A stretch of 40,707 nucleotides of DNA from positions 1-40,707 of the forward strand of contig VGKG01000009.1 in assembly GCA_016867115.1 (NCBI GenBank). The letters are read 5' to 3'. Below, in pieces: positions 1-40,707 of this stretch. The notes below the pieces were generated by a model. The model made no database searches and was not told the DNA's origin. It saw only the letters and a list, made by a program, of their open reading frames with translations. Made by a program: the position numbers and the translations under genes. This DNA comes from Candidatus Omnitrophota bacterium (lineage in GTDB: Bacteria; Omnitrophota; Gorgyraeia; Gygaellales; Profunditerraquicolaceae). The first letter of the stretch is position 1, and the number at the start of each line of letters is the position of its first letter.

Positions 1-220
1 AGAGGGCACTACGATATAGCCCGGCAGGCGCCTTTTTGGCATAGCCCAGATATCCCACTACAAAAAGTGCAGGCCGGATTCTTTTTCCTTTTCGCAGGAT
101 GAATTCTTTAATATTCCCAAAAAGGACCGGAGAGGTCTTTTTTAGAGAATAGGCCTTATTCGCGCCTTTGATGTAGTTTTTTAATTCCCGTTCTATATGA
201 TTTTTTATTTTTAAAAACAT
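1..220 (-). CDS. polyprenyl diphosphate synthase, N-terminal part (runs off the window)
   Basis: Reading the minus strand from the ATG whose complement is at 218-220 gives about 73 residues without a stop. Residues around 35-60 read LFGNIKEFILRKGKRIRPAL. The GKRIRPAL block matches the conserved N-terminal segment of trans-isoprenyl diphosphate synthases (IspA/IspB/GGPP synthase type), which condense isopentenyl diphosphate with an allylic diphosphate. The aspartate-rich catalytic motifs would lie beyond the left edge, so chain length cannot be predicted. The gene is divergent from nikR, with about 118 nt between the two starts. No strong ribosome-binding site is visible. The other upstream ATG (complement at 234-236) is in a different frame. 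Confidence 0.72.
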   Translation of the reverse strand, partial: MFLKIKNHIERELKNYIKGANKAYSLKKTSPVLFGNIKEFILRKGKRIRPALFVVGYLGYAKKAPAGLYRSAL

Positions 221-277
221 GTCTGTATGTTACCATGCCGAGAGTATTAAGGCAAAATAAATTATATGAAGTAAAAG

Positions 278-305
278 TTGACAACGCATAATATTGTGTT
301 ATTAT
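278..305 (+). promoter_or_regulatory. nikR promoter with embedded imperfect palindrome
   Basis: TTGACA (278-283) and TATTAT (300-305) are separated by 16 nt, giving a good sigma-70-type promoter about 33 nt ahead of the nikR ATG. Between the boxes lies an imperfect dyad, AACGCA-N6-TGTGTT (283-300), with one mismatch in the arms. Its position would suit a repressor such as NikR itself. The dyad does not match the E. coli NikR operator, so autoregulation is only an inference. Confidence 0.5.
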
Positions 306-338
306 TTTAATAAATGTGCTACTAAGAAGAGGACAATC

Positions 339-752
339 ATGGCCCTGGTTAGATTCGGAGTTTGTTTAGAGAAGGAATTACTGCGTCAATTCGATCAGTG
401 TTTAAAGGAAAAAAGCTATACCAGCCGTTCAGAGGCGCTGCGTGATTTGGTCCGCCAGGACCTGGTAAAAAAAGAATGGCAGGAAGGCAGGGAAGTTGCG
501 GGGGCGGTTAATCTTATCTACGGCCATCACAAAAGAGAACTGTTAAATAAGATCACGGATATTCAGCATGATTTTCAGAAGCTGATCATTTCTACGCAGC
601 ATATCCATTTAGACCATAATAATTGTCTGGAAATAGTCGCCTTGAGAGGAAAACCAAAAGAAGTCCAAAAATTATTCGATACTTTAAAATCAATAAAAGG
701 TGTTAAGCATGCGGCTTTAAGCATGTCGACTACCGGCAAAGATATTAAGTGA
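339..752 (+). CDS. nikR: nickel-responsive transcriptional regulator NikR
   Basis: This is a 137-residue ribbon-helix-helix plus ACT-type regulator that binds Ni(II) and represses or adjusts nickel transport genes. The N-terminal RHH (residues 1-45) begins MALVRFGVCLEKELLRQFD. The C-terminal metal domain contains H77, H88, H90 and C96 in the context STQHIHLDHNNCLE, equivalent to the four square-planar nickel ligands of E. coli NikR (H76, H87, H89, C95). I chose the ATG at 339 because a GA-rich ribosome-binding site (AAGAAGAGGA) precedes it and the RHH strand starts there; the in-frame TTG at 294 lies within the promoter region. It is probably co-transcribed with the next small membrane gene and sits just before a NicO-type transporter, forming a nickel locus. 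Confidence 0.93.
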   Translation: MALVRFGVCLEKELLRQFDQCLKEKSYTSRSEALRDLVRQDLVKKEWQEGREVAGAVNLIYGHHKRELLNKITDIQHDFQKLIISTQHIHLDHNNCLEIVALRGKPKEVQKLFDTLKSIKGVKHAALSMSTTGKDIK

Positions 753-792
753 TCATATCCTTTAATTTGACATTCGGAAAGGAGGAAAAGAG

Positions 793-1080
793 ATGTGCTA
801 TCTGGGGCCGACTACGGCAGCAATCGTCACTACTTTTATGTGGAAGAGTAAAAAAACCCTAAGGCTCTTCTGGCTCATGCTTATGTTTTATGGCGGAACT
901 TTATTTGGGGTAATCGATCACCTTTGGAACGGTGAGTTATTTTTGGTTTCCGAGAACTGGGTAAAAGATTTGAGTTTAGGGGTAGTAATTACTGCCGGGA
1001 CAGTCTTGGCGTGGGCCGGGATTTTAGCCTTAGCAAAAAGAACCCCTTCCTTAAATATTTATCTTAGGACAGCGGAATAA
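793..1080 (+). CDS. small membrane protein co-cistronic with nikR, unknown function
   Basis: I do not recognise a characterised family. The 95-residue product starts MCYLGPTTAAIVTTFMW and shows two or three hydrophobic segments (about residues 5-17, 22-42 and 61-82), so it should be an integral membrane protein. Conserved-looking features are the N-terminal MCYLGP, an internal GVIDHLWNGELF and a short charged tail. A strong ribosome-binding site (GGAAAGGAGG) lies 8-10 nt before the ATG. It follows nikR by 40 nt and is followed by an intrinsic terminator, so the two genes probably form one nickel-controlled transcript. A role in nickel handling is a guess from context only. Confidence 0.75.
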   Translation: MCYLGPTTAAIVTTFMWKSKKTLRLFWLMLMFYGGTLFGVIDHLWNGELFLVSENWVKDLSLGVVITAGTVLAWAGILALAKRTPSLNIYLRTAE

Positions 1081-1094
1081 AGTATCTTTTTTTA

Positions 1095-1140
1095 AAGGAG
1101 GACATTTTCGGGCTCTATCGAAGGTGTCCTCTTTGTTTTT
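1095..1140 (+). terminator. intrinsic terminator after the nikR transcript
   Basis: The stem AAGGAGGACA (1095-1104) pairs with TGTCCTCTT (1125-1133). An inner TTCG/CGAA pairing extends it, and TTTGTTTTT follows. It separates nikR and the small membrane gene from the NicO transcript. Confidence 0.75.
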
Positions 1141-1156
1141 AAATGAAACTTTATTG

Positions 1157-1184
1157 TTGAAAATCCAAATAATACATATAAAAT
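1157..1184 (+). promoter_or_regulatory. promoter for the NicO-dsbD-htpX gene group
   Basis: TTGAAA (1157-1162) and TAAAAT (1179-1184) are spaced by 16 nt. The predicted start is near 1191, only about 16 nt ahead of the transporter ATG, with GAAGGGA as ribosome-binding site. An ATG at 1191 opens an 8-codon mini-ORF that overlaps the transporter start. Confidence 0.6.
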
Positions 1185-1206
1185 AGATCTATGAAAGAAG
1201 GGACAA

Positions 1207-1848
1207 ATGAGTGATTCTCTCTTGATCCTGTCCATTTCCACTCTTTCCGTCGCTTTCCTGCATGCTTTGGCTCCGGACCACTGGATGCCTTTTGCCGCTA
1301 TTGCCAAGGCCCAGAAATGGTCAAAACTGAAGCTTCTCTGGATAACCCTTATCTCCGGCATAGGCCATGTCGGGATCTCCGTACTTTTCAGTGTCATCGG
1401 CATCCTGTTGGGCTTTAGCCTCTCAAGGATAGAGGGCGCAGAAAGTTCGCGGGGCAGCATTGCGCTATGGCTCCTGATCGGTTTCGGGATCGCTTACATG
1501 CTCTGGGGCATAAAGAAGGCGCGGCAGAGGAATAGCGATGCCCTTACCGAGAAAGAGGCGAAAGCTAAGACAGTGGCGATGTGGACCTTTTTTGCGGTAG
1601 TGATCCTGGGGCCATGCGAACCGCTGGTGCCGCTGGTATTCTTAGGGTACAACTATGGCTGGGCAGGAGTGGCCGCCGTAAGCGCTATTTTTTCCGCGGT
1701 CACCCTGGCCATGATGTTAGTGCAGAGCCTCTTAGCGTACCTGGGGATCCAGCTGATCAGAGGCGGCTTTATGGAGCGTTATTCCCATGCTTTCGCAGGG
1801 CTGGTGATCGCCTTTACCGGCGCCTTTGTCATGTTCGCAGGCATATAA
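1207..1848 (+). CDS. NicO/RcnA-family nickel-cobalt transporter-like protein
   Basis: A 213-residue polytopic membrane protein. The first transmembrane segment ends in HALAPDH (H19 to H25), the H-x4-D-H signature of NicO-family and UreH-like nickel/cobalt transporters. A second motif, GIGHVGIS, lies near residue 57. About six hydrophobic segments are visible, split by a charged cytoplasmic loop around residues 105-120. It should move Ni(II) or Co(II) across the inner membrane; direction cannot be told from sequence, since the family includes both uptake and efflux members. It has its own promoter right after the nikR terminator, so NikR control is plausible. The next gene starts 23 nt downstream. 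Confidence 0.8.
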   Translation: MSDSLLILSISTLSVAFLHALAPDHWMPFAAIAKAQKWSKLKLLWITLISGIGHVGISVLFSVIGILLGFSLSRIEGAESSRGSIALWLLIGFGIAYMLWGIKKARQRNSDALTEKEAKAKTVAMWTFFAVVILGPCEPLVPLVFLGYNYGWAGVAAVSAIFSAVTLAMMLVQSLLAYLGIQLIRGGFMERYSHAFAGLVIAFTGAFVMFAGI

Positions 1849-1871
1849 TTCCCGCCGAGAAACAGATTAAT

Positions 1872-3044
1872 ATGAGGCTGAAAAAAGAGCACCTTTTAAT
1901 AATTCCGTTTTTTTTATTCGCGCTGACGGCGATGAGTTTTGCCGCCGAGATGCCGAAGCTGATCTTTTTTCATTCTCCTTCCTGCCAGGAATGCCAGAAG
2001 GCAAAAGCCGAGGTCATCCCGCAGATAGAAAAAGAGTTTAAAGGCCGCCTTGAGATAGCATACCGCGATATCTCCGAGATGGAAGCTTACCTCGATCTCT
2101 TAAGCCTTGAGAAGGAATATGGTGTCGAGCCGACCCTCCAGCTGCCCATATTTTTCCTCAAAGGGAGATTCTTAAGCGGCAAGGAAGTGACTTTGGCGGG
2201 CCTGCGTAAGTTTATCCCGGAGATGCTCGGGTACGCGGCGCAGGAAAAGGAGAGGGTTTCTTCGACGGATCTGGCCGGGCACTTTAAGACCTTCACTCCC
2301 CTGGCCATTGTCAGCGCCGGGCTCATTGACGGGATAAACCCCTGCGCCTTTACCGTGATCGTATTCTTCATCTCTTTTTTGTTCCTGCAGGGTTATTCGC
2401 GAAGAGACATTGCCGTTATCGGGCTCTTATTTATTCTGGCGGTATTTCTTACTTATCTTTTGATCGGTATCGGGCTATTCGGTTTTCTTTACCGCCTGAG
2501 CGGTTTCTGGCTGGTGACTAAAATATTTAATCTCTGCATCGGCGCATCCAGCCTGATCTTTGGGGGCTTTGCGCTTTATGACCTTTACAAATACGGGCAG
2601 GCCGGGCAGACCGAGGGATTGATCCTGCAGCTGCCGCAGGCAGTGAAGAATCAGATCCATAAGGTCATCGGCTGGCACTACCGTAAGACCGGTAAGGCCG
2701 GCGAAGGCAAGCCGCAGAAAGGGCATCTTTGGAAACTGGGCTTAAGCGCCCTTGGCTGCGGTTTTATCATCTCGCTTTTGGAGGCGGTCTGCACCGGGCA
2801 GACCTATATCCCGACCATCGCCTTCATCATCAAGACAAACCACATGAAACTGCAGGCATTCGGATACCTCCTGCTTTATAACGCCATGTTCATCGTCCCG
2901 CTTCTTGCGGTATTTCTTATGGCATTGCTGGGAGTGACTTCTGTGCAATTCTCGGACTTTTTAAAGCGGCATCTGGCAACGGTCAAGCTATTAATGGCGG
3001 TTTTATTTTTCAGTTTAGGGGCATTTTTGATCTGGAGGGCCTGA
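1872..3044 (+). CDS. thioredoxin-like/CcdA-type thiol-disulfide transporter
   Basis: A 390-residue protein with an N-terminal signal sequence (about residues 7-25). A periplasmic thioredoxin-like part follows with C38-Q-E-C41, then a CcdA/DsbD-like membrane domain. Two membrane cysteines, C158 (GINPCAF) and C307 (LEAVCTGQ), correspond to the pair that passes electrons across the inner membrane in DsbD. A basic cytoplasmic loop (about 238-285) divides the two membrane halves, as in CcdA. It likely delivers reducing power to periplasmic proteins. The frame is open upstream to 1581, but the ATG at 1872 gives a proper signal peptide and does not overlap the transporter gene. The stop overlaps the next start (TGATG). 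Confidence 0.83.
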   Translation: MRLKKEHLLIIPFFLFALTAMSFAAEMPKLIFFHSPSCQECQKAKAEVIPQIEKEFKGRLEIAYRDISEMEAYLDLLSLEKEYGVEPTLQLPIFFLKGRFLSGKEVTLAGLRKFIPEMLGYAAQEKERVSSTDLAGHFKTFTPLAIVSAGLIDGINPCAFTVIVFFISFLFLQGYSRRDIAVIGLLFILAVFLTYLLIGIGLFGFLYRLSGFWLVTKIFNLCIGASSLIFGGFALYDLYKYGQAGQTEGLILQLPQAVKNQIHKVIGWHYRKTGKAGEGKPQKGHLWKLGLSALGCGFIISLLEAVCTGQTYIPTIAFIIKTNHMKLQAFGYLLLYNAMFIVPLLAVFLMALLGVTSVQFSDFLKRHLATVKLLMAVLFFSLGAFLIWRA

Positions 3045-3469
3045 TGCGGAGATTTTTTGCGTTTTTATTCGTTTTCCTGTGCGTCTTTCCCGGCGGATGC
3101 ACCTCAAAAACGACTAAGCCGCAACAGAAAGCCGCTGTACTAAAACAGGTCTCCGCTGACCCCTTTACCTGGGATTTTGGAAAAGCGGAAGAGAAGACGG
3201 TCCTGGCCCATGAGTTTATTTTAAAGAATAACGGTAAAAAGCCGTTGAATATCACCGGCACGCATTCTTCCTGCGGCTGCGCGGTTTCGGAAGCAAAGAA
3301 GAAGGCCCTTCAGCCGGGCGAGAGCACGACGATAGAAGTGAAGTTCAATACCAAAGGTTATTACGGGCAGGTCTCCCAATTTATTTATGTAAATACCGAT
3401 GACCCGGTAGATCCGGTGATCAAGTTTACCGTAAAGGCCGAGGTCACGGCAGCAGGAGGAGGTAAATAA
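3044..3469 (+). CDS. DUF1573 lipoprotein
   Basis: A 141-residue protein with a lipoprotein signal peptide ending in FPGGC (lipid-attached C19). A single immunoglobulin-like DUF1573 domain follows, recognised from WDFGKAEEKTVLAHEFILKN and the SCGCAV motif around residue 78. Members are exported and often encoded with thiol-redox proteins; the function is not settled. The cysteine pair in SCGC may be a redox or metal site served by the upstream CcdA-like protein (inference). Its start codon overlaps the preceding stop and the htpX start follows one nucleotide after its own stop, so translational coupling is likely. Confidence 0.8.
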   Translation: MRRFFAFLFVFLCVFPGGCTSKTTKPQQKAAVLKQVSADPFTWDFGKAEEKTVLAHEFILKNNGKKPLNITGTHSSCGCAVSEAKKKALQPGESTTIEVKFNTKGYYGQVSQFIYVNTDDPVDPVIKFTVKAEVTAAGGGK

Positions 3470-3470
3470 A

Positions 3471-4430
3471 ATGTTTTTCCTTAAATTAAGGATGTGGCTT
3501 CTGGTGGCAGTCCTATTCGCTCTCGTTTATGCCGTAGTCGTAGTCATCGGCACGGCGATGGGCATGGATAATTTCTATATTTATCTGGCTATCTCGTTCC
3601 TGTTCATGCTCGTGCAGTATCTTCTGGGCCCGAAGCTGGTCGAATGGTCCATGCGCGTAAAATACATCGGCAAGCAGGATAACCCCAGGCTCTACCAGAT
3701 GGTCGAGGGTCTTGCCGTCACAGCCCAGATCCCCATGCCTAAAGTAGGCATTGCCCGGATCTCCATCCCCAATGCCTTTGCCTTTGGCCGCAGCATCCGG
3801 GACGGCAGGGTCTGCGTTACCGAGGGGATACTCAACCTGCTTAAGGAGCCGGAATTAAGGGCAGTGCTGGGGCATGAGATCACGCATCTAAAAAACCGCG
3901 ATATGCTTACTATCACCCTGCTTTCGGTCATCCCCATGATCATGTACCGTATTGCCTGGCATTTTTTATTCTACGGCAGAAGGCGGGATTCGCGCAGCTC
4001 AAATACTGCGCTTATCGGAATGGCGGCTTTCCTCTTTTATTTTATCACTAACCTGCTTGTGCTTTACGCCTCCCGCATCCGCGAATATTTTGCTGACCGG
4101 GGCTCGGTGCTGCTAGGGAACTCTCCGTCGGCAATGGCGACCAGCCTCTACAAGCTGGCGTACGGCTCGGCGCGCATGGATAAGTCTGCGATCAAGGATG
4201 CCGAAGGCCTGAAGGCCTTCTTTGTGAATGACCCCTCGCGGGCCCTGAATGAAGTGCGGCAGCTTTCGCAGCTGGACCTGGATAGAAGCGGCTCGCTGGA
4301 TGCCAATGAACTGGAGGCACTGCGGACAAAACAGGTGCGTTTAGGCTTCGGGGACAGGCTCTTAGAGCTCCTGAGTACCCACCCGAACATGCTTAAGCGT
4401 ATCAAGCAGCTTTCTGATTACCGCGCTTAA
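3471..4430 (+). CDS. htpX: HtpX-like M48 membrane protease with an EF-hand loop
   Basis: A 319-residue zinc metalloprotease of the HtpX family, which degrades damaged inner-membrane proteins. Two N-terminal membrane segments (about 9-30 and 36-53) are followed by HEITH at 135-139. Two further membrane segments (about 150-167 and 181-200) precede the SRIREYFAD motif with the third zinc ligand E205. Unusually, a cytoplasmic insertion at residues 269-280 reads DLDRSGSLDANE, a complete EF-hand loop with D, D, S, S, D and E at loop positions 1, 3, 5, 7, 9 and 12. This suggests calcium sensing, an inference from the motif. It is the last gene of its group, followed by a strong terminator. Confidence 0.88.
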   Translation: MFFLKLRMWLLVAVLFALVYAVVVVIGTAMGMDNFYIYLAISFLFMLVQYLLGPKLVEWSMRVKYIGKQDNPRLYQMVEGLAVTAQIPMPKVGIARISIPNAFAFGRSIRDGRVCVTEGILNLLKEPELRAVLGHEITHLKNRDMLTITLLSVIPMIMYRIAWHFLFYGRRRDSRSSNTALIGMAAFLFYFITNLLVLYASRIREYFADRGSVLLGNSPSAMATSLYKLAYGSARMDKSAIKDAEGLKAFFVNDPSRALNEVRQLSQLDLDRSGSLDANELEALRTKQVRLGFGDRLLELLSTHPNMLKRIKQLSDYRA

Positions 4431-4459
4431 CGCTAACCCCCTTAAATTCCAACAGGATA

Positions 4460-4495
4460 CCCCGTCTTTCCCGAAGGAAAGGCGGGGTTTTCTTT
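4460..4495 (+). terminator. intrinsic terminator after htpX
   Basis: A 12-bp stem (4460-4471 with 4476-4487, one G-T wobble), a CGAA tetraloop and the tract TTTTCTTT. It directly abuts the lysS promoter. Confidence 0.9.
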
Positions 4496-4497
4496 GA

Positions 4498-4526
4498 TTG
4501 ACAGAGGAGGACTTTTACTATATAAT
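4498..4526 (+). promoter_or_regulatory. consensus promoter of lysS, giving a leaderless mRNA
   Basis: TTGACA (4498-4503), a 17-nt spacer and TATAAT (4521-4526) match the sigma-70 consensus exactly. Only 9 nt separate the -10 box from the lysS ATG at 4536, so transcription should begin within about three nucleotides of the start codon, leaving no room for a ribosome-binding site on the mRNA. Confidence 0.8.
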
Positions 4527-4535
4527 TATTGGACT

Positions 4536-5981
4536 ATGGAACTAGATGACATTATTTCCCAGAGAAAAGCTAAGTTGAAGTCCTTGCAGGACAAGGGCAT
4601 AGACGTATTTGCCAGCCACGCCCTTACGCGCGAAGATATAGGTAAATTACTGGCTGATTTCCAGGAGGGCAGGAAGGTAAATATCGCCGGCCGCATCACT
4701 GCCAAGCGCCTGCACGGCAAGGTATTGTTCATGGATCTAAGGGATTCAAGCGGCCGCATCCAGCTCTACGTTAAGGCTGATTTTGTGGGCAAGGATAAGT
4801 TTTCCCTTTTAGAGCAGGATATGGATATCGCGGATTTTCTTTTTGTGGCGGGAGAACTTTTTAAGACGCATACGGATGAGCCGACGGTAAAAGTAGAAGA
4901 TTTCGCGATCATCTCCAAAGCCCTGCGCCCCCTGCCGGAAAAGTGGCACGGGCTTAAAGACGTAGAGACGCGCTACCGCCAGCGGTATCTGGACCTGGTC
5001 GCCAATGAAGAGGTAAGAAAAGTTTTTATCGCGCGCTCAAAGATCACCAAATCCATCCGGGAGTTCCTGGACAGCCGCGGTTTCCTGGAAGTAGAGACGC
5101 CGATGATGCACAATATCCCGGGCGGCGCAGCCGGCAGGCCGTTTAAGACGAAGCACAATGAGTACGATATGGAGCTCTATTTAAGGATCGCTCCGGAGCT
5201 TTATCTAAAGCGCCTGCTCGTCGGCGGGCTTGAGCGGGTCTATGAGATAAACCGTTCTTACCGCAATGAGGGAGTCTCTACCAAACATAATCCCGAGTTC
5301 ACCATGCTTGAGGTCTATCAGGCCTACGCCAATTATCAGGATATGATGCAGCTGGTCGAGGGCCTGATCGTCTCGGTAGCCAAAGAGACGCTCGGTACGA
5401 CTAAGATCACTTATCAGGGGAAAGAGATAGACCTTACTCCTCCCTGGCAGAAGCGTTCTTTTGCCGGGATGGTCAGGGAAAAGTTCGGCATCGAGCCGCA
5501 GGATGAACCGGATAAGATGCTTCAGAAGCTGCAGGGGGCCGGGTTCGCCGCAGGGCTGAAGCGCCTGAGCCGCTCGCAGATCAATAAGATCATTGAGGAG
5601 ATCCTGGAGCAGGAGATGAGCCTGAACCCTACTTTTATTACCGACTATTTCAGCTATCTCTGCCCCCTGGCAAAAAATAAAAAAGATAACCCTCTGATTT
5701 CGGAGCGATTTGAGTTGTACATCGCCGGTATCGAGGTCGCCAATGCCTATTCTGAGCTGAACGACCCGGTGGAGCAGCGCCGGAGGTTCGAAGAAGAGAT
5801 CAAAGAACTCACCGCGGATGAGAAGAAGAATGTGGACGACGATTATGTCCTGGCCCTTGAGCACGGCATGCCTCCTGCCGGAGGCCTGGGCATAGGGATC
5901 GACAGGCTGGTCATGCTGCTGACAGGCCAGCCTTCAATACGCGACGTGATCCTATTTCCTTTGTTAAGGCCGGAACAATAA
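4536..5981 (+). CDS. lysS: lysyl-tRNA synthetase, class II
   Basis: A 481-residue class II enzyme charging tRNA-Lys. The N-terminal OB-fold anticodon-binding domain (about 40-140) includes GRITAKRLHGKVLFMDLRD. The catalytic domain carries motif 1 around FLEVETPMMHNIPGGA, motif 2 in YRNEGVSTKHNPEFTMLEVY and motif 3 in GLGIGIDRLVMLLT near the C-terminus. The length fits bacterial LysRS. I take the ATG at 4536: the family's N-terminal pattern starts there, and upstream in-frame codons fall inside the promoter. Expressed from its own promoter between a terminator and a palindromic repeat. A long antisense open frame inside it is a codon-bias shadow. Confidence 0.97.
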   Translation: MELDDIISQRKAKLKSLQDKGIDVFASHALTREDIGKLLADFQEGRKVNIAGRITAKRLHGKVLFMDLRDSSGRIQLYVKADFVGKDKFSLLEQDMDIADFLFVAGELFKTHTDEPTVKVEDFAIISKALRPLPEKWHGLKDVETRYRQRYLDLVANEEVRKVFIARSKITKSIREFLDSRGFLEVETPMMHNIPGGAAGRPFKTKHNEYDMELYLRIAPELYLKRLLVGGLERVYEINRSYRNEGVSTKHNPEFTMLEVYQAYANYQDMMQLVEGLIVSVAKETLGTTKITYQGKEIDLTPPWQKRSFAGMVREKFGIEPQDEPDKMLQKLQGAGFAAGLKRLSRSQINKIIEEILEQEMSLNPTFITDYFSYLCPLAKNKKDNPLISERFELYIAGIEVANAYSELNDPVEQRRRFEEEIKELTADEKKNVDDDYVLALEHGMPPAGGLGIGIDRLVMLLTGQPSIRDVILFPLLRPEQ

Positions 5982-5986
5982 AATTA

Positions 5987-6064
5987 TGATTACACAGATT
6001 TTTAAAAAGATTACACAGATTGAAGCTTTTATCTGTGTAATCTAATTTTCAATCGGTGTAATCA
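5987..6064 (+). repeat. nested palindromic repeat element, copy A (upstream of lolC)
   Basis: Four copies of a 13-mer: TGATTACACAGAT (5987-5999), AGATTACACAGAT (6008-6020), then inverted ATCTGTGTAATCT (6031-6043) and ATCGGTGTAATCA (6052-6064). Copies 1 and 4 pair as an outer stem and 2 and 3 as an inner stem. The same layout recurs at 14583-14659. It fills nearly the whole lysS-lolC gap; the last unit ends 7 nt before the lolC ATG, where no ribosome-binding site is evident. Confidence 0.9.
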
Positions 6065-6071
6065 ATTTAAA

Positions 6072-7262
6072 ATGAAAACAGAGTTATTTATCAGCTGGCG
6101 CTATCTTGCCACCAAGAGAAAAGAGAAGTTCATCTCCCTTATCAGCGTGATCTCGGTCTTAGGAATAGCTATCGGGGTGGCCGCGCTCATCGTGGTCATC
6201 GCGGTGATGACCGGATTTGACCGGGACCTGCGCGATAAGATCATTGGCAACTACGCGCACATCACCTTAAGCGGTTTTCATCCCATCGGAACCGCAGAAT
6301 ACGCGCAAGTCAAAGATAAGATCAGCGCCAACAGCCGCGTAAAGGGTTTTGCTCCCTATATCCAGGGCCAGGTGCTGGTAAAAGACGTGAACCGTTTTTT
6401 TGCCGTAGGTATTAGGGGTATTGATCCTGAGGCTGAAGTCAGAGTCACCAAGCTTAAAGAATATCTGGCCTCCGGCAATATTGAAGACCTTAAACCGGGC
6501 ACGATCGTAGTCGGAAAAGAGCTGGCCATGATTCTCGGCCTGAAGAAGGGTTCGGGCCTGACTATCTTTTCTCCGCTGGGCAAACCATACAACCTGAAGG
6601 TAGCCGGGATATTCCGTTCCGGGATGTACGATTACGACTTGAACCTTGTCTTCACGCATCTTTCAAGCGCACAGGAGATCTTGGGCCTGCCGGGCCAGGT
6701 CAGTTCTGTTGCCATAAAACTGGATGACCTTTATCAGGCGGATAAGGTGCGGGATGAGCTCTCCGCAAGCCTCGGCCTTGACTATGTCCTGCGCACCTGG
6801 ATCGAGGCGAATCAGAACTTTTTCGCGGCTTTAAAGCTGGAAAAGTTCACCATGTTCGTTATCCTGACTTTGATCATTCTGGTTGCGGCTTTCAATATCG
6901 CCAGCACCCTGATCGTGATGGTGGTGGAGAAGACCAAAGATATCGGGATATTAAAAGCTATCGGCATGCCGGCCAGCGGTATCAGGCGGATCTTTACTCT
7001 TGAGGGCCTGATCATCGGTTTTCTTGGGACCGGCCTTGGCCTTGGGGTGGGATTATTGCTCTGCCTTCTGCTTGAAAAATACCAGTTTGTGAAACTGCCT
7101 TCGGACATTTATTATATTGACCGGCTGCCGGTGTCTTTGCAGGCCTGGCCCGATGTTACCCTGATCATCGCTGCCAGCCTCATGATCACGCTGGTTGCGA
7201 CGATCTATCCGGCAGTGAGGGCTGCGCGCCTTGAGCCGGTGGAAGCGCTGCGTTATGAGTAA
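6072..7262 (+). CDS. lolC: LolC/LolE-type lipoprotein-releasing ABC permease
   Basis: A 396-residue MacB-fold permease. It has an N-terminal membrane segment (about 22-48, SLISVISVLGIAIGVAALIV), a large periplasmic domain (about 50-260) and three C-terminal membrane segments (about 263-288, 310-340 and 358-382). The protein ends in AVRAARLEPVEALRYE, typical of this family. With the ATPase encoded next (start overlapping this stop), it should extract lipoproteins from the inner membrane for transfer to the outer membrane. Only one permease gene is present, suggesting a homodimer (LolF-like) rather than LolC plus LolE. No ribosome-binding site is visible. Confidence 0.9.
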   Translation: MKTELFISWRYLATKRKEKFISLISVISVLGIAIGVAALIVVIAVMTGFDRDLRDKIIGNYAHITLSGFHPIGTAEYAQVKDKISANSRVKGFAPYIQGQVLVKDVNRFFAVGIRGIDPEAEVRVTKLKEYLASGNIEDLKPGTIVVGKELAMILGLKKGSGLTIFSPLGKPYNLKVAGIFRSGMYDYDLNLVFTHLSSAQEILGLPGQVSSVAIKLDDLYQADKVRDELSASLGLDYVLRTWIEANQNFFAALKLEKFTMFVILTLIILVAAFNIASTLIVMVVEKTKDIGILKAIGMPASGIRRIFTLEGLIIGFLGTGLGLGVGLLLCLLLEKYQFVKLPSDIYYIDRLPVSLQAWPDVTLIIAASLMITLVATIYPAVRAARLEPVEALRYE

Positions 7263-7936
7263 TGCTTGAAGCCAAGAACATCCATAAGGTCTACAGCAAC
7301 GGAAAGAAGGAACTGCGAGTCTTAAAAGGCGTAAGCCTGACCATAGAGAGGGACAGCTTTACGGCGATCACCGGGCCTTCGGGGGCAGGCAAGTCCACGC
7401 TTCTGCATATTCTGGGGGGGCTGGATGCGCCGAGTGAGGGAAAGGTAAGTTTCAAGGGAGAGGATCTTTACGCTTTGGGCGATGCCGCGCTCGCCGGGAT
7501 CAGGAATAAGCGCATCGGTTTTGTCTTCCAGTTTTACCATCTCTTATCGGAGTTCAGCGCCTTAGAAAATGTTTTTTTCCCGGGGTTGATAGATTTCAAG
7601 TCGCGTAGCGCGGGAAAGGAATTAAAGAAGCGCGCTGTTGAATTATTAAAACAGGTGGGGTTAGGCGAACGGATGGGGCATTTTCCCGCTGAGCTTTCCG
7701 GAGGAGAGAAGCAGCGGGTAGCCATAGCGCGCTCCCTGATGAATGCGCCCGAATTACTGCTCTGCGACGAACCCACGGGTAATCTTGATTCCGAGACGGG
7801 TAATGAGATCATCGGCCTGATAAAAAAGATCAACCGGGAGAGCCTCATGACCGTGCTCCTGGTGACCCATAACCGGGAATTAGCGGCCTCTGCGGACAAG
7901 GTTTATTATTTGAGAGACGGCAGTCTAGTCGATTGA
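7262..7936 (+). CDS. lolD: LolD-type ABC transporter ATPase
   Basis: A 224-residue ABC ATPase of the LolD/MacB class that powers lipoprotein release. Walker A is GPSGAGKS (38-45), the Q-loop is FQFYHLLSEFSALENV, the signature is LSGGEKQR, Walker B is ELLLCDEPTGNLD and the H-loop is VTHN near the C-terminus. The sequence LSEFSALENVFFPGL after the Q-loop is characteristic of LolD. The ATG overlaps the permease stop (TAATG), indicating translational coupling and equal dosage. Confidence 0.93.
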   Translation: MLEAKNIHKVYSNGKKELRVLKGVSLTIERDSFTAITGPSGAGKSTLLHILGGLDAPSEGKVSFKGEDLYALGDAALAGIRNKRIGFVFQFYHLLSEFSALENVFFPGLIDFKSRSAGKELKKRAVELLKQVGLGERMGHFPAELSGGEKQRVAIARSLMNAPELLLCDEPTGNLDSETGNEIIGLIKKINRESLMTVLLVTHNRELAASADKVYYLRDGSLVD

Positions 7937-7947
7937 GGAGGTAAAGG

Positions 7948-8817
7948 ATGAAGGTCTATATCAACGGGAAGTTTTACGAAAGAGAAGAGGCGAAGGTCTC
8001 GGTCTTTGATCACGGGCTTCTATACGGAGACGGCGTCTTTGAGGGTATCCGCTCTTACAGCCGCTTGGTCTTTAAATTGAAAGAGCACATTGACCGGCTC
8101 TTTGAATCCGCAAAAAGCATCATGCTGGAGCTACCTCTCCCCAAGGCGGAATTGACCAAAGCGGTGATCGCGACCCTGAAGGAGAATAAACTTATCGATG
8201 CCTATATTCGCCTCGTGGTGACCCGCGGGGAAGGGGACCTTGGCCTTGACCCGCGTAAATGCCGGGGCAGGGCCACAGTGATCATCATCACCGATAAGAT
8301 CATGCTTTATCCCGAGAAATATTATAAAGAAGGATTAAGCATCATCACCGTGCCTACGGTAAGGAATCTTCCCGAAGCGCTTAATCCGCAGATCAAATCA
8401 CTGAACTACCTGAATAATATCCTGGCCAAGATCGAAGCGACCAATGCCGGATGCGATGAAGCGATCATGCTTGATTCTTTAGGTTATGTGGCAGAATGCA
8501 CCGGCGACAATATTTTTGTCGTCAGGGACGGGCACCTTTATACCCCGCCGCAGTGCATGGGCACCTTAAGGGGGATAACCCGCGACACGGTGATGGAGCT
8601 GGCCCGCCGCGATAAGACCCCGGTGCATGAGCACGTAATCACGCGCCATGAGGTCTATATCTCTGATGAGTGTTTCCTCACCGGCACGGCTGCCGAGATC
8701 ATCCCGGTAGTCAAGGTCGACGGCCGCGTCATCGGCGATGGTAAGCCGGGTAAGATCACCCTCGGCCTGATCAGGAAGTTCAAAGAGTTGACCAAGAAAG
8801 ACGGAGTGAAATATTAA
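7948..8817 (+). CDS. ilvE: branched-chain amino acid aminotransferase
   Basis: A 289-residue fold-type IV PLP aminotransferase that makes valine, leucine and isoleucine from their 2-keto acids using glutamate. Key regions are VFDHGLLYGDGVFEGIRSY near the N-terminus, the PLP lysine in NPQIKSLNYLNN, AECTGDNIFVV and GTLRGITRD, which binds the cofactor phosphate. The ECTGDNIF sequence favours IlvE over D-amino-acid transaminase or aminodeoxychorismate lyase, though these relatives are hard to separate by eye. A good GGAGG site precedes the ATG. It lies 11 nt after lolD and may share its transcript. Confidence 0.87.
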   Translation: MKVYINGKFYEREEAKVSVFDHGLLYGDGVFEGIRSYSRLVFKLKEHIDRLFESAKSIMLELPLPKAELTKAVIATLKENKLIDAYIRLVVTRGEGDLGLDPRKCRGRATVIIITDKIMLYPEKYYKEGLSIITVPTVRNLPEALNPQIKSLNYLNNILAKIEATNAGCDEAIMLDSLGYVAECTGDNIFVVRDGHLYTPPQCMGTLRGITRDTVMELARRDKTPVHEHVITRHEVYISDECFLTGTAAEIIPVVKVDGRVIGDGKPGKITLGLIRKFKELTKKDGVKY

Positions 8818-8833
8818 ATTAATACTGAAGTTA

Positions 8834-8929
8834 CGTGTACCGTTTACCGTGTACCGTTTACCGTAGATACGGTGAACGGTAAACAGCGAGCTATCGATCA
8901 ATAGTGAGCAAGCGGGTAAACGGTAAACG
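8834..8929. repeat. 7-nt-period word array with inverted copies
   Basis: Four tandem 7-mers, CGTGTAC CGTTTAC CGTGTAC CGTTTAC (8834-8861), are followed by inverted units ACGGTGA ACGGTAA (8869-8882) and GGTAAAC GGTAAAC (8915-8928). GTTTACCGT (8856-8864) and ACGGTAAAC (8876-8884) can form a 9-bp stem. The rest of the 142-nt ilvE-mcsA gap holds the mcsA ribosome-binding site (CAGGAGA) and nothing else recognisable. Confidence 0.85.
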
Positions 8930-8959
8930 AAACTTATCATTAGACGTCAGGAGAAAGTA

Positions 8960-9463
8960 ATGCTTTGCGATATCTGCGGAAAGAGTAACGCCACAGTGCA
9001 TCTTACGGAGATCGTTGATGACCAGATGACGGAGCTGCATCTCTGCGATGAGTGCGCCCGCCAGAAGTCTGCGGCCATGGAGCAGCAGTTCGGCTTAAGC
9101 GATCTTCTGGCCGGCATGGTGCAGGGCGGTAAAACTGAAAAGGCCGGCGAAGCGGTCAAGGTAAAGTGCCCCAACTGCGGCCTCACCTACGCGGATTTCC
9201 GTAAGATCGGCAGGCTCGGCTGCAGCGACTGCTATACTGCTTTTAAGAAATACCTCGCCCCCCTTTTAAAGCGCATCCACGGTTCGTCCCAGCATTTCGG
9301 CAAATCTCCGGCCAGGGTGACCAGGGTCATCAGAAAGAAGGTCGACCTCCAGGAGCTGCGCATGAAGTTGGCGCGCGCCATCGAGATGGAGGCTTTTGAA
9401 GAGGCAGCCAAATTGCGGGATCAGATCCGCGATTCAGAGAAGAAGCAGCAGGAAAAGGAATAA
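8960..9463 (+). CDS. mcsA: McsA, zinc-binding activator of protein arginine kinase
   Basis: A 167-residue protein with two treble-clef-like zinc sites. The first uses C3, C6, C29 and C32; the second uses C70, C73, C88 and C91 (CPNCGLTYADF and GCSDC). A UVR coiled-coil domain (about 130-162) ends in EAAKLRDQIRD. In Bacillus, McsA activates the arginine kinase McsB and assists ClpC. The gene order mcsA-mcsB-clpC is retained here, but no CtsR repressor gene precedes it. The 2-nt gap to mcsB implies coupling. Confidence 0.93.
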   Translation: MLCDICGKSNATVHLTEIVDDQMTELHLCDECARQKSAAMEQQFGLSDLLAGMVQGGKTEKAGEAVKVKCPNCGLTYADFRKIGRLGCSDCYTAFKKYLAPLLKRIHGSSQHFGKSPARVTRVIRKKVDLQELRMKLARAIEMEAFEEAAKLRDQIRDSEKKQQEKE

Positions 9464-9465
9464 TC

Positions 9466-10515
9466 GTGAAGCTCAATGACCTGTTAAACCATACCAGCGA
9501 ATGGCTCAAAGGCACCGGCCCGAACTCGGATATCGTCATCTCAAGCCGTATTCGCCTCGCCAGGAACCTGGAAAAATCACCTTTTCCGCATTGGGCCAAT
9601 AAAAACAAAAGCGAGCAGACCGAGAAGCTGATCGAGGATGCGATAAGGGGAATCGATTACCTGAAAAATACTTCGGTCTTTAAATTAGCGGAGATGGATC
9701 CCATCGATAAGCAGTTCCTTGTAGAGCGCCACCTCATGTCCCTTGAGCATGCGCAGAAGAGCGACCATAAGGCGGTGGCGATCGACGACGATGAGATCGT
9801 CGCGATCATGATCAACGAAGAGGACCACATCCGCATGCAGGTGATGCAGTCGGGCTTCAATATCTATGAGGCCTGGGATATCATCGATAAGATAGACGAT
9901 TGCCTGGCAAAGGAGCTGTCTCTGGCGTTTTTATCCGACTGGGGCTACCTTACCGCCTGCCCCACTAATACCGGTACCGGCATGCGCGGTTCGGTGATGC
10001 TGCACCTTCCGGCCCTGGTGATGACGCGCCAGATCGACCGCGTACTGGCTGCGATCGCAAAGTTAAGTTTTGCCACGCGCGGCCTTTACGGCGAGGGTAC
10101 GCAGGCCACGGGTAATTTTTTCCAGATCTCAAACCAGGTGTCTCTGGGGCACAGCGAAGAAGAGGTGATCGGCAATATCAACGGCGTCATCCGTCAGATC
10201 ATCGAGCAGGAGAATCAGGCAAGGGAAGCGTTATTATCCCGCAACAAAGCCCTGCTTGAAGACAGGATCTCAAGGAGTTTAGGGATATTAAAGAGCGCCT
10301 ACATTATTACCAGCCAGGAGACCATCGAGCTCTTATCCATGGTGAGGCTGGGCAGTGATTTAGGATTGATTAAAGACCTTAACCGGCGCACCATCAATGA
10401 ACTTTTTATTATTACTCAGCCGGCGCATCTGCAGAAGATGGAAGGCAAGAAGTTGTCGCAGCAGGAGCGTGACGTAAAGAGGGCTGAGATCGTCAGGAAG
10501 AAATTAAATATATAA
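9466..10515 (+). CDS. mcsB: McsB, protein arginine kinase
   Basis: A 349-residue guanidino-kinase-fold enzyme that phosphorylates arginine residues of proteins, marking them for ClpC-dependent degradation. Nucleotide-binding arginines appear in SSRIRLARNL (about 27-36). The catalytic core includes LTACPTNTGTGMRGSVMLHL and RGLYGEGTQATGNFFQISNQ. Length matches McsB of Bacillota. The start is GTG at 9466, two nucleotides after mcsA, with AAAAGGA in the mcsA end as ribosome-binding site. Presence outside Bacillota together with both partners suggests a working arginine-phosphorylation system. Confidence 0.94.
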   Translation: MKLNDLLNHTSEWLKGTGPNSDIVISSRIRLARNLEKSPFPHWANKNKSEQTEKLIEDAIRGIDYLKNTSVFKLAEMDPIDKQFLVERHLMSLEHAQKSDHKAVAIDDDEIVAIMINEEDHIRMQVMQSGFNIYEAWDIIDKIDDCLAKELSLAFLSDWGYLTACPTNTGTGMRGSVMLHLPALVMTRQIDRVLAAIAKLSFATRGLYGEGTQATGNFFQISNQVSLGHSEEEVIGNINGVIRQIIEQENQAREALLSRNKALLEDRISRSLGILKSAYIITSQETIELLSMVRLGSDLGLIKDLNRRTINELFIITQPAHLQKMEGKKLSQQERDVKRAEIVRKKLNI

Positions 10516-10534
10516 CCGATTTTAGGAGGGGATA

Positions 10535-12949
10535 ATGTTCAACCGTTTTACCGAAAGAGCAAGAAAAGTCATCATCCTGGCAAAGGAAGAGGCAAGGCGT
10601 TTTAATCACGATTATATCGGTACGGAGCACATCCTTTTAGGTTTAGTGCGTGAAGGCGAAGGCGTGGCTGCCGCGGTTTTACAGAAGATGGGTGTATCTT
10701 TAGAGAATATACGCCTTGAGATAGAAAAATTAGTGCAGCCGGGCCCGACCACCCAGATCATCGGCGACATTCCTTTTACCCCCCGCGCCAAAAAGGCGCT
10801 GGAACTCGCCGCGGAAGAGGCGCGTTCGCTCGGCCATAATTATATCGGCACAGAGCACCTGCTTCTGGGCCTCATCCGTGAAGGCGAGGGGATCGCCTCG
10901 CAGGTCTTATTGAATTTAGGCCTGGATCTGAATACCGTGCGTAACGAGGTGATGGAGATCTTAGGTTCGGCATTGCCCGGGATGGGCGGCGCTGCTCAGC
11001 AGAAGACCAAGACTCCTGCTCTGGATGCCTTTGGCCGGGATCTTACATTGCTGGCAAAAGAAAATAAGCTTGACCCGGTGATCGACCGGATCCAGGAAAT
11101 AGAACGCGTGATCCAGATCTTAAGCCGGCGCACAAAGAATAATCCCGTGCTTTTAGGCGAAGCAGGGGTGGGAAAGACAGCCATCGTCGAGGGGCTTGCC
11201 CAGGCGATCGTTACCGGGAATGTCCCGGAGATCCTTAAGGGTAAGCGCATCGTGGTCCTGGATTTAGCCCTCATGGTTGCCGGCACAAAATACCGCGGCC
11301 AGTTTGAGGAGAGGATCAAGGCGGTAATGGAAGAGATCAAGCGCTCGCAGGATGTGATCATCTTTATTGATGAGCTGCACACCTTAGTGGGCGCGGGCGC
11401 TGCCGAAGGCGCGATAGATGCCTCTAACATCCTGAAGCCTTCGCTTTCGCGCGGAGAGATGCAGTGTATCGGTGCTACCACCATGGATGAATACCGTAAA
11501 TACATCGAAAAAGACGCAGCCCTTGAACGCAGGTTCCAGACCATCATGGTGGACCCGCCGACAGTTGACCAGACTATCGAGATCTTAAAGGGCCTGCGCG
11601 ATAAATATGAGGCGCACCACCGGGTGACTTTCCGCGATGACGCCCTGGAAGCTGCGGCAAAGCTCTCCGACCGTTACATCTCCGGAAGGTTCCTGCCGGA
11701 TAAAGCGATTGACCTGATCGATGAGGCAGGCTCCCGCGCGCGCCTGAATGTCTTGATTGTGCCTCCGGAGATAAAAGAACTTGAAGGGCAGGTCGAGGGC
11801 ATAAGAAAAGAAAAAGAGGCCTTTATCAAATCTCAGGATTTTGAAAAGGCGGCATCTTTACGCGACCAGGAGCGCCAGACGCGCCAGTCACTGGAGCAGA
11901 AGAGCCGCGAGTGGTCGCAGGCAAAAGACAAGATGCGGCCGGAAGTGAATGAAGAAGATATCGCCAAGATTGTTGCGCAGTGGACAGGGATTCCCATCTT
12001 TCGCCTTGAAGAAAAAGAGACCGAGAAGCTCTTAAAGATCGAAGATGAACTGCGCAGGCGCGTGGTGGGCCAGGATGAGCCGATCTCGGCGATCGCCCAT
12101 GCCGTCAGGCGTTCGCGCGCCGGCATCAAGGACCCTAAAAGGCCGATCGGTTCCTTTGTGTTTTTAGGCCCTACCGGCGTAGGAAAGACCCTGCTTGCCC
12201 GGGCGCTGGCAGAGTTCATGTTCGGGGATGAAGATGCGCTCCTGCAGTTAGACATGTCCGAATACATGGAGAAGTTCAATGTCTCGCGCCTCATCGGCGC
12301 CCCTCCCGGATACGTGGGTTACGAGGAAGGGGGTCAGCTCACCGAAAGAGTCAGGCGCAGGCCTTATTCGGTGATCCTCCTGGATGAGATCGAAAAAGCG
12401 CATCCGGATGTCTTTAACCTTCTTCTGCAGGTCTTTGAAGAGGGCCGCCTGACCGACAGCTTCGGCAGGAAGGTGGATTTCAAGAACACGGTGATCATCA
12501 TGACTTCTAACGTCGGTGCCGAGCTGATCCGTAAGACCGGCTCTCTCGGTTTTAAGACCCAGAAAGAAGAGATCACCTACCAGGAGATGAAGGAGAAACT
12601 GCTTGAGGAAGTGAAGCGTACCTTCAAGCCGGAGTTCCTCAACCGTATTGACGATATAATCGTCTTCCGGCCGCTGGTAAAAGAGGACCTGATCCGCATT
12701 ATCGATATCGAGTTCGGCTATGTCGCTGAGCGCCTCAGAGAGCAGGGAATTACTATTGAGATAAATCAGGAGGCCAAGGATTTTCTTATTGAAAAGGGCT
12801 TTGATCCGGTCTTCGGCGCCCGCCCCTTGAAGAGGACGATCCAGCGCTATGTAGAGGATCCGCTGGCGCAGGAGATCATCTCAAAGCGCTTTAAAGAGGG
12901 TTCGCACATCAAGGTCGGACGCAAGGCAGAGGAGCTGAGCTTTGAATAA
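10535..12949 (+). CDS. clpC: ClpC AAA+ unfoldase
   Basis: An 804-residue Hsp100 ATPase that unfolds substrates for ClpP. Two Clp N-domain repeats lie at about 5-145 ([15 protein letters not shown] and [15 protein letters not shown]). The first AAA+ module has Walker A GEAGVGKT (208-215). A UVR-containing middle domain (about 430-465, [16 protein letters not shown]) marks ClpC rather than ClpA or ClpB. The second module has GPTGVGKT and ends with a D2-small domain. Start ATG follows TAGGAGGGG. The 3' end overlaps the mlaE start by 8 nt. Confidence 0.96.
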
Positions 12950-13742
12950 CAAGAATACGCTGGTTGATTTTTTCACGAGATTAGGCATCAATACGAACAC
13001 CTTTTTCGCCTTTCTGGGCGGATTAAGCCGCTTATCTACGCAGACGCTCTATTTTGCCTTTACCCCGCCTTTTAAAAAAGAGCGCGTCTTTGAGCAGGCA
13101 AAAAAGGCCGGCTTTGACAGCCTGCCCATCGTTTCCATGGTCGCTTTATTCATCGGGTTCATCTTTGCCCTGCAGACCGCTTATTTTATGCAGCGCATGG
13201 GCTCAGAGATCTATATCGCAAGTCTCGTCGCACTATCCCTGGTCAGGGAGTTGGGCCCGGTGATCACGGCACTTGTGGTTGCCGGAAGAGTAGGTGCTGC
13301 CATCACCGCGGAACTCGGCTCCATGCAGGTCACCGAACAGATCGACGCGCTGGAGACCCTGGCGACAAACCCTATCAAATACCTGGTCGTTCCGCGCTTT
13401 TTAGCTTTGACGCTCATGCTTCCGCTTCTGACTCTTTATGCGGATGCGGTGGGAATCTTCGGCAGCTGGGCGATCTGCACCCAGAAGTTAGGGATCTCAA
13501 GCAGCCTTTACATCAATGTCACCCGCGAGGCGGTAAAATACAAAGACGTATTCACCGGATTGATCAAGACGGTATTCTTCGGCATGATCATCTCCCTTGT
13601 CAGCTGTTACGAAGGATTCAATGTCGAAGGGGGAGCGGAAGGGGTGGGGCGGGCCACAACCCGGTCGGTGGTGCTCTCATTTATCATGATCATCGCCGCG
13701 GATTGCTTTTTCACGGCGTTATTTTATTTTATATTTCCATAA
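12942..13742 (+). CDS. mlaE: MlaE-family phospholipid ABC permease
   Basis: A 266-residue permease with five or six membrane segments and the family's conserved stretch SLVRELGPVITALVVAGRVGAAITAELGSM (quoted in parts: LVRELGPVITALVVAGR, AAITAELGSM; about residues 100-130). It should form the inner-membrane channel moving phospholipids between inner and outer membranes. The start is TTG at 12942, overlapping clpC by 8 nt, with GAGGAG 6-11 nt upstream. Its genes (mlaE, mlaF, mlaD) occupy the place between clpC and radA that is uninterrupted in Bacillus. Confidence 0.9.
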   Translation: MNNKNTLVDFFTRLGINTNTFFAFLGGLSRLSTQTLYFAFTPPFKKERVFEQAKKAGFDSLPIVSMVALFIGFIFALQTAYFMQRMGSEIYIASLVALSLVRELGPVITALVVAGRVGAAITAELGSMQVTEQIDALETLATNPIKYLVVPRFLALTLMLPLLTLYADAVGIFGSWAICTQKLGISSSLYINVTREAVKYKDVFTGLIKTVFFGMIISLVSCYEGFNVEGGAEGVGRATTRSVVLSFIMIIAADCFFTALFYFIFP

Positions 13743-13745
13743 CTC

Positions 13746-13787
13746 GGACAGGCAATTTACGTTCACTGTGTTCCGTAAATTGCGTCC
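13746..13787 (+). repeat. hairpin between mlaE and mlaF
   Basis: GCAATTTACG (13752-13761) pairs perfectly with CGTAAATTGC (13774-13783) over a 12-nt loop. GGAC/GTCC extends the stem across a 2-nt bulge. No U-tract follows, so it is not a canonical terminator; it may adjust readthrough or mRNA stability. Confidence 0.7.
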
Positions 13788-13794
13788 TCGTATA

Positions 13795-14559
13795 ATGATC
13801 GAGATTAAAAACTTATATAAGACTTTTAGAGATAATAAGGTCTTAAACGGCACCGACCTGAAGATCGAAAAAGGGATCACCTGCGTTATCATCGGCCGCT
13901 CCGGATGCGGCAAAAGCGTTTTGCTTAAGCACATCATGGGCATATTGCATCCGGACAGCGGCAGGGTAACAGTCGAGGGCAAGGAGGTCTCCGGCCTCGA
14001 TGATAAGGAATTGAACGAACTGCGCATGAAGATGGGGATGGTATTTCAGGGAGGCGCGCTTTTTGATTCGCTTAGTGTCGGAGAGAATGTGGGTTTTGGC
14101 CTGATCGAGCACACCTCAATGGGCAAAAGAGAGATCCTGGAAAGGGTGGAAGAGGCCCTTTCCCTGGTCGGTTTATCCGGCATCGAGAGCCTTACCCCCG
14201 CGCAGTTGTCAGGGGGCATGCGTAAGCGCGTGGCCCTTGCCCGCGCATTGTGCATTAAGCCCGAGATCATCCTTTATGACGAGCCGACTACCGGCGTGGA
14301 TCCCATCACCGCAGACAGCATCAATGACCTGATCAAAGAGCTGCACGATAAGCTGAAAGTCACCTCGATCGCGGTGACTCACGATATGAAGAGCGCATAT
14401 AAGATCGCGGATAAGATCGCCATGCTTTACCAGGGCAGGATCATCGCCGAAGGCACGGCGGATGAGATCCAGAACAGCGATAATCCCGTAGTGCACCAGT
14501 TCATTAACGGCCTGGCAAGGGGGCCGATCACCGAGACGATAAACGGTTTTACTTTATAG
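13795..14559 (+). CDS. mlaF: MlaF-family phospholipid transport ATPase
   Basis: A 254-residue ABC ATPase partnering MlaE. Walker A is GRSGCGKS, the signature region is AQLSGGMRKRVALARAL with the MRKRV form typical of MlaF, Walker B is IILYDEPTTGVDP, and the switch histidine is in VTHD. The C-terminal part carries an extra short tail after NPVVHQFINGLARGP. The ATG at 13795 starts the normal MIEIKNLYKTF sequence; a GTG at 13768 would begin inside the hairpin and is unlikely. Confidence 0.9.
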   Translation: MIEIKNLYKTFRDNKVLNGTDLKIEKGITCVIIGRSGCGKSVLLKHIMGILHPDSGRVTVEGKEVSGLDDKELNELRMKMGMVFQGGALFDSLSVGENVGFGLIEHTSMGKREILERVEEALSLVGLSGIESLTPAQLSGGMRKRVALARALCIKPEIILYDEPTTGVDPITADSINDLIKELHDKLKVTSIAVTHDMKSAYKIADKIAMLYQGRIIAEGTADEIQNSDNPVVHQFINGLARGPITETINGFTL

Positions 14560-14582
14560 ACATTATAGAAAATTCATATTTA

Positions 14583-14659
14583 TGATTACACAGATTATAA
14601 AGGCAGATTACGCAGATCGAAGTTTTAATCTGTGTAATCTAAAAAAATCTGTGTAATCA
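14583..14659 (+). repeat. nested palindromic repeat element, copy B (upstream of mlaD)
   Basis: Same plan as copy A at 5987-6064: TGATTACACAGAT (14583-14595), AGATTACGCAGAT (14605-14617), inverted ATCTGTGTAATCT (14628-14640) and ATCTGTGTAATCA (14647-14659). Centre spacers differ slightly, but the outer and inner stems are preserved, showing selection or recent copying of the folded unit. Confidence 0.9.
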
Positions 14660-14695
14660 GGTATAATTAAAGATTATACCTGAAGGATTATACCT
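14658..14695 (+). promoter_or_regulatory. 10-bp inverted repeat upstream of mlaD, operator-like
   Basis: CAGGTATAAT (14658-14667) and ATTATACCTG (14673-14682) are perfect inverted arms with a 5-nt spacer. ATTATACCT occurs again at 14687-14695, 14 nt after the first. The left arm contains TATAAT, but no good -35 box lies at the right distance. It could be an operator or another word-type repeat. Confidence 0.45.
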
Positions 14696-14706
14696 CGGAG
14701 GAAGAG

Positions 14707-15321
14707 ATGATATTCGGCAAGACGAAAAATGAACTTAAGGTAGGAGTCTTTGTATTTTTCGGCCTGGTCATCCTGATCGTGGCAATTCTCTCTATCGGAG
14801 AAGTAAAGACCTGGACTGCAGGCTATGAGGTAAACGTTGTTTTTAATTTTGTAAACGGCGTCAAGGTGGGCGCCCCGGTGAGGGTAGCAGGCGTGGATGT
14901 GGGCGAAGTGAAGCAGATCAATTTCATCGCTTCACAGGACATTGATACCCCGACTAAGGTAGAAGTAGTCTGCTGGGTAAAGAGGCCGGCAAAGATACCG
15001 GTTGATTCCACTATCTGGGTAAATACCCTGGGGCTACTGGGTGAGAAGTACATCGAGATCATGCCGGGCAAGGATTACGCGCATATACTTGAGCCGAGGC
15101 AGTCGCTGGTCGGGGTTGATCCCCTGCCTATGCATGAGGTGGTCAGGCTCGCCAAGGCGATCGCGGATAACCTGAACGAAAGCATCACCCGGATAAAGAA
15201 CAAGGAAGGCACGGTCGGAAAGCTTCTCTACGACGATAAGGTCTATCAGGACTTAGAGGCTTTTATGGAGGACATCCGCAAGAACCCCTGGAAACTGCTT
15301 TACCGGGCTAAAGAGAAGTAG
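14707..15321 (+). CDS. mlaD: MlaD-type MCE domain protein
   Basis: A 204-residue membrane-anchored substrate-binding protein of the Mla lipid transport system. One N-terminal membrane helix (about 11-31) is followed by an MCE domain (about 38-115) with FNFVNGVKVGAPVRVAGVDV and GLLGEKYIEIMPG. A short helical tail (about 150-204) ends the protein. It is shorter than many MCE proteins but similar to E. coli MlaD. GGAGG lies 7 nt before the ATG. No mlaC or mlaB homologue is in the window. Confidence 0.88.
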   Translation: MIFGKTKNELKVGVFVFFGLVILIVAILSIGEVKTWTAGYEVNVVFNFVNGVKVGAPVRVAGVDVGEVKQINFIASQDIDTPTKVEVVCWVKRPAKIPVDSTIWVNTLGLLGEKYIEIMPGKDYAHILEPRQSLVGVDPLPMHEVVRLAKAIADNLNESITRIKNKEGTVGKLLYDDKVYQDLEAFMEDIRKNPWKLLYRAKEK

Positions 15322-15353
15322 TAGATAGGGAGCGGGGAATGTAGAAAAGGATG

Positions 15354-15373
15354 CTGTGGGCGTAAGCCCACAG
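15354..15373. repeat. 8-bp hairpin just upstream of radA
   Basis: CTGTGGGC, loop GTAA, GCCCACAG: a perfect 8-bp stem with a GNRA-type loop, ending 9 nt before the radA ATG. No U-tract. It may affect radA translation or be a dispersed palindromic word. Confidence 0.6.
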
Positions 15374-15382
15374 AGGACTACT

Positions 15383-16753
15383 ATGAGGACCAAAACTGTA
15401 TTTTCTTGCCAGAATTGCGGTTATCAGTCGCCTAAGTGGCTGGGCAGATGCCCGGACTGTAACAGCTGGAACTCTTTTGTGGAAGAGGATTATAGCGCGC
15501 CTGCTGCCAAAACCAAAGAGAGGAGCGCTTTATATAAGGACGAGCCTGTTCTGCTTAAGGACGTGGAGGTCAGGGAGGACCACCGCCTGAAGACCGGGAT
15601 CTCGGAGCTGGACCGGGTACTGGGCGGCGGTATTGTCAAGGGCTCGGTGATCCTGATCGGCGGAGACCCGGGCGTGGGTAAATCCACCATTTCCTTACAG
15701 GTCTCAAACCAGCTGACTAAGAAAGACGCGACCGTGCTCTATGTCAGCGGCGAAGAATCAGTGGCGCAGACGAAGCTGCGCGCAAAGCGGCTGGGTTCTC
15801 CCGGAATCGGCAATCTCTACATCGTCAACCAGACAGACCTTTCGCTGATCACCGAGTATATCAATAAGCTGAAGCCCGAAGCAGTCATCATTGACTCCAT
15901 ACAGGTGATCTTTGATCCGGCGCTTTCTTCGTCGCCGGGAAGTGTCAGCCAGGTAAGAGAGTGCGCAGGGATACTGACGCAGCTGGCTAAAACATCCGGC
16001 ACCTCCATCTTCATCATCGGCCATGTGACCAAGGAGGGCGCGATCGCAGGTCCGCGGGTCTTAGAGCATATCGTGGATACTGTGCTCTATTTTGAGGGAG
16101 ACCGTTTTTCCATTTATAGGATGCTACGCGCAGTAAAGAACCGTTTTGGTTCTACAAATGAGATCGGAGTCTTTGAGATGACTCAAGGCGGACTGGATGA
16201 GGTAAAAAACCCTTCGCAGATCTTCCTGTCCGAGCGACCTAAGGACGTCCCGGGTTCGGTGATCGTCCCGATCCTTGAGGGGTCACGGCCGCTTCTGGTC
16301 GAGATCCAGGCGTTGGTTGCCCGCTCCGGCTTCGGTTATGCCCGGCGCCGCGCGCAGGGGTTTGACTTTAACCGTCTCTCTCTTTTAGTCGCGGTGCTTG
16401 AGAAGCGCGTGGGGTTATCTCTTGAGGCGGAAGATATTTTTGTCAATGTTGCCGGAGGCATAAAGATAGAGGACCCGGCAGCAGACCTGGCAGTGGCAGC
16501 CAGTATTGCCAGCGCCCACCGGGAAGCCCCGGTCATCCCGGGAAGCGTAGTGCTGGGTGAGGTGGGGCTGGCGGGTGAGATCCGCAGCATCTCGCAGGCG
16601 GGCTTAAGGATCAATGAGGCAGAGAGGCTCGGGTTCAATCATTGCGTCCTGCCGAAGAATAACCTGCGCAGCCTCAATTTCAAGGGCGAAGGGTTAGAAT
16701 TGATCCCGGCCACTACGTTAAAGGAAGTATTAGATATCATATTAAAGAAATAA
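15383..16753 (+). CDS. radA: RadA/Sms DNA repair ATPase
   Basis: A 456-residue recombination helper promoting branch migration. A zinc finger uses C9, C12, C23 and C26 ([19 protein letters not shown]). The RecA-like ATPase has [10 protein letters not shown], and the RadA-specific KNRFGSTNE motif follows ([16 protein letters not shown]). A Lon-protease-like C-terminal domain (about 300-456) includes [12 protein letters not shown]. The ATG at 15383 starts immediately before the finger; a GTG at 15356 lies within the hairpin. It follows mlaD by 61 nt. Confidence 0.95.
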
Positions 16754-16769
16754 TCATACGGGAGGGAAG

Positions 16770-17750
16770 ATGAATCTATTATTCGCACGTATTCTTTTTG
16801 TCATCGGTTTCACGGTAGTGGGTTTTCAGACGCTCCTGCCGCGTAACATGGGCCTGGTGGGGGCGATGTGGGGATTATTATTGGCCCTCGTGATCATCTT
16901 TGCCGAGATCGGGATGCGTAAAGTCTCGGTAAAAGGCCTCTCCAGTGCAGTCTTCGGCCTGATCCTGGGCCTGATCATGGCTAAACTCGTCACGGATGCG
17001 CTCAGCCTTGCGCCTATATCCATCGAGCAGTTGAACATCATCAGGACCACACTTACCCTGATCTTCTGTTACCTGGGCATGGTGATCGGATTGCGCGGCA
17101 AGGATGAGTTCAACATCATCATCCCCTATGTGCGCTTAAGGCGCCAGGACCAGGCAGAGGAAGTCGTGATCATTGACACAAGCGTGATCATCGACGGCCG
17201 CATCGTGGACATCTGCAAGACCAAGTTCCTCTCGGGAAGGGTGATCATCCCGAAGTTTGTGCTTAAGGAGCTGCAGCAGATCGCAGATTCAACTGATCCC
17301 ATCAAGCGCCAGAGGGGAAGGCGCGGCCTTGAGATGCTGCACACCATCCAGAAGGAAGCCGGCCTTGATATCGTGCTGCATGAAGAGGATTTTCCCGAGA
17401 CACAGGAAGTGGACCTGAAGCTGATAAAATTAGCCAAGCTCCTTGAGGCAAAGATCCTGACCGTGGATTACAATTTGAACCGCGTGGCCAGCATCCAGGG
17501 AATAAAGGTCTTGAATATCAACGAGCTGGCCAATGCCTTAAAGCCCGTGGTCTTTCCCGGCGAACAGATGCACCTGAAATTGATCAAAGAGGGGAAGGAA
17601 TACAATCAGGCCGTAGGTTACCTTGAAGACGGGACCATGGTCGTGGTCGAAGATGCGCGCCGCCTCATCGGCCAGGAGGTAAGGGTAGTGGTGACTTCTG
17701 TCCTGCAGACCCAGGCCGGCAGGCTGATCTTTACGAAGCTGGAAAAATAA
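16770..17750 (+). CDS. PIN-TRAM domain membrane protein (YacL family)
   Basis: A 326-residue protein with four N-terminal hydrophobic segments (about 1-110). A PIN nuclease-like domain (about 134-250) has acidic residues in [26 protein letters not shown] and [18 protein letters not shown]-binding domain ends the protein (about 265-326). It is the YacL/PilT-N family found between radA or disA and ispD in Bacillus. Substrate unknown; a role as an RNase is inferred from the PIN fold. Good GGGAGGGA site before the ATG. Confidence 0.9.
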
Positions 17751-17752
17751 AG

Positions 17753-18454
17753 ATGTTTGTTTCAGCGATCATCCTGGCTGCGGGGAGGGGGGAACGCCTT
17801 AAATCAAAACTCCCGAAGCCGCTGGTCATATTAAACTCAAAGCCGGTCATCGGTTATTCTCTGAAACTTTTTACGGCTCACCCCGGGATAAATGAGGTCA
17901 TCATAGTAGCGAATAAAGCGAATCTGGCCCGGATCAGAGAAAGTATCAGCTCCAGAAAGGTCAGGCAGATAGTGATCGGCGGCCTGCGGCGCCAGGATTC
18001 GGTATACAACGGGCTTAAGGCAGTGGATAGCCGCGCGGACCTGGTATTGATCCATGACAGCGCCCGGCCATTTATTGACCGCAAGACCGTCTCCCGCCTG
18101 ATCAGGGAGGCAAGGCAGACGGGTGCAGCGATTGTAGGCGTGCCTTTGGTGCCGACGGTTAAAAAAGTCACCACGTCACAACGGCACAAGGTCACAGGTA
18201 AAACATTTGTCAAAGAAACCTTAGATAGGCGGAATCTGTGGGAGGTACAGACCCCGCAGGCCTTTAGAAAAGAGCTTCTGCTTAAGGCATATAAGAAGTT
18301 CGGAAGGTTGCCCGTGACTGACGACGCGATGTTAGTAGAGAAGCTTGGGGCTCCTGTGATCATGGTAAAGGGCTCCTACGCAAACATCAAGATCACTACT
18401 CCCGAGGACCTGGTGATCGCAAAGGCCCTGGTAAAGAGATGGAAAACCGCATAG
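17753..18454 (+). CDS. ispD: IspD, MEP cytidylyltransferase, with an inserted 8-nt repeat
   Basis: A 233-residue enzyme of the non-mevalonate isoprenoid pathway, converting 2-C-methyl-D-erythritol 4-phosphate and CTP to CDP-ME. The CTP site is IILAAGRGERLKSKLPKPL. VLIHDSARPF binds magnesium and substrate, and LWEVQTPQAF and TDDAMLVE follow. Between GVPLVPTVKKV and FVKETLDRR there are extra residues TTSQRHKVTGKT, encoded by four 8-nt repeat units. They are probably an in-frame insertion in a surface loop. Overlaps ispF by 16 nt. Confidence 0.94.
   Translation: MFVSAIILAAGRGERLKSKLPKPLVILNSKPVIGYSLKLFTAHPGINEVIIVANKANLARIRESISSRKVRQIVIGGLRRQDSVYNGLKAVDSRADLVLIHDSARPFIDRKTVSRLIREARQTGAAIVGVPLVPTVKKVTTSQRHKVTGKTFVKETLDRRNLWEVQTPQAFRKELLLKAYKKFGRLPVTDDAMLVEKLGAPVIMVKGSYANIKITTPEDLVIAKALVKRWKTA
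18167..18198 (+). repeat. 8-nt-period word array inside ispD
   Basis: Four consecutive 8-mers: GTCACCAC, GTCACAAC, GGCACAAG, GTCACAGG, starting at 18167, 18175, 18183 and 18191. Coding impact: a 10-12-residue insertion in a variable loop of IspD. Confidence 0.75.
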
Positions 18455-18927
18455 GAATAGGTTACGATATCCACCGGCTCGTCCCTGACCGCAGGCTTAT
18501 TATCGGCGGCATAGACATCCCTTTTGTCCTGGGGCTATTGGGCCATTCTGACGGCGATGTATTAATCCATGCTATCTGCGATGCGATCCTCGGGGCCATG
18601 GCGGAGAGGGATATCGGAGAGCAGTTTCCGGATAATGACCCAGAATATCACGGCATCTCTAGCGTCGAATTATTGAAGAAGGTCGTAGAGTTGGCGCAGG
18701 AAAAGAATTACCGCATCATCAATATCGACGCGACACTTATCGCCCAGGAACCCAAACTCACTCCTTTTAAAAGGCAGATCCAGGAGAATCTCGCAGAGAT
18801 CCTGAATATTGAAAAAGACTGCATCGGCATAAAGGCAAAGACTAGCGAAGGCTTAAGTGAGATCGGCCGCAGGGAGGCGATCGCCTGTTATGCCGTAGCC
18901 CTGTTAGAAGGTTCTTTTGCAAGATGA
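18439..18927 (+). CDS. ispF: IspF, MECDP synthase
   Basis: A 162-residue trimeric zinc enzyme that cyclises CDP-ME 2-phosphate to 2-C-methyl-D-erythritol 2,4-cyclodiphosphate. The metal-binding D-x-H in GIGYDIHRL, the GHSDGDVLIHAICDAILGA motif, DNDPEYHG and the C-terminal IKAKTSEGLSEIGR are all present. It overlaps ispD by 16 nt, so the two steps of the pathway are translated together; IspE is not in the window. Confidence 0.96.
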   Translation: MENRIGIGYDIHRLVPDRRLIIGGIDIPFVLGLLGHSDGDVLIHAICDAILGAMAERDIGEQFPDNDPEYHGISSVELLKKVVELAQEKNYRIINIDATLIAQEPKLTPFKRQIQENLAEILNIEKDCIGIKAKTSEGLSEIGRREAIACYAVALLEGSFAR

Positions 18928-18957
18928 ACAGAATGCAGGCGAAAGAACCAAGGGGGT

Positions 18958-19023
18958 GTGGGGGAAAAGTGATGTCCCCCACGTTTGGGGGAGAATATTA
19001 AGAGGGGGCTTGCCCCCTCTTAA
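18958..19023. repeat. two GC-rich palindromes in the ispF-cysE gap
   Basis: First hairpin: GTGGGGG (18958-18964) with CCCCCAC (18976-18982). Second: a perfect 12-bp stem, TTAAGAGGGGGC (18998-19009) with GCCCCCTCTTAA (19012-19023) around TT. No U-tract follows, so termination is doubtful. The remaining 132-nt gap holds only the cysE ribosome-binding site (GGAGG). Confidence 0.7.
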
Positions 19024-19059
19024 GGAGTGAGCGTAAGCGAACGACGCCGGAGGTAAATT

Positions 19060-19740
19060 ATGAGTTGCATTTTATCTGCATTATATTTCATCGTCGGCCT
19101 GGTACTCTTGAAACTAGTGCTCATCTGGGTTTTTTTCAAGGAAGATATCCGGGCTGCGAAGAAGAGGGATCCTGCTGCCCGCAATCCCCTTGAGATACTC
19201 CTTCTCTATCAGGGCCTGCATGCGCTGATAGCCCACCGTATCGCGCATTTCTTCTATAAGGCGCACATGTTTTTTCTGGCGCGCCTCATCTCGCAGTTCT
19301 CCCGCTGGATGACCGGTATCGAGATACACCCCGGTGCTACGATCGGGAACAGATTCTTTATTGACCATGGCATGGGTGTGGTGATCGGTGAGACGGCTAT
19401 TGTCGGAGACGACGTGCTTTTATACCAGGGGGTGACTCTGGGCGGCACCGGCCTTGAAAAAGGCAAGCGCCACCCGACCATAGGCAACAACGTAGTCGTC
19501 GGCACCGGAGCCAAGATCCTCGGGAATATTACCGTCGGAGATAACTCTTATATCGGCGCAAACGCCGTCGTGATCAGGGATGTCCCGGCCAACTCTACTG
19601 TTGTGGGCGTGCCGGGGCGCATCACCAAGCAGGACGGCAAGAAGATCGATATCAGCCTTGACCATATCCACATACTTGACCCGATCATGCAGTCTATAGA
19701 GGAACTCGAGAAACGTATCGAAAAGCTGGAAAAAGGTTAA
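19060..19740 (+). CDS. cysE: serine O-acetyltransferase
   Basis: A 226-residue left-handed beta-helix enzyme making O-acetylserine for cysteine synthesis. The N-terminal region has a hydrophobic start (about 1-20), then [20 protein letters not shown]. The hexapeptide repeats (about 85-185) include [20 protein letters not shown] with catalytic D-H, and [19 protein letters not shown]. Compact length resembles Bacillus CysE. No cysK is in this window. It lies directly before cysS, as in Bacillus. Confidence 0.94.
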
Positions 19741-19754
19741 CCATCCTTCGGCAG

Positions 19755-21152
19755 ATGCCTATTTTTATATACAATTCTCTTACCCGCAAGAAAGAAGAAT
19801 TCTCGCCCCTCGAACCGCCGAAAGTCAATATGTACACCTGCGGGGTCACGGTCTACGACGAGAGCCACATAGGCCATGCCCGCAGCCTCTACATCTTCGA
19901 TTTGATCCGCAAGTACCTTAAATACCGCGGCTTCGAGGTGAAGTTCGTGCGCAACATAACCGATATTGACGATAAGATCATTAACCGCGCTAACGAATTA
20001 AAGAGCGACTGGAAAGAGCTGGTCAGGAAATACATCGGCAGTTACTATGAGGACCTGAAGGCGTTGGGGATCGCCCGCGGCGACGCCGAGCCCAGGGCCA
20101 CCGAGAATATTGCGCAGATGGTCAAAGCTATCGAAGGCCTGATCGCCAAGGGTTATGCATATCCCTCAGGCGGGGATGTCTATTTTGATGTGCGTAAGTT
20201 CTCCGGTTACGGAAAGCTCTCCGGCCAGAGTATTGACGCGATGGAAACGGGCGCCAGGATCGATCCCAGCGAACATAAAAAAGACCCGTTGGATTTTGCG
20301 CTCTGGAAGGCCTCAAAAGAGAATGAGCCCAGCTGGCCGGGCCCCTGGGGCGCAGGCAGGCCCGGATGGCATATTGAATGCTCGGTCATGTCTCTGGAGT
20401 TCCTGAAGACCCAGACCCTGGATATCCATGCCGGCGGGCGGGACCTGATATTCCCGCACCATGAGAATGAGATCGCACAAGCAGAGGCACTCACCGGAAA
20501 AACCTTTGCCAGATACTGGATCCACCACGGGTTACTGACGATCAACGGGCAGAAGATGGCCAAGTCCCTGGGTAATTTTGTGACCATCAGGGACTTTCTG
20601 GATAAATATAAGGATGCCCGCCTCTTAAAACTCTTCTTTTTATCCGCGCATTATTCGCATCCCATCGATTACAACGGGGAGAAGATAGAAGAGGCGAGGA
20701 GCGCACTTACGCGCATCGTGATCTTAAAGGAAAGGATAGACAGAAAGTTATCAACTGTCAGCAGCCGGCAGGCAGCTAAGGAAGCAAAACAAATAAGCGA
20801 AATCAGGGATGCCTTCCTGGTGGCGATGGACGATGATTTTAACACGCCGCAGGGATTAGCCTGCATATTTGAGCTGGTGAATCTGGCCAATAAGAATATC
20901 GATGACCCGCAATTTTGTCTGAGCGCCAAAGTGGCCTTAGAGGAGATGCTGGATATCTTCGGGGTCTCCCTTGAAACAGAGGTGGCTGCCGAGATCAGCG
21001 AAGAAGAGATCCGGGCTAAAATACGCTCAAGAGACGAGGCGCGTAAATCTAAAGATTTCGCGCTCTCTGATAAGATACGAAAGGAACTGCTGGAAAAAGG
21101 CGTAGTCTTAGAGGACACGCCGGAAGGCACGGTGTGGCGAAGGAAGCTCTAA
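19755..21152 (+). CDS. cysS: cysteinyl-tRNA synthetase
   Basis: A 465-residue class I synthetase. The zinc ligand C is in MYTCGVTVYDESHIGHARS, which also holds the HIGH-type signature; other zinc ligands are in WHIECSVMS and HHENEIAQAE. The KMSKS-type motif is KMAKSLGNF. The C-terminal DALR and anticodon regions fill about 330-465. It lies 14 nt after cysE, with a weak site overlapping the intergenic AACCATCC. Supplies Cys-tRNA next to its biosynthetic gene. Confidence 0.97.
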   Translation: MPIFIYNSLTRKKEEFSPLEPPKVNMYTCGVTVYDESHIGHARSLYIFDLIRKYLKYRGFEVKFVRNITDIDDKIINRANELKSDWKELVRKYIGSYYEDLKALGIARGDAEPRATENIAQMVKAIEGLIAKGYAYPSGGDVYFDVRKFSGYGKLSGQSIDAMETGARIDPSEHKKDPLDFALWKASKENEPSWPGPWGAGRPGWHIECSVMSLEFLKTQTLDIHAGGRDLIFPHHENEIAQAEALTGKTFARYWIHHGLLTINGQKMAKSLGNFVTIRDFLDKYKDARLLKLFFLSAHYSHPIDYNGEKIEEARSALTRIVILKERIDRKLSTVSSRQAAKEAKQISEIRDAFLVAMDDDFNTPQGLACIFELVNLANKNIDDPQFCLSAKVALEEMLDIFGVSLETEVAAEISEEEIRAKIRSRDEARKSKDFALSDKIRKELLEKGVVLEDTPEGTVWRRKL

Positions 21153-21175
21153 AAATGTCTCTGTCGGCCTTCTCG

Positions 21176-21378
21176 CTCAATGAGTCTTGCTTCCGGGTTT
21201 TGTTCGCGTGCGAAAATTTTTACCTGACTGCTCGCGGTTTACGGCTCACTTTCGGGCTGGATGCTTTCGTAAAGGCCTCGTCCTCTCGTTCGCCGTAATT
21301 CCTTGCAGACTGAGGGAAACAAGTAGCCAAAAATTTTCTAATGCACGCTCACAAACCCTCCAGCAAAACATCATTGAG
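21176..21378. repeat. about 200-nt imperfect palindrome filling the cysS-tmk gap
   Basis: Nested inverted arms from the outside in: CTCAATGA (21176-21183) with TCATTGAG (21371-21378); TGCT with AGCA; GGGTTTTGT (21195-21203) with ACAAACCC (21351-21358); GCGTGC (21206-21211) with GCACGC (21343-21348); GAAAATTTTT (21212-21221) with AAAAATTTTC (21329-21338). Inside, TTACGGC (21239-21245) pairs with GCCGTAA (21292-21298). No protein-like ORF is credible. It could be a miniature inverted-repeat element or a structured RNA. Confidence 0.7.
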
Positions 21379-21410
21379 CCACTAGATGCCGCTAAAACAA
21401 AGGATATTAT

Positions 21411-22022
21411 ATGAGAGGAAAGTTCATTACATTCGAAGGGCCGGAGGGGTGCGGCAAGAGCACGCAGTCAAAACTGCTTTATCAGTATTTGAAGCGTAAG
21501 GGCCTGAAAGCGATTTATCTTCGCGAGCCCGGAGGCACCCAGGTAAGCGAAAAGATCAGAAAGATCCTGCTTGACCCCAAGAATCACATTGCCAGCCGGG
21601 CGGAGATGCTCCTTTATATGGCTGCCCGGGCCCAGATCGTGGATGGGGTGATCCGGCCGGCGCTCAATAGAGGCATCAATGTGATCTGCGACAGGTTTAT
21701 GGATTCAACCCTTGCCTACCAGGGTTATGGTTTGGGCATAGATATCACCTTTATCCGCAGCGTAGGTTTCTTTGCCACCGGCGGCCTGAATCCGGATTTG
21801 ACTATTCTCCTGGATGTTCCGGTAAAGCAGGGCCTTAAGCACCGGCACCTTAAAAGAGATAGGATCGAGAAGAGGTCGCTTTCGTATCACAACCGCGTGC
21901 GCCGGGGCTATCTTAAGTTAGCCCGCATAGAGCCGCGCAGGCTAAAGGTGGTAGAGTTCGTGCAGGGCATCGAGAAAGTGCAGCAAAGGATCAGGGAGAT
22001 CGTCACAAAATATGTCATTTAA
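21411..22022 (+). CDS. tmk: thymidylate kinase
   Basis: A 203-residue P-loop kinase converting dTMP to dTDP. The P-loop is FEGPEGCGKSTQ (about 8-19), the DRX motif is CDRFMDSTLAYQGYG and YLREPGGT binds substrate. The LID region is HRHLKRDRIEKRS, somewhat basic. It overlaps holB by 11 nt. The tmk-holB-ricT-metG-tatD order matches Bacillus, less the small genes between. Confidence 0.96.
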   Translation: MRGKFITFEGPEGCGKSTQSKLLYQYLKRKGLKAIYLREPGGTQVSEKIRKILLDPKNHIASRAEMLLYMAARAQIVDGVIRPALNRGINVICDRFMDSTLAYQGYGLGIDITFIRSVGFFATGGLNPDLTILLDVPVKQGLKHRHLKRDRIEKRSLSYHNRVRRGYLKLARIEPRRLKVVEFVQGIEKVQQRIREIVTKYVI

Positions 22023-22983
22023 GGATATTCTGGGCCAAAATGCGCCCATCCGGATATTACAGGCCTACATAAGCGAAGGCCGTCTTGCCGGCGGCTATCT
22101 CTTTACCGGCCCCCGGGGGATCGGCAAGAAACTGGTTGCTCTTACCCTGGCCAAGGCCCTGAACTGCCTTGAAGGGGCTATTGATTCCTGCGACCAATGC
22201 GCCTCCTGCCGTAAGGTCGATTCCGCAACCCACCCGGATGTGCAGGTGATCGAGACGCTTGAAAATGAGACGGAAATAAAGATCGAGTATATCCGCCAAC
22301 TGAAGAGCAGGATCTGTTTAAGGCCTTATGAAGGGAAAAAGAAGGTCTTTATCATCAATGACGCGCATAAGTTAAATCCCGAATCTTCCAATGCCCTGCT
22401 GAAAGTCCTAGAAGAGCCTCCCAAAGACAGCCTGATCATTCTGGTCACGGATAAGCCCGCGCTTCTTTTTAAGACGATCATTTCGCGCTGCAAGACAGTC
22501 AGGTTCATGCCCCAGAGAAGGCAGGAATTGGAAAAGGCATTGAATGAAGATTTCGGTTTTGACCGCCCCGAAAGCCACTACCTGTCTTTTTTTTATGAAG
22601 GCAGGCTCGCGGATGCCCTGAAAATGAAAGGTAAAGACGTCCTCAAAGAGAAAAACCGGCTCATTGACAATTTTGTCCTTAAGCGCTCCGGAGGGTTCAG
22701 TTATTCATCGGCGCCGGACCGGGATACCCTTAGAGAAGATCTTAACATTTTAGCCGGATACTTCCGGGATATTTACCTGCTTAAAATAGGCATGCCTCAT
22801 GCTGAATTGATCAATCTGGACCGCCGGTCGGAATTATTGCGGGTGATGGCAGTTTACAGTTTTTCTCAGCTCAACGAGATATTAAGCCTGATTTCAAGTT
22901 CCCTGGATTTTCTCGAACACAATGTTAACGCCAAACTGCTGATGCATAACCTGTCTTTGGCTATCGGTCAGAGACAGATTTAA
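22012..22983 (+). CDS. holB: DNA polymerase III delta-prime subunit
   Basis: A 323-residue clamp-loader AAA+ protein. The P-loop is degenerate (GPRGIGKK instead of GKT/S), as expected for delta-prime, which need not hydrolyse ATP. A zinc module is seen in CDQCASCRKVDSATHPD, and sensor 1 in LLKVLEEPPKDSLIIL. The fully conserved ISRCKTVRF follows. The C-terminal collar domain is about 200-323. Overlaps tmk and is followed 14 nt later by ricT. Confidence 0.92.
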   Translation: MSFKDILGQNAPIRILQAYISEGRLAGGYLFTGPRGIGKKLVALTLAKALNCLEGAIDSCDQCASCRKVDSATHPDVQVIETLENETEIKIEYIRQLKSRICLRPYEGKKKVFIINDAHKLNPESSNALLKVLEEPPKDSLIILVTDKPALLFKTIISRCKTVRFMPQRRQELEKALNEDFGFDRPESHYLSFFYEGRLADALKMKGKDVLKEKNRLIDNFVLKRSGGFSYSSAPDRDTLREDLNILAGYFRDIYLLKIGMPHAELINLDRRSELLRVMAVYSFSQLNEILSLISSSLDFLEHNVNAKLLMHNLSLAIGQRQI

Positions 22984-22997
22984 GATTGGAGCATGCA

Positions 22998-23801
22998 ATG
23001 GATAAGACAGTTCCAGTAAGGCTCAGAGACTCCGGCCAGGCGTTTCTTTATAATCCCGGTAATCTGGAAGTCAAGAAAGGGGACTATGTGATCGTGGAGC
23101 ATGACCGCGGCCTTGATTACGGCCAGATCGTCTCCGCTAACGAAGTGGTCAGCCGGCAGGTTGAATCCAAGGAACCGCCGAAAAAGATCATCCGCCTTGC
23201 CGAGGCGCAGGACCTTAAGCAGATCTCCGAAAACAGGGCTAAGGCAAAAGAGGCGTTTTTGGCCTGCGCAAAGAAGATCGAAGAGCATAAACTGGAGATG
23301 AAGCTGGTGCAGGCGGAGTATTCCTTTGACCGGACTAAGATCATCTTCTATTTCACCGCCGAAGGCAGGATAGATTTCCGCAACCTCGTCAAGGACCTGG
23401 CCAAGATCTTCAAGGCGCGCATCGAATTAAGGCAGATCGGAGTGCGCGACGAGGCCCGGCTCTTCGGCGGTTTTGGCCCCTGCGGAAGGGAGCTCTGCTG
23501 TGCCAGGTTCTTAAGGGATTTTGAGCCGGTGACCATCAAGATGGCCAAAGAAGAGGGGCTGCCACTTAATCCGCCGAAGATCTCCGGCCTCTGCGGAAGG
23601 CTGATGTGCTGCCTCTCTTTTGAATACGAGGCTTACAAACTGCTCTCCAAGGGCCTCCCCCGCGAGGGAGAGCATGTGCACACCCCCCAGGGCAAGGGCA
23701 AGGTCATTGCAGTGAATGTCTTTAAACGCAGCGCCACTGTCCTGCTTGATGACGGCGGCCAAATCGAGGTAAGTTATAAGGAAAAAGAGCATGGCAAATA
23801 A
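22998..23801 (+). CDS. ricT: RicT/YaaT PSP1-domain protein
   Basis: A 267-residue PSP1-domain protein. Characteristic sequences are KKGDYVIVEHDRGLDYGQIV, FGGFGPCGRELCC and ISGLCGRLMCCLSFE; the cysteine-rich motifs hold Fe-S clusters in the Bacillus Ric complex (RicA-RicF-RicT), which directs RNase Y cleavage. RicA and RicF genes are not in the window. The ATG at 22998 has GGAG 6 nt upstream; the frame is also open from TTG 22986, which would place the ribosome-binding site inside the coding region. Overlaps metG by 11 nt. Confidence 0.9.
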   Translation: MDKTVPVRLRDSGQAFLYNPGNLEVKKGDYVIVEHDRGLDYGQIVSANEVVSRQVESKEPPKKIIRLAEAQDLKQISENRAKAKEAFLACAKKIEEHKLEMKLVQAEYSFDRTKIIFYFTAEGRIDFRNLVKDLAKIFKARIELRQIGVRDEARLFGGFGPCGRELCCARFLRDFEPVTIKMAKEEGLPLNPPKISGLCGRLMCCLSFEYEAYKLLSKGLPREGEHVHTPQGKGKVIAVNVFKRSATVLLDDGGQIEVSYKEKEHGK

Positions 23802-25290
23802 GTTTTACGTCACCACCCCCCTCTATTACGTCAACGCCTCGCCGCACATCGGCCATTCTTACACCAATATCGCAGCCGATACCTTAGCCCGCTTTATGCG
23901 CGACAGGATCGGCGGTGAAAACGTCTGGTTCCTTACCGGAACTGACGAGCACGGCCAGAAGATCCAGAAGGCGGCAGAGGAACAGGGCCTTGCGCCTGGT
24001 GACTTCGCCGATAAGATGGTCAGTCAGTTCGTCGGCCTCTGGAAGGCGCTGGATATCTCCTATAACGATTTTATCCGCACCACCGAAGAGCGGCACATTG
24101 CCTGTGTCCAGCAGGTACTTCAGATCCTTTATGAGCAGAAGGATGTTTATCAGGATAAATATGAGGGGTGGTATTGCACGCCCTGCGAGACGTTCTGGAT
24201 AGAGTCGCAGTTAACCGAGGGCAACTGCCCCGACTGCAAAAGAAAGGTAGAGCGGATCTCGGAAACGAATTATTTCTTCCGCCTTTCAAAATATCAGGAG
24301 TGGCTGATCGCACATATCAAGGCTCATCCTGAGTTCATCCGGCCTGCCAGCCGCTATAATGAGGTCTTAAGCTTCCTTGAGCTGAACAAATTAAACGATC
24401 TGTGTATTTCGCGGCCTAAGGAGCGCCTTAGCTGGGGTATACCTTTGCCTTTTAGCCCGGAGCATGTGACCTATGTCTGGTTTGACGCCCTCATCAATTA
24501 TATCAGCGCAGTCGGCGCATTTGATGAAAGTAACCGCTATAAATCGCGCTGGTGGCCGGCTGACTTGCATCTGATCGGCAAGGATATCCTCAGGCAGCAT
24601 GCCATCTACTGGCCGATCATGCTTGCTGCGCTTAAGATCGAACCGCCAAAGACCATTTTTGCGCATGGCTGGTGGATGATCGGAGAGGCCAAGATGTCCA
24701 AATCGCGCGGAAACGTAGTCAATCCGCTGGATATGGTGAATGAGTTCGGTACCGATACCTACCGTTATTTCCTGCTACGCGACGTACCCTTTGGCATGGA
24801 CGGCAACTTCTCGGAAGAAGCGATCACCAAAAGATTTAATGCGGACCTGGCCAATGACCTGGGAAACCTGGTCTACCGGACGCTGACCATGATCGAGAAG
24901 TATTACCAGGGCAGTATTCCGGACAAGGGAGAGGCTAAGGATGCGCAGGCGAAAAAAATAGAAGAGAAGATCAAAAGCCTGGGTGGCGAGGTCAGTGCCT
25001 GCCTTGCCGCGCAGGCGGATTTCGACTTTAGCGCCGGCATTGAGAAGATTTGGGAGCTGATAAATCTGGCGAATAAATATGTCGAAGAGACAAAACCCTG
25101 GAATCTCGCCAAAGAGGGCCGCTCCGACGAGCTGGCCGCATTTATCCGCCTTTTAGTCGAGGTGATCCGGGAAGTAGCGCGCAAGTTATGCGCTTTTATG
25201 CCTAAGACCGCAGAATCCATAACCGGACAGATCGGCGAAAAGGCGATCCAAAAAGGCCAGCCCCTCTTCCCACGCAGAGAGACCTCCTGA
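23791..25290 (+). CDS. metG: methionyl-tRNA synthetase
   Basis: A 499-residue class I synthetase. The HIGH motif is in YYVNASPHIGHSYTN. A zinc knuckle of MetG1 type uses CTPCETFW and CPDCKRK, and KMSKS appears in KMSKSRGNVV. The anticodon domain is about 360-495. The C-terminal EMAP-like tRNA-binding domain found in many MetRS proteins is absent, so this is the short form. Overlaps ricT, and tatD starts 6 nt after its stop. Confidence 0.96.
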   Translation: MANKFYVTTPLYYVNASPHIGHSYTNIAADTLARFMRDRIGGENVWFLTGTDEHGQKIQKAAEEQGLAPGDFADKMVSQFVGLWKALDISYNDFIRTTEERHIACVQQVLQILYEQKDVYQDKYEGWYCTPCETFWIESQLTEGNCPDCKRKVERISETNYFFRLSKYQEWLIAHIKAHPEFIRPASRYNEVLSFLELNKLNDLCISRPKERLSWGIPLPFSPEHVTYVWFDALINYISAVGAFDESNRYKSRWWPADLHLIGKDILRQHAIYWPIMLAALKIEPPKTIFAHGWWMIGEAKMSKSRGNVVNPLDMVNEFGTDTYRYFLLRDVPFGMDGNFSEEAITKRFNADLANDLGNLVYRTLTMIEKYYQGSIPDKGEAKDAQAKKIEEKIKSLGGEVSACLAAQADFDFSAGIEKIWELINLANKYVEETKPWNLAKEGRSDELAAFIRLLVEVIREVARKLCAFMPKTAESITGQIGEKAIQKGQPLFPRRETS

Positions 25291-25295
25291 AAAAT

Positions 25296-26057
25296 ATGCT
25301 TATCGATACCCATTGCCACCTTGATTTTCCGGAATATGACCCTGACCGGGACGAGGTGATCAGTAGGGCGCAAAGAGAAGGCGTTGGATGCATCATCAAT
25401 ATCGGCTCAAGCCTCCAAGGCTCGCGCCGCTCTTTGGAGCTTGCCGGGAATTACGAAAGCATATACGCGACTGTCGGGATGCACCCCCACGAGGCGGACA
25501 AGTTCGAAGCGAAAGACGCGGCTTTATTAAAAGGGCTGGCCGGGGATGAGAAGGTCGTGGCGATCGGCGAGGTAGGGCTGGATTATTACAAGGGCTATTC
25601 TCGGCCCGAGAACCAGAAACCGCTCTTTCTGTCTTTAGTGAAACTGGCCAAGGAGCTGAATCTGCCTTTAGTCATCCACAGCCGCCAGGCGCCGCAAGAG
25701 ACGCTGGATATCCTCAGGCCATTTCTGCCGCACAAAGTCGTGGTGCATTGTTTTTCTCAGGACGAAGCCTTTCTGAAAGAGTGCCTGGATCTTGGCTTCT
25801 TTGTCTCTTTCACCTGTAATATTACTTATAAAAAGGCGCAGAACTTAAGGGACCTGGTCAGGATTACGCCCCTGGAGCGCCTTTTTCTTGAAACAGACGC
25901 GCCGTTTTTGCCCCCTGAAAACCTGCGCGGCAGGCGCAACGAACCGCTTCATGTTAAAGAGCTGGCCGAGGAAATAGCCAGGATCAAAGAAATAGGCCTT
26001 GAAGAGATCGCACGTATCACCACGCAGAACGCACAACAATTCTTTAATCTAAGATGA
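25296..26057 (+). CDS. tatD: TatD-family metal-dependent DNase
   Basis: A 253-residue TIM-barrel hydrolase. Metal ligands are seen in DTHCHLDFPEYD (H6, H8), GEVGLDYYK, VIHSRQA, VVHCFSQ and LETDAPFL. TatD-type enzymes act as 3'-5' exonucleases or DNases in repair. Ends overlapping the DUF362 gene by 4 nt (ATGA). Confidence 0.94.
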   Translation: MLIDTHCHLDFPEYDPDRDEVISRAQREGVGCIINIGSSLQGSRRSLELAGNYESIYATVGMHPHEADKFEAKDAALLKGLAGDEKVVAIGEVGLDYYKGYSRPENQKPLFLSLVKLAKELNLPLVIHSRQAPQETLDILRPFLPHKVVVHCFSQDEAFLKECLDLGFFVSFTCNITYKKAQNLRDLVRITPLERLFLETDAPFLPPENLRGRRNEPLHVKELAEEIARIKEIGLEEIARITTQNAQQFFNLR

Positions 26058-27175
26058 ACGCTCAGGTTTCGTTGGTCAGATGCCAGAATTACGCGCCTTC
26101 CTTTGTGCAGGGCTCTGTCAGAAAGGCAACCGACCTTCTCGGCGGGATAACCGGAATTATTAAGCCGGCCAGCCGCGTACTGCTTAAGCCCAATCTCTTG
26201 ATGGGGATAGAGCCGGAACGCGGCGTGACCACTCACCCCGAGGTGGTCAGGCAGGTGATCCGGCTTTTAAAAGAGATTGATTGCAAGGTCCTTGTCGGCG
26301 ACAGCCCCAGTGTCTGGGGCGACGAGATCGAGAATATCGACCGCGTCTATGACCTTACGGGGATGAAGCGGCTTTGCGCCGAGGAGGGCGTAGAGCTGGT
26401 CAGGTTCAGCCGCCGCAGGATACGCCGGAAGTTCCCTTTGACTGCCTGGCTTGACGAATGCGACCACCTGGTAAGCATACCGAAGTTTAAGACGCACAAT
26501 CTTACCACCCTTACCGGAGCGATAAAGAATCTTTTCGGGCTGGTCTGCGGCACGTATAAGACGGAGATCCATAAGAATTATTTTGAGGCAGAAGATTTTG
26601 CCCGGGCCCTCGTCGATATCTACGAAGAAGCGCAGCCCAGCCTTACGATCGTGGACGGTATTATTGCGATGGAGGGAGAGGGGCCGGCAACCGGCGGAAA
26701 ATTGCGCAGCCTCGGCCTGGTCCTGGCAGGAAAGGACGCTGTCGCGCTTGATGCGGTAATGGCCAGGATCATGGGCATAGAACCGATGGATCTTTTAACC
26801 GTAAGAGAAGCGGCTTTACGCGGCTTAGGGGAGGCAGGCCTTAAAAGAATCACCTGTCTCGGGGAGAGATTAGAAGACCTAAAGATTGAACCGTTTTTGC
26901 TGCCTCCGCCTTCGCTGTTAAGGAGCAGGATTCCGCGGCCCGTAGTCAACCTGGCAAAAAGGCTGATCAGGTATTATCCCTGCCTCGAGGCTGATAATTG
27001 CGTAGCCTGCGCCACCTGCATTAAGGCCTGCCCGCAGAATGCCATTACCTTGAAGGGCCGCCGTGTTTCTTTTAACTATTCCCGCTGCATCGCCTGTTTT
27101 TGCTGTCAGGAAGTCTGCCCGCATGCGGCGATCAAGATAAGAAGAAGCGCGCTTGCCAGATGGATCGGCTTATGA
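26054..27175 (+). CDS. DUF362 protein with two [4Fe-4S] ferredoxin sites
   Basis: A 373-residue protein. The DUF362 domain covers about 1-300, with LKPNLLMGIEPERGVTTHPE and PKFKTHNLTTLTGAIKNLFG. A C-terminal 2x[4Fe-4S] domain has CVACATCIKACP and CIACFCCQEVCP. Family members are probable iron-sulfur oxidoreductases or maturation factors of unknown reaction. Anaerobic lifestyle is suggested but not shown. Shares the ATGA overlap with the next TPR gene. Confidence 0.85.
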   Translation: MNAQVSLVRCQNYAPSFVQGSVRKATDLLGGITGIIKPASRVLLKPNLLMGIEPERGVTTHPEVVRQVIRLLKEIDCKVLVGDSPSVWGDEIENIDRVYDLTGMKRLCAEEGVELVRFSRRRIRRKFPLTAWLDECDHLVSIPKFKTHNLTTLTGAIKNLFGLVCGTYKTEIHKNYFEAEDFARALVDIYEEAQPSLTIVDGIIAMEGEGPATGGKLRSLGLVLAGKDAVALDAVMARIMGIEPMDLLTVREAALRGLGEAGLKRITCLGERLEDLKIEPFLLPPPSLLRSRIPRPVVNLAKRLIRYYPCLEADNCVACATCIKACPQNAITLKGRRVSFNYSRCIACFCCQEVCPHAAIKIRRSALARWIGL

Positions 27176-27780
27176 GCAGGAACAGCGAGTTTAGCGAATT
27201 AAGGTTTAAACTGGATGAAGCGATCACCTACGGCACAAAGAAGGAGGCCATGCAGCTGGCTAAGGAGGGTCTGAGGGAGGCAGAAGAAAAGGGGCTTGCA
27301 GGGGAGATCGAGTATTTTAAGGGCCAGATCGGCCTTATCAATGAGCAGTTCAGTGCCGCGATAGAGCATTTTGACGCGGCTATAAAATATAACCCCGCAG
27401 ACGGCGCTTCCTACAATGACCGCGCGCTTTGCATGGTGGAATTAGGGTTCATTGACGAGGCATTTGATTACTTCGACCGCGGCATCAAGGTTGAGCCGGA
27501 CTACGCCACAATTTACCATAATAAAGGCTGGCTCCTGAATAATATCGGCAGGCATATCGAGGCGATAGAATATTTCAAAAAGGCCCTTTCGCTTGAACCG
27601 GGCAGGGCGGTGACCTACGACAACCTGGCAGATGCGCTTTATAATTTGGGGGATTACGAGGGCGCTCTGGCCGCTTATCGCAGGGTGTTTGAATTATTAA
27701 AGCCCGGATGCTGCAAAGAGATAAGGCAAGAGATCAGCCTTAAGATGAAAGAGATCGAGAAACGGCTCTCCGGGAGATGA
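27172..27780 (+). CDS. tetratricopeptide repeat protein
   Basis: A 202-residue protein with about three or four TPR units from residue 45 to 180, for example AIEHFDAAIKYNPADGASYN, EAFDYFDRGIKVEPDYATIY and AIEYFKKALSLEPGRAVTYD. Such repeats form protein-binding scaffolds; no enzyme domain or signal peptide is visible. The ATG at 27172 overlaps the preceding stop; the frame is open further upstream inside that gene, but a start there is unlikely. Confidence 0.85.
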   Translation: MSRNSEFSELRFKLDEAITYGTKKEAMQLAKEGLREAEEKGLAGEIEYFKGQIGLINEQFSAAIEHFDAAIKYNPADGASYNDRALCMVELGFIDEAFDYFDRGIKVEPDYATIYHNKGWLLNNIGRHIEAIEYFKKALSLEPGRAVTYDNLADALYNLGDYEGALAAYRRVFELLKPGCCKEIRQEISLKMKEIEKRLSGR

Positions 27781-27783
27781 AGA

Positions 27784-28824
27784 ATGAAGCTGATGACGAT
27801 CGCCTGGCGCAGGAATAAGATCAGGATCATAGATCAGACTAAGCTGCCGGCTAAATTGGCGTATCGGGATATCGGGGACCTCGGGGCGCTCTGGCAGGCG
27901 ATCAGGAAGATGCAGGTCCGGGGGGCGCCGGCCCTGGGCGCGGCAGCGGCCCTGGGGGCATACCTGGGGGTCAAGGATGTAAAGGCAAAAACCTTTCCGG
28001 AGTTTAAAAAAAGGCTGGATGAGTGCGTGGCTTTTATAGGCTCGTCGCGTCCGACAGCAAGAAACCTCTTTTGGGGTCTTGAGCGGATGCAGAAGGAGGC
28101 CTTAAAGAATAAGGATAAAAGCATTCCGGCGCTAAAAAAGATACTCTTTGCGGAGGCGCTAAAAATAATCTCCGAAGATCAGATCGCCTGCCGCAGGATC
28201 GGCAAAATAGGCAGCCGCCTGATTAAAAAAGGGGACAGTATCATGACCGTCTGTAATGCCGGGGTCCTGGCAACCATAGACTACGGCACTGCCTTAGGCG
28301 TGATCTACCGGGCAGAGAAGCAGGGTAAAAGAGTGAAGGTTTACGCCTGCGAGACCAGGCCGCTTCTGCAGGGGGCGCGGCTGACTGTATGGGAGCTGAT
28401 GCGTAAGGGGGTTGATGTGACCTTAAACTGCGATAATATGGCGGCGGCCCTGATGGCCCAGGGCAAAGTTGATAAGGTTATTGCCGGTGCAGACCGTATT
28501 GCCGCAAACGGCGACACCGCGAATAAGATCGGCACCTACAGCCTTGCGGTCCTGGCGCAGCACCACAAAATACCCTTTTATATCGCAGCACCCCTCTCTA
28601 CTTTTGACATAAGCATTAAAAGCGGCAAAGGCATCCCGATTGAGCAGCGCGCAAGAGAAGAGGTGACCTCTGCCAGGCGCGTTAAAGTCTTTAATCCTGC
28701 CTTTGATGTCACGCCGCATCAGTTGATCACCGCGATCATCACGGATAAGGGGATTATCAGGCCCCCGTATATCCGGAATATTAAGAAGTTAATTTCAAAT
28801 GACAAATTAAAAATGTCAAAATAA
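27784..28824 (+). CDS. mtnA: methylthioribose-1-phosphate isomerase
   Basis: A 346-residue enzyme of the methionine salvage pathway, isomerising 5-methylthioribose 1-phosphate to the ribulose form. Motifs are QVRGAPALGAAAALGAY, the catalytic cysteine in MTVCNAGVLAT, ETRPLLQGARLTVWEL and GADRIAANGDTANKIGTY with the catalytic aspartate. The last residues (NDKLKMSK) and the stop codon come from a 7-nt word array, so the tail is probably not native. No other salvage genes are visible. Confidence 0.92.
   Translation: MKLMTIAWRRNKIRIIDQTKLPAKLAYRDIGDLGALWQAIRKMQVRGAPALGAAAALGAYLGVKDVKAKTFPEFKKRLDECVAFIGSSRPTARNLFWGLERMQKEALKNKDKSIPALKKILFAEALKIISEDQIACRRIGKIGSRLIKKGDSIMTVCNAGVLATIDYGTALGVIYRAEKQGKRVKVYACETRPLLQGARLTVWELMRKGVDVTLNCDNMAAALMAQGKVDKVIAGADRIAANGDTANKIGTYSLAVLAQHHKIPFYIAAPLSTFDISIKSGKGIPIEQRAREEVTSARRVKVFNPAFDVTPHQLITAIITDKGIIRPPYIRNIKKLISNDKLKMSK
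28796..28823 (+). repeat. 7-nt-period word array at the mtnA end
   Basis: Units CAAATGA, CAAATTA, AAAATGT, CAAAATA at 28796, 28803, 28810 and 28817. They encode the mtnA C-terminal tail and include part of its stop codon. The thiL ATG follows at 28827 with no ribosome-binding site. Confidence 0.65.
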
Positions 28825-28826
28825 AC

Positions 28827-29720
28827 ATGCTGATTAGTAAGCTGGGTGAGTTCGGGTTAATTGAACGGCTCAAGAAGAAGATCCGGGTTGATTCTTCGGT
28901 GATGAAGGGTATCGGAGATGATTGCGCGGTGCTTGAGTTTGACCGCAAGAATTATCTTTTAGCCACCTGCGATATGCTTATCGAAGGCGTGGATTTTACT
29001 CACCGCACCGACCCTTACCTGATCGGAAGAAAGGCCCTGGCAGTGTCTTTAAGCGATATCGCCGCCTGCGCCGGAAGAGCGCGCTATTGCCTTGTTTCTC
29101 TCGGGCTAGCCGCAAATACCCCGGTTTCATACGTGGACAGGCTCACCCGGGGCATACTGGACCTGGCCAAAAGATTCAGGGTCAATGTCGTAGGCGGAGA
29201 CTTAAGCCGGGCAGAGCAGCTCACTCTGGATGTCAGCGTCCTGGGGTTAGTAGAAAAAAATAACCTCACCTTAAGAAGAGGGGCAAAGAAGGGCGATATT
29301 ATTTTTGTTACCGGTGAGCTTGGCGGTTCGATCCGCGGGAAACACCTTAAGTTCACCCCGCGGCTGAAAGAGGCAAGGTTCCTGGTTGAGCACTTTAAGC
29401 CGCAGGCCATGATCGATATTTCCGATGGTTTAGCCCAGGACCTGGGGCACATCCTGAAAGAGGGCAATTCAGGCGCCTTTATTTATGAGGCATTAATCCC
29501 TTTATCCGGGGATGCGCGCAATTTAAAAGATGCGCTTTACGGCGGGGAAGACTTCGAGCTTCTTTTCACTTTGCCGCTTAAGAGCGCAAAGAGGCTCTTA
29601 AGGACGGATCACCGGTTTAAACCTATCGGTGAGATCACCGACAAAAAACACGGATTGACCCTGGTAAATAAGGCCGGCCGCTTGAGCCGTATTCCCATGA
29701 AAGGCTTCCGGCATTTTTGA
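28827..29720 (+). CDS. thiL: thiamine-monophosphate kinase
   Basis: A 297-residue kinase making thiamine diphosphate. The Mg-ATP motifs are MKGIGDDCAVLEFD, LLATCDMLIEGVDF, KALAVSLSDIAAC, VVGGDLSRA and MIDISDGLAQDL. It is slightly shorter than the usual 310-330 residues, but all motifs are complete. There is no obvious ribosome-binding site, since the word array occupies that position. The tsaE start follows within 3 nt. Confidence 0.93.
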   Translation: MLISKLGEFGLIERLKKKIRVDSSVMKGIGDDCAVLEFDRKNYLLATCDMLIEGVDFTHRTDPYLIGRKALAVSLSDIAACAGRARYCLVSLGLAANTPVSYVDRLTRGILDLAKRFRVNVVGGDLSRAEQLTLDVSVLGLVEKNNLTLRRGAKKGDIIFVTGELGGSIRGKHLKFTPRLKEARFLVEHFKPQAMIDISDGLAQDLGHILKEGNSGAFIYEALIPLSGDARNLKDALYGGEDFELLFTLPLKSAKRLLRTDHRFKPIGEITDKKHGLTLVNKAGRLSRIPMKGFRHF

Positions 29721-29722
29721 AG

Positions 29723-30190
29723 ATGCGTGTAATCTCCTGTTCGGTAAACGAGACAATAAAAGTAGGAAGCCTGATCGCAAAGAGCATTAAGCCGGGCGAT
29801 TGTGTCCTGTTATTCGGAGAGCTCGGTTCGGGCAAGACTGTCTTAGCAAAGGGGTTTGCCCGGGGGCTGGGTATTCCTTTAAAGAGGGTGATCAGCCCGT
29901 CATTTACGCTCATCCGCGAGCATAAAGGAAGGATCCCTTTTTATCACTTTGACCTTTACCGGCTTAAGAGTCCGCGGGATGTCTTAGGGCTGGGTTATGA
30001 GGAGTACATCTTAGGCGACGGCCTGACTCTCATCGAATGGGCAGACAGGTTAAAATACCTTTTGCCCAAAGAGTGCCTGAAAGTCAGATTATCCGTAAAG
30101 GGCGAAAACAAAAGAGAGCTTCTGATCAGCGCTTCAGGCAGCCGCTATAAGGAGGCTTTAAAGAGGCTACATGAAAATCTTAAGCATTGA
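29723..30190 (+). CDS. tsaE: TsaE, t6A tRNA modification ATPase
   Basis: A 155-residue P-loop ATPase for threonylcarbamoyladenosine synthesis at tRNA position 37. Walker A is GELGSGKT (32-39). SPSFTLIREHKG, YHFDLYRL and LTLIEWADRL follow, typical of TsaE. The ATG at 29723 is preferred over TTG at 29717. It overlaps tsaB by 20 nt, joining two partners of the same complex; TsaD is not in the window. Confidence 0.94.
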   Translation: MRVISCSVNETIKVGSLIAKSIKPGDCVLLFGELGSGKTVLAKGFARGLGIPLKRVISPSFTLIREHKGRIPFYHFDLYRLKSPRDVLGLGYEEYILGDGLTLIEWADRLKYLLPKECLKVRLSVKGENKRELLISASGSRYKEALKRLHENLKH

Positions 30191-30842
30191 TACTTCTACC
30201 GGATTCTTATGCCTCGGTATTTATGCCGACGGCAGAGAATATACCCTGCGGCTGGAAACTGGCAGGAAACTCTCCGGCCTGATAGCTGTTTATATAAAGA
30301 AGGCGCTTGAGAGCGCGGGGCTGGATATAAGAGAGATCGGCTATTTTGCCTGCGGCCTGGGGCCGGGTTCATTTACGGGCCTACGCATCGGAGTGGCGAC
30401 GGTAAAGGGCCTCTGCTATGCCTTAAAAAAGCCTCTTATCGCAATACCCAGCCTCGATCTTCTGGCTTACAACGCCGTTTCTCTGAAGGGCGCGGTTATT
30501 CCGGTTGTGGATGCGCGAAGAGCTTTGGTTTATTCCTGTATCTACCGCGCCAAAGACAATAAGGTCAAGAGGGCTTCCGATTACCTGCTCTTAACCCCGG
30601 ATAAACTCTTTAAAAAGATCAGGCCCGGTAGTATAATCTTAGGCGATGCCTTAGGCATTTATCAGGATAAGTTCATAAAGGGCGCCGGATGCGCGCGTTT
30701 TCTGGATAAGGATCACTGGTATCCTGAGCCGCACAATCTGATCCGGCTCTCCCTGGAGAAGGCAAGGCTGAGGCAGTTCAGCGATCCGGCAGGCGTCAAG
30801 CCGATCTATCTGTATGCGAAGGAGTGCCAGGTTAAAAAATAG
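30171..30842 (+). CDS. tsaB: TsaB, t6A complex subunit
   Basis: A 223-residue ASKHA-fold protein that binds TsaD and TsaE. ILSIDTSTGFLCLGIY begins the fold, and ACGLGPGSFTGLRIGVATVKGL is the family signature. PVVDARRALVYSCIY follows. Its TAG stop is the first unit of the next word array. Confidence 0.93.
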   Translation: MKILSIDTSTGFLCLGIYADGREYTLRLETGRKLSGLIAVYIKKALESAGLDIREIGYFACGLGPGSFTGLRIGVATVKGLCYALKKPLIAIPSLDLLAYNAVSLKGAVIPVVDARRALVYSCIYRAKDNKVKRASDYLLLTPDKLFKKIRPGSIILGDALGIYQDKFIKGAGCARFLDKDHWYPEPHNLIRLSLEKARLRQFSDPAGVKPIYLYAKECQVKK

Positions 30843-30876
30843 TAACTAGTAAACTAGTAACGAGTAACTAGTAATT
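30840..30876 (+). repeat. 7-8-nt word array between tsaB and alr
   Basis: TAGTAAC (30840), TAGTAAAC (30847), TAGTAACG (30855), AGTAAC (30863), TAGTAAT (30869): five imperfect tandem units, the first containing the tsaB stop. The alr ribosome-binding site AGGAGG follows immediately. Confidence 0.8.
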
Positions 30877-30893
30877 AGGAGGTTGTCGAAGAT

Positions 30894-32000
30894 ATGCGCT
30901 ATTACCGTCCCACGTGGGCTGAGATCGACCTCGGCAATCTTGCCCATAATTTCAGGCTGGTCAGAAAGACAGTGGGGGAAGAGGCCGGGATCATGGCTAC
31001 GGTCAAGGCCGATGCCTACGGCCACGGATTGATCCCGGTGGCAAAAAGATTAGTTTCCTGCGGCGCTGACTTTTTCGGAGTCGCCTCTATCGATGAAGGC
31101 ATAGCTTTGAGAAAAGCGGGGATCAGGCTTCCGGTCCTGGTCCTTGGCCTGATCATGAAAAAGGATTGCCACACCGCGCTAAAATACAACCTCACCCTCA
31201 CGGTCTGCGACCTTGAGCTGGCGAAGGCGTTAAATAACTGCGCCGGCAGGCTCGGCAGAAAGGCCAATCTCCATGTGAAGGTGGACACCGGAATGGGCAG
31301 GATCGGGATCCTGCATCAGGATGCCGAGGCGCTGGTGAAGAAGATGCACCGCCTGAAACACGCCAATATCGAGGGGATATTCACGCATTTTCCTTTTGCG
31401 GATATAAACCGGGGTTTTACGCATTACCAGATCTTTCTCTTTCATCGCCTCATCCACCGCTTAAAAAGGGCCGGTATCGATATACCGCTGGTGCACGCCG
31501 CAAACAGTATCGGCATCCTGGACTATAAAAAAAGCCACTTTAACATGGTCAGGCCCGGCCTCATCCTTTACGGATTAAGCCCGAAAGTTGGCCTGAAAGC
31601 CGACCTGCGGCCGGTCTTAAGCCTTAAGACAAGGGTTATCTTTGCCAAGAAGATGGCTAAAGGCTTTGGCATCAGCTACGGCCATGATTACGTCACCAGG
31701 CAGGATACCCGAATTGTCACTCTGCCTATCGGTTACGGAGACGGTTACCCGCGCAATCTCTCTAACATCGCTCCGGTCTTGATCTCCGGAAAGCGTTTTA
31801 AGATCGCCGGCAGGATCTGCATGGACCAGATCATGGTGGATGTGGGTAAACTTACAGTGAAGGCAGGCGATGAGGCGGTGTTGATCGGAACCCAGGCAAG
31901 AGGCAAGATAACTGCGGAAGAATTAGCCTCTCTGTCCGGTACTATTCCTTATGAGATCGTCTGCGGATTAGGAAGCCGCATCCCCAGGGTCTATGTTTAA
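30894..32000 (+). CDS. alr: alanine racemase
   Basis: A 368-residue fold-type III PLP racemase supplying D-alanine for peptidoglycan. The PLP lysine is K38 in TVKADAYGHG. The second-domain catalytic tyrosine is within GISYGHDYVTRQ; HVKVDTGMGRIG and PIGYGDGYPR are family motifs. Its stop overlaps the stop of the convergent lptG by 3 nt, with no terminator between. Confidence 0.95.
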   Translation: MRYYRPTWAEIDLGNLAHNFRLVRKTVGEEAGIMATVKADAYGHGLIPVAKRLVSCGADFFGVASIDEGIALRKAGIRLPVLVLGLIMKKDCHTALKYNLTLTVCDLELAKALNNCAGRLGRKANLHVKVDTGMGRIGILHQDAEALVKKMHRLKHANIEGIFTHFPFADINRGFTHYQIFLFHRLIHRLKRAGIDIPLVHAANSIGILDYKKSHFNMVRPGLILYGLSPKVGLKADLRPVLSLKTRVIFAKKMAKGFGISYGHDYVTRQDTRIVTLPIGYGDGYPRNLSNIAPVLISGKRFKIAGRICMDQIMVDVGKLTVKAGDEAVLIGTQARGKITAEELASLSGTIPYEIVCGLGSRIPRVYV

Positions 32001-33088
32001 GGAAGGCTGCGGATAAGCCGCAGGCTGTAGGAGAGGGCGACTGCGTGGCTAAGCGAGGCAGCCACCAGCGCAGGCAGAACGCTCCTTCCTAAGGCGACGC
32101 AGACCGCCGTCAGAAGATAATACAGGACTCCCACTACGATGCACAATCCCACCGAAGCAAGCCCCGTTGCGCGTTTCCGGAGTATCAGCGAAAAAGGGAT
32201 CCCCAGAAGCACGATGACGAAGCTGGTCAGCGGCATAGTAAAGCGCTGGTAAAGTTCAAGCTTTGCATTGCGGATTATCGAACTTGCTCCGCTGCGCGAT
32301 AATTTCCAGATGTATTCGTCAAGCTCTGCGATACGCATCAGCTCCGGACGCTGCCGCTGGTTGATGAAGTCCTGAGGAGTCTCGGGGATGGCCATGATCT
32401 CTTCGTCGTAATACTGCGGCTCCTGGATCACCTGCCCGTTTTTGTCGAAATTATAGGTAAGGCACTGGTAGAACTTCCAGAGGCTGTTTTCGTATATACC
32501 TCTATTAGCGACGATCTTCTTTAAGACGTTTTGGTGCTCATCCTGCTCCAGGATCACGATGTTCTCCATGACATTCTGGTCCGGGATGAACTTATTTACA
32601 AAGAAGAGCCTGTTCTTCAGGCCGTAAAGGGTCAGGCTGTAGATCGCCTCAGCGCTTTTTTCTTTCTTTGCCCCGTCTTCGATCTGCCCCTTTAGCTTCT
32701 GGGTCACGCTGATCGACTGGGGGACAAAGCGGTCATTTATCCAGAAGGCAAAGAGGCTGATCACGCAGGCGAACACGATCACCGTCTTTGCGATATCGTA
32801 AATACTCAGGCCCGATGAGCGCATGGCGATGATCTCGTTATCGTGGTTGAGCTTTCCGAAGGAATAAAGGGTGCTCAAGAGGCAGGCAAAGGGTGAGACC
32901 TGCACGAACATGATCGGCAGGTTCCAGAGGTAATAACGGACGAGGAGCGCTAAAGGCGTATGGTGTTTCAGGATATCCTCCAGGTGCGAGAGGATATCGA
33001 TCACGATATAGAGGAAAAGAAAGATGAAGATGCAGCAGATGAAGATAGAGACGATGGATTTAAGTATGTAACGGTCTAAGATGCGCAT
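31997..33088 (-). CDS. lptG: LptG-family LPS export permease
   Basis: A 363-residue YjgP/YjgQ permease with three N-terminal membrane segments (about 10-35, 55-80 and 100-120), a periplasmic beta-jellyroll region (about 125-280) and three C-terminal segments (about 285-360). The N-terminal pattern RYILKSIVSIFICC and NHDNEIIAMRSSG is typical. With LptF and LptB it forms the ABC exporter that extracts lipopolysaccharide. It overlaps lptF by 13 nt. I assign G rather than F from the order; F and G are hard to separate by eye. No lptB is in the window. Confidence 0.88.
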   Translation of the reverse strand: MRILDRYILKSIVSIFICCIFIFLFLYIVIDILSHLEDILKHHTPLALLVRYYLWNLPIMFVQVSPFACLLSTLYSFGKLNHDNEIIAMRSSGLSIYDIAKTVIVFACVISLFAFWINDRFVPQSISVTQKLKGQIEDGAKKEKSAEAIYSLTLYGLKNRLFFVNKFIPDQNVMENIVILEQDEHQNVLKKIVANRGIYENSLWKFYQCLTYNFDKNGQVIQEPQYYDEEIMAIPETPQDFINQRQRPELMRIAELDEYIWKLSRSGASSIIRNAKLELYQRFTMPLTSFVIVLLGIPFSLILRKRATGLASVGLCIVVGVLYYLLTAVCVALGRSVLPALVAASLSHAVALSYSLRLIRSLP

Positions 33089-34182
33089 AATTTATACATG
33101 AGCGTTGCCCCGATCAGTCCGAAGAGGATGTTCGGGATCCACATAGCCAGCACCGGGTTCACAAACCCGCGGATACCGAGGGCCTCGCAGCCGATGAGGA
33201 GCGGATAATATGCCGCCATGATCAGCACTGCCATGCCGATATTGATGGATTTTTCCCTGCGGCGGGTGATCAGCGCAAGAGAGGAGCCGATCAGGATAAA
33301 GACGATGCAGGAGAAGGCAAGGACCAGCTTTTCATTGATCTGCGTGATCAGGGGAGTAGGGTCGACTCCTTCACTTTTCAGGCGGCGGATCTCGCTCCTT
33401 AGCTCATGGATGGTCATTTCTTTGGTTTTCTTATCGATCTTCTCCTTGCCCCTTGCCTCAGCGAGGTTCAGGCTCATGAAATAGGTCTTAAAGTTCAGCT
33501 TGTAGAAGTTTGCCGGATTCTCGGGGTCGGGTTCATCGCTTGTGCCGTCCATAAGTTTGAGCTTTACCGTGCTTTTTTCCCGGTCGGCGATGAACTCGCC
33601 TGACTTTGCCACGATAGTGCGGGTGGGTTTTCCTTCGCCCTGGGGTTCGTAGATGCGCACATTGTGGAGCTTATTTTTTTTTGAATCTACGCGGTAGATA
33701 AAGAGGATGTATTTCTCAAAGGAGTTGATAAATACCCCCTCTTCGAAGGCAGCCGTCGGGTTTTTGATGCCGATATCGATCAGGGTCTTGCGGTAGGCGT
33801 AATGCGCATAACTTGCAGCGCGGTCGTTGAAGATGACGAGGGCCAAGCTTAGGATCAGCCCGATGAGGATGAGCGGCAGGACCAGGCGAAAGAAGTTTAT
33901 TCCGCTTGCGCGGATGGCGATGATCTCATTGTCGCTTGAGAGCCTTCCCAGGGAGAGGAGTGTTGCGATCAGCACGGCGATGGGCAGGGCGTAGGTGATG
34001 ATGTAGGGCGCCATAAGAAAAAAGATCTTAAAGACGCTTAAAATATCCACGCCCTTGTTGATCACCAGGTCCGCGATCTTGTTGAGGTTGCCTACCAGGA
34101 CCATGATAAAGCTGAGCACCCCGAGGGTCAGGAAAAGCGGGCCGCAGAACTCTTTCAGGAAGTAATCGCGCAGTATTTTCAT
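33076..34182 (-). CDS. lptF: LptF-family LPS export permease
   Basis: A 368-residue paralogue of the downstream gene: LRDYFLKEFCGPLFLTLGVL at the start, LSSDNEIIAIRASGINFFRL before membrane segment 3, a periplasmic domain and three C-terminal segments. It pairs with LptG in the LPS exporter. Start ATG is preceded by a short gap (1 nt) from comF, so comF, lptF and lptG probably share one transcript. The two permeases signal an LPS-bearing outer membrane. Confidence 0.88.
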   Translation of the reverse strand: MKILRDYFLKEFCGPLFLTLGVLSFIMVLVGNLNKIADLVINKGVDILSVFKIFFLMAPYIITYALPIAVLIATLLSLGRLSSDNEIIAIRASGINFFRLVLPLILIGLILSLALVIFNDRAASYAHYAYRKTLIDIGIKNPTAAFEEGVFINSFEKYILFIYRVDSKKNKLHNVRIYEPQGEGKPTRTIVAKSGEFIADREKSTVKLKLMDGTSDEPDPENPANFYKLNFKTYFMSLNLAEARGKEKIDKKTKEMTIHELRSEIRRLKSEGVDPTPLITQINEKLVLAFSCIVFILIGSSLALITRRREKSINIGMAVLIMAAYYPLLIGCEALGIRGFVNPVLAMWIPNILFGLIGATLMYKLCAS

Positions 34183-34183
34183 A

Positions 34184-34909
34184 TTAATTGGCCAGGGTCA
34201 GGACAAAGACGATCTTTGCGCCTGCGTCTTTCAGGGCTTTGGCCGCTTCGGATGAGGTCGCGCCGGAAGTAAAGACATCGTCAATTAGCAGGACGTTTTT
34301 GTCTCTGACGGCTGAAGGGTCGGACACGCGGAAACTCTCCCTTACATTCAAGGCTCGTTCGTGGGCAGGCAGTTCCGTCTGGGTCCTGGTCGGCCGGATG
34401 CGCTCAAGGCCTTTGTTGAGCAAATCTTTTTTAAATCTTGCGCCGACCGTCTTTGCCAGGAGCTCGGCCTGGTTGAACTCTCTTTCGCGCAGGCGGCTTT
34501 TATGCAGGGGTATGGGTATGATCATGTCTATGCAATCTAACGGCAGGTTGTACTCTCTGATGAAATCGGCCATCAGGTCGCCCAGGCCCTGTCCCAAATG
34601 ATCCTTGCCCTTGTATTTAAACTCATGGATCAGGTCTTTCACGGTTGAGCTGTAAACATAAGGGCTGAAAGCGCGGTCAAAATAAAAAGCGCTCCTTGAG
34701 CAGGAAGGGCAGATATTTTTAGAAAGGCCCTGCTTCTTCAGCTGCCTGCCGCAGGAACGGCAGAAGGGAGGCAGGTTCCTTTCTGCCTTCTCCCAGCAGG
34801 CCGGGCAGACAAAGGCGTCTTTTTTCACCCCGCCGATCTTCTTTTTACAGGAAAGACAGGTGCGGGGATAAATGATCTCCGTCAGGCTATCTATCCAGCT
34901 CCGTAACAT
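34184..34909 (-). CDS. ComF-family phosphoribosyltransferase-like protein
   Basis: A 241-residue protein with an N-terminal zinc region of four C-x2-C pairs (C18/C21, C35/C38, C50/C53 and C67/C70). A phosphoribosyltransferase fold follows with the PRPP loop VLLIDDVFTSGAT near 210-222. ComF takes part in DNA uptake for natural transformation; the biochemical role remains unclear. The ATG is 8 nt from a good -10 box, so its mRNA should be leaderless. First gene of the minus-strand group with lptF and lptG. Confidence 0.9.
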   Translation of the reverse strand: MLRSWIDSLTEIIYPRTCLSCKKKIGGVKKDAFVCPACWEKAERNLPPFCRSCGRQLKKQGLSKNICPSCSRSAFYFDRAFSPYVYSSTVKDLIHEFKYKGKDHLGQGLGDLMADFIREYNLPLDCIDMIIPIPLHKSRLREREFNQAELLAKTVGARFKKDLLNKGLERIRPTRTQTELPAHERALNVRESFRVSDPSAVRDKNVLLIDDVFTSGATSSEAAKALKDAGAKIVFVLTLAN

Positions 34910-34917
34910 AATATAAT

Positions 34918-34946
34918 ATGATAACAGCGAAACACGCCTTTGTCAA
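34918..34946 (-). promoter_or_regulatory. comF promoter (leaderless)
   Basis: On the minus strand, TTGACA (complement 34941-34946), a 17-nt spacer and TATCAT (complement 34918-34923) stand 8 nt before the comF ATG. Its -35 box is 5 bp from that of pyrE, back to back. Confidence 0.75.
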
Positions 34947-34951
34947 AAGAA

Positions 34952-34980
34952 TTGACAGCTGCGCTTTATAAGGGTAAAAT
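34952..34980 (+). promoter_or_regulatory. pyrE promoter (leaderless)
   Basis: TTGACA (34952-34957), 17-nt spacer, TAAAAT (34975-34980), then 9 nt to the pyrE ATG at 34990. No ribosome-binding site can fit on the predicted mRNA. Confidence 0.78.
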
Positions 34981-34989
34981 AAACTTACT

Positions 34990-35547
34990 ATGGAAGCGGG
35001 CTTAGCGGAATTGAAACGCAAGTTGTTGGCATTGCTTGAGAAAGAAGCTTTGAAACGGGGGCAATTTCTCCTCTCAAGCGGAAAGGCCAGCAACTACTAT
35101 CTTGACGGCCGCATCATCACCCTTACTCCCGAAGGCGCGTATCTGGTGGCAAGTATCATTCTTGAGATGGCCCGGCCCGATAAGGTTGCGGCTATCGGCG
35201 GCCCCACCTTAGGCGCAGATCCGATTGCCGGAGCAGTAGCTGCCCTAAGCCACATGAAGGGCGAGCCGGTCAGGGCTTTTATTGTGCGTAAAGCTGCCAA
35301 AGAGCACGGGATGAGCCGGCAGGTCGAAGGCCCGGCGTTAAGATCAGGCGAGAGCGTGATCTTAGTGGATGATGTGGCGACTACCGGCAAGGCTTTGATA
35401 GAAGCGAAAGTTGCGCTGGATAAGCTCGGCGTAAAGATAAAGAAAGCCATCGTGATCGTCGATAGGAACGAAGGCGCAAAAGAGAACCTGGCAAAAGCAG
35501 GCATTGCCTTAGAATCAATATTCCAGATAGCGGATTTCGGACTTTAG
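34990..35547 (+). CDS. pyrE: orotate phosphoribosyltransferase
   Basis: A 185-residue enzyme converting orotate and PRPP to orotidine 5'-phosphate in pyrimidine synthesis. The PRPP loop VILVDDVATTGKA, FIVRKAAKEHG and FLLSSGKASNYYLDGR are diagnostic. No other pyrimidine gene is nearby. Transcribed from a leaderless promoter divergent from comF. Its stop overlaps the GTG start of the next gene. Confidence 0.94.
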   Translation: MEAGLAELKRKLLALLEKEALKRGQFLLSSGKASNYYLDGRIITLTPEGAYLVASIILEMARPDKVAAIGGPTLGADPIAGAVAALSHMKGEPVRAFIVRKAAKEHGMSRQVEGPALRSGESVILVDDVATTGKALIEAKVALDKLGVKIKKAIVIVDRNEGAKENLAKAGIALESIFQIADFGL

Positions 35548-36791
35548 TGGATCCAAAAAGAATAGTCGTTGTCGGTGCCGGGCCGGCGGGAATGATGGCG
35601 GCACTGCGCGCAGCAGAGCTTGGCCGGGATACCACCCTCGTAGAAAAAAACCCTTTCTTAGGTAAAAAACTTCTTTTAAGCGGCAAAGGCCGTTGCAATC
35701 TTACCAACGCCTGTGACCTGGACTCATTTTTAAAAAGATTTTCCGGAAACGGTCAATTCCTGCGGGATGCCTTTAAGAAATTTTTTAACCGCGAGCTGAT
35801 GCTTTTTTTTGAAAAGAGAGGCCTTAAGCTTAAAGTCGAGCGCCAGCAGCGGGTTTTTCCGGTATCGGACAGGTCAGCCAGCGTAGTAGGTATCCTGAAG
35901 AAAGAACTGCTGCGGCTTAAGGTAAGGATCCTTTATAAGACTCAACTTAAGGATATCCTTTTGCAGGAAAAAGCTATCAGGGGTTTAATAGTCGAAGACA
36001 ACCAGTTTCTTGCGGCTGACCGCCTGATCCTGGCTACCGGAGGCATCTCTTATGCCTTTACCGGTTCTACCGGAGAAGGCCTTGCGTTGGCAAAGAAATT
36101 AGGGCATACGGTCACCCCTTTAAGGCCGGGGCTTGTGCCTTTGGCGACCCGGCAGAAATTAGCGCTTGCCGGGCTTACTCTAAAGAATATCCGGCTTAAG
36201 TTCAGCGACGGCCAGAATCAGATAATCTCCGATATCGGAGAGCTTTTATTCACGGATTTCGGCATCTCCGGGCCCTTAGTCCTGACTCTAAGCGGCCGGA
36301 TTGCGGAATGGCTTGATTCCGGGAAGCACGTATATGTAGAGATAGACCTTAAGCCGGCGCTTACTAAAGAACAGCTGACAGCCCGCCTTTTGCGGGAGTT
36401 TAGGGAGGGCCCTAAAAAGGCCCTGAAAAACACGCTCTACAATCTTTTGCCCAAAAAACTGGCAGAAGCTTTCCTGTCCGTTGCCGGCATTGTCCCGCAG
36501 AAAAAGGTAAGCCAGGTCACAAGGGCCGAGCGGGAAAAGATGGTCTCTACTTTAAAGGCACTGCGCCTGGATATTTTAAAACCGCTTCCGATAGAAGAGG
36601 CAATGGTCACCCGCGGAGGAGTCTCTCTAAAGGAGGTTAACCCGCGCACGATGGAGTCGCGCCTGATCAGGGGGCTATATTTTGCCGGAGAAATGATCGA
36701 TGTGGACGCAGATACCGGCGGATTTAATTTGCAGGCGGCATTTTCTACCGGATATCTGGCCGGAGAAAGCGCGGCGTTATCTGGTTCTTGA
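35547..36791 (+). CDS. YhiN/HI0933-family FAD-dependent oxidoreductase
   Basis: A 414-residue flavoprotein. The FAD Rossmann motif is VVVGAGPAGMMAALRAAELG at the N-terminus. LSGKGRCNLTNAC, GGISYAFTGSTGEG and AGEMIDVDADTGGFNLQAAFSTG are hallmarks of the HI0933/BaiN-like family. The substrate is not known; some members reduce steroid intermediates or act in bacillithiol-like chemistry. The start is GTG overlapping the pyrE stop. Its last codons and TGA stop form the first unit of an 8-nt array. Confidence 0.88.
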   Translation: MDPKRIVVVGAGPAGMMAALRAAELGRDTTLVEKNPFLGKKLLLSGKGRCNLTNACDLDSFLKRFSGNGQFLRDAFKKFFNRELMLFFEKRGLKLKVERQQRVFPVSDRSASVVGILKKELLRLKVRILYKTQLKDILLQEKAIRGLIVEDNQFLAADRLILATGGISYAFTGSTGEGLALAKKLGHTVTPLRPGLVPLATRQKLALAGLTLKNIRLKFSDGQNQIISDIGELLFTDFGISGPLVLTLSGRIAEWLDSGKHVYVEIDLKPALTKEQLTARLLREFREGPKKALKNTLYNLLPKKLAEAFLSVAGIVPQKKVSQVTRAEREKMVSTLKALRLDILKPLPIEEAMVTRGGVSLKEVNPRTMESRLIRGLYFAGEMIDVDADTGGFNLQAAFSTGYLAGESAALSGS

Positions 36792-36823
36792 GTTCTAAGG
36801 TTCTATAGTTCTAAAGTTCAAAA
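36784..36823 (+). repeat. 8-nt-period word array after the YhiN-like gene
   Basis: Units GTTCTTGA (36784), GTTCTAAG (36792), GTTCTATA (36800), GTTCTAAA (36808) and GTTCAAAA (36816): exactly 8-nt spacing. The first encodes the end of the upstream protein. The maf ATG follows at 36827. Confidence 0.85.
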
Positions 36824-36826
36824 ATT

Positions 36827-38179
36827 ATGAGAAGAATATACCTTGCTTCTGACTCAAAGGCCCGTAAGAAATTACTGAATATTCTTGGCCTAAAATTCAA
36901 AGTCATTCCTGCTAAGGCGAAGGAAAAAACAGAGCGCGGAAGGCTTTCATATGCGCAGCTTGTAAAAAGCAATGCCTTAAATAAGGCAAAGGAAGTGTCA
37001 GGAAGAGTCAAAAGCGGAATAATTATCAGCGCGGATACGATTGTGGTCCAGGGTAACAAAATCTTCGGAAAACCTAAAAATTTAAAAGACGCCAAAAAGA
37101 TGCTTAAGAAATTGGCCCAGAAACCGCAATGGCTTTATACAGGGATAGCGGTGATCGATAAAGACAAAAACAAGGCTCTGACTGCCTGCGAAAAGACCAA
37201 GATTTTTATGGATCAGCTCACCGACAGAGAGATTAATAATTATTTCCGCCAGGTTTCGCCTCTGGATAAGGCAGGCAGTTTTGATATCCAGGGCAAGGGC
37301 TCATTTTTCATCCGGCGCATCGAAGGCTGCTTCTACAATGTAGTCGGCCTTCCTCTACGAAGACTCTATCTCATGCTTAAAAAATTGAATATACCGGTAT
37401 TTATGATGTTCTGTTGTATGCTGTATGTTGTATGCTGTATGCTGGGCTGTTCGACCGAATACAACATTGTCACCGGAAAGCAGGAGTCCTATTACTACAG
37501 CACGGACAAAGAGACAGTTATGGGCGAATCCATCGCCAGGCAGATAGCGAAGGAGTATAAGTTCGCGGAAGACCCGCTTATTTCCAAGCGCGTAGAGGAT
37601 ATCGGATTAAGGATCGCCGCAGTCTGCGACCGCAAAGAATTAGATTACCACTTTTTTGTCCTGGAGGAAGAAGAGGTGAACGCCGTCTCTTTGCCCGGCG
37701 GTTATGTCTACATCAATAAGGGGCTGATCGATAAGGTCTCCAGCGACGATGAACTGGCCGGGGTCATCGCTCATGAAGTCGGCCACATCGTCGCCCGCCA
37801 CAGCATCAAGAAGCTGCAGGGCCTGCAGGTATATTCCATCTTAAGGATGCTCATCGCCCAGGCTCCGGGAAGCGGTGAGGCAGGAGCGGCGGCAGACAGC
37901 GCCTTTACTGAACTCTTATTGGGCTATTCGCGTGAAGACGAGCTTCTGGCTGACCAGCTGGGCGCGCGCTACAGTAAGCTTGCCGGCTATGACCCGCGCG
38001 GCATGATCACTTTTCTGGAAAAGCTGCAGCAGATAAACCGCAGGAAACCCTTAAGGCCGAAGAGCTATTTTAAGACCCACCCCTATGTCCCGGACAGGAT
38101 CCGCGTGGTGAAAGAGGAGCTTGACGAGGATATCACCTTTGAGGATTATATCAATATTGAACAGAAGCCGCACAAGTAG
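36827..38179 (+). CDS. Maf-like nucleotide pyrophosphatase fused to an M48 lipoprotein protease
   Basis: A single open frame of 450 codons. Residues 1-188 form a complete Maf/HAM1-like pyrophosphatase (LASDSKARKKLL, ISADTIVVQGNKIFGKP, DKAGSFDIQGKG, NVVGLPLRRLYLMLKKL), a house-cleaning enzyme for modified nucleotides. Residues 183-208 read as a lipoprotein signal peptide ending in CCMLGC. After it comes an M48 metalloprotease (BepA/LoiP-like) with HEVGH at 316-320 and SREDELLADQLG carrying the third zinc ligand. Either the protein is a true fusion, or the protease starts internally at ATG 37373 or 37403. I favour two products, because a lipoprotein signal makes sense only near an N-terminus. 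A 7-nt repeat sits at the junction. Confidence 0.85.
   Translation: MRRIYLASDSKARKKLLNILGLKFKVIPAKAKEKTERGRLSYAQLVKSNALNKAKEVSGRVKSGIIISADTIVVQGNKIFGKPKNLKDAKKMLKKLAQKPQWLYTGIAVIDKDKNKALTACEKTKIFMDQLTDREINNYFRQVSPLDKAGSFDIQGKGSFFIRRIEGCFYNVVGLPLRRLYLMLKKLNIPVFMMFCCMLYVVCCMLGCSTEYNIVTGKQESYYYSTDKETVMGESIARQIAKEYKFAEDPLISKRVEDIGLRIAAVCDRKELDYHFFVLEEEEVNAVSLPGGYVYINKGLIDKVSSDDELAGVIAHEVGHIVARHSIKKLQGLQVYSILRMLIAQAPGSGEAGAAADSAFTELLLGYSREDELLADQLGARYSKLAGYDPRGMITFLEKLQQINRRKPLRPKSYFKTHPYVPDRIRVVKEELDEDITFEDYINIEQKPHK
37415..37442 (+). repeat. 7-nt tandem array encoding the signal-peptide core at the maf-M48 junction
   Basis: TGTATGC, TGTATGT, TGTATGC, TGTATGC at 37415, 37422, 37429 and 37436. 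In frame it codes hydrophobic and cysteine residues just before the lipobox. Because 7 is not a multiple of 3, gain or loss of one unit would shift the frame between the two domains. Confidence 0.8.
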
Positions 38180-39224
38180 TATCCTTATCGCTGCCTTCTT
38201 TATCGTTGCGCTTTTTTACCCCCTTTTAGGCGCCGAGGAGCAAAATATGCAGAGCCCTTTCGGAGTGCTGGAATTCCTGAACTGGAACCATGGCTGGAAC
38301 AACTATAAGTACGCCACTGCCGAAGATCTGGAAAAAGCAGTGGCGCTGATGAAGGAAGCAGGCGTCAGCTGGGTAAGGACCGACTTTTTATGGGAAGAGA
38401 TCGAACCTGAAGCAGGGAGGTTCGAGTTTGCCAAGTACGACCACATCATGGGCCTGCTGCACAAAAACGGATTTAATGTGTTGGGGGTCTTGGGTTATAG
38501 CGCAACCTGGGCTGTTGCCGGTAAAAAGTGGAATTCTCCTCCTGATGATATCTCCTTATTCGTGAACTTCGCAAAGGTGGTCATTTCGCGCTATAAGGAT
38601 AGAGTAAAATACTGGGAGATCTGGAATGAGCCGGATTCGCCTACTTATTGGGAGCCGCAGGACGGCCTTAAGACTTATTGCGGCCTTCTGAAAGAGGTCT
38701 ATCTTGCGGCTAAGAAGGAGGCTCCTGATTGTAAGGTGCTTAACGGCGGATTAGCGTCAGGCCTCTCCAGCGTGAATAAGCTTTATGATAACGGCTGCGG
38801 CGCTTATTTTGATATCCTGAATATCCACATTTTTGATTCGCCCCTGAACCGGAATGCGCTCCATGCGGTAGCAGCGTATCCTAAGCTTGCCTATAAGGTT
38901 ATGGCTAGAAACGGCGACGGCCACAAAAAGATCTGGGTCACAGAGACCGGCTGTCCCGGGGTAAAGAGCGGCCTGAAGGCAGCTAACTGGTGGATGGGCA
39001 AGAACCCAGGCGAGCGCCAGCAGGCAGAGTGGGTAAAAAAGGTTTATGCCGGGCTGCTGAAAGACAAAAATGTGGAAGCAGTCTTCTGGGCCTTCTTTCG
39101 TGACACCAAAGAGCACTGGAATAACGGTACGGATTATTTCGGCCTGGTGCGCTGGGATTTTTCCAAAAAACCCTCTTTCAAGGCCTACCAGAAGGCGGTT
39201 TCGGCCTGGAAGAAATCTCAATAA
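38139..39224 (+). CDS. secreted glycoside hydrolase-like protein (clan A TIM barrel)
   Basis: About 361 residues: a signal peptide (hydrophobic stretch SILIAAFFIVALFYPLL) followed by a (beta/alpha)8 glycosidase domain similar to GH39/GH5. The acid/base glutamate is in KYWEIWNEPD (codon about 38628) and the nucleophile in WVTETGCPG (codon about 38943). Substrate unknown; likely polysaccharide processing outside the inner membrane. All candidate starts are TTG (38121, 38139, 38157) because the upstream gene overlaps. I prefer 38139, which has GAGGA 8-9 nt before it; 38157 gives a shorter signal peptide. Confidence 0.75.
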   Translation: MRIISILNRSRTSSILIAAFFIVALFYPLLGAEEQNMQSPFGVLEFLNWNHGWNNYKYATAEDLEKAVALMKEAGVSWVRTDFLWEEIEPEAGRFEFAKYDHIMGLLHKNGFNVLGVLGYSATWAVAGKKWNSPPDDISLFVNFAKVVISRYKDRVKYWEIWNEPDSPTYWEPQDGLKTYCGLLKEVYLAAKKEAPDCKVLNGGLASGLSSVNKLYDNGCGAYFDILNIHIFDSPLNRNALHAVAAYPKLAYKVMARNGDGHKKIWVTETGCPGVKSGLKAANWWMGKNPGERQQAEWVKKVYAGLLKDKNVEAVFWAFFRDTKEHWNNGTDYFGLVRWDFSKKPSFKAYQKAVSAWKKSQ

Positions 39225-39241
39225 TATATAGGTAAGCAGCC

Positions 39242-39270
39242 TTGAATCCAGGGCTTAAATATGTTATATT
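39242..39270 (+). promoter_or_regulatory. promoter of the c-di-GMP riboswitch operon
   Basis: TTGAAT (39242-39247), 17-nt spacer, TATATT (39265-39270); predicted start near 39277. A 7-bp hairpin (AGCCTTG/CAGGGCT, 39238-39255) overlaps the -35 region and may be a weak terminator for the glycosidase gene. Between promoter and riboswitch lies another word array, AATTTG at 39287, 39295 and 39304. Confidence 0.5.
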
Positions 39271-39317
39271 TTTGATGTAATATAGCAATTTGACAATTTG
39301 GCTAATTTGCTACTGAT

Positions 39318-39395
39318 AAAGGCAAAGTCAGGGTAACCTGGCGACGCAAAACCACCGGTCCTAATCAAGGACAGCGGGGCTGCCAAAGAGCAAGG
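39318..39395 (+). ncRNA. cyclic di-GMP-I (GEMM-I) riboswitch aptamer
   Basis: The conserved GEMM-I elements appear in order: AAAGGCAAAG, helix P2 CAGG-GTAA-CCTG capped by a GNRA tetraloop (39329-39340), the nearly invariant GACGCAAAACCACCGG (39343-39358), helix P3 TCC...GGA (39359-39371) with CAGCGGGGCTGCC (39372-39384). The match to the Vibrio Vc2 class (GACGCAAAGCC, GTAGCGGGGTTACC) is clear. The aptamer binds c-di-GMP. It sits in the leader of the next two genes. Confidence 0.93.
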
Positions 39396-39407
39396 GGAAT
39401 GTAAGTG

Positions 39408-39452
39408 TAACCCTGGTTTGCCTTTTATAAGGCGGACCAGGGTTATTTTTTT
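39408..39452 (+). terminator. riboswitch expression-platform terminator
   Basis: A 17-bp stem, 39408-39424 with 39429-39445, TTAT loop and seven Ts (39446-39452). Its 5' strand TTTGCCTT can instead pair with AAGGCAAA of the aptamer (39319-39326), so aptamer folding and termination are linked. Confidence 0.92.
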
Positions 39453-39481
39453 GCAAGTTAAAAGAGGAGGAGGCGATTAAG

Positions 39482-39745
39482 ATGGGCAAGCCGCATGATC
39501 TGAAACACAAAGTCATCACCATGCTGGACCGGGAAGAAGTAGAGTTCCTGGATAAGCTCAAGAACGACGCGCTCTTCTCGACCGGCCATAAGCTCTCGTA
39601 CAACGATATCCTGAAAGGCCTGGTAGACCTGGCTATAGACACCGGCCTGGATGGGCAGGATGTCGATTCCGTAAAGAAATTGGAAGAAAAGATGTACGAG
39701 AAGATCAGGGAAGCGTTAGAGAAGGCAAAGAAAGCTAATGACTAA
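39482..39745 (+). CDS. small ribbon-helix-helix-like protein under c-di-GMP control
   Basis: An 87-residue protein. A short beta stretch KHKVITML, helix REEVEFLDKLKND and SYNDILKGLVDLAID resemble a ribbon-helix-helix DNA-binding fold; the C-terminal part (about 60-87) is a charged helix. I do not recognise a specific family. AGGAGGAGG lies 7-10 nt before the ATG. It is the first gene after the riboswitch terminator and is 9 nt from the FG-GAP gene, so both should respond to c-di-GMP. A regulator of the same operon is a fair guess but not shown. Confidence 0.72.
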   Translation: MGKPHDLKHKVITMLDREEVEFLDKLKNDALFSTGHKLSYNDILKGLVDLAIDTGLDGQDVDSVKKLEEKMYEKIREALEKAKKAND

Positions 39746-39754
39746 GGTGAAAGA

Positions 39755-40707
39755 ATGTTAAAAAAGGCTCTAAAATTACCGGGATTAATCATCCTGATCG
39801 CCGGCTTTTGGCTGGGGTTTATGCCGGATGCCGAATCCGCCGCCGACGATTTTAACGGCGACGGCAGGGCTGATCTGGCTGTGTATACCGTAGCTTCAGG
39901 GAAGTGGTTTGTCCAGGCACTCTCCGGGGCAGCCGTGGTCTGGGATAAATGGCTGGGTGAAGCAGCGGTTAAGATGTCGATCCCTGTCTCCGGGGATTAT
40001 GACGGCGACAGGACCAGCGACCTGGCGGTTTATTCGTTATCAGAGCGGAAGTGGTATATAAAGACTTTAAGCGGCAATGACATACCTAACCCAAAAGAGT
40101 TTCCCCAGGAGTTACCCATGGGAGAGTACGTCCCCGTCCCCGGGGATTATGACGGAGATAAGGCCAGCGACCCGGCACTTTATGAGTTGAATACAGGCAA
40201 ATGGTACATCTATTCCCTGGCCAAGAAGCGCAAGGTATTATGGGGCGTGAATTGGGGGTTTAAAGGCGGCATCCCTGTCCCCGGAGATTATAACAGAGAC
40301 GGCGTAGACGACCTGGCCATCTACCAGGAGTCAACAGGCAGCTGGTATATCGTGAATATCTCCGGCGGCAAGGTAGCGGGCTGGATCATTTCTGCACCGG
40401 GAAAGCTTGGCGGCCCCAGGAAAAAAGCTGTCTCCGGAGATTTTGACGGAGACGGATACAGCGACCTTGCGGTGTATGACGTGGATACCGGGCGATGGTT
40501 TATCTATTCTATACCTACGAATAAGGCTATAGCCTGGTACAGGCCATGGGGCTTTAAAGGTGCGGTCCCTGTTTCCGGAAATTATGACGGCATTGATGGA
40601 GACGACCTTGCAGTCTACGACCTGAAGAACGGCAAATGGTATATCCAGAGCTTAAGCGGAACCAACATATTATGGAACAGGGCGTGGGGCGGCAAAGGAA
40701 TGGCTCC
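39755..40707 (+). CDS. secreted FG-GAP/VCBS-like repeat protein (cut by window end)
   Basis: The frame is open from ATG 39755 to the window edge (317 codons). A signal peptide (KALKLPGLIILIAGFWLGF, cleavage near AESA) is followed by at least six repeats of about 45-50 residues, each starting with a calcium-type motif such as DFNGDGRADLAVY, DYDGDRTSDLAVY, DYDGDKASDPALY, DYNRDGVDDLAIY, DFDGDGYSDLAVY and NYDGIDGDDLAVY, then GKWYI. Repeats like these form beta-propellers in adhesins and extracellular proteins. With c-di-GMP control upstream, a surface or biofilm role is likely. Ribosome-binding site AAGGTGA. Confidence 0.87.
   Translation, partial: MLKKALKLPGLIILIAGFWLGFMPDAESAADDFNGDGRADLAVYTVASGKWFVQALSGAAVVWDKWLGEAAVKMSIPVSGDYDGDRTSDLAVYSLSERKWYIKTLSGNDIPNPKEFPQELPMGEYVPVPGDYDGDKASDPALYELNTGKWYIYSLAKKRKVLWGVNWGFKGGIPVPGDYNRDGVDDLAIYQESTGSWYIVNISGGKVAGWIISAPGKLGGPRKKAVSGDFDGDGYSDLAVYDVDTGRWFIYSIPTNKAIAWYRPWGFKGAVPVSGNYDGIDGDDLAVYDLKNGKWYIQSLSGTNILWNRAWGGKGMA

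Follow-up and report, generated by a model that had tools for sequence, protein, structure and literature searches.

A long-standing fusion of Maf and M48 in Omnitrophota: the core of its internal lipoprotein signal was probably rewritten by a dispersed 7/8-bp repeat array

In the Candidatus Omnitrophota bacterium studied here a Maf nucleotide pyrophosphatase and an M48 metallopeptidase are encoded by one uninterrupted reading frame. Most likely this is an ancient fusion of the Omnitrophota, and the core of its internal lipoprotein signal was rewritten in this particular lineage by a 7/8-bp tandem array of a type that is dispersed over the genome. The best reading of the wider data is that such heptamer and octamer arrays are recurrently recruited as signal-peptide cores. 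The frame lies in a stretch of 40,707 nt (contig VGKG01000009.1, hereafter the window), which belongs to a genome of 1.47 Mb in 52 contigs.

The features of the locus are summarized in Table 1. The absence of the maf stop and the joining of Maf and M48 in one frame, as stated in a preliminary description of this DNA, are borne out by the presence of both Pfam domains in the same ORF. PF02545 matches over its full length with 174.7 bits (cut-off 27) and PF01435 with 119.2 bits (cut-off 20.3). Among the nearest solved structures are 1ex2, a Maf, for the first half and 3c37 for the second. The Maf motifs S-x-x-R, A-D-T and G-K-P are kept, with S10, R13, A69-D70-T71 and G81-K82-P83 invariant in our alignment A1, and so are G207 and C208 of the lipobox. 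The zinc-related roles of H316, E317, H320 and E372 are presumed from what is generally known of M48 enzymes. All aligned linkers show the pattern of a lipoprotein signal, consisting of a positive n-region, a hydrophobic core and the lipobox Cys, at an internal instead of an N-terminal position; the assignment is based on this sequence pattern. The AlphaFold model of the fusion consists of two domains and a linker of low confidence (mean pLDDT 71, residues 199-224 below 50).

Table 1. Features of the fused maf-M48 locus. Positions refer to the window.
Feature	Position	Strand	Basis
Intergenic 8-bp tandem array, unit GTTCTAxx, upstream of maf and abutting the start codon	36783..36823	+	TRF
Fused maf-M48 ORF, 450 aa, ATG to stop	36827..38179	+	no stop between the halves
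Maf nucleotide-pyrophosphatase domain, aa 3-186	36833..37384	+	PF02545, E 2e-51
Maf C-terminal helix MLKKLNIPVF, lysine-rich, starting with internal ATG	37373..37402	+	alignment, linker survey
7-bp tandem array TGTATGC/T, ~4 units, encoding hydrophobic core CCMLYVVCCML	37412..37444	+	TRF, shuffles
Lipobox MLGC (Cys208 at 37448-37450)	37439..37450	+	alignment
M48 metallopeptidase domain, aa 254-431	37586..38119	+	PF01435, E 2e-34
HEVGH zinc-binding motif, aa 316-320	37772..37786	+	H316, E317, H320 invariant (A1)
Glu372, presumed third zinc ligand downstream of HEVGH	37940-37942	+	invariant in A1

TRF reports the array with period 7 and 4.3 copies at 37415-37444 and additionally with period 14 at 37412-37441. 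The units are imperfect and interrupted (TGTATGC/TGTATGT). That about four of them encode the hydrophobic core just before Cys208 had been noticed previously and agrees with the TRF coordinates. The repeat had been delimited as 37373-37447; the array is indeed contained therein, but it starts ~39 bases later, and position 37373 marks the internal ATG that opens MLKKLN. The period-7 score of this linker core was not reached in any of 100,000 codon shuffles. If one unit is removed or added, the frame ends at aa 237 or 246, with three added units it stays open. The expectation that slippage by one unit would split the domains thus holds, at the cost of the M48 half. Such an early end of the frame makes the array a risk to the M48 half. 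It is located downstream of the position at which unfused relatives have their maf stop. Hence the array is not itself the joint, and its earlier placement exactly at the border of maf and protease has to be corrected. TGTAT-type arrays are found at several other places in the genome of the window. Apart from the array abutting the maf start codon, which is of the same kind but has another unit, further 7-/8-bp arrays are located in intergenic gaps of the window at 8834-8864 and 30836-30878.

A single open frame matching both halves is present in about half of 58 related genomes, including most of the window's family, in which each sampled genome represents a different genus. In a few more of the 58 the frame is cut at contig ends. 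In the alignment the Maf C-terminus and the G-C of the lipobox are invariant and the helix end [MI][LF]KK is conserved; the hydrophobic stretch varies in length. In a phylum-wide Maf search several other families of the class turned out to have the long fused frame, and others a stand-alone maf of ~200 aa. The fused members from other families of the class exhibit the same joint with a short hydrophobic stretch devoid of arrays (nine examples). Family f6, from the same order, has two separate genes for maf and M48 that overlap by a few bases, the M48 ATG being located within the last maf codons (GATGTTTTTTAAG-like). The M48 half is missing altogether in one genome of the window's family (G180; L274, G180:C118), where maf ends with LMFKKLGLY and a stop and is followed by a gene resembling the glycoside-hydrolase-like gene downstream of the fusion in the window. 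Fusion, split and loss thus all occur, but the array neither made the fusion nor keeps it. By these comparisons the fusion is old and clean, and the array is younger and has nothing to do with the joint.

To what extent arrays occur in the linkers was determined for 84 distinct fusion linkers. Period-7 arrays were found in 12/84 and period-8 arrays in 6/84, with 0-1 for other periods. Codon and Markov shuffles gave means of ~1 or less per 84 linkers at every period and < 0.7 at periods 7 and 8. Any 7/8-bp array is present in 18/84 linkers, and the units differ, so that the array is not kept at the locus in relatives. Units of different species are unrelated (CTTTTGC, CTGTCTA, TCTCTGT, TGTTTGCC, CTTGTGTC and others), and many members of the family (G014, G029) have few or no arrays. 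On a tree built from the Maf and M48 domains with the linker excluded, presence and absence of the array change 15 times for 17 array rows, given here as a raw count. The array turnover is therefore fast.

Array-bearing linkers measure 36-39 aa; the one exception, of 29 aa, is the single period-11 case. Arrayless linkers cluster at 29-32 aa, and a second group of 35-39 aa may hold decayed arrays. Where arrays are present, the excess amounts to ~7-8 aa, corresponding to three 7-mers or three 8-mers. We infer that only net changes which keep the frame, i.e. multiples of three units, survive and account for this additional length. Every sampled full-length linker is in the ON frame. Nearly all linker arrays have no stop in any of the three frames, and their coding strand is rich in T.

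Arrays of this kind are also found in signal peptides outside the fusion. In several genomes of family f6 the signal peptide of the unfused M48 gene itself contains a period-7 array. A second, unrelated lipoprotein family, named LysM + M23-like from its sequence motifs, has period-7 arrays in 7/28 signal peptides (expected 0.065). In one genome (G022) the CTGTCTA unit is common to the signal peptides of both lipoproteins and in another (G020) the CTTTTGC unit is; other genomes use other units. A census covered ~2.1 Mb of partial sequence from ten genomes, with ORFs and hydropathy called by a simple procedure. Per 100 kb it gave 39 arrays of 7/8 bp in intergenic DNA and 38 in N-terminal hydrophobic segments (14 in 36 kb, half of these 14 from the single genome G030), whereas the values for internal hydrophobic segments and for other coding DNA were 3.4 and 5.0, respectively. 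N-terminal and internal hydrophobic segments thus differ ~10x in array density (Fisher p = 2e-6).

Among the array periods in 440 kb from the genome of the window, 7 and 8 lie above most others; 14, a doubled heptamer, and a few longer periods are seen as well. With a 7-bp excess and many dispersed, mainly intergenic sites the arrays conform to dispersed heptameric SSRs. Unit words are in common for 10.5% of pairs within genomes, 3.2% between genomes and 2.4% with letter-shuffled units. The unit words are partly genome-specific.

Some individual cases were observed in addition. One signal peptide of G030 (L228:915-1023) contains two arrays: its n-region holds CCAAGCT, its hydrophobic core CTTGTGTC. 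In two genomes of family f6 (L131:3444-3477 and L125:15028-15063) orthologous lipoproteins have the unrelated 7-bp units TCTGTTA and TTTCAGC/TTTCTGC in the same signal peptide. Moreover, an 8-bp array of GTCACAAC type is located at 18167-18196 of the window in a loop of ORF 17753-18454, which looks IspD-like by its motifs. A different array (CAAGGACAC type) resides in seemingly the same loop in a relative, G030 (L227:984-1014). Flexible loops may hence be a second site where arrays are tolerated.

The lipobox and the lysines ahead of the core suggest how the fusion would be processed. Maf would remain cytosolic, and the Lys-rich end of its last helix, MLKKLNIPVF, would at the same time serve as n-region of the internal signal. 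The stretch encoded by the array would insert N-in/C-out. After lipidation by Lgt and cleavage by LspA at Cys208, M48 would be a periplasmic lipoprotein and Maf would retain a short hydrophobic tail. A signal-peptide core presumably needs hydrophobicity and length and would tolerate any hydrophobic filler; an array landing or growing in it would serve at once. T-rich arrays would be accepted in cores, as a T-rich 7- or 8-mer free of stops codes mainly for hydrophobic residues in each of the three frames. Whether an active process copies 7/8-bp arrays within a genome, resulting in its own unit vocabulary with signal-peptide cores as the preferred surviving landing sites, is a more speculative extension which we consider conceivable but doubtful. 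If it were true, the export signals of orthologous lipoproteins would repeatedly be rebuilt from non-coding repeat DNA.

Alternatively, the array could be a phase-variable switch, as the preliminary description proposed; 7-bp slippage would then toggle the M48 half while Maf is always made. The unit length is not a multiple of three, the stops caused by a one-unit change lie behind Maf, and arrays turn over fast between species, all of which would suit a switch. We nevertheless regard it as quite improbable, given just ~4 interrupted units, a unit that changes already between close relatives, the lack of an array at this place in most relatives, an equal frequency of such arrays in intergenic DNA and the ON frame of all sampled full-length linkers. 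Still less probable is an evolving fusion, also put forward earlier, in which the repeat removed the maf stop and thereby joined separate genes. Separate genes with an overlap of few bases at the GATGTTTTTTAAG-like junction of family f6 and the stand-alone maf of some class members would provide its starting point, but nearly every family member and several other families of the class share one and the same joint, for the most part with no array, and the array lies downstream of it. The arrayless fusions in relatives refute this origin for the present locus. As the joint is conserved in this way, the extended frame is not an assembly error either. For most relatives the alignment yields a clean fusion with a repeat-free linker, which the preliminary description itself had named as evidence against its proposals.

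More weight has to be given to the idea that two products are made, the full-length fusion and a lipoprotein initiated at the internal ATG 37373 (MLKKLN...), though we still think it unlikely. MLKKLN together with the hydrophobic stretch and the lipobox would make a normal signal peptide, and 56/84 linkers have an ATG at the MLKK codon. However, in 25/84 linkers no internal ATG precedes the Cys by 8 aa or more, a few lack any ATG, GTG or TTG, and the Met belongs to the C-terminal helix of Maf, which may itself explain its conservation. No clear ribosome-binding site was seen upstream of ATG 37373 in the window. As 25/84 fusions have no such ATG ahead of the lipobox, a start inside the frame is not conserved, though it may be used by some members of the family. 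The least probable explanation, with hardly any credit left, is chance, i.e. accidental repeats arising from T-rich hydrophobic codons. Signal-peptide cores are short and T-rich, but the codon and Markov shuffles stay below 1/84 at periods 7 or 8, an excess is missing at other periods, and internal membrane segments, which are hydrophobic as well, have ~1/10 of the array density. The shuffles and the internal-segment control refute an origin by chance.

Heptameric SSRs have been described as GGGAATC in Xanthomonas, GGGGAYT in Nostoc and TAACTGA in Beggiatoaceae, mainly as intergenic arrays with one or few unit words, and polymerase slippage is cited as a possible reason for the 7-bp excess (PMC4692102, PMC4679880). 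The Omnitrophota arrays resemble these in that they consist of few 7-bp units, are dispersed and mostly intergenic, and 7 bp is over-represented. They differ by many unit words per genome, by the additional period 8 and by the recruitment into coding sequence of signal peptides; neither such a recruitment nor an account of Omnitrophota is given in PMC4692102 and PMC4679880. Contingency loci, e.g. of Haemophilus influenzae, likewise have a unit not divisible by three in or near a gene, so that slippage would shift the frame (PMC2651432, PMC8262952). Compared to these, the Omnitrophota array has few, interrupted units, and relatives carry different arrays or none. By domain matches and conserved motifs the two halves resemble BepA/LoiP-type M48 metalloproteases and Maf/YhdE/YceF pyrophosphatases. 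Unlike those, they form one polypeptide here, with an internal lipoprotein signal. In the open-licence literature, which makes for weak evidence of novelty, nothing was found on repeats in signal peptides, on repeats of Omnitrophota or on a Maf-M48 fusion.

A layout with an internal signal may be mis-annotated by gene callers and signal-peptide predictors. The old fusion would link a cytosolic house-cleaning pyrophosphatase to a periplasmic lipoprotease across an internal signal peptide. With its arrays it offers a countable case in which non-coding repeat DNA would repeatedly become the core of a secretion signal, in essentially any reading frame. This makes the evolutionary renewal of signal peptides and the spread of heptamer arrays testable.
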